Origin: Acidobacteriota bacterium
Lineage (GTDB): Bacteria > Acidobacteriota > Vicinamibacteria > Vicinamibacterales > UBA2999
Direction of reading: 5' to 3'
Length of the DNA stretch: 64,000 nucleotides
NCBI GenBank assembly: GCA_021730945.1
Contig: JAKFYH010000013.1
Coordinates: 62,001-126,000 of the forward strand
Shown: positions 1-64,000 of the stretch, one piece after another
How positions within the stretch are numbered: the first letter of the stretch is position 1
Layout of the letters: each line of letters begins with the position of its first letter
Translations under genes and position numbers: made by a program
Notes under the pieces: model-generated
Databases searched by the model: none
What the model was told of the DNA's origin: nothing
Seen by the model: the letters and a program-made list of their open reading frames with translations, nothing else

Positions 1-170
1 CGCGGCGTGTCGAACTGGGCGTCGCCCGCGGTGCCGTCCTGGCTGTTCACCACCGAGCCCGGGGTCCCGGCCAGCGTCGAGAACGTGAAGGTCGCGGCGG
101 CGAGCCGTACGCCCACCAGCGCCAGCAGTGACAGCGCAAGAATCGACCCGTATCGCAAACAGCGTGGCAT
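1..170 (-). CDS. Secreted NHL-repeat protein, N-terminus only
   Basis: Only the first 56 codons are in the window; the gene continues past its left edge. The frame opens with ATG at 168-170 (complement) and encodes a basic start and a hydrophobic stretch (SILALSLLALVGV), which I read as a signal peptide. It is followed by FTFSTLAGTPGS and then DGT. That STLAG...DGT...F pattern is typical of the first blade of bacterial NHL beta-propellers, so an extracytoplasmic propeller is likely, but no complete repeat is visible. It follows the fibronectin-type gene by about 30 nt on the same strand and may be cotranscribed with it. Confidence 0.55.
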   Translation of the reverse strand, partial: MPRCLRYGSILALSLLALVGVRLAAATFTFSTLAGTPGSVVNSQDGTAGDAQFDTP

Positions 171-199
171 CCCGATCTCCGGTTCGTCCGTTCGTGTGG

Positions 200-1702
200 C
201 TAAGGGTTCTGCAGAATCGCGACGGCGGAGATCGGCGCGATCGCGCCGTCGGTAATCGCCACGTACATCACCTGGAGATCCTGGCTGCCGGTCGGCGTCA
301 GGAGGTGATAGTCATCGATATACCCTTCGGCGCTGGCGCTCAACTGGTCGCCGTTCGGCCACAGGAACACGACATCACGGGCGGAGGTCTGCGCTTCCCA
401 ATCTTCAAAGTCGACGACGGTGGGCAATCCCGAAACGCTGCCGTCGGCGAAGATCAGCTTCTTCGGACCCGGGAAGGGCAACGTCGAAGTACCGCGCCCT
501 TCGGTGACCGACGGATCGCCGTAGTACAGGCGGTAGCGCACGCCGCCGCTATGCAGCGGGAACGCCACCTGCGCGCTGGTGAACATCTTGGGGCAGCCGT
601 TCGCCTGGTACTGCACCACCCACGCCGCGCCGTCCCACACGGCGTAGACGTGGTTCATCCGAGAGGTCGAGCAGTCGGTGACGGCGTCGGTGGTAAACAC
701 CATGAACGTGCCCACGGCCATGTCCCAATGGGGCGAGTCGAGCGTGGGCCAGCCCAGCTTGAACTGGCGGGCGTTCAGAATCTTCAGGTTGCCGCCGGCG
801 TCGCCCTCCACCGCAATCGCCACCGTGGGCGCGCAGCCGCCGCCGGTGGCGTAGTCCGCGACCGTGGTGCAGGTGGTCGCCGACCCGGCGTTGAAGTCCT
901 GGCCGAAGAAACCGTCGGCGCTGTCGATGTACATCACCCGGGTCTTGCCATCGGCCCCCTGGGCCTCGAAGAACAGCCGCACCTTGCCACCACTCACGCT
1001 CCTGGCCAGGGGCACGCCCTGTCCGGTGGCCACCGACCTGACGAGGCTGCCACCCGACGACAGCGAGGTCAGGCCACTCGACCCGGATCGGCTCGCCAGC
1101 GACAGGTAGCTGTCGGGATTGGCGGCGTCTGCCGGACCGGACGCCACCGCAACCGCGAGCGTCGACGGGTGTACACCCATCGGGCCGTAATAGAACTGCA
1201 CGCGGTTGGCCATGTCGCCGGCATCCGAGCCAAAGCGCGTGGCGCTCAGCCGGGCGTTGCCGTCGGACACGGCCGTGGTCAGGGTGTCGACCGAATTGCC
1301 GGTGCCGCGGAACTGCCAGTACTCGGTGTCGGTTTCGGCGCTGACGCTACTGGCCGCGCTTGATTGGGTGCACGCCTCGTTGCGGCACGAGGTCACGACG
1401 ACGGCATAGGTGGTGAGGGCCTTCAGCCCGGTCAGGGTCAGGCTGGTGGCCGAGGCCGAGGCCGAGGCCTTCACCTCGGTGCCCTGAGCGGTCTCGCGGC
1501 CGACGATTTCGAAGTGGTGGGTCTGGTCACTGGCCGTCGCGCTCCACGACACCAGCAGCTTCGACGACGAGTAGACGGTCCGGCTGCCGGCCGCGGTGGG
1601 GCCGGTCTTGGCGACGGTCACTCCGGTGGGCGCCGACTCGCCGGCGATCGGCGTGGCAGCGATGAGCAATCCCGTGCAGATGGCGACGGCGGCGTGGCGC
1701 AT
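200..1702 (-). CDS. Secreted protein with a fibronectin type III-like domain
   Basis: A 500-residue exported protein. Residues 1-24 form a signal peptide (AAVAICTGLLIAA then a small-residue cleavage region). Residues about 25-125 look like a fibronectin type III domain: SAPTGVTV at the start, SWSAT in the middle, and TSLTLTGLKALTTYAVVV at the end. The remaining 370 residues are rich in Ser, Gly and aromatic residues, with no catalytic motif I recognise; several Cys pairs (TSCRNEAC, TTCTTV, GGGCAP) suggest disulfides outside the cytoplasm. Function unknown; a surface or carbohydrate-contacting protein is a guess. It lies downstream of argG but 60 nt away and is probably not functionally linked. 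Confidence 0.75.
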   Translation of the reverse strand: MRHAAVAICTGLLIAATPIAGESAPTGVTVAKTGPTAAGSRTVYSSSKLLVSWSATASDQTHHFEIVGRETAQGTEVKASASASATSLTLTGLKALTTYAVVVTSCRNEACTQSSAASSVSAETDTEYWQFRGTGNSVDTLTTAVSDGNARLSATRFGSDAGDMANRVQFYYGPMGVHPSTLAVAVASGPADAANPDSYLSLASRSGSSGLTSLSSGGSLVRSVATGQGVPLARSVSGGKVRLFFEAQGADGKTRVMYIDSADGFFGQDFNAGSATTCTTVADYATGGGCAPTVAIAVEGDAGGNLKILNARQFKLGWPTLDSPHWDMAVGTFMVFTTDAVTDCSTSRMNHVYAVWDGAAWVVQYQANGCPKMFTSAQVAFPLHSGGVRYRLYYGDPSVTEGRGTSTLPFPGPKKLIFADGSVSGLPTVVDFEDWEAQTSARDVVFLWPNGDQLSASAEGYIDDYHLLTPTGSQDLQVMYVAITDGAIAPISAVAILQNP

Positions 1703-1762
1703 GACGAATCAGACCTCAAGGCGGGTCAAAAGTTAAACGCCCGCCCTCTAAGGTATCGGCCA

Positions 1763-3124
<1,362 letters not shown>

Positions 3125-3326
3125 TCAATCATATTTCAGGAAGCGCTCGATCTCCTCGATCACACCGGCCGGCAGCGCCAGGTGGCGGGCCCGAACGCCA
3201 TGCGCTTCCGTGATACAACTGGAGATAGCCATCAGACGGTGGTGATCCGGCGAAACTCGAGAGCTGCCGGGATCGACCGGAACTGCCGACCTGACAATCA
3301 CGAGGAAAGTCGTCTGGCACTGTTGT

Positions 3327-6300
3327 TTGTTCGCCGGAGGTTGCCTGTTCCTCGAATCCTGGACCCACGCCGATCGCGATATCGACAAGCCGTTCCGCGA
3401 TGAGCTGCTGAGCTCGGAGCGGCTCGAGGAGCGGGCGCTCGCCCTGGCCGCGGGTTTCACGATCGATCCCCAGCGCCGACGCGCGCGCCGTATCTACCGG
3501 CGGCTCAACCACAACGCCCGCGTCCTGCGCCAGGGCTATCAGACACTGGCCGAGGACGTGCACCACGGCGACTTCGTCACGCCGGCGGCCGAGTGGTTCC
3601 TCGACAACTACCACTTGATCTCGTCGGAGATTGTCGAGATCCGCGAGCACCTGCCACGGCAGTTCTACCGCCAGCTGCCGGCCCTGGCAACCCGCGAGAA
3701 GGCGGGCGACGCGCGCATCTACGCCGTCGCGGTCGAACTATTGCGCCATAGCGACAGCCGGCTCGACTTGGCGCAGTTGACCCACTTCCTCAATAGCTAC
3801 CAGCGGGTGGCGCCGCTGACGCTCGGCGAGCTGTGGGCCTGGCCGACCATGCTCAAGCAGGCGCTGATCGAGAACCTGCGCCGCCTGGTCGCGGAGCTGC
3901 TGGCCAGCCGGATCGAGCGGTCGGCAGCCGACGCCCATGTCGCCCGCATCGAGGCCGGCTCCGCCGACGCCCAGGTGCAGATCGCCCAGGACTCGTCCGA
4001 CGCCTACCTGGTGCAGATGCTGCACCGCGCCCGCGAACATGATGCCCGCCGCTCGCCGCTGCGCGCGGCGCTCGAGGCGCACCTGATCGCGCGCAACACC
4101 GTCGCCGAAGACATCGTCCGCATCGAGCACCAGCGGCAGGCGACCAGCCAGGCCTCGGTCGCCAACGCCATCACCAGCCTGCGCCTCTGCTCGACCATCG
4201 ACTGGCGTCACTACGTCGAGGCCGTGAGCCTGGTCGACAACGCCCTGCGCCGCGACCCGAGCGGCATGTACGCGCGCATGGACTTCCTGAGCCGCGATCG
4301 CCAGCGCCAGGTGGTCGAAGAGCTGGCCGAGGTCAGCGGCGAGGCGCAGATTCGGGTGGCCCTCAAGGCAGTCGAATCGGCGCGCCAGGCGGCCGAGCAG
4401 AAGGGGCCGAAGGCCGCCCGCCATGTCGGCTATCACCTGGTCGGCCCGGGGCGCGCCGACCTCGAGATTGACCTCGCCTACCGGCCGACGATGTCGCGAC
4501 GCTGGCGCCGCCTGGTTGTCCGCCACCCCACGCCGGTCTACCTCGGCGGCCTCGCGGTCCTCACGCTGCTGCTGACCGCAGGCGGCTGTTGGTACGCGCA
4601 GCGGGCCGGCGCCGGGCCGTTGATGCTCGCGATCGTCGCGCTCCTGCTCGCCATTCCCGCGAGCGACCTCGCCCTGGCGATCATCCAGCGTCTGGTGACG
4701 CTGGCCGTGCCGCCATGCCGCCTGCCCCGCCTCGACCTCACCGGCGGCGTCCCGGACGACGCGCGGACGATGGTGGTGGTGCCGACCTTGCTGACCTCGG
4801 TCGACAACGTGCGGCAGCGCCTCGACGATCTCGAAATCGCCGCCATCGGCAATCTCGATCGCCACATTCACTTCGCCGTGCTCAGCGATTTTCCCGACGC
4901 CGATCAGCAGGACCTGCCCGGCGACGACGCCATGCTGGCGGCGGCCGGCGACGGCATCGCGGCGCTGAACGCGCGGTTCGCCAGCGAGCCGGGCCCGCGT
5001 TTCTTCCTGTTCCACCGCCGGCGCCTTTGGAACCCGCGTGAGCAGGTGTGGATGGGGTGGGAGCGCAAGCGCGGCAAACTCGAAGAGTTCAACCGCCTGC
5101 TGCGCGGGGCCACCGATACCAGCTTTGCGACCTGCGTCGGCCCGCTCGAGCTGCTGCCGGCGGTGCGCTTCTGCCTCACTCTCGATTCCGACACGCAGTT
5201 GCCACGCGACGCCGCGCGCGAATTGATCGGCATCATCCTGCATCCGCTCAACCAGCCGGTCGTTGATCCGACGCTGAAGCGGGTGGTCGAGGGCTATGCC
5301 GTGCTGCAGCCGCGCGTCAGCGTGACCATGGCCAGCGCCGCCGGCTCGCTGTTCGCCCGCACCTATGCCGGCCACACCGGGGTGGATCCCTACACCACGG
5401 CGGTCTCCGACGTGTATCAGGACCTGTTCGGCGAAGGCATTTACACCGGCAAGGGCCTCTACGACGTCGACGCGTTCATGGCCTCGCTGGCGGGCCGGGT
5501 ACCCGACAACGCGCTGCTGTCGCACGACTTGTTCGAAGGCCTGCATGCCCGCGCGGCGCTGGTCACCGACGTGGAACTGGTCGACGACTACCCGTCGAAC
5601 GTGCTGGTCCACGCCAAGCGCCAGCACCGGTGGGTCCGCGGCGACTGGCAGATCCTGTGGTGGCTCTTCCCGTGGGTCCCCACCCGCACCGGCTTCGAGC
5701 GCAATCGCCTGCCGCTGATCTCGCGCTGGAAGATCCTCGACAACCTGCGCCGCAGCCTGGTCGCTCCGGCCCTGGTGCTGATGCTGGTCGCCGGATGGGT
5801 CGCCCTGCCGGGCCGGCCCCTGGTCTGGACCGTGATCACCCTGGTCGCGGTGGCCTTCCCGGTCGCCTCGCGCCTGGTGCAGCTGCTGGCGGGACCGCGG
5901 CCCGGACAGGGGATACGGGTGCACTTGCGCTTTGCCAGCGAGGACCTGCAAGCCGATCTCGCGCGCGCCGCGCTGCAGGTCACGTTCCTCGCGCACCAGG
6001 CGTGGGACATGCTGCATGCGGTGGTGGTGACAGTGGCGCGGCTGCTGCACGGCCAGGGACGGCTGCTGCAGTGGGAAACCGCCGCGGCGGTCGCGCAGCG
6101 ACATGGCGCGTTGAAGGTGCCGGCGTTCTACCGCTCGATGCGCGCCAGTCCGGTGATCGCCGGCGTCGCCCTGCTGCTGGTGGTCACCCTGCGACCGGCC
6201 GCGTGGCCGCCAGCGCTGCTGATCCTGGCCTTGTGGGTGGCGGCACCGCTCGTCGCGTTTGTGCTCAGCAAACCGGTCTCCTCGCTGCGCCCGCCGATCA

Positions 6301-9300
6301 GCGCTGAGGACCGCGCCTACTTGCGGACGCTGGCCGAGCAGACCTGGCGGTTCTTCGACACCTTCGTCACCGAAGAGCACGGGTTTCTCCCGCCCGACAA
6401 CGTTCAATTCGACCCCGAACCGCGCGTCGCCCATCGCACCTCGCCCACCAACATCGCCATGGGCCTGCTGGCGACGCTCTCGGCCCACGACCTGGGCTTC
6501 ATCGATACCGGGTCGCTGCTCGATCGTCTCGAGCGCACGCTGGCCACCGTCGATCGCCTGGAGCGGTTCGACGGCCACCTGCTGAACTGGTACGACACGC
6601 ACACGCGGGAGCCGCTGCTGCCCAAGTACGTCTCCACCGTCGACAGCGGCAACCTCGCCGGCGCCCTCCTGGCCTTGGCGGCGGGCCTGCGGACGCTGGC
6701 CGTCGACCCGGCGACGCAGCCCGACGACGCCGCCCGGCTGGCCGGGCTCGCCGCCCGCGTCGCGGCTGGCTTTGATGAAATGCGGTTCTCGTTCCTGTAC
6801 GATCGCAAGCGCCGGCTGTTTGCCGTCGGTTACCGCCTGGCCGACGGCGCGGGCGCCGGCCGGCTCGACACCTCGTTCTACGACCTGCTCGCCTCCGAGG
6901 CCAGGCTCGCCAGCTTCATCGCCATCGCCAAGGGAGAGATTCCGGAACTGCACTGGTTCCGCCTGGGCCGGCTGATCACCAGCGTGCACGGCGCGCCGGT
7001 CCTGTTGTCGTGGTCAGCGACCATGTTCGAATACCTGATGCCGCTGCTGTTGATGCGCAGCTACCCCGAGACGCTGCTCGATGCGTCGTGCCGGATGGCA
7101 GTGCGGCGGCAGATCGACTACGGCGCCAGCCGCGGCACGCCGTGGGGCATCTCCGAGTCGGCGTACACCTCGGTGGATCGCCACGGCAACTACCAGTACA
7201 AGGCCTTCGGCGTCCCGGGACTGGGCCTCAAGCGCGGCCTCGGCGATGAAACGGTGATTGCGCCGTATGCCACCGCCCTGGCCGTGCTCGTCGATCCGGC
7301 GAGAAGCGCGCGCAACTTGCGGCGGCTGGCCGACGGCGGGCTGCTCGGTGACTACGGCTTCTTCGAAGCCATCGACTACACCAACCGCAGCGGCGCGCCA
7401 CGCCAGGCGGTCCTCGGCGCGGTGGTACCGGCCTTCTTCGCCCATCACGCCGGCATGTCGCTGGTGGCGTTTGCCAACGCGATCACCCACGACCGCATGG
7501 TCGAGCGTTTTCACTCCGACCCGCGGGTGCGGGCCACCGAACTGCTGTTGCAGGAACGCATCCCGCGCCAGCGGCCGGTCGCCGAACCGCGGCCTCTCAA
7601 CGCCATGCTGGTCACGCCCCCGGCGATGGGCGTGCCGGTGCGCCGCTACAAGACACCGCACACGGTGTTTCCACACTCCCAGTTCCTGTCGAACGGGAAG
7701 TTCGTGACCGTGGTGACCAACGCCGGTGGTGGCGCCAGCTTCTGCGATCGCCTGGCGGTCACGCGCTGGCGGCAGGACGCGACCACCGACCCGGGCAGCC
7801 ACTTCATCTACCTGCGCGACATCCGCAGCCAGGAAGTGTGGTCGCCCACCTTCCAGCCGGTGCGGCGCGAGGCCGACGACTATCTGGCAACCTTCCTGCC
7901 GGACAAAGCCATCTTCGATTCGCGGAGCCTGGAGATCGGCGCGCGCCTGGAAGTCGCCGTGGCCCCGGAGCACGACGTCGAGGTGCGCTACCTGCAATTG
8001 GTCAACCATAGCGACCGCATCCGCGAGATCGACGTCACCAGCTACGTCGAAGTGGCGCTGGCCTCGATGCGCGACGACTTCGCCCATCCGGCGTTCGGCA
8101 AGTTGTTCGTGGCCACCGAGTACGTCGCCGATTGCGCGGCGTTGCTCTGCCATCGCCGGCCCCGCGATGCACGCGACCCCGGCGCGTGGGCCATGCACGT
8201 GATGAGCCTCGACGGCCGGCCCCAGAGCCCGCTCGAGTGGGAGACCGAGCGCGGGCGGTTCATCGGCCGCGGCCGCACGGTCGAGAACCCGGTGGCGCTC
8301 GACGGCCGGCCGCTATCGGGCACCACGGGGTTCGTGCTCGATCCCATCCTCAGCCTGCGCCAGCGCGTCCGCATTGCCCCCGGCGAGACCGCGCGGTTGT
8401 GCTTCGCCACCGGCATGGCCCCCGACCGCGAGACGGCGCGGGCCCTGGCCCAGACCTACCACGACCCGAGCACCACCGCCCGCACGTTGGCGCTGGCCCT
8501 GGCCCACTCACAGAGCACGCGCCGCCACATGGATGTCTTGAGCGACGAGGCGGTATTGTTCGAGCGCCTCGCCTCGCGCGTCATCGGTGCCGACGGCTCG
8601 CTGCGCCCGCCAGCGGACGTGATCGCGGCCAGCGTCCTGGGCCAGAACGGCCTGTGGGCGCACGGCATCTCCGGCGACCTGCCGATCCTCCTGGTGCGGG
8701 TGCTGAACGAGGAACTCGGGCTGGTACGCGAGGCCCTCGAGGCCCAGGAATATTGGCGGATGAAGGGGCTGAAAGTCGATCTGGTCGTCCTCAACGAACA
8801 CCCCGTCAGCTACATGGACGCCGTGCAGACCAATCTCACCTCGCTGCTCGATGACGGCCCGTGGCGGATGTGGAAGCATCAGCCCGGCGGTGTCTTCCTG
8901 CTGCGGACCGACGTGATGGGCCAGGCCGAGTGCCTGCTCTTCCAGGCCGTCGCGCGGGCGGTGATGGACACCAGCCGCGGCGACCTGCGCGCGCATCTGG
9001 CCCGCCCGGCGCGGGCGCCGCTGGCGGCGCCGCCGCTGGTGCGGACCGGCGCGGGGGACGCGCCCGAGGCCACCCCGCCGGTGGCGCCCGGCATCAGCGT
9101 CAGCACGCCGCCGCTGGCGCTCGCCAACGGGCTGGGTGGCTTCACCGACGGCGGCCAGACGTACGCGATCGTCCTCGAGGGCGACCAGGAGACGCCGGCG
9201 CCGTGGTCCAACGTCATCAGCAACCCGCAGTTCGGAACGGTCATTAGTGCCAGCGGCTCGGCCACGACGTGGTCCGAGAACAGCCGCGAGAACCGGCTCA

Positions 9301-11576
9301 CCCCGTTTGCCAACGATCCGGTCTCGGACCCCAGCGGCGAAGCGTTCTACATCCGAGACGACGACACGGGCGCGGCGTGGTCGCCGACCCCGGGGCCGAT
9401 GGCGCGCGACCGGTCAAGCGGCCGATTCCTGATCCGCCATGGTGCCGGGGTCACGCACTTTTCGCGGGCGTGCCAAGGCGTGCACCAGTCGCTGGAGGTC
9501 TTCGTCGATGCCGCCGAGCCGGTGAAGTATGCCCACCTGACGCTGGTGAACAGCACTCCGGCGCCGCGGCACCTGAGTGTGTTCGCGTATGCCGAGTGGG
9601 TGATCGGGCCGCCACGCGAGGGCGAGCAACGGCACGTCGTTACTGACTACGACCCCGCGCGCGGCGCCGTACTCGCCACCAACGCCTACAACACTGAGTT
9701 CGCCGGCCGCGTCTGCTTTGCCGCGGCCAGCGAGCGGCCGGTCTCGGCCACCGGCAATCGCCGGTCGTTCATCGGCCGGAATGGCTCATCGCAGTACCCG
9801 TCGGCACTGACCGATGACCGCCTGACCGGCGAATTTGGCGCGGGACTGGATCCGTGCGCGGCGCTCCAGATTCAAGTGGCGCTCAGCCCCGGGGAGACCC
9901 GCCAGGTCGTATTCCTGCTCGGCGAGGGACGCGACCGCGCGCATGCCCTTCAGTTGATCGATGCTCACGCCTCGCCGGCACGGGCCACCACCGCCCTCGA
10001 GCAGGTCGGCGCGTTCTGGGACCGCACGCTCGACGTCATCAAGGTCCGCACGCCGGACGATTCGTTCGACACGATCATGAATCGCTGGCTGCTCTACCAG
10101 GACTTGTCGTGCCGGATCTGGACGCGCGCCGGCTACTACCAGCCCGGCGGCGCCTATGGCTTCCGCGATCAGCTGCAGGACGTGGCGGCCTTGCTGCTCG
10201 CCAGGCCCGACCTGGCCCGCGCGCACATTCTGCGCGCGGCCGGCCGCCAGTTCGTGGAAGGCGACGTTCAGCATTGGTGGCACGAGCCCGCGGGCCGCGG
10301 CCTGCGCAGCCGTTGCTCCGACGACCTCCTGTGGCTGCCCTTCGTCGTCGCTGAATACGTGCGAACCACTGGCGACGGCGGCGTGCTCGACGAGCCGGTG
10401 CCCTTCCTGTCCGGGCCGCCGGTGCCCGCGGGCGAACCTGAAGCCTACGATCAGCCGGCGCTGTCGGGAGAGAGCGGGAGCCTGTTCGAACATTGCCGCC
10501 GGGCGATCGACCGCGGCTCGACCAGCGGCCCGCACGGCCTGCCGCTGATCGGCGCCGGCGACTGGAACGACGGCATGAACCGGGTCGGGGCCGAGGGGCG
10601 CGGCGAGAGCGTGTGGCTCGGGTTCTTCCTCCATACCGTGCTCGCCGACTTCATCCCCCTCTGCGACAGCCGCGGCGAGCAGGCGTTGGCGACCCGGTAT
10701 CGGCAGCAGCTGCGCCACCTGTCGTCGCGACTGGAACAGGCGTGGGACGGCGAATGGTACCGGCGCGGCTACTACGACGATGGCCGGCCGCTGGGGTCGG
10801 CGCAGAACGACGAGTGCACGATCGACTCGATTTCGCAGTCGTGGTCGGTGCTGTCGGGCGCGGTGCCCAGGCGCTTCGCCGAGCGCGCGATGGATGCCGT
10901 GCGGGCGTCGCTGATCGCCCGCCAGTCGCGGGTGATCCTGCTCTTGACGCCCCCCTTTGACCACTCGGACCAGGATCCGGGCTACATCAAGGGCTACCCG
11001 CCCAGCGTTCGCGAGAACGGCGGCCAATACACGCACGCGGCGGTGTGGGTGGTGATGGCAATTGCCAAACTCGGCAGCGGCGACGAAGCCAGCGAGTTGT
11101 TCCACATGATCAACCCGATTAACCACGCCCGCACGGCCGCCGAGGTCGCCCGCTACCGCCTCGAGCCGTACGTGCTTGCCGGCGACGTCTACGCCCGGCC
11201 GCCGCATGCGGGCCGGGGCGGGTGGAGCTGGTACACGGGGTCGGCCGGTTGGCTGTACCGGGCCGGGCTGGAGAGTATTCTGGGGCTGCGGCGGCGCGGC
11301 AGCACCTTCATGATCGACCCGTGCGTGCCCTCCTCGTGGTCGGAGTACTCGATCGAGTGGCGGCACGGCTCGTCGCGCTACGACATCACGGTGACCAACC
11401 CACACCACGTGCCGACCGGGGTGGCCAGCGCCACGCTGGACGGCTTGGCCGTCAACCACCTTGCCATCCCGCTGGCCGACGACGGCGCCACGCACGTGGT
11501 GCGCGTCACGCTCGGCCGACTGGACTCCCGATCGCCGATCCCCGGCCCCCGATCCCCGAATCCCGCCTACCGGTAA
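3327..11576 (+). CDS. ndvB: Cyclic beta-1,2-glucan synthase (NdvB/Cgs type)
   Basis: A 2749-residue membrane enzyme, close in size to rhizobial NdvB and Brucella Cgs, which polymerise UDP-glucose into cyclic beta-1,2-glucans of the periplasm. In order: an N-terminal cytosolic region; membrane segments about 397-470; a glycosyltransferase domain with [10 protein letters not shown] near 618 and the QxxRW element [10 protein letters not shown] near 765; further membrane segments about 808-850 and 942-982; a glycoamylase-like domain about 992-1412; and a GH94 phosphorylase-like region to the C-terminus, with GDWNDGMN near 2411 carrying the expected catalytic Asp. The frame begins at TTG; GAGGAA at 3302-3307 is a distant possible ribosome site and no in-frame ATG occurs for hundreds of codons, so the start is uncertain. 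The C-terminus is encoded by a GATCCCC word repeat. No exporter gene (ndvA) is nearby. Confidence 0.93.
11527..11565. repeat. GATCCCC word repeat at the 3' end of ndvB
   Basis: The last codons of the glucan synthase are built from near-repeats of GATCCCCG or GATCGCCG (four copies in about 40 nt), encoding the low-complexity tail [14 protein letters not shown] sister array of GATCCCGG lies in the 3' end of the HupE-like gene at 20100-20155. The coding frame stays open through it. Confidence 0.6.
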
Positions 11577-11887
11577 TCATCCCGCGCCGGCGAGAACACG
11601 TCGAGCACGCGGCATGCCGTGACGCCACGGCCCGAGTGGCGGACCTCGGCGGGAATGACGAACACCGTTCCCGGCGTCAGCCGATGCACTGCCCCCTCGA
11701 CCACCAACTCCAGCTCGCCCTCCATCACCGTCACGATCTGCTCATGGGGGTGTTGATGTTCAGGAAAGGCCGCACCGGCGTCGACCTCGACCCACGAATG
11801 CGTCTGGCGATCGGTGTGAATGAGGCGGGCGCGAAGACCAGGAAAAATCTCCCGCACGGGCAACGCGCTGACGGTGATGAACGGCAT
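11567..11887 (-). CDS. Small cupin-domain protein
   Basis: A 106-residue single-domain cupin. The first cupin motif carries HQHPHEQ (residues about 43-49) followed by a Glu-Gly turn (VMEGELEL). The second has the IPAEVRHSG histidine, giving the usual three-His/one-Glu metal site. Such proteins may be small dioxygenases, isomerases or sugar sensors; the sequence does not say which. It is the last gene of a minus-strand run (30 nt after the GNAT gene), and its stop overlaps the convergent ndvB end by 10 nt. Confidence 0.85.
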
Positions 11888-11916
11888 TCGGTATCCTCCG
11901 TGGCCCCCGTGCGCGA

Positions 11917-12216
11917 TCAGCGCAGAAGCTTGCTCATGGCGGGATCGCGGGCGATCACGGCTCGGGCATAACCGCAGATCGGCACGATCTTCAGGTTGTC
12001 CGCGCGCGCCCAGTCGACCGCGGCCTGCACCAACTGGCGACCCAGCCCGGAGCCGCGAAGCTCGGGCGCGACCTCCACATATTCGATCCTCAGGATGCCC
12101 GGCTCCGGCTGCGTAAAGTCGAGCGAGCCGAGCCGCTCGCCGTCAACGTGCAGCACGAACTCCTCGGCACCGGACTCACTGCGCCCGACGGTCACGATGG
12201 CACCGGGTCGCATCAC
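11917..12216 (-). CDS. Small GNAT-family N-acetyltransferase (NATD1/YjdJ type)
   Basis: A 99-residue protein of the minimal GNAT group. It shows the acetyl-CoA loop VAPELRGSGLGRQLV (about residues 49-63), then AVDWARADNLKIVPICGYA, whose late Cys-Gly-Tyr block is typical of this compact family. Substrate unknown. Its ATG overlaps the stop of the upstream secreted-protein gene (ATGA), so translational coupling within the operon is likely. Confidence 0.85.
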   Translation of the reverse strand: MMRPGAIVTVGRSESGAEEFVLHVDGERLGSLDFTQPEPGILRIEYVEVAPELRGSGLGRQLVQAAVDWARADNLKIVPICGYARAVIARDPAMSKLLR

Positions 12217-13217
12217 CGCGGCATCACGGTCACGGTCACGTGCCCGTCCGCAGTCAGCGCGCCATCATCGGCGCGCGCGCGCAGCAGGTAGATGCCAGGC
12301 TCCCAGAACGTCGCCTGCACCGACACCTGGCCGTCGGCCGGCATCGGCGGCGGCGCCCAGACCGGCGACCACGGCGAGTTGGCACCGGCGCGGGTGTCCT
12401 CCCACGACATCACCTGCTCGGGTGTAAACGTGACCGCACCCTTGCCGCGATAGACGAACCACGAGACATGGAGGCCCACGTTCTTGCCGACCGTGACCCG
12501 CGCGGGCGGCAACCACGCACGATTCACGCGCACCGGCGCCTGCGAGGTGGGCGCCGGCTCAGCGGCGGTGTCGCGGCGCGAACCCGTGTTGGCGACAGCG
12601 GCGCCGGCCAGACCCGATCCGCGACGCTTGGGCACGCCGTCGTCGGCGACCTGGACAATCAGCGTGACCGGCTCGCCCACCTTGGCGGTGAGCGCCTTGC
12701 GTCCCTGCACTTCCAGCGTCGGCGGCGTGTTGGCGCGAATCTCCGGACTGCTCGACCCGGCGCCAAGCGCCCCGGTCTCCGAGGCGCGCACGACATCGTC
12801 AATTTGATAGTCGAGCCGCAGGCTGGCGTAGGCCTTCTCGGTCTTGCCCTGGGTGGTGAGGGTCCAGATCAGCTCGTCCTTCTCGGAGAATCCCTTCGGC
12901 ACCGGCACGCGGAACACGAAGCGATTGCGGCGGGGCAGAAAATGGGTGGGCTGCCCCTGGTCGACCTCGCCGATGTTGAAGCCGTTCGCGGGGCCGACCG
13001 GCACGTCAATCTGCTCTTCCCAGTTCCGGTTCATGTAGCCGAACACGAAGTACTTCGTGCCGTCGGCGGCCTGTTCCCAACCCTCGTAGGCCGGCGAGAC
13101 GTTCTGGCCGCTCGAGTACGACAGCGACTGCGCGGCAGCGGTGGTTGCCACCGCCAGCAGCAGCATGGCCAACACTGTCTTGGCCGCAGGCCCCAAGCCC
13201 CAAGCCCCTCGCGTCAT
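12213..13217 (-). CDS. Secreted protein of unknown function
   Basis: A 334-residue exported protein. I place the start at 13217 because its ATG overlaps the TGA of the upstream gene (ATGA); a frame open further upstream would overlap that gene more. Residues 1-30 hold a signal peptide (TVLAMLLLAVATTAAAQS). The mature part contains YEGWEQAADGTKYFVFGYMNR and, near the C-terminus, a beta-rich stretch ending ADDGALTADGHVTVTVMPR, which resembles an Ig-like or cadherin-like fold. No catalytic residues stand out. It lies directly after the monooxygenase-like cytochrome and may work with it at the envelope. Codons 4-10 are encoded by a GGGGCTTGGGG word repeat. Confidence 0.75.
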   Translation of the reverse strand: MTRGAWGLGPAAKTVLAMLLLAVATTAAAQSLSYSSGQNVSPAYEGWEQAADGTKYFVFGYMNRNWEEQIDVPVGPANGFNIGEVDQGQPTHFLPRRNRFVFRVPVPKGFSEKDELIWTLTTQGKTEKAYASLRLDYQIDDVVRASETGALGAGSSSPEIRANTPPTLEVQGRKALTAKVGEPVTLIVQVADDGVPKRRGSGLAGAAVANTGSRRDTAAEPAPTSQAPVRVNRAWLPPARVTVGKNVGLHVSWFVYRGKGAVTFTPEQVMSWEDTRAGANSPWSPVWAPPPMPADGQVSVQATFWEPGIYLLRARADDGALTADGHVTVTVMPR

Positions 13218-14671
13218 TGCTGCGGCCGCGCCGGAGCCGCGGGGGGTGGAATGTTGCACAGCGGACAGCCAATCACCATGCTGTTCCTGGTCAGGTTGAG
13301 TTTCTCGCGCCGGGCGGCCATCTCGGCCTGGAATTGCTCGTCGGTGAGAAACACGCGGTTGCCCAGGTCGATGAACATGTTGGCCACCGAGCGATTGCCC
13401 GAGCCCTGCCAGTTTCGCGGATCGGGCACGTTCTTGTTCGACGGCGAGTTGTCCATGTAGCCGACGATGTGCAGGATGGTGTCCTTGGGCAGCAACGGCG
13501 CCGAGTCATCGTCGTAGTCGTAGCCGCGGACCCAGTTGTGGTCGTAACCGACGCAGTTGATGGTCTGGATGTTGTAGCCCCAGATCGCTTCCAGGCACAT
13601 GCGCGCTCCTGGCGCGTGCAGATGCGGCTCGAACGACAGAATCTTCGTGTTCTCCTTCAGCAGCGCGTAGGCATGCAGTTGCTGGTTGGGCTCCATCGCC
13701 TTGATGTCGATGTCGACGCCGTTGCCCAGGGCATACGTGGCTCGCCGATACTCGGGCTGATAGCCCTTGGGCATGAACTTGAACGCAATCTCGAGCCGCG
13801 CGGTCGTGTCGCGGCCATTCGAATGCAGGTGCACGGAGTCGGAGACGATGCTGGAGCCGGCCTTTAAGAGGCGCGCCGACTTGGCATCGAAGAAATCGGC
13901 CTCGCGTCCGACTTCATGCACCGGCCACGACGTGCTGTCGTCGCTGGCCGCCAGCGGATCCACCGGCGCCGAGTCGTCGCCAAGCACCCGCGTGCTCCAG
14001 ATCATGTGGTGGAACACGAAGCGGCCGCCCACCGTCTCGCGACCGGTGCCGCCGGAACCGGCGTCGTTGACTTCCCGCACTTCGAGTGCGGCGACGTAGC
14101 GGTCTTCGGTCAAGCCGGTCGGCACGCGCGGAATCTCGCCCCACCAGTCGGGCGCCGTGCCCTTGACCACGATATCGGTGGTCCGCACCACCAGGTCGGG
14201 GGTGCCAATGGCCCATGCCGCGCCGTCGTTCCAGTTGCGGGCCGGCGGCTGGTCGGCCGGGTTGCCGCGCGGGGCGCCATTGTCGGCCCAGCGGGCGATC
14301 TTGGCAATCTCGTCGGCACTGAGCGACGGGTCGTTCTTGAATTTCTGGATGCCGATGTTCTTCTCGACATACCAGGGCGGCATGACGCCGGCCCGCGGGC
14401 CGATGCCGGTGCGCTGCTTGATGGCGCGCGCCCACGGCCGCACTTCCTCGTAATTTTGCAGCGACATCGGCGCCACCCCTTCGGGCCGATGGCAGTTCTC
14501 GCAACTGCGCTGCAGAATCGGCGCAATGTCGCGGGTGAAGGTGACCTCGGCCGCGGCCGGCGCCTGGCGCTCGGCCCTGGCCCCGAGCGGCGAGACCACC
14601 GCCGCCAGGACCGGCGCGAGGACACCGATCGTCAGCAGGGTCTTCCACGTCTGTCTGTTGTGCTCGCCCAT
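13214..14671 (-). CDS. Cytochrome c domain fused to a PHM-like copper monooxygenase
   Basis: A 485-residue exported protein with an N-terminal hydrophobic signal (LLTIGVLAPVLAAVV). A single haem c motif CENCH near residue 57 sits in a TRDIAPILQRSC context typical of Planctomycete/Acidobacterial cytochrome c domains. From about residue 190 it resembles type II copper, ascorbate-dependent monooxygenases: FVFHHMIW matches the paired His plus Met of the CuH site of peptidylglycine alpha-hydroxylating monooxygenase, and SVHLHSNG matches the HxH of CuM, with a later FEPHLHAPGARM. C-terminal MVIGCPLCNI adds a CxxC. I infer a periplasmic oxidoreductase that receives electrons through its own haem; the substrate is unknown. 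First gene of a four-gene minus operon, divergent from a PAL-like propeller. Confidence 0.75.
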   Translation of the reverse strand: MGEHNRQTWKTLLTIGVLAPVLAAVVSPLGARAERQAPAAAEVTFTRDIAPILQRSCENCHRPEGVAPMSLQNYEEVRPWARAIKQRTGIGPRAGVMPPWYVEKNIGIQKFKNDPSLSADEIAKIARWADNGAPRGNPADQPPARNWNDGAAWAIGTPDLVVRTTDIVVKGTAPDWWGEIPRVPTGLTEDRYVAALEVREVNDAGSGGTGRETVGGRFVFHHMIWSTRVLGDDSAPVDPLAASDDSTSWPVHEVGREADFFDAKSARLLKAGSSIVSDSVHLHSNGRDTTARLEIAFKFMPKGYQPEYRRATYALGNGVDIDIKAMEPNQQLHAYALLKENTKILSFEPHLHAPGARMCLEAIWGYNIQTINCVGYDHNWVRGYDYDDDSAPLLPKDTILHIVGYMDNSPSNKNVPDPRNWQGSGNRSVANMFIDLGNRVFLTDEQFQAEMAARREKLNLTRNSMVIGCPLCNIPPPAAPARPQQ

Positions 14672-14807
14672 GGCGCCCAGTATGGACCTAGGGGCACCGG
14701 GCCGCCAAGCGGAACCCGGGCCGGGAACGCCGGGGCCCTGGGGCGCCTGAGTGCCGCCGGTGACACGGCGATACAGATGAGAGGGGGCGTCATGTTATCG
14801 TCTCGCC

Positions 14808-15932
14808 ATGCGAACGAAATGGCACCTGTCCCTCATTGTCCTTCTCACGATTCTGGTCGCCGGTATCGGCGCCGATCGCACCCTCGTCAGCGCGCAGGCC
14901 AAGCCCGCCGCCCCGCGCTTCCAGGTCGACCCGTCGTGGCCGCTGGAACTGCCCAACCACTGGATCCTCGGCTCCGTGACCGGGGTGTTCGTCGACGCCA
15001 AGCAGCACGTGTGGGTCACCCACCTGCCCGAGACCCTGACTGAAGAAGAGCTCTACGAAATGCAGACACCGCCCATGGGCACCTGCTGCAAGCCGGCGCC
15101 GGTAGTGCTCGAGTTCGACGAGAAGGGCAAGCTGGTCCAGGGCTGGGGCGACGCCGCCACCCAGGACGTCTCGCAGTTCCCGAAGAACCCGCACGGCATC
15201 TTCGTTGACCACAACGACTTCGTGTGGGTCGGCAGCCACGCCCATCACCGGGTGATGAAGTTCACGCGTGACGGCAAGCTGGTGTTCACCATCGGCGAGT
15301 TCGACAAGGTCGGCGGCAGCGCCGACACGAAACTGCTCGGCGGCCCCTCGGGCATCTGGGTGGATCCGGCCAACAACGAGGCCTACATCTCGGACGGCTA
15401 TCGCAACCGGCGCGTGGTCGTGGTCGACGGCGCCACCGGCAAGTACCTGCGACACTGGGGCGCCTACGGCAACGTGCCGGACGACACCGAGAAGTTCGAC
15501 CCCAAGACCATGATGTCGGGCGCGCTGCCCAAGCAGTTCTCGACGCCGCACGGCATCACCGGCACCAAGGACGGCAAGATTTACGTCGCCGATCGCCGCG
15601 GCAACCGCATCCAGGTGTTCGACCACGCCGGCAAGTTCATCACCGAGAAGATCGTTGCCCCGGCAACACTGTCGTCGGGCTCCTCCTTTGTGATCGTGCC
15701 GTCGCAAGACGCCGCGCAGCAGTTCCTCTACCTGGCCGACGGCACCAACCACAAGGTGTGGATCCTGCGGCGCAGCGACATGGAAATCATCGGCGACTTC
15801 GGCCGCGGCGGCCGCCAGGTCGGCCAGTTCCTGCGCCCCCACGGCATGAGCATCGACAACCGGGGCAACCTCTACGTCGGCGAAGCGTCGACCGGTCGCC
15901 GCGTGCAGAAGTTCACGCTGCTGGCGAAATAA
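14808..15932 (+). CDS. Secreted PAL-like (peptidyl-alpha-hydroxyglycine lyase-like) beta-propeller
   Basis: A 374-residue exported protein (signal LSLIVLLTILVAGIG). It has repeated NHL blades: NPHGIFVDHNDFVWVGSHAH, GPSGIWVDPANNEAYISDGY, TPHGITGTKDGKIYVADRRG and RPHGMSIDNRGNLYVGEAS. The order PHG...HxxxH, then SDGY(R)N-R, then PHG...ADR-N-RIQ.F is the pattern of the lyase (PAL) half of animal peptide-amidating enzyme. The N-terminal TPPMGTCCKP is typical of environmental members. Lyase activity is inferred from resemblance only; many NHL propellers are non-catalytic. It is divergent from the PHM-like gene across a 136-nt gap. Confidence 0.75.
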   Translation: MRTKWHLSLIVLLTILVAGIGADRTLVSAQAKPAAPRFQVDPSWPLELPNHWILGSVTGVFVDAKQHVWVTHLPETLTEEELYEMQTPPMGTCCKPAPVVLEFDEKGKLVQGWGDAATQDVSQFPKNPHGIFVDHNDFVWVGSHAHHRVMKFTRDGKLVFTIGEFDKVGGSADTKLLGGPSGIWVDPANNEAYISDGYRNRRVVVVDGATGKYLRHWGAYGNVPDDTEKFDPKTMMSGALPKQFSTPHGITGTKDGKIYVADRRGNRIQVFDHAGKFITEKIVAPATLSSGSSFVIVPSQDAAQQFLYLADGTNHKVWILRRSDMEIIGDFGRGGRQVGQFLRPHGMSIDNRGNLYVGEASTGRRVQKFTLLAK

Positions 15933-15947
15933 GACTAAAGGAGATCA

Positions 15948-15993
15948 GGAGGTCAGGAGTCACTTTGGGGAAACCCGAAGGCTCCTGACTTCC
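15948..15993. terminator. Long hairpin with GAAA tetraloop between convergent genes
   Basis: Outer arms 15948-15960 and 15981-15993 pair over 13 bp (two G-T wobbles). After a 2-nt bulge, 15963-15969 pairs with 15974-15980 (7 bp) around the tetraloop GAAA at 15970-15973. It lies 16 nt after the PAL-like stop and 13 nt before the stop of the convergent small gene, where a bidirectional terminator is expected. There is no T-run, so intrinsic termination is not certain. Confidence 0.55.
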
Positions 15994-16005
15994 ACGCGCC
16001 CGGGG

Positions 16006-16299
16006 CTACTTCGACAGCGTCACGAGCACGGCGGTCAGGTCGAACATGTCGTGCCCCAGGGCATCCACCGTCACCCGCTGCCCCACTCGCAATTCCGACT
16101 GCGGCACCTTCTTCAACTCCCGCATCACCTGCGTCGTCTCATCCATGTCGATTTCATAGGTGGCACCATCGACCGCCTTCACGGCGAGCTCGGTTGCCTG
16201 CACCTTGAGAATGGTGCCGACGATGCGGAACTTCTCGTGGGCCGAAAGCCCCACCGTCGCGGCGCACAGCAGCAGCACGATCAGAAGGCGTCGCATCAT
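16006..16299 (-). CDS. Small exported protein
   Basis: A 97-residue protein: signal peptide (LLIVLLLCAATVGLSA), then a compact all-beta domain beginning HEKFRIVGTILKVQ and ending VLVTLSK. The stretch VKAVDGATYEIDMDETTQV and LRVGQRVTVDA resembles OB-like periplasmic domains of the DUF5666 kind. Start at 16299 or the adjacent ATG at 16296. Function unknown. It sits just downstream of copB on the same strand, separated by a repeat array, so a role in the copper response is possible but not shown. Confidence 0.7.
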   Translation of the reverse strand: MMRRLLIVLLLCAATVGLSAHEKFRIVGTILKVQATELAVKAVDGATYEIDMDETTQVMRELKKVPQSELRVGQRVTVDALGHDMFDLTAVLVTLSK

Positions 16300-16312
16300 G
16301 GGTTGAGAATAG

Positions 16313-16449
16313 CAAATCCTGTCTGTGTAACAAATCCTGTCTGTGTAACAAATCCTGTCTGTGTAATCTGTGTCATCTGCGGCCCTGGATTCCCCCCGTC
16401 TGCGTCATCTGTGTCATCTGCGGCCCTGGCCTATCCGGCATCTGCGTCA
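16313..16449. repeat. Intergenic word-repeat array (CTGTGTAA / ATCTGCGGCCCTGG family)
   Basis: Three perfect 18-bp tandem units (CAAATCCTGTCTGTGTAA) at 16313-16366 run into a TCTGTGTCATCTGCGGCC element at 16367, a longer 31-bp copy at 16399-16429 and a partial copy at 16441-16449. The 31-bp copy is identical, in inverted orientation, to 23554-23584. The array touches the 3' end of copB. There are no unique spacers, so it is not a CRISPR. Confidence 0.85.
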
Positions 16450-17226
16450 GAACCACAATCTGAGTCCCGTCACCAGCCGCCATCCGCCAACGCCCTCGCC
16501 GTGCGCGCGCGCCTGGTCGCCGGTGCCAAACAGCTTGCGGTGCCACACCAGCCCGGCGTACGGCGCCACCTCCCGCTTGATCTCATAACGCACGCGGACG
16601 CCCAACTCGACGGTGCTCAGGCCGGCGCCGATCGATCGCTCCGCATCGCCCTTGCCCGCGACGTTCACCTCAAGCAGCGGCTGCAGGATCACCTGTTCGG
16701 TCAGCAGCAGGTCGTACTCCGCCTCGACGCGCACCGCCGTCCGGGCCGACTCGCCGAGGTACACAGTCGCTTCGATGTCGAACCACTGCGGCGCCAGTCC
16801 CTGGATGCCAATCGCGGCCCAGGTGCGGGCGGGCGCCGGCTTCATGTCCTGCCGGACACCGCCCACCAGCGTCCACCAGCGCGAGATGTTGCGGCCAAGC
16901 AGCAGGTGCGCCTCCATGTCGAGGCCGTCCAGGTAATCGCCTTCCGAGCGAATCCAGATGCGGTTCAGGTCGCCGCCGACCCATGCCTTGGCGTCCCAGA
17001 TGGCGCCAACGCCGTCGCCTGAAACCTGCGATTCGAGTTGGTCAAGCAACACGAAGTAATGGAGGCCGGTGTCATGCACGGCATGCCCCTGCAGGTCGGG
17101 CGGAAACGCGGCCTTCCGCTCCTCCTCGGTTGGCGTCGGCACTGGTGTCGATTGCGCCACGGCCGTTACCGGCACTATGCACCCGAGCACCAGCAGCATC
17201 GTGCGAACAAGGCGGATGGTACCCAT
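16447..17226 (-). CDS. copB: Outer-membrane copper resistance protein B
   Basis: A 259-residue CopB/PcoB-family outer-membrane protein, partner of the CopA oxidase in periplasmic copper tolerance. A signal peptide (LVRTMLLVLGCIVPVTAVAQ) is followed by the family's KAWVGGDLNRIWIRSEGD block, then DMEAHLLLGRNISRWWTLVGGVRQD. It has alternating beta-strand character throughout and ends in the terminal Phe of an outer-membrane barrel (LVTGLRLWF). The ATG at 17226 overlaps the copA stop (TAATG), with GGAGGAG at the copA 3' end as ribosome site, so the pair is translationally coupled. Confidence 0.93.
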   Translation of the reverse strand: MGTIRLVRTMLLVLGCIVPVTAVAQSTPVPTPTEEERKAAFPPDLQGHAVHDTGLHYFVLLDQLESQVSGDGVGAIWDAKAWVGGDLNRIWIRSEGDYLDGLDMEAHLLLGRNISRWWTLVGGVRQDMKPAPARTWAAIGIQGLAPQWFDIEATVYLGESARTAVRVEAEYDLLLTEQVILQPLLEVNVAGKGDAERSIGAGLSTVELGVRVRYEIKREVAPYAGLVWHRKLFGTGDQARAHGEGVGGWRLVTGLRLWF

Positions 17227-18899
17227 TACTCCTCCACCCGCACTTCCCGAAACATGCCCGCTTCCATGTGAAACAGCAGGTGGCAGTGATAGGCCCAGCG
17301 CCCGAGAGCATCGGCCCGCACGCGATAGGCGCGCTTGGTGCCGGGCGGCATGTCGATGGTGTGCTTGCGCACCTGGAAGTTGCCGGCCTCGTCTTCGAGG
17401 TCGCTCCACATCCCGTGCAGGTGGATCGGGTGGGTCATCATGGTGTCGTTGACCAGCACAATGCGCAGGCGTTCGCCGTAAGTGAGCCGCAGCGGCTCGG
17501 CGTCGCTGAACTTGACGCCGTTGAACGACCACACGAAGCGTTCCATGTGGCCGGTGAGATGCAGTTCAATGGTGCGGCCGGGGTCGCGGCCATCCGGATC
17601 GGCGAACACGCTCTTCAAGTCGGCATAGGTCAGTACGCGACGGCCGTTATTGCGAAGACCTATGCCCGGATCGTCCAGCCGCGCAGCCGGCGTGACGGCT
17701 TGCATGTCGACCAGCGGGTTGTCCTCGCTGGGCGGATGGGGTTCGCCGATCGGCCCCGCCATTTTGTGTCCCTCGTGACCGGTCGGACCGTGGCCCATGT
17801 CGGCCATGGTCAGCAGCACCCTGGGATCGAGTGCAGGCACTGGCGCCTGCAGCCCATCGCGAACGGCAAGCGTACCGGCCGCGTAGGCCGTGCGATCCAT
17901 CGCCTGGGCGAAGATGGTGAACGCGTCCTGCCCCGAGGGCTCCACGATCACGTCGAACGTCTCCGCGCAGGCAATTCGGAACTCGTCCACCGTCACCGGG
18001 TGCACGTACTGGCCGTCGGCGGCCACCACCGTCATCTTCAGGCCGGGAATGCGAACGTCGAAGTAGGTCATGGCCGAGCCGTTGATGAAGCGCAGGCGGA
18101 CGCGCTCGCCCGGCTTGAACAGCCCGGTCCAATTGCCCGACGGCGTGATGCCGTTCATCAAGTGCGTGTAGGTGTGGCCCGAGACGTCGGCGATGTCGGT
18201 GGGCGACATGCGCATGTTGCCCCACGCGCGGCGCTCCGCCACCGTGGCCGAAAAGCCCTGCTCACGCACGTCCTTCAGGAAGTCGCCGAAGTTGCGCCGA
18301 TCGCGGTTGTAGTAGTCGGCCTGCTTCTTCAGCTTGCCGAACACCCGCTTGGGGTTCTCGTCGGTCCAGTCGGTGAGCAGCACCACGTGCTCGCGATCGA
18401 AGCGGAACGGTTCGGGCTCGCGCGGATCGATCACCAGCGGGCCGTAGAGGCCGAGCTGTTCCTGGAAACCGGAATGGCTGTGATACCAGTAGGTGCCGCC
18501 CTGGCGCACGGTGAACTGGTAGGTGTAGGTCTCGCCGGGATGGATGCCGTGGAAGCTGAGCCCGGGAACGCCGTCCATGTTGGCCGGCAGGATCATGCCG
18601 TGCCAGTGGATGGAGGTGTCTTCACCTAGCGTGTTGGCCACGCGCATCGTCACCGTGTCGCCCTCGCGCCAGCGGACGAGCGGCGCCGGGATGGTGCCGT
18701 TCACCGTGATTCCCAGCCGCGGCCGGCCGGTGAAGTTGACCGGCGACTCGCCGATGCGAAGGTCGAAGTCGGTGCCAGTCAGCGTCGCCTGGCTGGTGCG
18801 CGCATCGGCCTGCGCAAACCCGCGCGACGGCCACAGTCCCATGCCGGCCGCGGCGCTGCCGGCGGCGAGTCCCTTCACAAACGTGCGTCGATTGATCAT
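17226..18899 (-). CDS. copA: Tat-exported multicopper oxidase CopA/PcoA
   Basis: A 557-residue periplasmic multicopper oxidase that oxidises Cu(I) and binds copper. The N-terminus has a twin-arginine signal (NRRTFVKGLAAGSAA). All copper-centre motifs are present: HWHG (near 101), HSH (near 141), HPIHLHG near 500 and the type 1 block HCHLLFHMEAGMF at the C-terminus. A short Met/His-rich segment (MADMGHGPTGHEGHKM) lies in the middle, shorter than the Met-rich repeats of Pseudomonas CopA. It is the second gene of the operon with the Cys-rich exported protein upstream and copB downstream. Confidence 0.95.
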   Translation of the reverse strand: MINRRTFVKGLAAGSAAAGMGLWPSRGFAQADARTSQATLTGTDFDLRIGESPVNFTGRPRLGITVNGTIPAPLVRWREGDTVTMRVANTLGEDTSIHWHGMILPANMDGVPGLSFHGIHPGETYTYQFTVRQGGTYWYHSHSGFQEQLGLYGPLVIDPREPEPFRFDREHVVLLTDWTDENPKRVFGKLKKQADYYNRDRRNFGDFLKDVREQGFSATVAERRAWGNMRMSPTDIADVSGHTYTHLMNGITPSGNWTGLFKPGERVRLRFINGSAMTYFDVRIPGLKMTVVAADGQYVHPVTVDEFRIACAETFDVIVEPSGQDAFTIFAQAMDRTAYAAGTLAVRDGLQAPVPALDPRVLLTMADMGHGPTGHEGHKMAGPIGEPHPPSEDNPLVDMQAVTPAARLDDPGIGLRNNGRRVLTYADLKSVFADPDGRDPGRTIELHLTGHMERFVWSFNGVKFSDAEPLRLTYGERLRIVLVNDTMMTHPIHLHGMWSDLEDEAGNFQVRKHTIDMPPGTKRAYRVRADALGRWAYHCHLLFHMEAGMFREVRVEE

Positions 18900-19010
18900 C
18901 TGGTGCGTCCTCTGAGCACGCGCGTGCGTGCGTCCAAATCACGGCGGCGCGACGGCCGGGCAGCGATAACGGGCCGCTCTCCTGGCGTCACGGGCAGCTG
19001 AGGTGGCGGA

Positions 19011-19370
19011 TCAGATGCGGAGGACGGAGGGGGCCGGTGAACACGGCGGTGCCGGCAGCGCGTGGGCGGTACGGCGAGAATCGGCGCGGGAGGCGGCGGT
19101 GGGGAGCGTGGAAACAGCGGTGGCGAGCATCGGCGCGGACGCCATGAGAGGCGCGGCCGGCTTGACGGCGGTGACGCGCGGCTCGACGGCTTCGGGAAGG
19201 CAGGCATGCGCCACCTCGCCGTTGATGGTGGTCAGCGGCGCCGATTCCTGGTGGCACGGCGAGGCGGCCGGAGACGCCAGCTCATCGCTGCACTGCCAGC
19301 CGCACGCCAGCAACCGGCCCGAGGCCAGCAGCATCACCATCACGAGCACTTGCGCCATCGCCGACCGCAT
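19011..19370 (-). CDS. Small Cys-rich exported protein leading the copper operon
   Basis: A 119-residue protein read from ATG at 19370. The N-terminus is a signal peptide (AQVLVMVMLLASGRLLA) directly followed by CGWQCSDE, then PCHQES and HACLPE, so four Cys and two His fall within about 45 mature residues. The rest is Ala/Pro/Thr-rich and probably unstructured. It is not a family I can name, but small Cys/His exported proteins at the head of copA-copB operons are often copper-binding. It lies 111 nt before copA and is divergent from the HupE-like gene, sharing the 52-nt control region. Confidence 0.6.
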   Translation of the reverse strand: MRSAMAQVLVMVMLLASGRLLACGWQCSDELASPAASPCHQESAPLTTINGEVAHACLPEAVEPRVTAVKPAAPLMASAPMLATAVSTLPTAASRADSRRTAHALPAPPCSPAPSVLRI

Positions 19371-19422
19371 CACGATGCTTTCGACTATAGCAGACCGCGG
19401 TTGGGGATAACATTCACTGCCG

Positions 19423-20214
19423 ATGTCACGCTGCGCCGCCCTCATTCTGTTCCTGATCGCATTGCCGCTGGCCGGCGACGTGTTCGCGCACGGGGTCGCC
19501 GCCAGCGACAAGGACCTGATCACGCAGGGCCGCCAGCTCGCCGTCTTCATCTACCTGGGCGCCAAGCACATGGTCACCGGCTACGACCACTTGCTGTTCC
19601 TGTTCGGCGTGATCTTCTTTCTCTACCGGCTCAAGGAAGTGGCGCTCTACGTCACCCTGTTCGCGGTCGGTCACAGCATCACGCTGCTCTACGCGGTTAT
19701 GAGCGGCATCCACGTCAACCCCTTCCTGATCGATGCCATCATCGGCCTGTCGGTGGTCTACAAAGCTCTCGACAACATGGGCGGCTTCACGCGGCTGGGC
19801 TTCCAGCCCAACACCAAGCTGGCGGTGTGGATCTTCGGCTTGTTCCACGGGCTGGGGCTTGGCACCAAGCTGCAGGATTTTTCGCTCTCGGCCGACGGCT
19901 TGGTGCCCAACATCCTGGCCTTCAATGTCGGCGTGGAGTTGGGACAGGTGCTCGGGCTGAGCGCGATCCTGATTGCCATGGGCTGGTGGCGCCGGTCGGC
20001 CAGCTTCGACCGCCACGCCTTCGCCGCCAACGTTGTGGTGATGACGTGCGGGTTCATCCTGGTGGGCTATCAGATGGTTGGCTTCGTCACGGCCACAGAA
20101 ATCCCGGGGTCAGGGGCCCGGGGCCCGGACCCCGGATCCCGGATCCCGGACTTAACAGCCACAGATTCAATGCTGACCAGGCACGAGTTCATTCACACGC
20201 TCCGGGATAAATGA
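19423..20214 (+). CDS. HupE/UreJ-family membrane protein
   Basis: A 263-residue polytopic protein. After a signal-like segment ending FAHGV it has AKHMVTGYDHLLFLFGVIFF and GHSITLL, the His/Asp-containing blocks of HupE/UreJ-2 proteins, then NVGVELGQ and six or so membrane helices. Family members are implicated in metal (Ni, Co or Cu) permeation, but direct evidence is limited. The family core ends near VGYQMVGFV; about 40 further residues are encoded by a word-repeat insertion. It is divergent from the copper operon and 4 nt upstream of the membrane-anchor gene. Confidence 0.88.
   Translation: MSRCAALILFLIALPLAGDVFAHGVAASDKDLITQGRQLAVFIYLGAKHMVTGYDHLLFLFGVIFFLYRLKEVALYVTLFAVGHSITLLYAVMSGIHVNPFLIDAIIGLSVVYKALDNMGGFTRLGFQPNTKLAVWIFGLFHGLGLGTKLQDFSLSADGLVPNILAFNVGVELGQVLGLSAILIAMGWWRRSASFDRHAFAANVVVMTCGFILVGYQMVGFVTATEIPGSGARGPDPGSRIPDLTATDSMLTRHEFIHTLRDK
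20093..20170. repeat. GATCCCGG palindromic word array inside the hupE-like 3' end
   Basis: A run of CCCGGGG, GGGGCCCGG and GGATCCCGGATCCCGG words is flanked by GGCCACAGAA on the left and AGCCACAGATT on the right, themselves near-copies of each other. It is read in frame as a Gly/Pro/Arg-rich tail of the HupE-like protein. The words match the family at 11527-11565. Confidence 0.65.
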
Positions 20215-20218
20215 CGGT

Positions 20219-20770
20219 ATGACCAGCTCTGAGACTCCACCGCTCCCCACCGTACGGCAGTTGATGCGGGCGATTGCCCTTGCGATGGTCGTCGCGACGA
20301 TCGTTCTGGTGACCGCGGTGCTGCCGGCCGAGTACGGCATCGACCCTACCGGCGTGGGCAACGCGATCGGTCTGCTGCGTCCTCCGGCGTCGGTCGTCGA
20401 CATGTCGATCCCGATCACACCGGAGGCTGCCGCGACGGTGACGCCGGCTGCCACGGCGTACCGGAGCGACGAGATGACGCTCACACTGAAGCCCGGCGAA
20501 AGCGCCGAGGTCAAGGCCACCATGGCGAAGGGTGGCAGCTACGTGTTCAGCTGGACGGTGGCCGGCGGCACGGTGGAGTTCGACATGCACGGCGACGGTT
20601 CCGGCGGCGAGGCCAGCTACGCCAAGGGGGAGGACGCCAGTAGCCTCCACGGCACCTTCCATGCCCCGTTTGACGGCCGCCACGGCTGGTTCTGGCAGAA
20701 CCTGACGTGGGAGCCGGTCACGGTCACGCTAAAAACCAGCGGATTTTACGAAAAGATCGAAAAACTCTAG
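20219..20770 (+). CDS. Single-pass membrane anchor protein with periplasmic beta domain
   Basis: A 183-residue protein: a short cytosolic N-terminus, one membrane helix (AIALAMVVATIVLVTAVL, about residues 18-35), a Pro/Ala linker, and a C-terminal beta domain beginning EMTLTLKPGESAEVKATM and including FDMHGDG, HGTFHAPFDGRHGWFWQNLT and VTVTLKTSGFYEKIEKL. This matches proteins called transmembrane anchor protein next to HupE/UreJ genes. The domain's His and Trp residues could hold a metal, but this is a guess. It starts 4 nt after the hupE-like stop, so the two form an operon. Confidence 0.75.
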   Translation: MTSSETPPLPTVRQLMRAIALAMVVATIVLVTAVLPAEYGIDPTGVGNAIGLLRPPASVVDMSIPITPEAAATVTPAATAYRSDEMTLTLKPGESAEVKATMAKGGSYVFSWTVAGGTVEFDMHGDGSGGEASYAKGEDASSLHGTFHAPFDGRHGWFWQNLTWEPVTVTLKTSGFYEKIEKL

Positions 20771-20819
20771 GGACCACGGCGGTAAACGCGGGCCCGGGGC
20801 GACCCGTAACTTAGTCGCA

Positions 20820-23459
20820 ATGTCATTCGCATCGACCTGCCGTTCACCCCTTGTTGTCCTGACGCTCCTGGTGCTGGGCGCCGCGTCCGCCGCCGCGCAA
20901 GCCCCGCGCGATGCCCGGGTCATGGTCACCGTGGTCGACCCGACCGGCGCGGTGTTGCCGGGCGCCACCGTCACCGTCAGCGGCCTGGAAGAAGTCACGC
21001 GCAAGGCGCCGGCGGGGCCAGTGATCGCCAGCGACCGCGGCCTGGCCACGGTTGGCCCACTCCCCCCAGGACGCTACGCGATTTCAGCCGAGTTCGGTGG
21101 GTTCGAGACCGGCGTCCTGCCTGACGTGCGGCTGCGGGCCGGCGACAACAAACACGTGGTCGTGCTGGAGTTGAGCGGCGTTCAGGAAACGGTTGAAGTG
21201 GGCCGGGATGCCCAGTCGGCCGCGTCCGATCCGAACGGCGGGTCGCTGGCGACGCAGTTGACGCAAGACGAAATTGCCTCGCTCTCGGACGACCCCGATG
21301 AACTGGCCCGGCAGTTGTCCGACATGGCCGGCGGCAATGCCCTGATCAAGATTGACAGTTTCGTCGGCGGTGAACTGCCGCCCAAGGCGTTCATCAAGTC
21401 GATCCGCATCATCCGCGACACGTTCCCGGCCGAGAACCACTCGGCCGAGCGAGACGGCGTCGAAATCATCACGCAGGCCGGAGTCGGGTTGATTCGCGGC
21501 GGCTTCTCGTCGCGCATTCGCGACAGCGTCTTGAACGGCCGCAACCCGTTCGTCGACGTCAAGGCGCCCGAACGCACGCAGAACTACGACGGCAACCTGG
21601 GCGGCACCATCGTGCCCGAGAAGAGCTCGTTCTCGCTGTTCTTCGGCGGCCGCCGGCAGTGGGACACGCCGGTGGCGACCTATACCACCGCGGCCGGCAA
21701 GGAATCGGTGCTGCTCGGGCGCCGCCCGAACAACGGCTGGAACGCGCAGGGCATGATCGACTACGCGCTGACCAAGGACCAGACGCTGCGCATGTCGTAC
21801 TCGCAGAACGACTCGTCGCGCAGCAACCTGGGCGTCGGCGGCTTCGACCTGGCTGAGCGCGCCTATGCCAGCGAGTCGGGCAATCGGCAGTTGCGCCTCC
21901 AGGAAGCCGGGCCGGTCGGCCGGCGCTCGTATCTCAACACCAGGCTGCAGTTGCGATGGAACCGCAGTGCCAACGTGTCACAGCTGGAGGCGCCGACCAT
22001 CCGGGTGCTCGACGGGGTCACCACCGGCGGCGCGCAGGTCAAGGGCGGCAGCAACCAGAAAGACATCGAGCTCGCCTCCGACCTGAACTACGTGCGCGGC
22101 ATCCACACGGTGCGCACCGGTGTCCAGCTCGAGGGCCGGCACTACCGGTCCGACGACACCTCGAACTACCTCGGCACCTACGTGTTCTCGAGCACCGCCG
22201 ACTTCCTGGCCGGCCGGCCGCGCAACTACACGCGGCGGATCGGCGACCCGCTGATCAGCTACTCACATCTCGAGGTCGGCCTCTACGTGCAGGACGACAT
22301 CAAGCTGCGCACCAACTTGACGTTCAGCCCGGGCCTGCGCTGGGAGGCGCAAACCCACGTGCACGACCTCAGCGGCTTCGCGCCGCGCCTGGGCCTGACC
22401 TGGGCGCCCGGCAGCGCCGGCAAGACCACGGTGCGCACCAGCTACGGCACCTTCTACAACTGGTTCGGGTCGAACACCTACGCGCAGACCCTGCGCGTCA
22501 ACGGCTTGCGCCAGCAGGAAATCAACATCGTCAATCCGTCGTACCCCGATCCGGGCGCGGTGGGAACCGCCACGCCGTCGAACAAATACGTATTGGGCGA
22601 CCTGAAGATGGAGCGGTACCACCGCTTCAGCGCCGCCGTCGACCACGCGCTGACACCCAAGGTGCGCGTCAGCATGACCTACGCGATGGGACGCTACGGC
22701 AACCAGTTGCGCGGCCTCAACCTGAACGCGCCGGTCAACGGCGTGCGGCCCGACCCGGCGTTTGCCAACATCATCCAGGTGGTGCCCGACGCTTCGACCC
22801 ACAGCTACGACCTGACGCCCGACATCAACATCAACTTCGCCGGCGGCATCCGCAACGCCACCCAGGCGCGCTGGAACCCCCGGCGCACGGTGATCCGGTT
22901 CAACTACCGCTTCCACCGCGGCTACAACAACAGCGACGGCGCCTTCAGCGTGCCACCCACTGGCTCGCTGGCCGACCAGTGGTCAATCGCGCCGGGTGAC
23001 GTCACCCACCGCTACCGCGGCTCGGTCTCGACCCAGGCGCTGCGCAACCTGAACGCGCAGATCAATGTCGACGCCAACAGCGGCGGCGCCTACACCGTCA
23101 CCACCGGCTTCGACGACAACGGCGACTCGATCTTCAACGACCGCCCGCTGCTCACGCCGCGCGGCAGCGTGCGGCTGCCGTGGCGGGCGACGGTTTCCGC
23201 CAACCTGTCGTACACCATTCCGATCGGTGCCCAGCGCCCGCCCGATGGCGGCGCCGGCGGCGGCTTCGGCGGCGGCCGCGGCGGCCCGCGCGGTGGCGGC
23301 CGCTCGAAGGGCATCACGCTGAACCTGTCGGTCAACAACCTGACCAACCGCGACAACTTCACCGGCTTCAGCGGCGTGATGACCTCGCCGTACTTCCTGC
23401 AGGCCACCTCGGTCGCCAACCCGAGACAGGTCGACCTGTCGGTGCGGTTCGGCTTCTGA
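20820..23459 (+). CDS. TonB-dependent receptor with carboxypeptidase-regulatory-like N-domain
   Basis: An 879-residue outer-membrane protein. Signal peptide (VVLTLLVLGAASAAAQ); residues about 30-125 form a CarboxypepD_reg-like beta sandwich (VMVTVVDPTGAVLPGATVTV ... LPPGRYAISAEF). The plug follows (ELARQLSDMAGGNALIKIDS, FIKSIRIIRDTFPAEN), then a barrel with repeated aromatic girdles, ending in the terminal Phe of a barrel (VDLSVRFGF). This is the Oar-like receptor type abundant in Acidobacteria; the ligand is unknown. A Gly-rich stretch (GAGGGFGGGRGGPRGGGR) lies near the C-terminus. Confidence 0.92.
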   Translation: MSFASTCRSPLVVLTLLVLGAASAAAQAPRDARVMVTVVDPTGAVLPGATVTVSGLEEVTRKAPAGPVIASDRGLATVGPLPPGRYAISAEFGGFETGVLPDVRLRAGDNKHVVVLELSGVQETVEVGRDAQSAASDPNGGSLATQLTQDEIASLSDDPDELARQLSDMAGGNALIKIDSFVGGELPPKAFIKSIRIIRDTFPAENHSAERDGVEIITQAGVGLIRGGFSSRIRDSVLNGRNPFVDVKAPERTQNYDGNLGGTIVPEKSSFSLFFGGRRQWDTPVATYTTAAGKESVLLGRRPNNGWNAQGMIDYALTKDQTLRMSYSQNDSSRSNLGVGGFDLAERAYASESGNRQLRLQEAGPVGRRSYLNTRLQLRWNRSANVSQLEAPTIRVLDGVTTGGAQVKGGSNQKDIELASDLNYVRGIHTVRTGVQLEGRHYRSDDTSNYLGTYVFSSTADFLAGRPRNYTRRIGDPLISYSHLEVGLYVQDDIKLRTNLTFSPGLRWEAQTHVHDLSGFAPRLGLTWAPGSAGKTTVRTSYGTFYNWFGSNTYAQTLRVNGLRQQEINIVNPSYPDPGAVGTATPSNKYVLGDLKMERYHRFSAAVDHALTPKVRVSMTYAMGRYGNQLRGLNLNAPVNGVRPDPAFANIIQVVPDASTHSYDLTPDININFAGGIRNATQARWNPRRTVIRFNYRFHRGYNNSDGAFSVPPTGSLADQWSIAPGDVTHRYRGSVSTQALRNLNAQINVDANSGGAYTVTTGFDDNGDSIFNDRPLLTPRGSVRLPWRATVSANLSYTIPIGAQRPPDGGAGGGFGGGRGGPRGGGRSKGITLNLSVNNLTNRDNFTGFSGVMTSPYFLQATSVANPRQVDLSVRFGF

Positions 23460-23483
23460 CACAGATGCAGGGCCGCTGATCGT

Positions 23484-23584
23484 CCAGGGCCGCAGATGAC
23501 ACAGATAACGCAGACCATACGGGGCCGCAGATGACACAGATGACGCAGATCATCCAGGGCCGCAGATGACACAGATGACGCAGA
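23484..23584. repeat. Tandem GGCCGCAGATGACACAGATGACGCAGA repeats (three copies)
   Basis: Three units of 29-31 bp at 23484-23514, 23521-23549 and 23554-23584, separated by 4-6 nt. The third is an exact inverted match of 16399-16429. It supplies the ATG and first six codons of the next gene. A degenerate cousin lies near 26962-26984. Confidence 0.9.
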
Positions 23585-24351
23585 GATGTTCGCTTCTATT
23601 GACGATTGTTGGTTGCCTCGTGGCGACCAATGCGTGGGCGCAGGTGGATGCGGCGGCGACCGTCGTGGCGGCGTCGCGCGCGGCATTAGGCGGCGAGAAG
23701 AAGCTGGCGGAGCTGAAGACCATGGTCGTGACCGGCCGCACGCGGCAGTTGCGCGGCGACAACCTGGTGCCGATCGAGTTCGAGATCAATATTGAGCTGC
23801 CCGGAAAATATGTCCGCAAGGACGAGTCACCGCTCGAAGAAAGCGACCCGACCACCGCCGGGTTCAGTGGGGATGAGTTGATCCAGGTGCCGGCGCCGGC
23901 CGCACCCGCGCCGGCCCGCGTGGCCGCCGTCAAGGCCGAGTTCACCCGCCTCATGCTCGGGCTGATCGCCGGCTCGCCGGCCATGCCGCTGACCTTCACC
24001 CATGTCGGCAAAGCCGAGGCGCCCCAGGGTAAGGCCGATGTCCTCGATGCCAGGGGCCAGGACTTCACCGCGCGATTGTTCATTGCCGAGGACACGCACC
24101 TGCCGATCATGCTGTCGTGGCAGGCGGCGCCGGCGCGCGGCCGCGGTGGCCGCGGTGGGGGTGGCGGAGAGGCCGCGGCGACACCCGCGGAGAACCGGCT
24201 CTACTTCAATGACTACCGCGATGTGAGCGGCCAGCAACTGCCCTTCCGCATTCGCCGCGCGATCGGCGCCGACACGGTGGAAGAGACCACCGTCGACCGC
24301 TACCGCCTCAACTCGAAGATCGATCCGCGCAAGTTCCAGCCGGTCAAGTAG
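23566..24351 (+). CDS. Exported protein of unknown function, start inside a repeat
   Basis: A 261-residue protein. ATG at 23566 or 23575; both lie in the word repeat, giving MTQMTQ before a signal peptide (CSLLLTIVGCLVATNAWAQ). The mature part (AASRAALGGEKKLAELKTM, then VVTGRTRQLRGDNLVP) resembles lipoprotein-sorting (LolA/LolB-like) beta sheets used in several Acidobacterial exported proteins, but the match is weak. A Gly/Arg-rich loop (GRGGRGGGGGE) and a C-terminal block (LPFRIRRAIGADTVEETTVD) follow. It lies 106 nt downstream of the TonB receptor and may be cotranscribed. Confidence 0.7.
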   Translation: MTQMTQRCSLLLTIVGCLVATNAWAQVDAAATVVAASRAALGGEKKLAELKTMVVTGRTRQLRGDNLVPIEFEINIELPGKYVRKDESPLEESDPTTAGFSGDELIQVPAPAAPAPARVAAVKAEFTRLMLGLIAGSPAMPLTFTHVGKAEAPQGKADVLDARGQDFTARLFIAEDTHLPIMLSWQAAPARGRGGRGGGGGEAAATPAENRLYFNDYRDVSGQQLPFRIRRAIGADTVEETTVDRYRLNSKIDPRKFQPVK

Positions 24352-24421
24352 CGCCGCCGGCGCGTCGACGGCGCAGGTCGTGGCCAAACCACCGCCGGTG
24401 TCGATACAATCGGCCCACACC

Positions 24422-25876
24422 ATGACGCTCCCTGTTCGCTGCGGCGCCGCCGTGATCGCGGTCGGCCTGCTCCTGTCGATGCCGGCCTCAGCTCAGGACC
24501 CCGGCCAGGCCCGCTTCGACGCGCTCGTGGCGCTCGCCGAAGCGAAGCTGGCCGAGTACAAAGTCCCGGGCATGGCCATCGGCGTCATCGACGCGGGTAT
24601 TGTCCGCACCCGCGGCCTGGGCGTCATCAACGTCGAGGACCGGCTGGCGGTGACCGACCACACCGTCTTTCCGATCGCGTCCATCTCGAAGACCTTTGCC
24701 GCCACCGCCATGATGCGACTGGTGGAACAAGGCAAGGTGAGTCTCCAGGCACCGGTCCGCACCTACCTGCCCGAGTTCAAGGTGAGCGACGAGACGGTGA
24801 GCCGAGAGGCCACGATCTGGAACCTGCTGACGCATACCGGCGGCTGGGAAGGCCAGGTGTCGGGTCCGGAGCGCGGCGAGGACACGTTGCGCAACTTCGT
24901 CAGCTCGATCACGGGCCTGATGCAAGTGGCCCCTCCCGCGGCGGCCTGGAGCTACAACAACGCCGGCTTCAGCATTGCCGGGCGCGTGATCGAGTCGGTC
25001 ACCGGCACGTCGATCAACCGCGCCATCCGCGACCTGGTGTTCACGCCGCTCGGCCTCGAGCACGCCGGCACCACCGCCGGCGACTTCATCGTCAATCGCT
25101 TCGCCGCCGGCCACGCCAACCGCGGCGACGCTCCGCCCGCCTTGCAGCGGCCGTTCTCGCCGTCGGTCAGCGTCACCGCCGGCGGCATTGGCCTGTGCAT
25201 CACCGACTTGATGACCTACGCGAAGTTCCACATGGGCGATGGCAGCTCCGCCCGCGGTGAGCGCGTGCTGACGCCGCAGTCGCTGTCACAGATGCGCACA
25301 CCGCAGATGCGCAAGCAGAGTACCGATGACGAGATTGGGCTGGCCTGGCACCTGCGGACCATCGGCGGGCTGCGAGTGGCGGCGCATGGCGGCACGCTGG
25401 CCGGCCACATCCTGCTGCTCGAGATTGCGCCCGAGCGCAACTTCGCCATCGCCATCCTCACCAACGCCCAGAACGGCTGGCGCCTGATCCAGGACGTGGA
25501 ACGCGCGGCGCTGCAGACCTACCAGGGCGCCTCCTTCGCGCCGAACCAGGGCATCGCCCATCGCGGTCTCGTCGAGACCTTGCCCACCGCGACGCCGCTG
25601 ACGACGCAGCCGAATCCGGCGGCGTACGTCGGCCGCTACCTGCGGCCGTCGAATGCGGTGGTCGTCCGCGCCGAGGGGTCGTCGCTGTTCGTGCAGGAAC
25701 GCCCCAATGCCGGAGAGCCGCGGGCCGAGATGCCGATCGCCTTCTTCGGACCCGACCGCGCGGTGGTCATCGGTGGCGCCGAACGCGGCCAGTCGATCGA
25801 GTTCATCCGCGACGCCGGCGGCGCCGTCCAATGGATCCGAGTCGTGGGGCGCGTCGCGGTCCGCACTGCCCCATGA
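24422..25876 (+). CDS. Serine beta-lactamase-fold hydrolase (S12 family)
   Basis: A 484-residue exported enzyme. I use ATG at 24422 because a signal peptide (AAVIAVGLLLSMPASAQ) begins there. The penicillin-recognising fold is clear: SxxK as SISK near residue 82, YxN as YNN near 179, and the third motif HGG near 324. A C-terminal domain from about residue 390 is of the kind found in esterase or DD-peptidase relatives. The substrate is not predictable; peptidoglycan peptides or esters are usual. Its stop overlaps the start of the next gene (ATGA). Confidence 0.9.
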   Translation: MTLPVRCGAAVIAVGLLLSMPASAQDPGQARFDALVALAEAKLAEYKVPGMAIGVIDAGIVRTRGLGVINVEDRLAVTDHTVFPIASISKTFAATAMMRLVEQGKVSLQAPVRTYLPEFKVSDETVSREATIWNLLTHTGGWEGQVSGPERGEDTLRNFVSSITGLMQVAPPAAAWSYNNAGFSIAGRVIESVTGTSINRAIRDLVFTPLGLEHAGTTAGDFIVNRFAAGHANRGDAPPALQRPFSPSVSVTAGGIGLCITDLMTYAKFHMGDGSSARGERVLTPQSLSQMRTPQMRKQSTDDEIGLAWHLRTIGGLRVAAHGGTLAGHILLLEIAPERNFAIAILTNAQNGWRLIQDVERAALQTYQGASFAPNQGIAHRGLVETLPTATPLTTQPNPAAYVGRYLRPSNAVVVRAEGSSLFVQERPNAGEPRAEMPIAFFGPDRAVVIGGAERGQSIEFIRDAGGAVQWIRVVGRVAVRTAP

Positions 25877-26943
25877 CCACGCTCGACGACCTCAGGCGAT
25901 TTGCGGTCACCCGCAGCCTGTTTCCGCCCACCACGCTGGCGCGCGCGATCGACACCCTGGGATTCGTGCAGGCCGATCCGATCCGGGCGCCGGCGCGGGC
26001 GCAGGACCTCACGTTGCGGCCACGCGTGAAGGGCTACCGGGCCGGTGACCTGGAACGCCACTACGCCCGGCTGCCGATCGAAGAAGACTTCTTCATCAAC
26101 TACGGGTTCGTCACCCGCTCCCTGCACGGCTTGATGCACCCGCGCGCGGGACTGTCGCCCACGGCCGCCAACAAGCGGGCCGCCGCCCTGCTGGCCTATG
26201 TCCGCGAACACGGCACCGTGCACCCCCGCGACGTCGATGCGCATTTCGCGCACGGCCGCGTCACCAATTACTGGGGCGGATCATCGAGTGCGACCACGCA
26301 GATGCTCGAGCTGATGCACTACAAGGGGCTGCTGCGGGTGGCCGGGCGTGACACCGGCATTCGCCTGTACGCCGCGCGCGAATCGGCCGCCGAGGTCACC
26401 GGAGCCTCCGCCCGTCGCGCCCGGCTCGACGCCCTCGTCGACCTCGTCGTCGACAAGTACGCGCCGCTGCCGGCGGCCAGCCTGTCGTATGTCATCGCCC
26501 GCCTGCGCTACGCGGTGCCGCACTGGCGATCGGAGATTTCGCGCGCGCAGGTCCGCGCGAGGGAGCGGCTGTCGCAGGCCGTCGTTGACGGGCAGAAGTG
26601 GTACTGGCCGTCGAATACATCGATCACCAAGGCCGAATCGCCGGAGGCGGTCCGGCTGCTGGCGCCGTTCGATCCCGTGGTGTGGGATCGCCGGCGCTTC
26701 GAGTTGCTGTGGGGCTGGGCCTACCGCTTCGAGGCCTACACGCCTGAGCCCAAGAGAAAACTGGGCTACTACGCGCTGCCGCTGCTATGGCGCGACCGGG
26801 TCGTCGGCTGGGCCAACGTGTCGGCTCGCGATGGACAGTTGCAGGTGACACTCGGTTACGTCACCGGCACACCGCCGCGCGAACGCGCATTCAAGCGCGA
26901 ATTAGCAGCGGAACTCGACCGGTTCCGGCTGTTCCTCTCGTAG
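25873..26943 (+). CDS. Winged-helix DNA glycosylase-like protein (AlkZ/YcaQ family)
   Basis: A 356-residue protein of the HTH_42 family, whose studied members unhook DNA interstrand crosslinks or remove alkylated bases. The start at 25873 gives the ATGA overlap with the upstream hydrolase. The catalytic loop reads FVQADPI, the Q-x-D version found in E. coli YcaQ, not the Q-x-Q of the antibiotic-linked AlkZ. C-terminal blocks (LLAPFDPVVWDRRRFELLWG, YRFEAYTPEPKRKLGYYALP) are strongly family-like. Coupling to a beta-lactamase-fold gene is unexplained. Confidence 0.88.
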   Translation: MTTLDDLRRFAVTRSLFPPTTLARAIDTLGFVQADPIRAPARAQDLTLRPRVKGYRAGDLERHYARLPIEEDFFINYGFVTRSLHGLMHPRAGLSPTAANKRAAALLAYVREHGTVHPRDVDAHFAHGRVTNYWGGSSSATTQMLELMHYKGLLRVAGRDTGIRLYAARESAAEVTGASARRARLDALVDLVVDKYAPLPAASLSYVIARLRYAVPHWRSEISRAQVRARERLSQAVVDGQKWYWPSNTSITKAESPEAVRLLAPFDPVVWDRRRFELLWGWAYRFEAYTPEPKRKLGYYALPLLWRDRVVGWANVSARDGQLQVTLGYVTGTPPRERAFKRELAAELDRFRLFLS

Positions 26944-27068
26944 TCGGCGAAATCCAGCCATCACGGCCGCAGATTTCACGGCGATGCTCTCCGGACATGT
27001 CTTGGGGCGGATCTGAGCCGTGGAGTTGATCGTTGGTCCAGGTCCAAATCGGCGGCCCTAAACAGCGG

Positions 27069-27764
27069 CTAGTCTTCTTTCCAGGGGTTGTTGGCGAAGA
27101 TCGCCAGTTCGGTCCACAGCACGCGGCGCGGCATGCTGAGGCCCGCCATGATGGTGGCGGCGATGTCCTCGGCGTAAAGCTTATTGGGGTTGTTGCGGCC
27201 GGTCTTGCCCATCCAGTTGGTCTGCACTTCCGACGGGCAGATCGACACCACGCGAATGCCGTGCGGCCTCAGTTCCGCCTGCCAGCACTGGCTGATGCCA
27301 CGAACCGCCCACTTGCTGCCCGAGTAGGCCGTGCCGCCCTTGGCGCCCTTGGTCCCCGACGTCGACGCCAGATTGACGATGTCGCCGCTGGCTTGGGCTT
27401 TCATCAACGGCACCACCCGGTTGGTCAGGTCGACCATGCCAAATACGTTGATGCCAAACAACTGGCGCATCCGGTCGACATCAAGCGCGCCGATCTCCGC
27501 CGAGTAGCCGGTGCCGGCATTGTTGATCAGCACGTCGATGCCACCCATCACGCTGACGCAGGTCTCAACCGTGCGGGCATTGTCGGCGTCGACCGCGACA
27601 TCGGCGGTTACGCCGTGCGCGCCGGTGGTTGTGGCCACCGCGGCCATCTGCGCCTGGTTGCGGCCGGTGAACACCACTTGGTGGCCAGCCTGGCGGGCAG
27701 CAGCGACGATGGCGGCGCCAATGCCCTGGCTGCCGCCGGTGACGAGAAAGCGTTGGGTCTGCAT
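27069..27764 (-). CDS. Short-chain dehydrogenase/reductase
   Basis: A 231-residue classical SDR. The nucleotide loop TGGSQGIG is at residues 9-16, NNAG near 82, the catalytic Ser in LASTSGT near 133, and YSGSK near 146-150 (Tyr and Lys of YxxxK). An Arg after the second beta strand (FTGRNQ) suggests NADP(H). Substrate unknown; a role in fatty-acid or ketone reduction is possible. Monocistronic, convergent with the AlkZ-like gene and divergent from the flavin oxidase. Confidence 0.9.
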   Translation of the reverse strand: MQTQRFLVTGGSQGIGAAIVAAARQAGHQVVFTGRNQAQMAAVATTTGAHGVTADVAVDADNARTVETCVSVMGGIDVLINNAGTGYSAEIGALDVDRMRQLFGINVFGMVDLTNRVVPLMKAQASGDIVNLASTSGTKGAKGGTAYSGSKWAVRGISQCWQAELRPHGIRVVSICPSEVQTNWMGKTGRNNPNKLYAEDIAATIMAGLSMPRRVLWTELAIFANNPWKED

Positions 27765-27889
27765 CTGTTCATTATGCGCCGGGCCGCAGCCGGTTCCCCC
27801 AACGCCGCAATTGGTCCCAACGTATAGCGCGCAAGGGACTTAACAGCCTCTTAACACTCCCGCGACATGACGGTAACTGATGTACTCTG

Positions 27890-29455
27890 ATGCGTATGAA
27901 GCATCGCTCTTCAGCCACTGATTCCGGCTTCACCCGCCGCCGGTTCCTCGAACAGCTTGGCGCCATCGGCGGATCGTCGCTGGTGATGAGCGCCATGACC
28001 TCGTGGGACTTGATGGCGGGGTCGGCGGGCCAGCGTCCCGAGTTGTCGGGACGGCCGGCCAAGGCCAAGGTGTTGATCCTGGGCGGCGGCCTGTCGGGCC
28101 TGGTCACGGCCTACGAGCTGGGCAAGCTGGGCTACGACTACCAGGTGCTCGAGGCGCGCGCGCGTGTGGGCGGGCTGCAGTGGTCGGTGCGGCGCGGCAG
28201 CGAGCATACCGAAGTGGATGGCGAACGCCAGGTCTGCACGTTCGATGAGGGGCAATACGTCAACGTCGGTCCGTGGCGCATTCCGCACTCGCATCGCGGC
28301 GTGCTGGACTACTGCAAGGAACTCGGCGTCCCGGTGCAGGTGTTCCTCAACGAGTCGGACGCGTCGTTCTTCTTCTACGAGGGCACGGCCGCCGGGCCGC
28401 TGGCCAACCGGCGGGTGAAGTTGCGCGAGGTCAAGGCCGACCTCGCCGGGCAGGTCAACGAGTTGTTGATCAAGGCGATCGATCAGAAGCAGCTCGATCT
28501 GCCGATGACACCCGAGGACCAGCGCCGGCTCACCAACTACCTGATCGGCCAGGGCTATCTCGACTCGAGCACGCGCAGCTACAAGGCGTTCGCCAACCGC
28601 GGCGAGGGCGACCCGATTCAACTGACGCAACTGCTGCAGGCCGGCTTCGGCAACCGGCTGCGCTCGGTGCCGGCGATCGAAGGCACGACGGCGGCGCCGA
28701 TGTTCCAGCCGGTGGGCGGCATGGACCAGATTTCCAAGGGCTTCGAGCGCGCCATCGGGCCCAAGCGCATCACCTTCAACGCCGAAATCCAGGCGGTGCA
28801 CCAGAGCGACACCGGCGTCAAGGTGACCTATCTCAACACCAAGACCGGCAAAAAGGTCGAGACCACCGCCGACTACGTGGTGGTCTCGATGCCGCTGAAC
28901 CTGGTCGCCGGGCTCGACATCAACATCTCAAGCGAGATGATGACCGCGATCAAGGCGGTGTCCTACAGCAACAGCGCCAAGATGGGCCTGGCCATGAAGC
29001 GGCGCTTCTGGGAAGACGACGACGGGATCTTTGGCGGGCACCTGTATTCGAACCTGCCGCTCGGCGAGTTCTCGTATCCGTCGAACGACTTCTTCACCAG
29101 GAAGGGCGTGCTGCTCGGCCTTTACTCGAACGGCCCGATCGGCACGCTGATGGATCAGCCGATCGCCGCCCGCATCGAGCACGTGCTGACCCACGCCAGC
29201 AAGGTGCATCCGCAGATTCGCGCCGAGTTCGAGAGCGCCTACGCGGTGTGGTGGAAGAAGGTCAAATACAACCAGGGCGGCTATGCCAGCGGCCGCAACG
29301 AAACGCGCCGCCAGCAACTGTCGAAGGTCGACAACCGCATCCTGCTGGGCTCAGCGGCGGTCACGCCGCATTCCGAGCCCGACTGGCAGGAAGGCGCGGT
29401 GTCGGCCGGCTGGCAGGCGCTCACGCTGGTGCACGAACGCGCCATGCGCGGCTAG
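27890..29455 (+). CDS. Tat-exported flavin-containing amine oxidase
   Basis: A 521-residue FAD enzyme with a twin-arginine signal (TRRRFLEQLGAIGGSSLVM). The dinucleotide loop VLILGGGLSGLVTAYELG lies at about residues 63-80, and the monoamine-oxidase second block ARARVGGLQWSV follows. The C-terminal FAD block appears as VTPHSEPDWQEGAVSAGWQA. ATG at 27890 or 27896. Such oxidases act on amines, amino acids or carotenoid-like substrates; this one cannot be assigned. Its stop overlaps the convergent redoxin gene by 4 nt (CTAG). Confidence 0.88.
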   Translation: MRMKHRSSATDSGFTRRRFLEQLGAIGGSSLVMSAMTSWDLMAGSAGQRPELSGRPAKAKVLILGGGLSGLVTAYELGKLGYDYQVLEARARVGGLQWSVRRGSEHTEVDGERQVCTFDEGQYVNVGPWRIPHSHRGVLDYCKELGVPVQVFLNESDASFFFYEGTAAGPLANRRVKLREVKADLAGQVNELLIKAIDQKQLDLPMTPEDQRRLTNYLIGQGYLDSSTRSYKAFANRGEGDPIQLTQLLQAGFGNRLRSVPAIEGTTAAPMFQPVGGMDQISKGFERAIGPKRITFNAEIQAVHQSDTGVKVTYLNTKTGKKVETTADYVVVSMPLNLVAGLDINISSEMMTAIKAVSYSNSAKMGLAMKRRFWEDDDGIFGGHLYSNLPLGEFSYPSNDFFTRKGVLLGLYSNGPIGTLMDQPIAARIEHVLTHASKVHPQIRAEFESAYAVWWKKVKYNQGGYASGRNETRRQQLSKVDNRILLGSAAVTPHSEPDWQEGAVSAGWQALTLVHERAMRG

Positions 29456-30510
29456 AAGCGGCCGCCGCCGGGCGGCCGGCGATCCAGCCCCTTCAGTGAC
29501 ACGGTGAAGCTGACCGGCACGCGCGCCGGATTGAAGCAGACCTTGTCGTCGCACGCCTGATACTCGAGCGCGCCGGTGATCGTAACCGACGTCATGCCGG
29601 CCAGCAGCTTCTGGGCGGCCGGCGTCGCCAGCAGCGTCACGTCGCGGCGCAGCCGGAACGGCTTCATGAACACTTCGACCCGCTCGTCCAGCGGCTTGAA
29701 ATGATAGATCTCCGACGCGGGATAGACGGTGTCCTGCGACCGCAGCCACGGCTGCGGATCAATTGTCAGCTGCACCACGCGATAGTCGTGTTTGCCCGGC
29801 GCATACAGGTGCATTCCCGGCTTGGGGGTCACGTTGACGGTGATGGCCAGCCGCTCGCCCGGGGCCGCCACCGTGTCGCTGATCGAAGCGATCATCGACA
29901 GGTGCATGGTGGTGGCGGTGACCGTGCTGCCGGCCATGCCGCTGCCCAGCGTATTCAGGATGGTCGCTGCGGTGTAGCGCTCCTGGTAGGCGTCCTCGAA
30001 GAACCGCGACAGCACCTTGCCCTGCCGATCGACGATGAACGTGCCGGGATGCGGGATGCCGTAGGTGCTGGCCTTCGGATCCACGGTCTCGTTGAGCAGC
30101 CCGTAGCGCTTGATGATCGCGGACCCGGCATCGGAGATCAGCGGAAACGTGATGCCGCGCGACGCGGTGAACTTCTTGTGCGTCTCGGGCGCGTCGTAGC
30201 TGATGGCAATCAAGCCAAGCCCCTGCTTGGTGATGTCGGCGTAGCGGCTTTGCAGCTCCACGAGCTGCGTTTTGCAGTACGGTCACCAATCGGCGGACCG
30301 GAAAAACACGAGCATCGTGCCTTTCGGTCCGTAGCTCGAAGCGAGCGTGTGGGTCTTGCCGAACTGGTCGACGCCGGTAAAGGCGGGCACGGTCGCGCCG
30401 ACCTGCGGGCCGATTTTCGTGGTGTCGACGGCCACCGGGGCCTGGGCCGACAGGCCGATCGCCACCACGGCCAGCAGGGCGATTACTCCGTAAAGTCGCA
30501 TTCTCATCAT
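29452..30510 (-). CDS. Predicted selenocysteine-containing redoxin with a DsbD-alpha-like domain
   Basis: Read with UGA at 30283-30285 as selenocysteine, this is one 352-residue exported protein. ATG at 30510 follows AGAGG and begins a signal peptide (LYGVIALLAVVAIGLSAQ); a GTG at 30543 is a less likely start. Residues about 30-190 form an AhpC/TSA-type thioredoxin fold. The active site reads FFRSADW-Sec-PYC, with Sec76 and Cys79, where relatives have CxxC. TFIVDRQGKVLSRFF is the usual cis-Pro region follow-up. Residues about 205-340 resemble the N-terminal alpha domain of DsbD, with EYQACDDKVCFNP nearly matching YQACDDKVCYAP of the DsbD encoded at 33451-35196. Both halves are in the same frame, so this is not a frameshift. 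A stem-loop 21 nt after the UGA fits a bacterial SECIS. Last gene of the sigma-NrsF-DUF3179 operon; a periplasmic thiol peroxidase or reductase is likely. Confidence 0.88.
30252..30285 (-). promoter_or_regulatory. UGA codon and SECIS-like hairpin of the redoxin gene
   Basis: On the minus strand, UGA (30285-30283) is followed by 21 nt and then the loop GTG of a perfect 7-bp stem, GCAGCTC with GAGCTGC (30268-30252). Bacterial SECIS elements lie immediately after the UGA, with an apical loop beginning in G roughly 16-37 nt away; this fits. Confidence 0.75.
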
Positions 30511-30549
30511 CGGTTGGACGCCTCTAATGCCTTTTGGTTTCACCGAGGT

Positions 30550-32082
30550 TCAGCGCGTGCCCAGCAGTAACGTGTCGGGATACTGCGCGTACCACCCGAA
30601 CCAGAACGCCCGCTGGGCCACGTAGCGCGGCAGGCTGATCGAGCCGTCGGCAAGCGCAAGTTCGGTTTCGCTTTGCCGCCAGGCCCGGCCGGCGGTGTCG
30701 ACCAGGTTGCCCGGTGTCTGGCGCGATTCAAACACCACCTCGTGCCTGCCGAGAGCATACACGCGATTGGCACCCTGCCTGGTCGTGACCACCAGCAGCC
30801 GCCGGCCGCCGACCTCGACGTGAAACACCGGCGTACGCTTCAGATAGTCGGCGACGATTGCCACCGGCTGGGGTTCGCCGCCGGCCGCCGGCGTGACCCG
30901 CATGACCAGCACCTCGGCCTTGTTCTTCAGCCGGTTGTCGGTCTTCGACACTTCGAAGTACAGGCGATCGCTGGCAAAGTAGTCGCGGTAGGCCGCGCCC
31001 TCGCTGTAGTCGCGCTGGTGCCCGGTGTCGAGCGACAAGACCGTGGTGGCCGGGTGCTCGGCGCGCCATTCTCCCCACGTCGTGGTGACGGCCGCGTGCG
31101 AGGTCATCTGCAGACCGGTGTCAACCAGCGCACCCACGACCGGCTTGCCCTCGAGTGTCGACCACAGGCTCATGGTTTCTTCATCGAACATCAGCTTGTT
31201 GGATCGATACAGCAAGCCGCTGGTGCCGAACTTGCGCAGCTTGCCGCCGACCACGCTGTCGTAGGGAATGACCGTGCCGCACAGGGTGCAATAGACCACC
31301 GTCAGGTCGACACCACCGAGCGTGTCGACCGCCATCTCGTGCCAGGCCAGCACGCGTTTCGGATACGCCCGCGCCTCGCCGTTCACCACCACGCCGAACA
31401 CGACGTGGCCGTCGCGCAGGTAGCGCGCCTCGGCTGCCGGCAGCACCTTTGGCTGGTAGAGCGGCGGAATGCCGTTGACGACGACCCCGCCCCAGTCGAT
31501 CTCGTCGAGACGGATTAACGAACGGGCGTCGGGCGGGAAGAAGCGCTGCATCCGCAAATCGACGCCGCCGCCGTAGACCATGCCCTTGAAGCGCGCGTAG
31601 TCGGGGTGCGGTTCGTAGGGCAGGCTCCACATCCACTTGCGCCAGCCCTCGAGGTACAGATCGAAGCGCCGCCGCGTCTGTTTTTCCAGAAACGCGATCA
31701 GCCGCGCGCGAATCAGCGACTCGCGCGTGACCGCCGGCACCGCACCTGCGCCCAACTCGCGATCGAGTGATCGACCGCCGGGGTCCTCGGCTTCGTCGGC
31801 CGAGTCGTTCGGGGAGCCGGCAAACTCCGCGGTACTCTCGGCGCGCCGAGGCCGCGCGGGACGCAGCAGGCGGGCCATGTCGACAATCATCGGCGTGTAG
31901 CCGTCGCGCCATTGCCGGCCCAGTTGATCGAGCGCCGCTCGGGCGACGAGATCGTCCGGCGAGGCCGCGGCGAAGAACAGATCGAGCGGTGGCACCGTGG
32001 CCGGCCCTTGGGCCGCCAGCATCCCACTGGCGGCCAAACCGCCCATCAGCACGACCAGGGTGGTCACTCGCAGCAGAGTCAT
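30550..32082 (-). CDS. DUF3179 domain-containing exported protein
   Basis: A 510-residue protein: signal peptide (TTLVVLMGGLAASGMLAAQ), an alpha-rich N-terminal half, and a DUF3179 domain from about residue 195 with the hallmark VYCTLCGTVIPYDS and FGTSGLLYRSNKLMFDEET. The CxxC in YCTLC could bind a metal or be redox-active; the family's function is unknown. Its ATG overlaps the NrsF stop (ATGA), and the redoxin follows at once, so it belongs to a sigma-factor-led redox operon. Confidence 0.88.
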   Translation of the reverse strand: MTLLRVTTLVVLMGGLAASGMLAAQGPATVPPLDLFFAAASPDDLVARAALDQLGRQWRDGYTPMIVDMARLLRPARPRRAESTAEFAGSPNDSADEAEDPGGRSLDRELGAGAVPAVTRESLIRARLIAFLEKQTRRRFDLYLEGWRKWMWSLPYEPHPDYARFKGMVYGGGVDLRMQRFFPPDARSLIRLDEIDWGGVVVNGIPPLYQPKVLPAAEARYLRDGHVVFGVVVNGEARAYPKRVLAWHEMAVDTLGGVDLTVVYCTLCGTVIPYDSVVGGKLRKFGTSGLLYRSNKLMFDEETMSLWSTLEGKPVVGALVDTGLQMTSHAAVTTTWGEWRAEHPATTVLSLDTGHQRDYSEGAAYRDYFASDRLYFEVSKTDNRLKNKAEVLVMRVTPAAGGEPQPVAIVADYLKRTPVFHVEVGGRRLLVVTTRQGANRVYALGRHEVVFESRQTPGNLVDTAGRAWRQSETELALADGSISLPRYVAQRAFWFGWYAQYPDTLLLGTR

Positions 32083-32747
32083 TCGCGGATCCGCGGCGCC
32101 GGCGTGTAGCGATCAAGCAGCCGCCGGCCGAACAGCAGCGCCATCAACACTGCCACCACGACCGGACCGGCGTGCCACAGCAGGATGTGCGCTGGGCTGG
32201 TCAGCGGACACGTCAACTCCACGCCGAACGCGCCGACCGCGGCCGCCGCCAGCCCGGCAAACACCATGGTGGCGCGGGTGTCGCCGGGCGCACCACGGCC
32301 AAGCATCGCGATCAACACCGCCCCGGGGGCGAGGCCAAACGCCACCGCCTTGGCAACGCAGCCCATGCCCGGGGGAATTGGCCAGAGCGCCTGGCCGCCG
32401 GCCACATGCACCGACAGTTCGCCGGCCAGCCACAGGCCCCACGTCGTAATCGCCACCCACGGCGTCCACCGCCGCGCCCCGGCAAAAGGTTCGCCCGGCA
32501 TGGCCAGCGTCAACGCCGCGGCGGCCGAAGCGACCGCGGCCACCATCAGCAGCGCCGCGTGGGCCTGAAACGATGCGGTTGCCGCGGCCACGGCAAGATC
32601 CACCCGCAGTCCGATCGCCGCGGCGATCACCGCCAGGCCGCCGGCGGCCACGACGCTCCATCGCGCGACTCGCACGCGCGGCAGCGGTAACGGCTGGACC
32701 GGCTGCAGGTCCTGCACCAGGCTTGCGATCAATTCGTTAGTCGCCAT
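32079..32747 (-). CDS. nrsF: NrsF-family membrane anti-sigma factor (DUF1109)
   Basis: A 222-residue inner-membrane protein with six predicted helices. The short cytosolic N-terminus (NELIASLVQDLQPVQPLPLP) is typical of this family and holds the sigma factor. Two conserved Cys occur in GMGCVAKAVAF and VELTCPLTSP, in loops where redox or metal sensing has been proposed for Caulobacter NrsF. The frame overlaps the upstream sigma gene by 11 nt. This pairing supports the assignment more than sequence alone. Confidence 0.9.
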   Translation of the reverse strand: MATNELIASLVQDLQPVQPLPLPRVRVARWSVVAAGGLAVIAAAIGLRVDLAVAAATASFQAHAALLMVAAVASAAAALTLAMPGEPFAGARRWTPWVAITTWGLWLAGELSVHVAGGQALWPIPPGMGCVAKAVAFGLAPGAVLIAMLGRGAPGDTRATMVFAGLAAAAVGAFGVELTCPLTSPAHILLWHAGPVVVAVLMALLFGRRLLDRYTPAPRIRE

Positions 32748-33294
32748 ATCCCATCCCCGATAGCAGACGTTTCAGCGCGGCATAGCCACGATGCGCGGTG
32801 ACCTTGACGTTCGACTCGCTCATGCCCGTGGCCCGGGCGACATCCTTGACGCTCATCTCGTCGAGCTTCAACCGTTCAATCACCAGCCGCTGGGCCGGCG
32901 ACAGTTGCCGCATCGCCTCGGCGAGATCCGAGCGGGCAATCGTGTCGGCCTCGGCCGTGGCCGACCACACCACCGGCGGCACCGCGTCCATCGCCTCTTC
33001 CCAGTGCGCCAGTCGCTTGTGACGGCGAATGGCGTCGATCATCCGGCTCTGCAGCACGGCGTAGAACCACGGCGCAAACGGCCGCTCGGGGTTCCACGTA
33101 TGCCGGGCCTTGTGCAACGACAGCAGCACTTCCTGCACCACATCGTCGACCCAATGGGGGTGACCGACCCGCCGCTGTACGTAGCGGGTCACCACGTGAC
33201 CCAGCCCCTGGAGCAGGGCCTCATAGGCCACCCGGTCGCCCTGCTGGCTGGCCGCCATCAGTAACGACAATTCGTGTTCCTGCGCTGGGGTCAT
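32737..33294 (-). CDS. ECF RNA polymerase sigma factor (SigF-like)
   Basis: A 185-residue group 4 sigma factor. Region 2 includes YVQRRVGHPHWVDDVVQEVL and WNPERPFAPWFYAVLQSRMID; region 4 has LSPAQRLVIERLKLDEMSVK followed by ATGMSESNVKVTAHRGYAAL, the helix-turn-helix. With NrsF directly downstream it matches SigF-NrsF pairs, which in Caulobacter respond to metals and oxidants. ATG at 33294 is possible; ATG at 33258 (MAASQQGD) would sit better with the candidate promoter, which ends about 16 nt before 33294. Confidence 0.93.
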   Translation of the reverse strand: MTPAQEHELSLLMAASQQGDRVAYEALLQGLGHVVTRYVQRRVGHPHWVDDVVQEVLLSLHKARHTWNPERPFAPWFYAVLQSRMIDAIRRHKRLAHWEEAMDAVPPVVWSATAEADTIARSDLAEAMRQLSPAQRLVIERLKLDEMSVKDVARATGMSESNVKVTAHRGYAALKRLLSGMGYGD

Positions 33295-33309
33295 CCCCGT
33301 CTATTGACT

Positions 33310-33337
33310 CCTACGAAGCCGTGCCCGGTTCGGTTAC
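33310..33337 (-). promoter_or_regulatory. Candidate ECF-type autoregulated promoter
   Basis: On the minus strand GTAACC (33337-33332) is separated by 16 nt from CGTAGG (33315-33310). An AAC-type -35 with a CGT-type -10 is usual for ECF sigma factors, and position just upstream of the sigma gene suggests autoregulation. The -10 overlaps AGGAG, so if this promoter is used, translation may start at 33258. Single match; not confirmed by other copies. Confidence 0.35.
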
Positions 33338-33450
33338 GTCCACGGTCAGCATGTAGACTACCTAGAACGGCCGGAACCGTCGCGGCGACATCCCATGACA
33401 AGGGGGCCGGAAACACCGCGACCACCGCGGCGTCTAAGGGCTGAGGGCGA

Positions 33451-35196
33451 ATGCAGATGAACGTTCGGGTAGCGACACTCGTGATCATGGCCGCGTTGGT
33501 GCTGCCGGCGGCAGGTTTTGGCCAGAGCCGTCCGCGGGCCGAAGTCAGCCCGGCGGTTGAAACCGATGGCGCTCACCCGGGCCAGACGCTCCGCGTCGCG
33601 CTCAAGGTCACGCTGCCCGAGACCCTGCACGTGCAGTCGGATCGCCCGCGCGATCCGTCGCTGATCCCTACCGTCCTGTCACTCGACCTGCCCGATGGCT
33701 TCAGCCTCACGTCGCTGGTGTACCCCGAGTCGTTTGAACTGAAGCAAGAGGGGCTGGATCAGCCGCTGGTGGTGTTCGGGCACGAGTTCGTCACCGGCGC
33801 GCACCTGGCCATCAGAGACGATGTCGCGCCCGGTACGTTTGTGATTCCGGGCCGCCTGCGCTACCAGGCGTGCGACGACAAGGTCTGCTACGCACCGGCC
33901 ACCGCAGCCGTCGAGTGGACCGTTCGCGTGGTCGCGCCGGCCGTGGCGCTAAAGCCACTCGACGCCGCGCTGTTCGCCAATCTCTCAGCCGGCCGCATTA
34001 CCACGCCTGGCGAAGCCACGTCCGAGGCACCGGTGGCGGCGCCAGTAGCACCCGCCGCATCAGCGCCCGGTAATTCGCTGGCCACCCTCGATCGGTTTGT
34101 GGTGAAAGGCACCACCGGTGGATACCTCGGCCGCGAGGACTTCCTGCAATTTGTGAGTGATGCAGAAAGCGGAGTCGCCGCCGCCGGGCTGTTCGACGGA
34201 CGCGGCCCGATCGCCATTCTGTTAATCGTCCTGCTCGGCGGGCTGGCCTTGAACCTCACGCCGTGCGTGCTGCCAATGATCCCCATCAACCTGGCGATCA
34301 TCGGCGCCGGCGCCTCGGCCCAAAGCCGGCAGCGCGGCTTCCTGCTGGGCTCGGCCTACGGCGGCGCCATGGCCCTGGTCTACGGCGTACTCGGCCTGGT
34401 GGTAATCCTCACCGCCGGAACCTTCGGCACCATCAACGCCTCGCCGTGGTTCAACCTGGCGATCGCGGTCGTCTTTGTCGTGCTCTCTCTCGCCATGTTC
34501 GACGTGATTCCGATCGACTTCTCGCAGTGGGCCGGCGACACGGGCACCGGCGGCGCGCGCGGCACCTTCGGCCTCGCCTTCACCATGGGCGCGATCGCCG
34601 CCTTGCTGGCTGGCGCCTGCGTGGCGCCGGTGGTCATCCAGGTCGTGCTGTTCTCGAGCAGCATGTATGCCGGCGGTTCGTCGATGGCCCTCGCCCTGCC
34701 CTTCTTCCTCGGCGTCGGCATGGCGCTGCCGTGGCCGCTCGCCGGCGCGGGCATTGCCGCGCTGCCTAAGCCGGGGGCGTGGATGGTGCGCGTCAAGCAG
34801 GTGATGGGCGTCGTCATTCTGGCCACCGCGGTCTATTACGGCTACGTGGCGTACGGCATATTCGACAACCTCAACGTCGAAGCCTCGGCGGTGTCGGGCA
34901 GCGTGAAGGAAAAACTGGCGGCCGGTTGGACCGACTCGCTCGACGAAGGCCTGGCCCGCGCCGAACGCGAACAAAAGCCCGTGCTGCTCGACTTCTGGGC
35001 CACCTGGTGCAAGAACTGCCTCACCATGGACAAGACCACGTTCGAAAACGCCGACGTCAAGGCGGCGCTCGACGGCTACGTCAAGATCAAGGTGCAGGCG
35101 GAAGATCCGGATGCCGATCCGGCCAAGGCACTGATGGCGAAGTTCAATGCCGTGGGCCTGCCCACCTACGTGATTCTCGCCCCGCCCGCGCGGTAG
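33451..35196 (+). CDS. dsbD: Thiol:disulfide interchange protein DsbD
   Basis: A 581-residue inner-membrane protein that carries electrons from cytosolic thioredoxin to periplasmic thiol proteins. Signal peptide (VATLVIMAALVLPAAGFGQ); alpha domain about 30-175 with the YQACDDKVCYAP Cys pair; eight-helix beta domain with NLTPCVLPMIPINL and AGACVAPVVIQV, the two membrane Cys; C-terminal thioredoxin domain with FWATWCKNCLTMDK. The protein stops at LPTYVILAPPAR, a little short of canonical DsbD but common in this group. ATG at 33451 or, better spaced from GAGGG, 33457. Divergent from the sigma-NrsF operon; a likely reductant for the redoxin. Confidence 0.92.
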   Translation: MQMNVRVATLVIMAALVLPAAGFGQSRPRAEVSPAVETDGAHPGQTLRVALKVTLPETLHVQSDRPRDPSLIPTVLSLDLPDGFSLTSLVYPESFELKQEGLDQPLVVFGHEFVTGAHLAIRDDVAPGTFVIPGRLRYQACDDKVCYAPATAAVEWTVRVVAPAVALKPLDAALFANLSAGRITTPGEATSEAPVAAPVAPAASAPGNSLATLDRFVVKGTTGGYLGREDFLQFVSDAESGVAAAGLFDGRGPIAILLIVLLGGLALNLTPCVLPMIPINLAIIGAGASAQSRQRGFLLGSAYGGAMALVYGVLGLVVILTAGTFGTINASPWFNLAIAVVFVVLSLAMFDVIPIDFSQWAGDTGTGGARGTFGLAFTMGAIAALLAGACVAPVVIQVVLFSSSMYAGGSSMALALPFFLGVGMALPWPLAGAGIAALPKPGAWMVRVKQVMGVVILATAVYYGYVAYGIFDNLNVEASAVSGSVKEKLAAGWTDSLDEGLARAEREQKPVLLDFWATWCKNCLTMDKTTFENADVKAALDGYVKIKVQAEDPDADPAKALMAKFNAVGLPTYVILAPPAR

Positions 35197-35332
35197 GACA
35201 ACGCTGTCCTCTCCCACCTCGGCGCTGGCCCGCCGCCGGCGCCGAATCAGGACGAATTCCGGCCGATCCGGACGGCACGTCGCTTGCAATCTTTCGTGGC
35301 AGGTCAATCGTGGCCCCCGAAAGAAGGTCCAA

Positions 35333-35815
35333 GTGAACCGCATCAAATCGGTAACCGTAGCCGTGCTCCTCGCCTCCTTCATCGGTGCCGTGCCGGCGTC
35401 GGTCGTGGCGCAGAGCCGGGACCGCCGCGATCGCTACGAGGATCGGTGGGATCGAAACGACGACCGGCGCGATCGCCGTGACGATCGGCGCGACGATCGA
35501 TGGGACCGCCGTGACAACCGCCAGGAAGCGCGGCGCGACTACTGGGATGCCGCGCGCGACTACCGGCACGACAGTCGCGCCTATCGCGCCCGCCGCATGA
35601 GCCGCGGCGATCGCATCTATCGTGGGTCCGACAACCGTTACTACTGCCGCCGCGACGACGGCACGACCGGTCTGATCGTGGGCGGCGTGTCGGGTGCCGT
35701 GCTCGGTGGGATCATCGCCCCCGGCGGTTCGAAGGTGCTCGGCACCATCATTGGCGCCGGGGCCGGCGCCCTGATCGGCCGCGCCATCGACGACGGCGAC
35801 ATGGTCTGCCGCTAA
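35333..35815 (+). CDS. Exported Arg/Asp-rich protein with glycine-zipper tail
   Basis: A 160-residue protein starting at GTG 35333, with AAGAAGG upstream. Signal peptide (VAVLLASFIGAVPASVVAQ) then a highly charged RDRRDRYEDRWDRNDDRR-type repeat (residues about 28-60), reminiscent of RcnB-like periplasmic proteins. It ends in a glycine-zipper hairpin (LIVGGVSGAVLGGIIAPGG and IIGAGAGALIGRAID), the 2TM glycine-zipper domain that often inserts in membranes. A Cys in YYCRRDDG and one in the last two residues (MVCR) could form a disulfide. Probably an envelope structural or stress protein. Confidence 0.8.
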   Translation: MNRIKSVTVAVLLASFIGAVPASVVAQSRDRRDRYEDRWDRNDDRRDRRDDRRDDRWDRRDNRQEARRDYWDAARDYRHDSRAYRARRMSRGDRIYRGSDNRYYCRRDDGTTGLIVGGVSGAVLGGIIAPGGSKVLGTIIGAGAGALIGRAIDDGDMVCR

Positions 35816-35923
35816 GTCACCAACCGTCTGCGCGTCCACGGCCCAGCTGCCGTGGCGCGCAGACACCTCTTGCGGTGGCCGCCGTTCTCCGGTCTACTAT
35901 GCCTCCGACCACGAGGAGGTCCC

Positions 35924-37069
35924 ATGTTCACGCCACCCGTTCTGCGTCCTGCCATCGTCGCCTTCGCCGCGCTTGCCATCGTCACGGTCGGCTACTTCGA
36001 TCTGGGCGCTCGCGCGCAATCGGCGATGGGTAACCCCATTACCGGCGTCGGCATGCCCAACCCCGCCCCCAATGTCACCCGCAACTGGGGCACATTGCCG
36101 GCCGGCCGCAAGTGGGGCACCTCAGCCGGCATCGACATCGACCCGAAGGACGGCCACGTGTGGGCCTATGAGCGCTGCGCGGCCGGCACCGCCGGCGGCG
36201 GACCGGTCGACTGCGAGAACAACCCGGTCGACCCGGTCTTCAAGTTCGACCGCCGGACCGGCGCGGTGCTGGCCAATATCGGCAAGGGCGTGATGGTGAC
36301 GCCGCACGGCATTCACGTCGACAAGGACGGCAACGTCTGGATTGCCGACTTCGCGGGTAACAAGGACGGCACCAGGGGTCACCAGGTGCACAAGTTCAGC
36401 CCCAAGGGCGACAAGCTGCTGAGCCTGGGCATTGCCGGCAAGCCCGGCAACGCCGACGGCCAGTTCAACCAGCCCAACGACGTCGTCGTCGGACCCGACG
36501 GCAGCATCTATGTGTCCGACGGCCACGACGCGCAGGGCATGACGACCAATGCGGCGATCGCCGAGGGCATCAAGCGCGGCGCCACCTCGCGCATCAGCAA
36601 GTTCACTGCCGACGGCAAGTTCATCAAGTCGTGGGGATCGATTGGCGTCAAGCACGGCGAGTTCCGCACGCCGCATGCGCTGATGTTCGACGCGAAGGGC
36701 CGGCTGTGGGTGGCCGACCGCGGCAACCACCGGCTGGAGATCTTCGATCAGGAGGGCAAGTATCTGGAGTCGCGCTATGCCTACGGCCGCATCAGCGGGT
36801 TCTTCATCAAGGGCAACCTGCTCTACGCCATCGACTCGGAATCGGGTCCGCTCAACCACCCGGGCTGGCGCAACGGCGTGCGGATTGGTCCGGTGGACGA
36901 GGACCGCATAACGGCGTTCATCCCGCCGTTCGAACGTGAAGACCGCGTCTACCAGGGCACGGCCGGCGAAGGCGTGGCGGTGGATGCGGACGGCAACGTG
37001 TTTGCCGCTGAAGGGCCCAACTCGATCGTCCAGGCCGGCGGCGCGTTTACCAAGTACTCAGTGAAGTAA
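35924..37069 (+). CDS. Secreted NHL/PAL-like beta-propeller
   Basis: A 381-residue exported propeller. ATG at 35924 has an ideal GAGGAGGT site, so the open frame upstream is not used. Signal (AIVAFAALAIVTVGYF), then blades TPHGIHVDKDGNVWIADFAG, QPNDVVVGPDGSIYVSDGHD, TPHALMFDAKGRLWVADRGN and AVDADGNVFAAEG. It is a paralogue of the PAL-like protein at 14808-15932, sharing the PHG...AD.xxHxV and ADRGNHR pattern; an Asn/Asp-lined active pocket is possible but unproven. Monocistronic. Confidence 0.82.
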   Translation: MFTPPVLRPAIVAFAALAIVTVGYFDLGARAQSAMGNPITGVGMPNPAPNVTRNWGTLPAGRKWGTSAGIDIDPKDGHVWAYERCAAGTAGGGPVDCENNPVDPVFKFDRRTGAVLANIGKGVMVTPHGIHVDKDGNVWIADFAGNKDGTRGHQVHKFSPKGDKLLSLGIAGKPGNADGQFNQPNDVVVGPDGSIYVSDGHDAQGMTTNAAIAEGIKRGATSRISKFTADGKFIKSWGSIGVKHGEFRTPHALMFDAKGRLWVADRGNHRLEIFDQEGKYLESRYAYGRISGFFIKGNLLYAIDSESGPLNHPGWRNGVRIGPVDEDRITAFIPPFEREDRVYQGTAGEGVAVDADGNVFAAEGPNSIVQAGGAFTKYSVK

Positions 37070-37119
37070 GAGCGGCCAGCCGCCAAACTGGCTCGCGCGG
37101 CGATTCCGCGGTCGGCCGA

Positions 37120-38115
37120 TCAGTGGCCGGCGGCGGAGTCGCCGCCAATCGCGATCACGATCGCGCCCACGCGGCGCTCGCTCTCCACCAGCCGATGCGC
37201 CTCGGCCGCCTGCTCCATGGGGACGATCCGATCGACGATGGAGAGAATCTGCCCGGATTCAATCATCGCCTTCAGTGCGAGCAGTTCCTCGCGGGACTCG
37301 CCGGCAAAGGCGAACGAGGCGGTCTTGTCGCTGAACCAGTTGGTCACGAGCGACCGCACCATCACCGACAGGCGCGGGTTGCCGCACAGGTAGCGTCCGC
37401 CCGGGCGCAGGACCTTGATGCAGCCGGCGTAGGAACTGACCGGGACCATGTCGAAGACCACGTCGTAGAGGCGGCCGGCGGCGGTGAAGTCTTCGGCCTG
37501 ATAGTCGATCACGTGGTCGGCGCCCAGCCGGCGGATGAAGTCCGCCTTGAAGCCGGCGTCAACGCCCGTGACCACCGCACCCATCGCCTTGGCAATCTGC
37601 ACGGCGTGCGCGCCGATGCTGCCGCCGGCGCCGTTGATCAACACCTGTTCGCCGGCGCGGATGCGCGCCAGCCGCATGAAGTGCAGCGCGTTGAGCCCGC
37701 CCATCGGCACCGCGGCGGCTTCGGCGAAGGTCATGTTGCTAGGCTTGGCGACGATGGCGTAGCTGGCCGGTAACGCTACGTACTCGCCGTAGGCGCCCAG
37801 CCGCAGGCCGGCGGTGCCGAAGACCTGATCACCGACTGTGAGCCCGGTGACCGCCGCGCCAACGGCGGTGACCTCACCGGAAAAGTAGCCGCCCAGGATC
37901 TTCCGCCGCGGCCGGGTCACGCCGATCGCCAGCCGCAACGGCAGCCAGAACCACTTCACCGCGTACTTGAAGGCGCGCAACTCGCAGTCGGACTTGGTCG
38001 CCTCGGCAGCGCGCACGCGAATCAGCACCTCGCCGTCTTTCGCAACCGGCGTGCTGACCTCGCTCATGGTGAGCACGTCGGGCGAACCATAGCGTGAGTA
38101 GGTGATCGCTCTCAT
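37120..38115 (-). CDS. MDR-family NAD(P)H quinone oxidoreductase / alcohol dehydrogenase-like
   Basis: A 331-residue zinc-independent medium-chain dehydrogenase. The GroES-like N-domain (MRAITYSRYGSPDVLTM, with GEVTAVGAAVTGLTVGDQVFG) is followed by a Rossmann domain with GAGGSIGAHAVQIAKAMGA near residue 140 and the DVVFDMV block. It lacks the structural-zinc Cys cluster. I use ATG at 38115; a TTG four codons upstream is also possible. Such enzymes reduce quinones or enones. Its 5' end is 58 nt from the divergent kinase gene. Confidence 0.88.
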   Translation of the reverse strand: MRAITYSRYGSPDVLTMSEVSTPVAKDGEVLIRVRAAEATKSDCELRAFKYAVKWFWLPLRLAIGVTRPRRKILGGYFSGEVTAVGAAVTGLTVGDQVFGTAGLRLGAYGEYVALPASYAIVAKPSNMTFAEAAAVPMGGLNALHFMRLARIRAGEQVLINGAGGSIGAHAVQIAKAMGAVVTGVDAGFKADFIRRLGADHVIDYQAEDFTAAGRLYDVVFDMVPVSSYAGCIKVLRPGGRYLCGNPRLSVMVRSLVTNWFSDKTASFAFAGESREELLALKAMIESGQILSIVDRIVPMEQAAEAHRLVESERRVGAIVIAIGGDSAAGH

Positions 38116-38173
38116 ACGCGTTTCCAATTACCATAGATCACTCACGCGCAAATTTCGACCCGGAGGGACGAGA

Positions 38174-39850
<1,677 letters not shown>

Positions 39851-40103
39851 TGCCTTCCTGCCCTACGTCGAAACGCTCGCCGTGACCGACGAAGTGGCCG
39901 CGATCTACGCGGAGTTTCGTGCCGACCTGAAGCGGCGCGAGGCGCTCATCGGCGCCAACGATCTCGTCATCGCCGCGCATGCGCATGCCTAGGCGTGTGG
40001 CGCCACGCTGGTCACCAACAATACGGCAGAGTTTGAGCGCGTCAGTGGTCTCAAGGTCGACTACTGGACGCGCCCTGCATCGCGGAAGCGATAACCGCCA
40101 CCG

Positions 40104-41807
40104 TCACGGCGTGGCCGGCGGCGGCGCGAACAGCTTGCCGAAGAAATCGCCGGGATTCCAGGCCGGGCGCGCCGAGTCCTGCGCCACCAGCCAGCCCGTC
40201 AGGAAGTTGAGCCGCGCATGCTGCGCCCCGGCCTCGAAGTCGAACGCCTGGTTCATGTCGTCGTTGGGCTTGTGGTACACGTCGCGACGATACGCCGCGT
40301 TGATCTTCGAGCCATCGAGCGCCATGTCGCCGGTCATGAACCCGCTCTTGATGAACAGCGACGGAATGCCCTGGCGCACGAAGCTGAAGTGGTCGCTGCG
40401 GATGAACAGCACCTGCTCGGGGATCGGATCCTCGGCGATGCCGATACCGAGATGCTGCGCCGCCTTCGTGACCGGCGCCATCAGCGTGGAGTGCTGCGCT
40501 CCGTAGGGGACGATGTCGAGCAAAGGGTGGAACAGGAACGGCATGTCGAGCGCGAGGTCGGCCACCAGCGAGTCGCGCGGCACCGTGGGATGGCGCGCGA
40601 AGTAGTCGGAGCCGAGCAGTCCCCGCTCTTCGGCGGTCACGAACAGGAACAGCGCCGAGCGCTTCGGCTTGGCCGCCATGGCCGTGGCGGCGTGGGCAAT
40701 CTCCAGCACAATCGCCACGCCCGAGGCGTTGTCGTGCGCGCCGTTGTAGATGTCGTCGCCGTTCATGGCTACGCCGCGGCCAAAGTGATCGACGTGAGCC
40801 ACGTAGACCACGTGCTCCGCCTGCAATTGCGGATCGCTCCCCTTGACCCGTCCCACCAGGTTGGCGCTTTCAATGTCCTTGTGGGTGGTGCGGGTCGTGA
40901 GCGACACGCGCGTGGCCAGGTCGAACGCCTGCGGCTTGCTGGCCGCCGCCGCCGCGAACACCTCGGCCAGCGGCGCCGGCGCGGCGGCGAAGATCGCGGT
41001 CACCGCCGAATGGTTGAGCGACGCCGACCCGCGCAGCGCCGGGTCGCCCCGGCTGGGCTGCCCTTGCGCATCGACCCAGGCGAAGCTCCCCTGCTTGCTG
41101 GTGGCCACGCTCACGTCCCAGCGGAAACGCGGATCATCCGGCGAGGTAAAGCTGATGGTGCCAATGGCGCCGCGCTTGATCGCTTCGGCGTCTTTCACGC
41201 CACCCGACGAGTAGTAGGCGCGTTCGTTACTCGGCAGGCTGGCCGGCGCGCCACTCAGGTAGGCCACCACCTTGCCGGTTACGCTGCCGGCGGCGGCGTA
41301 GTCGTCGTAGCCGAACCCGGGCGCGCTCACGCCGTAGCCGACAAACATCACCGGCGCATCGTCAATGCTGACCTGCTCGCGGAGGTGATCGCCGCCGAGC
41401 AGGAAGTCGACGCCGTACTTCAACGTCCTGGTGCCGGCCTTCGAAGTAACTTTCAGGGAACTGCCGGCCTCGACGACGGTGGCGTTCCTGAGTGGAACGC
41501 GCTGCCGGAAGCCGCCGTTCTCGCCGGCGGGCTCGACGCCGTATGCCTTCAGTGTGGTCTCGACATAGCGCAGGGCGCCTTCGTACCCTTCAGTACCCAG
41601 CCCACGCCCTTCCAGCGCATCGTCGGCCAGCGTGCTCATGTGCTGCTTGATTAAATCGGGTTTGATTGCCGCAAGCGCCGACTTCACGCCGGGGTCATCG
41701 AGCGACGGCACCACGGCCGCCGGCGCCGTACCTGCACTTTGGCAACCGCTGACCAGCGCCAGCACCGCCACACCAAGAACCGACCGCAAACCAAAATACG
41801 CGCGCAT
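40104..41807 (-). CDS. M28-family zinc aminopeptidase lipoprotein
   Basis: A 567-residue lipoprotein. ATG at 41807 follows GGAGGA at 41816-41821, and VLALVSGCQS is a clear lipobox; the frame open further upstream has no ribosome site and is not used. A PA-like insert (about residues 150-290) precedes the M28 core with zinc ligands AHVDHFG (His), GAHDNASG (Asp), TAEERGLLG (Glu-Glu), LALDMPF and HKPNDD (His). It should cleave N-terminal residues from peptides in the periplasm. Convergent with the dead vapC and divergent from the vapB-like gene. Confidence 0.92.
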   Translation of the reverse strand: MRAYFGLRSVLGVAVLALVSGCQSAGTAPAAVVPSLDDPGVKSALAAIKPDLIKQHMSTLADDALEGRGLGTEGYEGALRYVETTLKAYGVEPAGENGGFRQRVPLRNATVVEAGSSLKVTSKAGTRTLKYGVDFLLGGDHLREQVSIDDAPVMFVGYGVSAPGFGYDDYAAAGSVTGKVVAYLSGAPASLPSNERAYYSSGGVKDAEAIKRGAIGTISFTSPDDPRFRWDVSVATSKQGSFAWVDAQGQPSRGDPALRGSASLNHSAVTAIFAAAPAPLAEVFAAAAASKPQAFDLATRVSLTTRTTHKDIESANLVGRVKGSDPQLQAEHVVYVAHVDHFGRGVAMNGDDIYNGAHDNASGVAIVLEIAHAATAMAAKPKRSALFLFVTAEERGLLGSDYFARHPTVPRDSLVADLALDMPFLFHPLLDIVPYGAQHSTLMAPVTKAAQHLGIGIAEDPIPEQVLFIRSDHFSFVRQGIPSLFIKSGFMTGDMALDGSKINAAYRRDVYHKPNDDMNQAFDFEAGAQHARLNFLTGWLVAQDSARPAWNPGDFFGKLFAPPPATP

Positions 41808-41953
41808 CCTGAAGTCCTCCAGCCCGGGCCCGGCCCGGTGCGTGGCCAGCTTGGTCTGAACCCGGACCACGGTCAACCCTATTCCGCCAGAAATGAGGGC
41901 GGCAACCTGCGCCCATCCGGCGCGATTCCCGCCTTCGCCACGCCATGGCCGGT

Positions 41954-41993
41954 TGACATGCGCATCGCATGCGCACATGCTAGTCGCATGTCA
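41954..41993. promoter_or_regulatory. Inverted-repeat operator of the vapBC-like pair
   Basis: TGACATGCG at 41954-41962 is the exact inverted partner of CGCATGTCA at 41985-41993, with two direct CATGCGCA copies between (41957-41964, 41968-41975). The right arm contains the antitoxin's ATG. VapB/FitA ribbon-helix-helix proteins bind such repeats at their own promoter, so autoregulation is likely. Confidence 0.6.
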
Positions 41994-42218
41994 CGAATGG
42001 TCCAGGTTCGGAACGTGCCGGACGCGCTGCATCGCAAGCTCAAGAGCCGGGCATCGGACGCGGGGCAGACGCTCTCGGACTACTTGCTCGCAGAACTCGA
42101 ACGCCTGGCGGTCCGGCCAACCCGCGGCGAGATGTTGGCCAGAATCCACAGCCGCAAGCGCGTGAGCTTGAAGACGCCGGCCGCAGTGATCGTCAGGGAA
42201 GAGCGCGACTCGGCATGA
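41988..42218 (+). CDS. FitA/VapB-type ribbon-helix-helix antitoxin
   Basis: A 76-residue antitoxin. The N-terminal ribbon MVQVRNVPDALHRKLKSRA and the following helix (GQTLSDYLLAELERLA) form the Arc-like DNA-binding fold; the C-terminal tail (MLARIHSRKRVSLKTPA) should fill the toxin's active site. Start at 41988 with ATG in an inverted repeat. Its stop overlaps the toxin start (ATGA), a normal arrangement. Confidence 0.9.
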   Translation: MSRMVQVRNVPDALHRKLKSRASDAGQTLSDYLLAELERLAVRPTRGEMLARIHSRKRVSLKTPAAVIVREERDSA

Positions 42219-42610
42219 TCGTCGTCGACGCGTCTGCCCTGCTGGAGTTCCTGCTACAGACGCCGATCGGGAGCCGGGTTGAGGCTCGGCTCTTTCGGGA
42301 CGGGGACGAACTCCACGCGCCGCATCTGGTCGACGTCGAGGTAACCCAGGGCCTGCGCCGTCTGGTTCGTTCGCGCGAAGTCGCCGCTGACCGGGCAGCC
42401 GAGGCCCTCGCCGATCTCGTCGATCTCGACCTCCACCGCCATGGCCATTTGGACCTGCTGACGCGTGCCTGGACGCTGCGCGACAACATCACCGCATACG
42501 ACGCTGTGTACGTGGCTCTGGCCGAGGCCCTTGGGGCAACGGTCGTCACCTGTGACCGCCCGCTCGCCGGAGCGGCCGGCAATCGCGCTCCGATCGAAGT
42601 CGTCGAATGA
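42215..42610 (+). CDS. vapC: PIN-domain ribonuclease toxin (VapC/FitB type)
   Basis: A 131-residue PIN toxin, intact. Acidic metal ligands: Asp5 in VVDASALLE, Glu42 in VDVEVTQGL, Asp95 in TAYDAVYVALAEALG and Asp113 in VTCDRPLAG. Targets of VapC include initiator or elongator tRNAs and rRNA; FitB-like proteins are less clear. ATGA overlap with the antitoxin ensures coupled translation. This working pair lies 2 kb from the dead vapC at 39756-40094. Confidence 0.93.
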   Translation: MIVVDASALLEFLLQTPIGSRVEARLFRDGDELHAPHLVDVEVTQGLRRLVRSREVAADRAAEALADLVDLDLHRHGHLDLLTRAWTLRDNITAYDAVYVALAEALGATVVTCDRPLAGAAGNRAPIEVVE

Positions 42611-42633
42611 AGCCCGGTGCGGGGGCATCGAGC

Positions 42634-42914
42634 CTAGGCCTCGGCGTCGGGCCTCAACCTCGCATCGAGCCAGAACGTGCCACCTGGCACCAGTGAGGCG
42701 ATGAACGCGATCCACCCGAGGCGGGTTCCCAGGTCGCGCCACGCCAGCCCCAGTGTCATCACGTAGGCGATAAACAGCACGCCGTGCGCCAGGCCCACCA
42801 CTCTCACCGCCAGATCGATGCCGAGTCCGTACTTGAGCGGCATGGCGATGAACAACAAGAGCAGGAACGAGACGCCTTCCCAGAAGGCGACAATGCGGAA
42901 GCGGCTGACGGCAG

Positions 42915-42918
<4 letters not shown>
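42634..42918 (-). CDS. DUF3817 integral membrane protein
   Basis: A 94-residue protein with three hydrophobic helices and the family signatures FRIVAFWEGVSFLLLLFIAM, MPLKYG and VGLAHGVLFIAYV. Function unknown; members occur across Actinobacteria and Proteobacteria as stand-alone proteins. Its ATG overlaps the stop of the UvrA-like gene (ATGA), suggesting cotranscription. Confidence 0.9.
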
Positions 42919-45350
<2,432 letters not shown>

Positions 45351-45435
45351 GAATCTGGTGCTGTTACTGGAGGCGAATCGGGTGCCGGTGTCAGAATAAC
45401 CCAAGGCCCAATCGCGATTGCGCTAACATCAGGTG

Positions 45436-45669
45436 ATGAAATCCAAGACGAGCCTCGGCGAGGTGAAGAGAGTCCTGGTGGCAGTGAAGACCGGCGTGCG
45501 CGATTTCTGGAAGGGCTACCTGCTCAATCCCGTCTCCTGTTGAGGGATGGATCCAGTGTCCTGGGAGCAGGACACACGCCGGCGGTGGGACGAGCAGCAA
45601 CGAGCGCTCCCGCCGTCAACCAAGCCGGGCACCGAAGGGCGAACCGGCGAGACCTTGCCCGCGGCCTAG
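45436..45669 (+). CDS. Candidate 77-residue selenoprotein with a Cys-Sec motif
   Basis: Two open stretches join in one frame if UGA at 45541-45543 is selenocysteine: 35 residues (MKSKTSLGEVKRVL...DFWKGYLLNPVSC), Sec36, then GMDPVSWEQDTRRRWDEQQ and a Pro/Gly/Thr tail to a TAG at 45667. Cys35-Sec36 would form a redox pair. Third-position GC is high in both halves (roughly 28 of 34 and 30 of 39 codons), as in real genes here. The downstream half has no properly spaced ribosome site (GAGGG touches its ATG), arguing against two separate peptides. A perfect SECIS-like hairpin follows the UGA. No signal peptide, so cytosolic. I do not recognise the family. Its 3' end overlaps the convergent nitronate monooxygenase stop by 4 nt. 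The weak point is the poor start region (CAGGTG before ATG). Confidence 0.55.
45541..45575 (+). promoter_or_regulatory. UGA codon and SECIS-like hairpin of the small selenoprotein
   Basis: After UGA (45541-45543) come 20 nt, then the loop GGAG (45564-45567) of a perfect 8-bp stem, GTGTCCTG (45556-45563) with CAGGACAC (45568-45575). Spacing, perfect stem and first-position G match the redoxin element at 30252-30285. It could instead be a terminator for the convergent gene, but there is no T-run. Confidence 0.6.
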
Positions 45670-47090
45670 GGTACCGGCAGGGCCGAGAGCAGCGTGTCGA
45701 CCACGTCGGCGGCGGCGTAGTCGGTGGCTCCCGGCCGCACAAATCGCGCGATGCCCGCCAGGTCGTCGCCGGCTGTGACGATGCCGTGTTCGATGTACCT
45801 GCCGGCGCGCACCTGAGGATAGCCGGCAGTGGCGACCAGTGCATTGCAGATGCACTTGCGGCCCATCGTCGCGCTCACGTCGCCGCCCTTTGCGACGTAG
45901 ACGTTGACCGGTTCGGCCGCGCATCGGAAGCCAACGGAGCCGTCGCCCTCCCGGTAGGCTTCGCGTAGAAAACCAAGATCGCAAATGCGGGGCCGTGCCG
46001 CGTAGACTGCCGGATCCGAGATCGTGCCGTCGAGCCGGGCCACCTTGAACGGAAAGCCGGTGGGCGACGCCGACGGATCGGTGAAGACGCTGGCGCGTCC
46101 GTCGATGGCCTGTCGCAGCAGGGCCTGGCGGTAGTCGGGGCGCAGACCCGATTCGGCGCAGAAGGCAAAAGCGGTTCCCACTTGCACGCCCGCCGCCCCC
46201 ATCTCGAGCGCCTCGCGTAAACGCTCGGGGGTACCGTAGCCGCCGGCCAACCAGAACGGCAGGCCGAGCGCGCGCAACCGGGCCAGGTCCACCCGATCAC
46301 GCTCGCCGTAGTGAGGCTCGCCCTCGGGAGTCAGCTGCAACTTGCCGCGCGGCGGGGCGTTGTGGCCGCCGGCAGTCGCGCCCTCGACGACAAACCCGTC
46401 GACGCGGCCGTTGGCCCGCCGCACCAGGGTCTGCGCCAGAACCTCCGAGGCGATGATGGCGAGGAAGGCCGGCCGCTTGAGCGGGGCACCGGTGCCGATC
46501 GCGAGGTCGCGCGGGTCGAACCCGACCGTCACCTCGTCGCCGGGGCGGGCACCGGTGGTCGTCACCGGGTACGAGGCCGCCTCGTGCATGGCCAGGCGGT
46601 CGAGCGCGCCGGGAATCTTGAGGGGAATGCCGGCCCCCATAAGCACGTAGTCCACACCCGCGAGCATCGCGCCGTAGAGCGATGGCAAGTGGGGGATCTG
46701 GATCTTCTCCAGGTAGTTGATCCCGATCAGACCGCCGTGGCCCTCGCGCGCCAGCCAGACCTCGACAAAGTTGGCGACCACGCAGAGTTCGAGGAACGCG
46801 CGCGGCGGGTCGAGCGACTGCAGCGGCAAGGACCGGTACGACTGTCCCGGTTGCCGGCCACCGGGAATGAAACAGCGGCTCGACACCCGTTCGGCCATGG
46901 CCCGGTTGGGAAAGGCCTGCAAGCCGCGCCGCATGTGGCCGCCCGGATCGCCGTCCTGGAGCCGGCGGGCCAGGATCTGGTCGAGCGCCGTCCCGCTCAC
47001 GACGCCCAGTTGGCCCAAGCGGGAGACCGCGCGCGCCAGCCGCCAGTCCGACACGGCCACCCCCATTCCGCCCTGGATGATCACGGGCAT
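45666..47090 (-). CDS. Nitronate monooxygenase-family FMN enzyme
   Basis: A 474-residue TIM-barrel flavoenzyme of the 2-nitropropane dioxygenase family, which oxidises alkyl nitronates; some members are enoyl reductases. N-terminal PVIIQGGMGVAVSDWRLA is the FMN-barrel opening; GGHNAPPRG near 255 has the catalytic-type His after the Gly pair; PFWLAGGYGTPERL and GAAGVQVGTAFAF form the phosphate site. It is longer than usual (about 330), with insertions and an extra C-terminal segment including RKCICNALVATAGYPQVR. Its ATG overlaps the hemerythrin stop (TGATG), so they form an operon. Confidence 0.85.
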   Translation of the reverse strand: MPVIIQGGMGVAVSDWRLARAVSRLGQLGVVSGTALDQILARRLQDGDPGGHMRRGLQAFPNRAMAERVSSRCFIPGGRQPGQSYRSLPLQSLDPPRAFLELCVVANFVEVWLAREGHGGLIGINYLEKIQIPHLPSLYGAMLAGVDYVLMGAGIPLKIPGALDRLAMHEAASYPVTTTGARPGDEVTVGFDPRDLAIGTGAPLKRPAFLAIIASEVLAQTLVRRANGRVDGFVVEGATAGGHNAPPRGKLQLTPEGEPHYGERDRVDLARLRALGLPFWLAGGYGTPERLREALEMGAAGVQVGTAFAFCAESGLRPDYRQALLRQAIDGRASVFTDPSASPTGFPFKVARLDGTISDPAVYAARPRICDLGFLREAYREGDGSVGFRCAAEPVNVYVAKGGDVSATMGRKCICNALVATAGYPQVRAGRYIEHGIVTAGDDLAGIARFVRPGATDYAAADVVDTLLSALPVP

Positions 47091-47734
47091 CAGGTCACCT
47101 GGATCCGGCGGACCAGCTCGTCGCGCTCCTCCGCGTCGTTCATGGCCTGGTCGATCAGCGGGTAGACCACCTGGTCTTCCATGAGCCGGTGCTCATCCAG
47201 GGCACTGCCCAGGGCGGCAATCGCACGCTCGATCCCGGCCACGTCGCCGGCGTGCAAGGCGCCGGCAATCTCAGTCAATCGAAACCGGATCTGGCGGTGG
47301 TCGTCTCGCAGGACCCGGGTCGGACCTTCGCGGATTCCGGTCTTCTCCTCAAACGCCGGGAACAGCGTCGTCTCCTCCGCATCAATGTGCCACTCGAGGC
47401 CGCAGGAGAACTCGGCAAACGCGTGCGCCGCCTCCTGATGCGCGCCTTCGCGAACCAGGCGCCGCACCGTGTCGAGGATGGCATCGAGCCTTTGGTTGTC
47501 GCCGCCGAGATACTCCGAGACGGCGCGCGCGCCGTGGGTGAGCCGCCGGCCCACCTCGACGCGGTACTGGGCGGGACCGGCCTCGAGAACGCTCCAGTAG
47601 TACTCGCGGGGCCGCTCGTCTTGCAGGCGGCGGAGCAGGGGCCGCAGGTCGAGCGCACTGGTCAGCACGACCGTCCGCCCGGGCGAGAGCGCATCCAGGA
47701 TGCGCACGGCATCGTTGTAATCGGGCTCGGACAT
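47090..47734 (-). CDS. DUF2249 plus hemerythrin HHE protein
   Basis: A 214-residue protein from ATG 47734 (GGAGGG upstream). Residues 1-62 match DUF2249, a TusA-like fold (VVLTSALDLRPLLRRLQDE, EYYWSVLEAGPAQYRVEVGR). Residues about 85-205 form a hemerythrin domain with di-iron ligands in EWHIDAEETTLFPAFEE and DEHRLMEDQVVYP. In other bacteria DUF2249-hemerythrin proteins are induced by nitric oxide and lie near denitrification genes. The pairing with nitronate monooxygenase and an FNR-like upstream palindrome fits a nitrosative or low-oxygen response. Confidence 0.88.
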   Translation of the reverse strand: MSEPDYNDAVRILDALSPGRTVVLTSALDLRPLLRRLQDERPREYYWSVLEAGPAQYRVEVGRRLTHGARAVSEYLGGDNQRLDAILDTVRRLVREGAHQEAAHAFAEFSCGLEWHIDAEETTLFPAFEEKTGIREGPTRVLRDDHRQIRFRLTEIAGALHAGDVAGIERAIAALGSALDEHRLMEDQVVYPLIDQAMNDAEERDELVRRIQVT

Positions 47735-47808
47735 GCCGGTCGGACCCTCCGCGTCAGCTTGGTTCGGGGACAGGTAGCAAACATCGTGCGGGAATCGCGC
47801 CTCGGGGC

Positions 47809-47826
47809 ATATGACCGGCGTCATAT
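47809..47826. promoter_or_regulatory. CRP/FNR-family-like palindrome between divergent genes
   Basis: ATATGACCGGCGTCATAT is a perfect 18-bp palindrome with the form ATGAC-N4-GTCAT, close to the TTGAY-N4-RTCAA pattern of FNR, DNR and NNR regulators. Its centre is about 83 nt before the hemerythrin gene and 54 nt before the cytochrome gene, suitable for control of either or both. Confidence 0.55.
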
Positions 47827-47871
47827 CGGCGGCGCCGTGACTCGACCCATGATTGGTCACGCAGCCGGAAT

Positions 47872-49686
47872 ATGAACCGCCTTCGACTCGTGGTGCTGCT
47901 GGCCACCATCGGGCTGGCCTTTGGCTCGTGCCGAGCCGGCCCGGTGCCGGCGCCACCGGCACCTGCCACACCTGCCGTGGCGACCGGCCAGGAACTCTAC
48001 GCGACCTTCTGCGCCTCCTGCCACGGATCCGAGGGGCGTGGCGACGGGATTGCTGCGCCGTTCTGCCGCGTGCCGCCCGCGGACCTGACCCGTGCGGAGT
48101 TCAAGGTGCGCTCGACGCCGACCGGGTCACTCCCGAGCGATGCCGACCTGACCGCCGTGATCCGGCGCGGCGCCGGCGGTGATGGCGTGATGCCGTCGTT
48201 CTCCTTCCTCACCGAGGGAGATCTCGAAAGGCTGGTCGCGCAGGTCAAGTCCCTCTCACCACGCTGGCAGCGCGAACATCCGCTGCCGGACGTCGTGCTG
48301 CCGCGTCGCAGGGCGGGCGATGCACGCCAGGGTGAACGTGTCTATCGCACCCTGGGATGCGCCGACTGCCACGGACCCACCGGCGAGGGCAACGGCCCGC
48401 GCGCGAAGGACCTGCGCAACACGCGCGGCCGGCCCGAGGTGCCAACCGACTTGACGCGCCCGTCGACATTCAAGGGAGGCCAGGACGACCTCGGCCTGGT
48501 GCGCTCGGTCCTGACCGGCTTCAACGGCACCACCATGCCCAGCTACGCCGGCCAACCAGATATAGAGGACCGCGTGTGGGATCTGGCCGCCTACGTGTGG
48601 GCCCTGCAGCGGCCGCTGCCGGTTCCGCCAGTCACGGCGATCGACACCTCCACGATCGAGGGTTATTGGACCAAGCCCGTTCCAGCGCAGGGTGGCCATC
48701 TGTCGGCGGTGTCGTGTGTCGCCTGCCACGCGGCGCAGTTCGGCGACTGGTCGCAAACCCGTCATGCCCTGGCCATGGGACCGGGGGTGTGGGCGCAGAT
48801 GAACGACCAGCCCGAGTTGAGCGGCATGTGCGCCTCGTGCCATACCCCGCTGCGCGATCAATGGACCGACCCTTACCTTGGGGCGGATGGGGTTGGGTGC
48901 ACGGGCTGTCACTCCCGAGCCAGTCAGAAGTTTGGCCCGGCGCCGCTGCCGACGACGATCGCGCCGATGGTTGCCCGCTATCCAGCCCCGCACGGCCCGG
49001 TGAACACGAGGGAGTTCTTCGAGACCGTGGACTTCTGCGCCGGCTGCCACCAGTTTGCCGAGGGCCGGGCGCCGCGGGTCAATGGGGCATTCCTGCAGAA
49101 CACAGTCGAGGAGTGGCGCGCTTCGCGTGCCGCGCGCGAGGGCAAGACCTGTCAGACCTGCCACATGCCCGGGCGCCGTCACCTGTTCCGCGGCATTCAC
49201 GATCCAGCGACCGTTCGCGGCGGCGTGCGATGGAGCTTCGACGCTCGCGTTGTTGGCGGCCGGATGGTGAGCCGGATGACGCTCACGAACACCGACACCG
49301 GCCACGCCTTCCCCACCTACATCGTGCCCGAGGTCTGGATGCGGATTGAATTGGCGGACCGCTACGGGACGGGCACCGTCGTTGCCGAGCGGCTGATTGC
49401 GCGACGGGTCGTCCTGGCGGACGGCGAGTGGACGGAGCTTGGCGATACGCGGCTCCGCCAGGACGAGAGCGCCACGATTGAGTACATGGGAGCGCTGCCG
49501 CCCGGCATCGTATCGGCGGTGGGCACCGTCATTGTCCGCCCCGATGCGTACCATCTCGGCAGTCTCGCAGCCCACCTGCGCGATGCGAAGTCTGCGGGAT
49601 CGCGCCGGCTCTACGAACAAGGCCTGGCCGAGATGCGGGCTTCCGACTATGTCCTGTTCAGGGAGGAGCGACTCCTGCCGCGTTAA
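47872..49686 (+). CDS. Exported seven-haem c-type cytochrome
   Basis: A 604-residue protein with a signal ending LAFGSCRAG, possibly a lipoprotein. Seven CxxCH sites: CASCH and CADCH in two mono-haem cytochrome c domains (about residues 35-250, each with a downstream Met region such as GVMPSF and TTMPSY), then CVACH, CASCH, CTGCH, CAGCH and CQTCH in a multihaem domain of the NapC/NrfA-related or cytochrome c-554 kind. The last 150 residues are a beta domain (RMTLTNTDTGHAFPTYIVPE) typical of these cytochromes. It should transfer electrons at the periplasmic face. Divergent from the hemerythrin operon across an FNR-like palindrome. Confidence 0.88.
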   Translation: MNRLRLVVLLATIGLAFGSCRAGPVPAPPAPATPAVATGQELYATFCASCHGSEGRGDGIAAPFCRVPPADLTRAEFKVRSTPTGSLPSDADLTAVIRRGAGGDGVMPSFSFLTEGDLERLVAQVKSLSPRWQREHPLPDVVLPRRRAGDARQGERVYRTLGCADCHGPTGEGNGPRAKDLRNTRGRPEVPTDLTRPSTFKGGQDDLGLVRSVLTGFNGTTMPSYAGQPDIEDRVWDLAAYVWALQRPLPVPPVTAIDTSTIEGYWTKPVPAQGGHLSAVSCVACHAAQFGDWSQTRHALAMGPGVWAQMNDQPELSGMCASCHTPLRDQWTDPYLGADGVGCTGCHSRASQKFGPAPLPTTIAPMVARYPAPHGPVNTREFFETVDFCAGCHQFAEGRAPRVNGAFLQNTVEEWRASRAAREGKTCQTCHMPGRRHLFRGIHDPATVRGGVRWSFDARVVGGRMVSRMTLTNTDTGHAFPTYIVPEVWMRIELADRYGTGTVVAERLIARRVVLADGEWTELGDTRLRQDESATIEYMGALPPGIVSAVGTVIVRPDAYHLGSLAAHLRDAKSAGSRRLYEQGLAEMRASDYVLFREERLLPR

Positions 49687-49865
49687 TGGACCGAGACTGG
49701 ATTCCAGCGTGGCGGGCGTACCGGTGCATGGCGCAGCCCGAGCGCTTGACGCGGGAGTAGCCCCCTTGGGGGCGGGCCGATTCGTTATACTCGGAAGAAT
49801 CGTGGAGGCTCACGAATGGAGCGTCCGCACGTCGTGCCGGGGTGCCCGGCCAGAGAGGCTCTGCC

Positions 49866-50453
49866 GTGATCGTTGCCCGTTTGACTGCCGGACTGCTGCT
49901 GCTCGTTTCGCCCGCCTTTGCCCAGGAAGCGCCGCCGCCGGCCGCGCAGATTGCCGGAGCGGTGGTGGCCGCGCCGGAGGATCGCCGGGCCGGAGCGAAG
50001 GTGCTCGGCTGGGATGCCGCCGGCAAGATGGTGACGCTGCGTGAGGGCAGCAACGATCAGGTCTGCCTGGCGGATAACCCGGCCGTCGCGGGCTTCAACG
50101 TGGCCTGTTACCACAAGGACCTCGATGCGTTCATGGCGCGCGGACGCGAGCTGACCGCGCAGGGGATCACCGACGACAAGCAGCGCGACAGCATCCGCTG
50201 GAAGGAAGTGGACGACAAGAAGCTGCCGCTGCCGCGCGAGGGGCGCATGCTGGCGATCACGACCGGCAAGTCGTTCGACGCCGCGACCGGCACCATCGAG
50301 GACAGTTACTCGCGCTGGGTCATCTACGTCCCGTACGCGACGGGCGAATCGACCGGGCTGGGCACCAAGAACGTCCCGGGTATGCCCTGGCTGATGGATG
50401 GTGGCACCGCCGGCGCCCACATCATGATCAGCCCGCTGCGGCCCAAGCAGTAG
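49866..50453 (+). CDS. Exported protein of unknown function
   Basis: A 195-residue protein. I start it at GTG 49866, which follows AGAGAGG and opens a signal peptide (IVARLTAGLLLLVSPAFAQ). The mature part has VVAAPEDRRAGAKVLGWDAA, VCLADNPAVAGFNVACYHKD (a Cys pair), ITTGKSFDAATG and YVPYATGESTGLGTKN, ending HIMISPLRPKQ. I do not recognise a catalytic family, but the fold is probably compact and disulfide-bonded. A TATACT at 49786-49791 may be its -10 box. It stands alone before the tRNA locus. Confidence 0.7.
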   Translation: MIVARLTAGLLLLVSPAFAQEAPPPAAQIAGAVVAAPEDRRAGAKVLGWDAAGKMVTLREGSNDQVCLADNPAVAGFNVACYHKDLDAFMARGRELTAQGITDDKQRDSIRWKEVDDKKLPLPREGRMLAITTGKSFDAATGTIEDSYSRWVIYVPYATGESTGLGTKNVPGMPWLMDGGTAGAHIMISPLRPKQ

Positions 50454-50489
50454 GGAAGAGGGTTGGGCTCGGCCGTCTCCACCAGGCCG

Positions 50490-50731
50490 ATGGCCGCGCC
50501 ACTGAAGCCCACCCGAGGCGCCGAACGAAACCGAAGGTTGAGTGGTGGCGAAACCTCAGGGATTCGCACTGTGGCCGCGGCGAAGCCGTGGCCATTGAAA
50601 CCCGAACCGCCGAGCGAGACGAATGTCGAGTGATGGCGCAGGCCGAGGGATTCGCACTGTGGCCGCGGTGAAGCCGTGGCCATTGAACCCGAGTCCCACC
50701 CGAACCGCCGAGCGAGACGAATGTTGAGTGA
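50490..50731. repeat. Tandem degenerate copies of the tRNA-Ser 3' end
   Basis: The block GTTGAGTGaTGGCG, about 8-10 nt, then GGGATTCG, which in the real tRNA spans the encoded CCA end and T-arm (complement), recurs upstream on the plus strand with GGGATTCG at 50559 and 50647; the true tRNA copy is at 50745. Periods are 88 and 98 bp. Between copies is a shared stretch (CACTGTGGCCGCGG, then GAAGCCGTGGCCATTGAA). A further partial unit begins near 50490. They lie directly 3' of the tRNA in its transcription direction, as the rtT repeats do at E. coli tyrT. Confidence 0.75.
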
Positions 50732-50820
50732 TGGCGGAGAGGGTGGGATTCGAACCCACGTGCCCTTTCGGACAACACGCTTTCGAGGCGCGCCCGTTAC
50801 GACCACTTCGGTACCTCTCC
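50732..50820 (-). tRNA. serU: tRNA-Ser(CGA)
   Basis: On the minus strand the acceptor GGAGAGG (50820-50814) pairs with CCTCTCC (50742-50736), then discriminator G and an encoded CCA (50734-50732). The anticodon loop is CTCGAAA, giving CGA for codon UCG, closed by a 5-bp stem. The long variable arm (TGTCC-GAAA-GGGCA) is diagnostic of serine tRNA, and the T-arm is GTGGG-TTCGAAT-CCCAC. Length is 89 nt with CCA. The gene symbol follows the usual name for this isoacceptor and is tentative. Confidence 0.95.
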
Positions 50821-50856
50821 GCTCGGGTAGGACCGCCACTGTCGCCGGAACTTCCG

Positions 50857-50884
50857 ATTATACAGCACCGGCCGCGTCCATCAA
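50857..50884 (-). promoter_or_regulatory. Sigma-70-like promoter of tRNA-Ser
   Basis: On the minus strand TTGATG (50884-50879), a 16-nt spacer, and a perfect TATAAT (50862-50857) give a start near 50850, about 30 nt before the tRNA. This is the clearest housekeeping-type promoter I see in the window. Confidence 0.7.
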
Positions 50885-50919
50885 GCCAACCCAGGCCCGG
50901 CATGGGATAATAACCAGGC

Positions 50920-51126
50920 ATGCCCGACCGCTCGGATATCACCGTCAGGGTGTTCCCATCGATGGCCGAACAGGACCGCCACGATGCCGGATACTGGGCT
51001 GCCCTTCCAATCGACATCCGGGTAATGCAGGTCTGGAAGCTCAGCGTCGAGCAATGGCAATTGCGGGGCGCGCCGCCACATGAACCAGGACTTTCTCGAT
51101 CTGTTACGGTCGTTCGGCGCCCGTAG
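50920..51126 (+). CDS. Small partner protein of a nucleotidyltransferase
   Basis: A 68-residue protein (ITVRVFPSMAEQDRHDAGYW, then AALPIDIRVMQVWKLSVEQW and a basic end SRSVTVVRRP). This compact helical pattern (residues, then a W/Y-A-x-xP-x-x-R core) recurs directly upstream of DUF6036-like nucleotidyltransferase genes. It overlaps the next gene by 47 nt in another frame, so the two are tightly coupled. It may be the antitoxin of a toxin-antitoxin-like pair; no function is shown. It is divergent from tRNA-Ser, 100 nt away. Confidence 0.65.
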   Translation: MPDRSDITVRVFPSMAEQDRHDAGYWAALPIDIRVMQVWKLSVEQWQLRGAPPHEPGLSRSVTVVRRP

Positions 51127-51514
51127 CGTCCGCTTCCTGGTCGTCGGCGCGTATGCCTTGGCCGTGCATGGTCGGCCGCGCGCGACGGGTGATCTGGACC
51201 TGTGGATTGACGCCACGCCGGACAACGCGGTTCGCGTGTTGGCGGCGCTCCAGGACTTTGGCGCTCCCCTGGCGGGGCTTTCAGCAGCGGACCTGAGCAC
51301 TCCCGGGGTTGTTTACCAGATTGGTGTGCCGCCCGGCCGCGTCGACATCCTCACTGAGCTCTCCGGCTTGCTATTCGAAGACGCGTGGACCTCGCGAGTC
51401 CGCGCGCCGTTCGGGCCGATCGAGGTTGACGTCATTGGTCGCGAAGCGTTTATCCGCAACAAGCTGGCCACGGGCCGCGACAAGGATCGCATCGACGTCG
51501 AGTCCCTCGAATAG
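51080..51514 (+). CDS. DUF6036-like nucleotidyltransferase-fold protein
   Basis: A 144-residue nucleotidyltransferase-like protein. The signature GAYALAVHGRPRATGDLDLW (about residues 23-42) has the Gly loop and the DLD metal pair; a third acid may be Asp90 in GRVDILTEL. The C-terminus (VIGREAFIRNKLATGRDKDRID) is characteristic. Nucleotidyltransferase toxins of the MenT and AbiEii kinds have this fold, but so do neutral proteins. With the upstream small gene it forms a two-gene unit. Confidence 0.8.
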   Translation: MNQDFLDLLRSFGARSVRFLVVGAYALAVHGRPRATGDLDLWIDATPDNAVRVLAALQDFGAPLAGLSAADLSTPGVVYQIGVPPGRVDILTELSGLLFEDAWTSRVRAPFGPIEVDVIGREAFIRNKLATGRDKDRIDVESLE

Positions 51515-51526
51515 GCGAAGCCGCCG

Positions 51527-51679
51527 CTAGCCACCAAACAACTTCTGCCAGAACGACGCCGGCCGCGCGCACTGGCAGCGCTGCCCCTCCGGCACGTTGC
51601 CCAGCACCTGCTCGACGTGCTGGCCGCAACCCACCCACGTCGGCTTGCCGCACTTCGGACACTGAACCCGCTGACACAT
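51527..51679 (-). CDS. Small conserved zinc-ribbon-like protein
   Basis: A 50-residue frame not long enough for usual cut-offs. It reads MCQRVQCPKCGKPTWVGCG, then QHVEQVLGNVPEGQRCQC and FWQKLFGG. The CPKCGKPTW...GCGxHVEQ...QRCxC order is that of a widespread tiny bacterial protein of unknown role, which supports it strongly. Cys7, Cys10, Cys18 and the later CQC plus His probably bind zinc. Convergent with the nucleotidyltransferase gene. Confidence 0.85.
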   Translation of the reverse strand: MCQRVQCPKCGKPTWVGCGQHVEQVLGNVPEGQRCQCARPASFWQKLFGG

Positions 51680-51848
51680 GGCGTTCCCTCTCTCCAGCCA
51701 GTGTACCTGTGCGCGTGACCCGCCCGGCCGGGGTGCGGGATTTCACCCAGCGTGGGCCATTTCCAGCAGCCAGTTGCTCGCCTCCCGCCAATCGCCAGCG
51801 CAGACGCCCCGGCGCTGCTCTTGCATTGTTCCCGGCAGGAGCACTCCC

Positions 51849-52232
51849 ATGATGCACGTTGAGGTCTTCGATCCACCCATGTGCTGCTCGAGCGGTGTGT
51901 GCGGCACCAACGTCGATCCGCGCCTGGCGGCGTTTGCGGCCGACGTTGACTGGCTGTCGGCCCAGGGCGTGATCGTCATTCGCCACAACCTCGCGCAGAA
52001 TCCCCAGCCCTTTGTCACCAACCCGCTGGTGCTGGAACTGATGCGGCGCAAAGGCGACCACGGCCTGCCGGTGGTCATAGTTAACGGCGCCCTGCTGGGA
52101 CAGGCGGGCGAGTACCCGGCGCGCGACGTCCTGGCCCAGGCCACCGGCCTCGCCGCCGGCGCCACCCAGAACAAGCCGAAGATCCGGCTGTCGGTCGACG
52201 GAGGCTGCACCCCCGGATCGGGCTGCTGCTGA
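51849..52232 (+). CDS. arsD: Arsenite metallochaperone ArsD
   Basis: A 127-residue ArsD, which passes As(III) to the ArsA ATPase. The N-terminus has VFDPPMCCSSGVCG, containing the vicinal Cys12-Cys13 and Cys18 that bind arsenite; TNPLVLELMRRKGDHGLPVV is a family block. The C-terminal Cys cluster (GGCTPGSGCC) is the usual second pair. Start at 51849 or the adjacent ATG, after GGAG. It overlaps arsA by one base (TGATG). Confidence 0.95.
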   Translation: MMHVEVFDPPMCCSSGVCGTNVDPRLAAFAADVDWLSAQGVIVIRHNLAQNPQPFVTNPLVLELMRRKGDHGLPVVIVNGALLGQAGEYPARDVLAQATGLAAGATQNKPKIRLSVDGGCTPGSGCC

Positions 52233-54004
52233 TGCTGCTCCCCATCCCGGCGACCCGGGTGCTGTTCTTCACCGGCAAGGGCGGCGTCGGCAAGACCTCG
52301 CTGGCCTGCGCCACCGCCATCGCCCTCGCCGATGCCGGCCGCCGGGTCCTGCTGGTGTCAACCGATCCCGCCTCGAATCTGGATGAGGTGCTGGACGTGG
52401 GGCTGTCGGCGCAGCCGACGCCAGTACCTGAGGTGCCGCGGCTATCGGCCCTCAACGTCAATCCCGAAGCCGCGGCGCTCGCCTACCGCGAGCGGGTAGT
52501 GGGGCCCTATCGCGGGATCCTGCCGGCCGACGCCGTCGCGCGGATCGAAGAGCAACTGTCCGGCGCCTGCACCGTCGAGATCGCCGCGTTTGATGAGTTC
52601 ACCACCTTGCTGGCCGACGCCGGTCACACCGCAGCGTTCGATCACGTGGTGTTTGATACGGCGCCGACCGGGCACACGCTGCGGCTACTGCAACTGCCGG
52701 CGGCCTGGACGGGATTCATCGACACCAACGCCACCGGCACGTCGTGTCTCGGCCCGCTGGCCGGCCTGCAGGGCAAGCTCGACCTATACCGCGAAAGCCT
52801 CGCGGCGTTGGTGGATCCGGTCACGACCACCGTCGTGCTGGTGGCCAGACCCGAGAAGACCGCGCTCGACGAAGCAGCCCGCACCAGCGCGGAGCTCGCC
52901 GCCCTTGGCGTGACTCACCAACGGCTGATTGTGAACGGCGTCTTCACGGCCGCCGGCGCCGGCGATCCGGCGGCCACGGCGCTCGAACGGCGAGGCCGGC
53001 TGGCGCTCGATCACCTGCCAGCCGTGCTCTCCGCCATGCCCAGGGTCGAGGTGCCGTTGGCGCCGTGCGCCCTGATCGGCGCGCGGAACCTGCGTCGCCT
53101 CTTGGCCCCACCTGACGCCGGCCCGATACACGACGTCGCAACCGCCGGCGACTCCGCGCCCGTCCTGCCCGGCGGCATTGCCGCACTCGTGGACGCGATT
53201 GAACGCGACGGCCACGGCGTGGTGTTCACCATGGGCAAAGGCGGCGTCGGCAAGACGACAGTGGCGGCCGCGGTCGCCATGGAGCTGGTGAGCCGCGGCC
53301 ACGCCGTCCAACTGAGCACCACCGACCCGGCGGCGCACATCGCCACCGCGATCGGCGATTCGGTGCCCGGCCTGACGGTGTCGCGCATTGACCCCAAGGC
53401 AGAAACGCGCGCCTACAGCGACGAAGTGCTCGCCGGTGCGGCCACCTCGCTCGACGACCGCGGGCGCGAGTTGCTCGCCGAAGATCTGCGCTCACCCTGC
53501 ACCGAGGAAATTGCCGTCTTTCGCGCCTTCGCACGCCTCGTCGCCGGCGGCGAACAGGGGTTCGTGGTCCTCGACACCGCGCCAACCGGCCACACCCTGC
53601 TGTTGCTGGACGCCGCGCAGGCCTACCACCGCGAAGTGTCGCGCGCCGAGGGCGCCGTGCCGGACGCCGTCCGCCGGCTGTTGCCACGCCTGCGCGATCC
53701 CCTCTACACGAAAGTGCTGCTGGTGACGCTGCCCGAAGCCACCCCTGTGCACGAGGCGGCCGGCTTGCAGGACGACCTGCGTCGCGCCGGCATCGAGCCC
53801 TTCGCGTGGGTCGTGAACCAGAGCTTCGCCGGCGCCGGCATTACCGATCCGATCCTGCGCGAACGCGGCCAGCGCGAGTGGCGCTACCTGCGCGAGGTCG
53901 AAGACCGACTCGCGTCGCGAGTGGCGTGGGTGCCGTGGCTTCCGGAAGCACCGGTAGGCGCGGCACGCCTGCTCGCGCTCGCGCGTGGCGACGTCACGGG
54001 GTGA
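52232..54004 (+). CDS. arsA: Arsenite-translocating ATPase ArsA
   Basis: A 590-residue tandem ATPase with P-loops GKGGVGKTS (A1, residue 15) and GKGGVGKTT (A2, near 334). The three arsenite Cys correspond to those in SGACTVEIA, TGTSCLGPL and RSPCTEEIA, and DTAPTGHTLRLL and DTAPTGHTLLLL mark both switch regions. Full length for the family. It drives the ArsB pump, but no arsB, acr3 or arsR is visible here. Its last 11 nt overlap the convergent metallopeptidase-like gene. Confidence 0.97.
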   Translation: MLLPIPATRVLFFTGKGGVGKTSLACATAIALADAGRRVLLVSTDPASNLDEVLDVGLSAQPTPVPEVPRLSALNVNPEAAALAYRERVVGPYRGILPADAVARIEEQLSGACTVEIAAFDEFTTLLADAGHTAAFDHVVFDTAPTGHTLRLLQLPAAWTGFIDTNATGTSCLGPLAGLQGKLDLYRESLAALVDPVTTTVVLVARPEKTALDEAARTSAELAALGVTHQRLIVNGVFTAAGAGDPAATALERRGRLALDHLPAVLSAMPRVEVPLAPCALIGARNLRRLLAPPDAGPIHDVATAGDSAPVLPGGIAALVDAIERDGHGVVFTMGKGGVGKTTVAAAVAMELVSRGHAVQLSTTDPAAHIATAIGDSVPGLTVSRIDPKAETRAYSDEVLAGAATSLDDRGRELLAEDLRSPCTEEIAVFRAFARLVAGGEQGFVVLDTAPTGHTLLLLDAAQAYHREVSRAEGAVPDAVRRLLPRLRDPLYTKVLLVTLPEATPVHEAAGLQDDLRRAGIEPFAWVVNQSFAGAGITDPILRERGQREWRYLREVEDRLASRVAWVPWLPEAPVGAARLLALARGDVTG

Positions 54005-54950
54005 TGTCTGATTCGCGGGCCAGGCGGTCGCGCTCGGCCGCCGCCCGCTCTTCCTCGTCCCACCGCCGCCGAATCGCCGCCCCGCGCCGGCGCCGGCGCC
54101 ACACCGCCACCGCCGCCAGCACGATCATGAAGAGCCAGAACGCCTCGCCCGAGGTGACATATGGCACCCACACGGTCCACACGCGCTGGCGATCCCAGAA
54201 GCCATCTTCCACGGCGCCCAGCGGTCGGCCGGCCACGGTTGACACCGCCCGATCGAACGGCACCCCCGTGCTGACCTCGCGCAGAATCGCCGCCGGCGCA
54301 GCGGCGCCGTACTCGGCAATCAGATCACGGACAAAGGCGGTGGACAGCAGGTAGGCCCGCGACTGCTCGTCCTGGCCGCCGTCGAACATGCGATCGATCT
54401 CGCGCGCGCTCAGCCGCGGTCCCGCCACCAGCTCCCACACCAGCCGCGAGCGGTCGCCCAGGTCCCACGGCCGCTCCACCGCCACCGCCAGCCCTTCGTG
54501 AAACCAGCGCGGCACTTCCTGGCCACCGGCCGCGCGGCCAATCAACACGTGCGCCACTTCGTGACGCAGCACATCCTCGAGGGTGTCGTGGGGATAGACC
54601 GGCGACCTCGACGGAAACAGCACCACCAGGCTGGCGCGGCTGATGGCGTAGCCCGCCGTCCACGCGCTCACGCCGCGCGCCGCCTCGCTGTCTTCGCCGG
54701 CCAACACCACCTGGATCGACGGCCCGGGCTCGGCCAACCCAACCGTGCGGACGATGCCCGATAACTGGAGGCGATCGAACGAATCCAGGCGGCGGCGCGC
54801 CGAGGCCAAGGCCTCGGGCGCCATCACCACCAGCGCCGGAGCATCCTGCGCCTGGACCGGCGTCACCCATCCAGACGCCGTCAGCAGGGCAACGCCCAGC
54901 GCCACCGCGGCCCAGATCCGGCGGCCGCTATGAGACACTATTTCCCGCAT
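53994..54950 (-). CDS. Exported HExxH metallopeptidase-like protein with C-terminal membrane helix
   Basis: A 318-residue protein. ATG at 54950 gives MREIVSHSGRRIWAAVALGV, a signal-type start; GTG at 54938, after GGGAA, is an alternative. The core has EDVLRHEVAHVLIG, a zinc HExxH, then VPRWFHEGLAVAVE, the downstream Glu typical of gluzincins (peptidase MA-like, as in secreted Acidobacterial proteins). A helix near the C-terminus (EAFWLFMIVLAAVAVW) and a very basic tail anchor it. Substrate unknown. Its start codon overlaps the divergent TMEM175 start. Confidence 0.8.
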   Translation of the reverse strand: MREIVSHSGRRIWAAVALGVALLTASGWVTPVQAQDAPALVVMAPEALASARRRLDSFDRLQLSGIVRTVGLAEPGPSIQVVLAGEDSEAARGVSAWTAGYAISRASLVVLFPSRSPVYPHDTLEDVLRHEVAHVLIGRAAGGQEVPRWFHEGLAVAVERPWDLGDRSRLVWELVAGPRLSAREIDRMFDGGQDEQSRAYLLSTAFVRDLIAEYGAAAPAAILREVSTGVPFDRAVSTVAGRPLGAVEDGFWDRQRVWTVWVPYVTSGEAFWLFMIVLAAVAVWRRRRRGAAIRRRWDEEERAAAERDRLARESDITP

Positions 54951-55521
54951 GAGCAAAGGCAGACTGGAAGCGTTCAGTGACGGCGTCATCGCCATCATCA
55001 TCACTATCATGGTTCTGGAGATGAAGGTGCCGCACGACGCCAGCCTTCACGCCCTCTCGGCCCTCTGGCCGGTGTTTCTCAGCTACATCCTCAGCTTCAT
55101 CATCGTCGGCATCTACTGGAACAACCATCACCACATGCTGCACTCGGTGAAGCACATCACCGGCGGCGTGTTGTGGTGCAACCTGCACCTGTTGTTCTGG
55201 CTGTCGCTGATGCCGTTTGCCACCGGGTGGATGGGCGAGAACCATTTCGCGACGCTGCCGGTGGCGCTCTACGGCGTTGTCCTGTTGATGGCGGCGGTCG
55301 CCTACTCGCTACTGGTCCGCGCGCTGGTGAAGTGCCACGGCGTGGATTCGGAATTCGCTGCGCGCCTGGGGTCCGACTGGAAGGGCAAGATTCCGCTGAT
55401 CGTCTACTCGGCCGGCATCGGCCTGGCGTTTGTCAGCCCGTGGATCGCGTTGGCCCTCTACGCGGCGATTGCCGCCATGTGGTTCATCCCCGATACCCGG
55501 TTCGAACCAGGACCGCGCTAA
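54949..55521 (+). CDS. TMEM175-family potassium channel-like protein (DUF1211)
   Basis: A 190-residue membrane protein. The N-terminal FSDGVIAIIITIMVLEM is the DUF1211 signature and pore-lining helix; then LSYILSFIIVGIYWNNHHHM (HHH cluster) and WLSLMPFATGWMG. Bacterial TMEM175 homologues form weakly K+-selective tetramers. The start at 54949 overlaps the divergent gene's start codon by 2 nt, so promoters lie inside the neighbouring coding sequences. Confidence 0.92.
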   Translation: MSKGRLEAFSDGVIAIIITIMVLEMKVPHDASLHALSALWPVFLSYILSFIIVGIYWNNHHHMLHSVKHITGGVLWCNLHLLFWLSLMPFATGWMGENHFATLPVALYGVVLLMAAVAYSLLVRALVKCHGVDSEFAARLGSDWKGKIPLIVYSAGIGLAFVSPWIALALYAAIAAMWFIPDTRFEPGPR

Positions 55522-56516
55522 GCGGCGACGCGGCACTCAATCAGGAAGTGCCCCGACGACAAGGCCTGGTCGGCCGTCGGCTGCAAACCGGCTGCCTCGG
55601 CCAGCCGCACCAGGTCGTCGCGGCTGCGCGGCGTGGCACCGGGCTCGCAAATCACGATCTGCAACAGGTCATCGAGCGCGCGATACAAACCGGGCATCTT
55701 GCCGCCAATCACCGGCTCGATAATCAGCAACCGGCTCGAGGCGGACGCCGCCATCGCGGCGGCAACGGTGCGCAACAAAACGATGGCGCGCTCGTCGCCC
55801 CAGTTGTGCAGGACGTTCTTGAGCACATAGACATCGGCGCCGCCAGGAATCGACACGAAGAAATCGCCGCCGGCGTAGGTGAGGCGATGGCGCAGGCCGG
55901 GCTCGACATCGCGCGCCGCCCGCTCGCACACGTCCGGCCGATCGAAGCAGATCCCCCGCAGGTGCGGCAGGGCCCGGAGCAGACCGCGGACGATGGTGCC
56001 GCGGCCACCGCCAATATCCATGACGGTCTGGACCTGCGAGAAGTCGCGACTCCCGGCCAGCACACCAGCGAGCGGCCGCGCCAGATCTTCCATGGCCCGA
56101 TCGTAGATGTCGGCCGCGGACGGATCGGCGACCAGGTGCTGGTAGAGCGTGGACCCGAGCACGGCAGGCGTGGCCGGCTCCCCTGTCCGCACCGTGTGCG
56201 CCATGCCGTGAAAAATCCGCTGATAGTCGCCGGCGGCGAGCCTGCACCACGACCTCACCGACTGGGGATGATCGGCACGCAGGACCTCGGAGTCGGCGGT
56301 GTTGGCGAAGGTGCCGGCCGGCTCTTCCTTGAACACGTCCATCGCCGCCAGCAAATGGAGCACACGCCGCAAGGGCATCTCCTGCACGCCGGCGGCGATT
56401 GCCAGTTCGCCAGATGTGCGCGGGCCGCCTGCCAGCAGGTCGGCAATGCCAAGCTCGGCGGCGATGCCCACCGCCGAGGCCACCCACCCACTGCACGCCA
56501 GGTATCCGGGATTCAT
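55518..56516 (-). CDS. SAM-dependent O-methyltransferase next to the PKS-NRPS
   Basis: A 332-residue class I methyltransferase of the plant/Streptomyces small-molecule O-methyltransferase type: N-terminal dimerisation helices (ASAVGIAAELGIADLLAGGP), SAM loop VMDIGGGRGTIVRG near 164, and the catalytic block LKNVLHNWGDERAI containing the His base. The ATG at 56516 overlaps the PKS-NRPS stop (ATGA), so it almost certainly tailors that product, perhaps methylating a hydroxyl or a carboxyl. Confidence 0.9.
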   Translation of the reverse strand: MNPGYLACSGWVASAVGIAAELGIADLLAGGPRTSGELAIAAGVQEMPLRRVLHLLAAMDVFKEEPAGTFANTADSEVLRADHPQSVRSWCRLAAGDYQRIFHGMAHTVRTGEPATPAVLGSTLYQHLVADPSAADIYDRAMEDLARPLAGVLAGSRDFSQVQTVMDIGGGRGTIVRGLLRALPHLRGICFDRPDVCERAARDVEPGLRHRLTYAGGDFFVSIPGGADVYVLKNVLHNWGDERAIVLLRTVAAAMAASASSRLLIIEPVIGGKMPGLYRALDDLLQIVICEPGATPRSRDDLVRLAEAAGLQPTADQALSSGHFLIECRVAA

Positions 56517-59500
56517 CGTTTCTCCAGCGCGGGAGCGCGCATGGCCCGGTGGACGGCCGACGCCACCGCGCCGACATTGGGCGGACGCAGCATGGTGATG
56601 TGCGTGCCGTTCACCACGGTGGTGGTCACCGGTTGCCGGCTCCACGCCGACCAGCCGAGGTCAGGGCCGGCCGCATCCCGGTTACCCAACGCTTCGTCTC
56701 GCTCGCTCGCGCGCACGACATGGATCGGCAGATCGAGCGGCACCGCGCCTGGACGATACGTTGCGGCCGAGATGACATTGGCGCGGTAGAGCGACATGTA
56801 GCGGCGCACAAACTCGCTAGTGGTCTCGGGCGGCAGCACACCGGCGCGGAGCAGCACGCCGGCCAGCCACTCCCCTCCCTCGGCCGTCGACCCATGGTCG
56901 GCGAGGCGCAGGTCGATGTCGTAGAGCCGCTCGATCCGCACCGCGATGTGCCGCGACCAGTCGCGTCCCTCGATGTCGTCGTCCGCCTCCCGGCCAGGAG
57001 CGGCGTTATCGAGCACCACCAGGCCGGCGACGGCGGCTCCCTGGTCCAGCAGTTGGCGCGCCACCTCGAAGGCCACCAGCGCACCGAACGAGTGGCCCAC
57101 GAGGATGGGCGCACGAGATGCGGCCACGGCCCGAATGTCTGCCGCATACACCGCGGCCAGCGCCGGGATGTCGGTTGGCATGGGCGCCGCGCCCGTCAGG
57201 CCGACGGCGTCGGCACCACTCACCGCAACGTCCGGCCCCATGGCCCGCGCCAGGTCATCGAAGTACAGCAGGCTGCCGCCAGCGCCGGGGAACAGCACGA
57301 TCGGCGATCCGTCCGGCGACGCCGTCAATGGCACGAGGGTGCTGGTCCGCGCCGACGCGGTGCGCTGCCGGATCCAGTTCGCCAACTGCGCGAGGGTGCG
57401 ATGCGTGAACAACGTGGCCAGCGGCATCTCGATCGCAAACTCGCGATCGATCAGGCCGGCCAGCCGGACCGCGCGCAGCGAATGGCCACCGAGATCAAAG
57501 AAGTCGTCGCCGGGCGTCACTGCCGCCACGTCGAGGATCGCCGACCACAGCCGGGCCAGCCGCCGTTCCACCAGGTCCCTCGGTGCCGCCGGCCGCTCGG
57601 CCGGCTCGACGCGAACGAGCGCGCGCAGCACTCCCGCATCCGCCTTGCCGTTGGCCGTGACCGGTATTGCCTCCACCACGTGAATGGCCGGCAGCATGTA
57701 CGGAGGGAGCCGGTCGGCCAGCCACAAGGCGATACCCGGTGACGAAATCGCCACCGCGCCCGGCGCGGGCACGACCCACGCCAGCAGCGTCGAGGCGTCG
57801 GCACCGTCGCGATCGGGCAACACCACCGCGCGCGCAACGTCGGGATGCGACGCCAGCACGGTTTCGACCTGCGACAGCTCAATGCGATAGCCGCGCAACT
57901 TCACCTGTCGATCTTCCCGTCCCATCAACAGCAGCCCGCCACCGGCCAGGCGCCGCGCCACGTCGCCGGTGCGATAGGCGCGAACGCCGCCCGGCAAGGT
58001 CACAAACCTCGCCGCCGTCTGCTCAGGATCGTTGATGTAGCCGCGGGCCAGGCTGGCGCCCGACACGTAGACTTCGCCCGGCACGCCCACCGGCACCGGC
58101 CGGCGCGCCTCGTCCAGCAGCCACACCGAAGTGCCGGCGATCGCACGATCGAGCGGCACGGTCGCCGATGCGAGCGGGCGCCCGGGATCGATCGCATGCG
58201 TGATCACGCCGACCGTCGTTTCAGTCGGGCCATAGTGGTTGAAGACGCGGCAAGCCGACCGGCGCGCCAGCGCCAGGGCCCACTCGGATGGCGACGACTC
58301 GCCGCCGAAGATCAGCGCCTGGCGAGGCATGACGGGTTGGTTGGCATCGACCAGCGCCTGCCAGTGCGACGGCACAATCTTCAGATAGTCGATCTGGTGG
58401 GTCGACAGGTAGTCGCAGAACCGCCTGGGCTCAGTGGCGACCTCATTCGAGACCAGGTGCAACACGCCGCCGGTGGCCAGCGATCCAAAGAGCACGGTGT
58501 GTCCCAGGTCGGCGGCGATGGTCGAAACCATGGCATGACGCGCATGCGGCGCAATGGCCAGATCGGCCACGATGCTGGCGGCGTAAGTTGCGAGGGAGCC
58601 GTGCTCGACCGCCACGCCCTTGGGGGTGCCGCTGGAGCCGGAGGTGAAGATCACGTAGGCCAGATCGTGCATCGCGGTGTCGGAGGCCGCGCGCGGGGGG
58701 CCGGCCTCGCCGGTGACTTCAATCGTCCCGCCGCGACCATCGACCACAACCGTCGCACCGGCCTGCGCGAGCATGGCGGCACGCACGCCGTCGGGCAGCG
58801 CCGGGTCGAGCGGCACAAAGGCGCCGCCGGCGCGAAGGATGCCCACCAGGCCAACGACGAAACTGGTGGACCGTGGCATCACCAGTCCCACCGGGACGTT
58901 GGCACCGACGCCTCGCTGCCTCAACTCGCCGGCCAGCACGCCCGCGCGCGCCCACATCTCGCCGTACGAAAGGACACCGTCTTCAGCCACCACGGCCGGG
59001 AGAGCCGGCGTGGCCGCCGCGTGCGCGGCGACGGTGTGATGAATGGGGTGCTGCACGGCCGCATCGGGTTCGCGCCCCACCAGTTCCGGCCGATCGCTGC
59101 CGGGCCCGAGCGGCAACGTCGCAATCGGTTGCTGGGCATCGCGAACCACTTCGACCAGCGCATGCGCAAACGCATCGCCGATCGACTGCACGGTGCCGCG
59201 GTCGAACAGATCGACGTTGTAGCCAAGGGCCGCCCGCAACTGGCCGGCGTCTTCAATGATCGTGAGCGTGAGGTCGAACTTGCCGTCGGCCTGTGGCAGT
59301 TCGATCACCGATGGCAGGTCGGCGCCGGCAGGACCCCGCCGGCTCAGGTAGTTGAACGTAAGGTCGAAGATCGGCGAGCGGCTGGGATCGCGCGGCACCT
59401 TCAGCCGTTCCACCAGTAACGGGAACGGAAAGTCGCCGTGGGCCAGTGCGCCGCGGGTGGCGCGGTGCACTTCGGCCATGAACGACTGGACGGTGTCTGA

Positions 59501-62500
59501 CACCGCCACCGCGGCGCGCACAACGACCGGTTCCACGAAGTAACCGACCACGCCGGCGAACTGGGGCTGGCTGCGGCCAACGGTGGGAATGCCGATTACG
59601 AGGTCGCGCTCGCGTGTCCAGCGGTGCAGCACGGTCAGGAACACGGTGAGCCAGGCAACAAACGGCGTCACGCCAGCAGCCCGGGCCATGGCCTGGACGG
59701 CGGCGGCGTGCGCGTTGGGCAAGTCAATGTGCACGGAGTCGCCACGGTAGGTCTGAATGGCCGGCCGCGGCCGGTCGAGCGGCAGGTCGAGCCGCGCGCG
59801 CGGTTCGGCGAGCGCCGCTTGCCAGAACTGCCACAGCTCATCGCCCTTCGGGCCGGTAAGCATCTCCTGTTGCCAGCGGACGAAGTCAGCGTAGGTGTAC
59901 CGCGACGCAGCCTGCGGTCGCTCGTCACCCGTCTGTACGGCAGCGCACGCAGACGCAAGATCGCGACGAAGGAGTTCGAGCGACCAGGCATCGCAGGCCA
60001 CGTGGTGCATCGTCATCAGCAACGTCGGCTGCTCGCCCTCGAACCAGTGAAAGCGAATGGGTGGTTCGGTGGCCAGGTTGAAGGGCCTGGCATGGGATGC
60101 AGCCATGGCGCCGGCGCGGGCCGCGGCGGTCCAGCCCAGGGTATCGGTGCCGGTCCACTGCTCCGCCGGTTCGGCGTCGATTTCTTGGGCCGGCTCGCCC
60201 TCGTGTTCGACGAACCTGGTGCGCAGCATCGGATGGCGCTCAATCAACAGGCGGGCTGCCGCCCGCCACTGCGCGGCGGAACCGGAGGCCGGCTGCAAGG
60301 GCATCGACTGGTTGTAGGCGGCGCTTTCGGGCGCGAGTTTCCACAGGAACCACAGGGCGCGTTGTCCATACGACAGCGGCACCCGGGTTTCGCCGGCGGC
60401 GATGGCGGCCGACGACCGCCGATCGGGAACGGCCGTCTGCAAACGGCCGGTCAGCGAGGCAATGGTGGCGGTCTCCACCAATTCCGATGGCGCGACCACC
60501 ACGCCGTAGTCCTGCTGAATCTGCGACGCCACCTGCAGGGCCAGCAGCGAGTCGATGCCGGCATCGCGCAACAACTGGTCGGGATCGAGCGCGCGGCCTT
60601 GGGGCATCAGCAGGACAGCGCCGACCACCGCCTGCAGGTACGACGCCGCGTCGCCTCGCTTTGCAGCCGGACCAGCCTGCCGCTCGGGCTGAGGCTGCGG
60701 GGCGCGGTCGCCACGCCGGCTCGCTGCGTCGATCCAATATCGCTCGCGCTCGAATGGGTATCCCGGCAAGCGCGCGCGGGGGCCCGGACCCGCTTGCGCC
60801 TCCCCGTCACTCCCATTGTCGTCGCTGGAGGCGGCGGGTCGCTCCGCACTTTCAGCGATCGCGCGCAGTTGCCGCACAGCGTCGACCATTGACACGGCCA
60901 GGACCTCGCGCCGCTTCGCAAACTGCGCCCGTCCCGTCACCAGGGTGCGCGCGACCGCCGGCAGATCGAGATCAGGATGCGCCTCGAGGTGATCGGCCAG
61001 CCGCCGCGCCACCTCGCAGAGTGCCCGATCGCTACGGGCTGAAATCGGCAACCGCCAGGGGCCGATGCCCGCGGTCGCGGTCAACGCCGTGGGCGGCGCG
61101 GAACCCACAATGACATGCGCGTTGGTGCCGCTGATGCCGAAGCTGCTGACGCCGGATAACTCGTGCGCCAGGGCCTCGTGCGGCTCCAGCTCGGATACCA
61201 CCGACGCCGAGAACGCGGCCCAATTGGCGAGTGGATTGGGCGTGTGAAAATGCAGCGACGGCACCAGCGCGCGGTGCGCATGCTGCAACACCACCTTGAT
61301 CAGGCTGGCGACGCCGGCGGCCGCTTCGAGGTGGCCCAGGTTGGACTTCACCGCGCCCAGGCGCAGCGGCGGCCGCGAATTGCCAAACACCTGCGCCAGG
61401 GCATTGATCTCGATCGGATCGCCAAGTGCCGTACCGGTGCCGTGTGCCTCGAGGTAGCCAATGTCCACGGGCTCACATCCCGCATCGGCCATCGCAGCGT
61501 GGACCACCGCCTGCTGCGACGATCCGCTGGGCACGGTCAGGCCGCTGGTGCGGCCATCGTGGTTGAGGGCCGAGCCGCGGATCACCGCCAGCACGTGATC
61601 ACCGGCGGCGGTCGCATCCGACAGGCGCTTCAACACCACCATGCCGCAACCTTCGCCGCGCACGTAGCCGTCGGCGCCGGCGTCAAAGCTCGCCGAGCGG
61701 CCGGAGGCCGACAGCGCGCCGGCGTGGCTCAGGAAGATGGTCGTCTCGGGATTGATCAGCAGGTTGACGCCGCCGGCCAGGGCCGCATCGCTTTCGCCGC
61801 GGCGCAGGCTCTGCACGGCCAGGTGAACGGCGGCGAGCGACGAGGAGCAGGCGGTATCGATCGCCAGCGCCGGTCCGCGCAGGCCGAGCACGAACGACAG
61901 GCGTCCGGCCGCGGTCGCGGCCATGTTGCCGGTGGCGATGTAGCCGCCGGCCGCGAGCCGCTCGTCCATCGACAGCCGCATGGCGTAGTCGGCGTTGCTG
62001 ATACCGACGAATACTCCTGTCGGCGATCCAACGAGCGATCGCGGATCGATCGCGGCGTGCTCAAGCGCCTCCCACGACACTTCGAGCAGCAGGCGCTGCT
62101 GCGGGTCGAGCGCCAGCGCTTCGCGCGGCGAGATGCCGAAGAACCCGGCATCAAATCCCGTGATCTCGTTCAGGAAGGCGCCGAACGAGGCTCGCCGCCG
62201 CACCAGCTCGTCACCAGTCGCCACATCGAGCGTTGGGTCCTCGCGATTCGCCGGGGTCGTGGTGACGGCGTTGAAGCCGTCACTCAGGCGATCCCAGAAC
62301 GCTTCGGGCGTGTCCACGCCGCCGGGCAAGCGGCAGCCGATGCCCACCACCGCGATCGGCTCGCGATCGCGGCCGGCCACGGCGCGACGCGCCGCCGGAG
62401 CATGGGCCGTGCCCGACTCGAGCTCGGCGACGGCCTGCGCCAGTTGCGCAATTGATGGATGGTCGAACGGCAGGGTCTGAGGCAGCGGCACCGCGGTTCG

Positions 62501-64000
62501 GGTCGCCAGACGCTCGACCAGTTCGAGGCAGCCGATCGATCCCAGGCCGAGGTCGAAGAAACCGCGAGACGGATCGAGATCGCCGGCAGAGCTCACCTCG
62601 AGCAACGACGCGACTGCCGCGGTCACGACCTCCAGCCACGGCCCGGCCGCGACCGGGACGACGGCAGGAGATTCTGGCGCAGGATCGAGCACCGGAACGG
62701 CCGCCACCGTGGCACCGGAGACGGGGGCGGCGCCAAGGATCGGCGCCACCGCGTCCATCACCGCCGGTTGCAGCCGGCGCCAATCCAGGTCGTGCCCCAG
62801 CACGAACAACTGCGCGAGCGCGGCACACAGTTGCGCCCGCAGGTCGCGGCCCTCGATATTGGTGGCGATGGTGGTGACGCCGGTTCCGCGCAGGGTGTCG
62901 CGGACAAAGCCCGACAGCCGATCGCCGGCGCCGACCTCGACAAAGGTGGTGATGCCGTCGGCATGCAAGCGCTGCACGACTTCGCGAAAGCGCACTGGCG
63001 AACGCCACTGAGCGGCCAGGACGCCGCGAATGGCGTCGGGATCCGAGGGAAGGCGGTCGACCGTGGTCGCGCTCCACGCCGCCAATCGCGGCGCGCGAAT
63101 CGCCAGCTTCTGATAGTGCCGCCGCAGGGCGGTGTCTGACACCTGGAGCAGAGGCGTGTGCACGGGATGTTCGACTGCCGGCAGGCGGAACACCACTTCC
63201 CGGCGGGCGCGCGCGGCCTGCTCGACCTGTTCGAGCACGGACGTCTCGCCCCACACCACAATCTGCTGCGGACAATTGTCGAGCGACACGCACAACTGCG
63301 GCGGGTCGGCGTTCAAGAGCGGCTCGATGATCGGGCGCGAGGCCGCCGACAACGCCAGCATCCCGAGCGTCGATGCCTCGGGCGCCCGGGCCAATCCGGT
63401 TTCGCGCCGCAGGTCCCAGAGCAGCGTGACCAGCGTGGCGTAGTCGTCCACCATGCCCGCCGCCACCAGCACGGCGTTCTCGCCGAAGCTGTGACCGACC
63501 ATGGCGTCGCAGGCAAAGCCAAAGTCCTGCAGCAGGGCCCACATCGCCAGGTCGGCGAGCAACTGCGAGTCGAGCACCTCGGCCGCCGGCCCATTTGCCG
63601 CGGGAGGTCCGGCGCCGGCGCCACGGCCCGCGCGATCGCGAACCGGACGCAGCGTCTCGCTCCACACATCGACGGCGGGAAAGACGGCGCACAGGTCCTT
63701 GAGCAGCGCGGTTGGCCGTTGGCCGAGGCCGGGGAACAGGCAGGCAACACGGCTTGGCGCGAGCGCGGTCCCTGAGAACGTGGTGCCCGCGACGCTCAAC
63801 GCCCGCTCGGCGTCGCCGCTCTCCAGGTGTGACAGCGCGCGCGCCCTCCGCTGGTCAAACTCAGCCGTGGTGGTGGCGACAATGGCGAGGCGGTGCGGGG
63901 CCGGTGGCAGTCGCGCGCAAGACTCGGCCAGTGCCGGCAGATTGCCGCTCGCCGCCCCGCGCACGAGCGTGGCAAGGTCGGCAATGCTGCACGCAGAGAA
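56513..64000 (-). CDS. Hybrid PKS-NRPS (AT-ACP-KS-ACP-C-A-PCP-TE), 5' end outside
   Basis: 2495 codons lie in the window and no stop interrupts to base 64000, so the gene continues upstream. Domain order (minus strand): acyltransferase about 63730-62800 (GHSFGE; HPVH in place of HAFH); ACP 62640-62420 (DLGLGSIG); ketosynthase 62390-61110 (DTACSSSL, EAHGTGT, KSNLGHLEAAAG); no acyltransferase follows, only a short trans-AT-type linker ending LPGYPFERERYWI; ACP about 60640-60440 (AGIDSLLA); condensation domain about 60390-59100 (HHVACDAW); adenylation 59040-57650 (YVIFTSGSSGTPKGV, YRTGD, NGK); PCP about 57600-57380 (GGHSLRA); thioesterase 57330-56520 (GHSFGA). Residues at the ten specificity positions read D-L-T-K-I-G-H-V-G-K, nearest the aspartate code. 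It should build a polyketide-amino acid hybrid, released by the thioesterase. Confidence 0.93.
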   Translation of the reverse strand, partial: FSACSIADLATLVRGAASGNLPALAESCARLPPAPHRLAIVATTTAEFDQRRARALSHLESGDAERALSVAGTTFSGTALAPSRVACLFPGLGQRPTALLKDLCAVFPAVDVWSETLRPVRDRAGRGAGAGPPAANGPAAEVLDSQLLADLAMWALLQDFGFACDAMVGHSFGENAVLVAAGMVDDYATLVTLLWDLRRETGLARAPEASTLGMLALSAASRPIIEPLLNADPPQLCVSLDNCPQQIVVWGETSVLEQVEQAARARREVVFRLPAVEHPVHTPLLQVSDTALRRHYQKLAIRAPRLAAWSATTVDRLPSDPDAIRGVLAAQWRSPVRFREVVQRLHADGITTFVEVGAGDRLSGFVRDTLRGTGVTTIATNIEGRDLRAQLCAALAQLFVLGHDLDWRRLQPAVMDAVAPILGAAPVSGATVAAVPVLDPAPESPAVVPVAAGPWLEVVTAAVASLLEVSSAGDLDPSRGFFDLGLGSIGCLELVERLATRTAVPLPQTLPFDHPSIAQLAQAVAELESGTAHAPAARRAVAGRDREPIAVVGIGCRLPGGVDTPEAFWDRLSDGFNAVTTTPANREDPTLDVATGDELVRRRASFGAFLNEITGFDAGFFGISPREALALDPQQRLLLEVSWEALEHAAIDPRSLVGSPTGVFVGISNADYAMRLSMDERLAAGGYIATGNMAATAAGRLSFVLGLRGPALAIDTACSSSLAAVHLAVQSLRRGESDAALAGGVNLLINPETTIFLSHAGALSASGRSASFDAGADGYVRGEGCGMVVLKRLSDATAAGDHVLAVIRGSALNHDGRTSGLTVPSGSSQQAVVHAAMADAGCEPVDIGYLEAHGTGTALGDPIEINALAQVFGNSRPPLRLGAVKSNLGHLEAAAGVASLIKVVLQHAHRALVPSLHFHTPNPLANWAAFSASVVSELEPHEALAHELSGVSSFGISGTNAHVIVGSAPPTALTATAGIGPWRLPISARSDRALCEVARRLADHLEAHPDLDLPAVARTLVTGRAQFAKRREVLAVSMVDAVRQLRAIAESAERPAASSDDNGSDGEAQAGPGPRARLPGYPFERERYWIDAASRRGDRAPQPQPERQAGPAAKRGDAASYLQAVVGAVLLMPQGRALDPDQLLRDAGIDSLLALQVASQIQQDYGVVVAPSELVETATIASLTGRLQTAVPDRRSSAAIAAGETRVPLSYGQRALWFLWKLAPESAAYNQSMPLQPASGSAAQWRAAARLLIERHPMLRTRFVEHEGEPAQEIDAEPAEQWTGTDTLGWTAAARAGAMAASHARPFNLATEPPIRFHWFEGEQPTLLMTMHHVACDAWSLELLRRDLASACAAVQTGDERPQAASRYTYADFVRWQQEMLTGPKGDELWQFWQAALAEPRARLDLPLDRPRPAIQTYRGDSVHIDLPNAHAAAVQAMARAAGVTPFVAWLTVFLTVLHRWTRERDLVIGIPTVGRSQPQFAGVVGYFVEPVVVRAAVAVSDTVQSFMAEVHRATRGALAHGDFPFPLLVERLKVPRDPSRSPIFDLTFNYLSRRGPAGADLPSVIELPQADGKFDLTLTIIEDAGQLRAALGYNVDLFDRGTVQSIGDAFAHALVEVVRDAQQPIATLPLGPGSDRPELVGREPDAAVQHPIHHTVAAHAAATPALPAVVAEDGVLSYGEMWARAGVLAGELRQRGVGANVPVGLVMPRSTSFVVGLVGILRAGGAFVPLDPALPDGVRAAMLAQAGATVVVDGRGGTIEVTGEAGPPRAASDTAMHDLAYVIFTSGSSGTPKGVAVEHGSLATYAASIVADLAIAPHARHAMVSTIAADLGHTVLFGSLATGGVLHLVSNEVATEPRRFCDYLSTHQIDYLKIVPSHWQALVDANQPVMPRQALIFGGESSPSEWALALARRSACRVFNHYGPTETTVGVITHAIDPGRPLASATVPLDRAIAGTSVWLLDEARRPVPVGVPGEVYVSGASLARGYINDPEQTAARFVTLPGGVRAYRTGDVARRLAGGGLLLMGREDRQVKLRGYRIELSQVETVLASHPDVARAVVLPDRDGADASTLLAWVVPAPGAVAISSPGIALWLADRLPPYMLPAIHVVEAIPVTANGKADAGVLRALVRVEPAERPAAPRDLVERRLARLWSAILDVAAVTPGDDFFDLGGHSLRAVRLAGLIDREFAIEMPLATLFTHRTLAQLANWIRQRTASARTSTLVPLTASPDGSPIVLFPGAGGSLLYFDDLARAMGPDVAVSGADAVGLTGAAPMPTDIPALAAVYAADIRAVAASRAPILVGHSFGALVAFEVARQLLDQGAAVAGLVVLDNAAPGREADDDIEGRDWSRHIAVRIERLYDIDLRLADHGSTAEGGEWLAGVLLRAGVLPPETTSEFVRRYMSLYRANVISAATYRPGAVPLDLPIHVVRASERDEALGNRDAAGPDLGWSAWSRQPVTTTVVNGTHITMLRPPNVGAVASAVHRAMRAPALEKR

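Follow-up and report, generated by a model that had tools for sequence, protein, structure and literature searches.

Ordinary annotation misses selenoprotein genes because UGA resembles a stop codon. The locus described here raises the question of whether one such UGA, lying in a short frame of the window (the whole 64,000-nucleotide stretch of acidobacterial DNA that was analysed), ends a peptide or encodes selenocysteine (Sec). The preliminary description of this DNA had proposed an undescribed selenoprotein of 77 residues, built from two high-GC3 stretches joined by the UGA. Its coordinates (Table 1) proved exact, with the U at residue 36, and GC3 is 0.83 on the 5′ side of the UGA and 0.80 on the 3′ side, at a window GC of 0.68. 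The frame occupies the gap between two minus-strand ORFs, one UvrA-like and the other nitronate-monooxygenase-like, and overlaps the end of the latter by four bases. On the evidence set out below it is considered a genuine Sec-inserting small selenoprotein gene, with a probability of about 0.93.

Table 1. Positions of the candidate selenoprotein gene, its elements and the adjoining ORFs in the window
Feature	Position	Strand	Basis or remark
-10-like TAACAT	45424..45429	+	Predicted promoter of a leaderless mRNA; 6 nt 5′ of the ATG
Selenoprotein CDS	45436..45669	+	77 residues with UGA as Sec; stop TAG included
Start codon ATG	45436	+	
UGA codon, Sec36	45541..45543	+	Homologue comparison; TGC (Cys) in three homologues
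ATG directly 3′ of the UGA	45547	+	
SECIS hairpin, 8-bp stem	45556..45575	+	Fold, homologue pairing, published bSECIS constraints
5′ stem strand, GTGTCCTG	45556..45563	+	
Loop, GGAG	45564..45567	+	
3′ stem strand, CAGGACAC	45568..45575	+	
Stop codon TAG	45667..45669	+	
UvrA-like ORF, 829 aa	42915..45404	-	TIGR00630, E 1.3e-205; 685.5 bits, below the cut-off of 729.8
Nitronate-monooxygenase-like ORF	45666..47090	-	Matches PF03060

Among 99 relatives searched, 17 genomes had matches, at 18 places in total; an in-frame TGA was present at 17 of the 18, and in each of these loci (L002-L018) it occupies the same residue. The profile search, run over 193 genomes of the class, yielded 35 places in 34 genomes, of which 30 were classified, five places without a fetched locus being left out. 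Accepted UGA-type members number 24 (L002-L018, L045-L049, L052 and L055), three places are Cys-type (L050, L051 and L053), and the others are the probable L054, the doubtful L056 and the chance match L057. L054 (G054:C325:6605-6748) reads GCUGMD, has at the same distance a hairpin that differs in sequence, and is probably a 25th UGA-type member. L056 (G022) reads GCAGDP with no stop, and is doubtful because its E-values (7.7e-4 and 1.4e-3) lie where chance matches also occurred. The alignment used for the second profile search, six of whose places likewise had no fetched locus and were left out, already held the three Cys-type members and L055, so that the E-values for these are circular, as is that of L056 in the search of the phylum sample. 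This sample (396 genomes) gave ten genomes at E<=0.001, namely eight known ones and two outside the class, whose matches (L135 and L136; E 2.9e-4 and 4.5e-4) were rejected as chance after reading. The matches L019, L057, L125 and L126 were likewise read and rejected.

A DNA pattern of the UGA plus hairpin, run over contigs of 84,980 species, returned 20 stretches, all on contigs equal in length to those of known members and none lying elsewhere; since the pattern was derived from the members themselves, their recovery carries no weight as evidence. Four of the 24 members are absent from these stretches: that of the window's own genome, which was perhaps left out of the scan, those of G005 and G061, because their letters break the pattern, and that of G062, which fits the pattern yet was not returned. 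Nineteen stretches are titled Acidobacteria, Acidobacteriota or Acidobacterium, and one is titled Acidimicrobiia. The latter contig (L094, VFZL01000012.1), which has the length of G086:C12, holds the acidobacterial family, and genome G086 belongs to the same order; the title may be a mislabel. Members of the family were seen solely in one acidobacterial order, probably Vicinamibacterales.

Conserved protein lies on both sides of the UGA in the UGA-type members, with 22-47 residues 3′ of Sec in the 24. The core alignment (A4) has 20 rows, comprising 16 UGA-type members, the three Cys-type members and the doubtful L056; near-copies and truncated or divergent UGA-type sequences (L008-L010, L013, L015, L049, L052 and L055) were omitted. 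Its consensus is xxLxxFxxxLRQxWxGYxxxxxGx-U/C-GxDPVAWEQDxRAR, in which one G (G27 of the window protein), Sec/Cys36 and P40 are invariant, and 14 of 14 residues around the Sec place are aligned without gaps in most rows. Codon 36 of the Cys-type members is followed by SGDPIAWE, GGDPIAWE or AGDPAAVE. The Cys-type core of L050 (667-1644, minus strand; genome G137) is the N-terminus of an ORF continuing into a DUF4159 protein (PF13709), and the frame of L051 runs on for 66 residues; both extensions were cut off for the alignment. The preliminary description had called for a search for homologues with U replaced by C and for coding beyond the UGA: the replacement was found three times, always as TGC, and the frame is kept by the 24 members with UGA and the three with Cys. 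Differences at the codon positions 3′ of the UGA (0.173, 0.125 and 0.183) are by themselves no sign of protein selection, since every position is under constraint from the RNA; it is the Cys-type members that reveal protein selection in this part. Compared in this way, every accepted member has Sec or Cys at place 36, and the UGA behaves as a sense codon.

Immediately before Sec, the 24 UGA-type members have C (14), T (7), S (2) or G (1). A Cys at this place is optional, and a conserved Cys-Sec pair is therefore not supported. The CU redox site proposed for residues 35-36 in the preliminary description accordingly lacks support as a family feature and could apply to a subset at most, in which a Cys-Sec bond could form where Cys35 is present.

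In bacteria, SelB bound to a hairpin delivers Sec-tRNA(UCA) to the UGA. A perfect 8-bp stem with a G-first loop 20 nt after the UGA had been reported at this locus and is indeed present, the stem beginning 12 nt from the UGA. According to PMC13188914, a bSECIS element has a loop of 3-9 nt, a stem of 4-16 bp, a distance of 16-37 nt from the UGA, a G among the first two loop bases and an MFE <= -7.5 kcal/mol. The window hairpin, with its 4-nt loop beginning with G, its 8-bp stem and its distance of 20 nt, lies within these limits, and the fold of the 42 nt 3′ of the UGA, at -16.1, is within the energy limit.

Taken alone, the hairpin does not exceed what chance would give. Perfect 8-bp stems of bSECIS geometry occur behind 2 of the 692 TGA of the window's plus strand and behind 10 of 798 on the minus strand, or 12 of 1490 on both, and five mononucleotide shuffles gave 0-3 such hairpins per 548-595 TGA. 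The 61-nt fold has a z of -1.02, with 32 of 200 shuffles folding equally well. It is the comparison of homologues that raises the hairpin above chance. Across the 24 distinct UGA-type sequences 94.8% of 192 stem cells are paired, against 22.9-56.8% in registers shifted by 1-3; four of the eight stem pairs have changed on both sides (9 cells), and the covariation score of 0.190 was matched by none of 500 shuffles. Two pairs changed at once in L048 (G-C to A-U and G-C to C-G), and a U-A pair became C-G in L016. Eight of the 24 sequences have pair 4 open and two have pair 8 open, and the minimum-energy folds of L015 and L045 differ from the family stem. The hairpin does not form in the three Cys-type members. 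Judged by these substitutions, the hairpin 3′ of the UGA is a maintained RNA structure; SelB bound to it would supply Sec-tRNA(UCA) at the UGA, letting the ribosome continue to the TAG. An Rfam search of 45300-45800 gave no match to the hairpin; its two matches lie 3′ of the gene and are weak (E 0.61 and 4.1).

The components selA, selB, selD and selC, whose presence the preliminary description had left to be asked, were all found in the window's genome. They comprise SelA, a SelB of 634 aa (TIGR00475, above cut-off), SelD and a tRNA-Sec with the anticodon TCA; the Rfam tRNA-Sec model alone is unspecific, because tRNA-Ser also matched it, and it hit 14 of 14 controls, five above cut-off. The SelD gene (L137, G000:C34:15882-16808) itself contains one in-frame TGA at its Sec place, in an SCAGU loop, and would be a second gene of this genome using UGA as Sec.

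SelA occurs in 22 of the 24 UGA-type genomes. One UGA-type genome (G039) has SelB without SelA. Another (G011), 93% complete, carries a member with the UGA and an intact hairpin (L055; G011:C43:7055-7183) but yielded no SelA and no SelB above cut-off; the assembly may have a gap there, or the gene may be a relic that outlasted the machinery. Among the three Cys-type genomes, which are 66, 81 and 88% complete, SelA was found in none and an above-cut-off SelB in none, and the same holds for the doubtful G022. For SelA in UGA-type versus Cys-type genomes Fisher's test gives p 0.0034, a value that ignores relatedness and includes incomplete Cys-type genomes; the background is a SelA match, in some cases weak, in 81 of the 99 relatives. 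The family offers a natural experiment, with UGA where the Sec machinery is present and Cys where the machinery was not found.

If the UGA were an ordinary stop, the product would be a 35-residue peptide ending in Cys, and the frame behind it would be due to chance or to a separate 40-codon ORF. The number of window TGA codons followed by comparable hairpins agrees with this, as does the ATG right behind the UGA, but the frame is kept there in 24 UGA-type members, the three members with a Cys codon keep it without a hairpin, and the residues around the place align gap-free in most rows; an ordinary stop is very improbable. The UGA might also be read as something other than Sec, for example as Trp by the read-through that occurs in some bacteria. 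The replacement in homologues is, however, Cys in three of three cases and never Trp, and a covarying SECIS is accompanied by the whole Sec machinery, which makes this reading extremely improbable.

A Sec-inserting gene could still be a diverged member of a known family, of which KCU-star/DUF466 (YbdD-like; NF033934, PF04328) comes closest in size and in its CU motif. As its name tells, KCU-star has the CU at the C-terminus, whereas here the Sec is internal, with at least 22 residues behind it in the 24 members, and the preceding Cys is optional. The locus resembles the KCU-star row of a 2026 catalogue of prokaryotic selenoproteins in its small size and CU motif. Against the relationship, 25 members were compared with NCBIfam and none matched a model at E<=1; NF033934 falls within the NCBIfam numbering of the catalogue, and PF04328 is absent from the Pfam results. 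PF04328 was also found in none of 60 genomes of the order, the window's own included, and matched 2 of 14 controls. Membership in a known family, KCU-star included, is quite improbable.

With a real Sec-inserting gene, the family is very likely an undescribed one, within the literature library and databases searched. Matches in Pfam were confined to two unrelated families, each hit by a single member (E 0.11 and 0.12), and the sequence search of solved structures found no relative (best E 0.33). None of the 119 families and subfamilies of the 2026 catalogue could be recognised as the present one from its name, domain or motif in the part available; the catalogue prints no sequences, and the comparison is therefore by description. 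The family was not found in print in the open-access literature, nor was anything on selenoproteins together with Vicinamibacter. The absence of a nameable family thus agrees with the preliminary description, and its claim of an undescribed selenoprotein is supported, coding past the UGA and Sec machinery both being present. The locus shares with SelB/bSECIS selenoprotein genes of bacteria the in-frame UGA, the G-first-loop hairpin at 20 nt, the Sec machinery in the genome and the Cys-type homologues, but its protein fits no family model searched. An apparently undescribed selenoprotein family is hereby added from a poorly studied lineage.

AlphaFold, given 25 sequences (22 UGA-type and three Cys-type), produced a model of modest quality (mean pLDDT 80.4, pTM 0.36) with helices at 7-30 and 40-57, a Sec loop of pLDDT about 63, a loose tail and no strand. 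The moment of the first helix reaches 0.63. The predicted product has Sec36 in a loop flanked by an amphipathic helix (about 7-30) and a further helix (about 40-57). In thioredoxin-like and CxxU/UxxC selenoproteins the selenol is likewise replaced by Cys in homologues, but here there is no CxxU/UxxC in the conserved core and no strand in the model. The lone conserved selenol in a loop between helices favours redox or metal chemistry involving a partner and disfavours an obligate Cys-Sec pair. There is about an even chance that the protein is a mono-selenol (a mono-thiol in the Cys forms) acting in thiol/peroxide redox while docked on a partner protein or membrane face; the main alternative, binding of a metal or metalloid by the selenolate, appears rather unlikely. 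The full picture can be offered tentatively, at somewhat less than even odds: a new helix-Sec loop-helix family of one acidobacterial order, leaderless, with Cys in the absence of Sec machinery, whose lone docked selenol would serve redox or metal chemistry outside thioredoxin-like folds. The protein is small enough to make and assay, and the role of a lone conserved selenol on a tiny scaffold becomes testable.

The mRNA would be leaderless and often monocistronic. The preliminary description had noted that the second stretch has no properly spaced ribosome site; the sequence bears this out, but such a site is missing before the first stretch as well. A TAnnnT motif, picked after looking at the sequences, lies 5-7 nt 5′ of a possible start in 14 of the 21 UGA-type members with a listed start, against a background of 12 of 3975 ATG/GTG in the window; by script, 13 of these 14 starts are without a Shine-Dalgarno-like match.

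Neighbours were called in 20 regions with an own ORF picker. No neighbour is common to the whole family among these regions, and no function was read from them. A myo-inositol-1-phosphate synthase gene (PF07994) lies 30 nt to 6 kb away in 6 of the 20 (L060, L061 and L063-L066); these six represent two genera, and the gene is absent from the window. A UvrA-like gene adjoins the window gene, and in L067 a similar ORF is on the other side. The UvrA-like protein of the window is perhaps a UvrA paralogue, because its score is just below the NCBIfam UvrA cut-off. Two same-strand genes precede the selenoprotein gene in L069, encoding a pyridine-nucleotide-disulphide oxidoreductase and a VTT-domain protein; in L061 it follows an AMP-binding (acetyl-CoA-synthetase type) gene.
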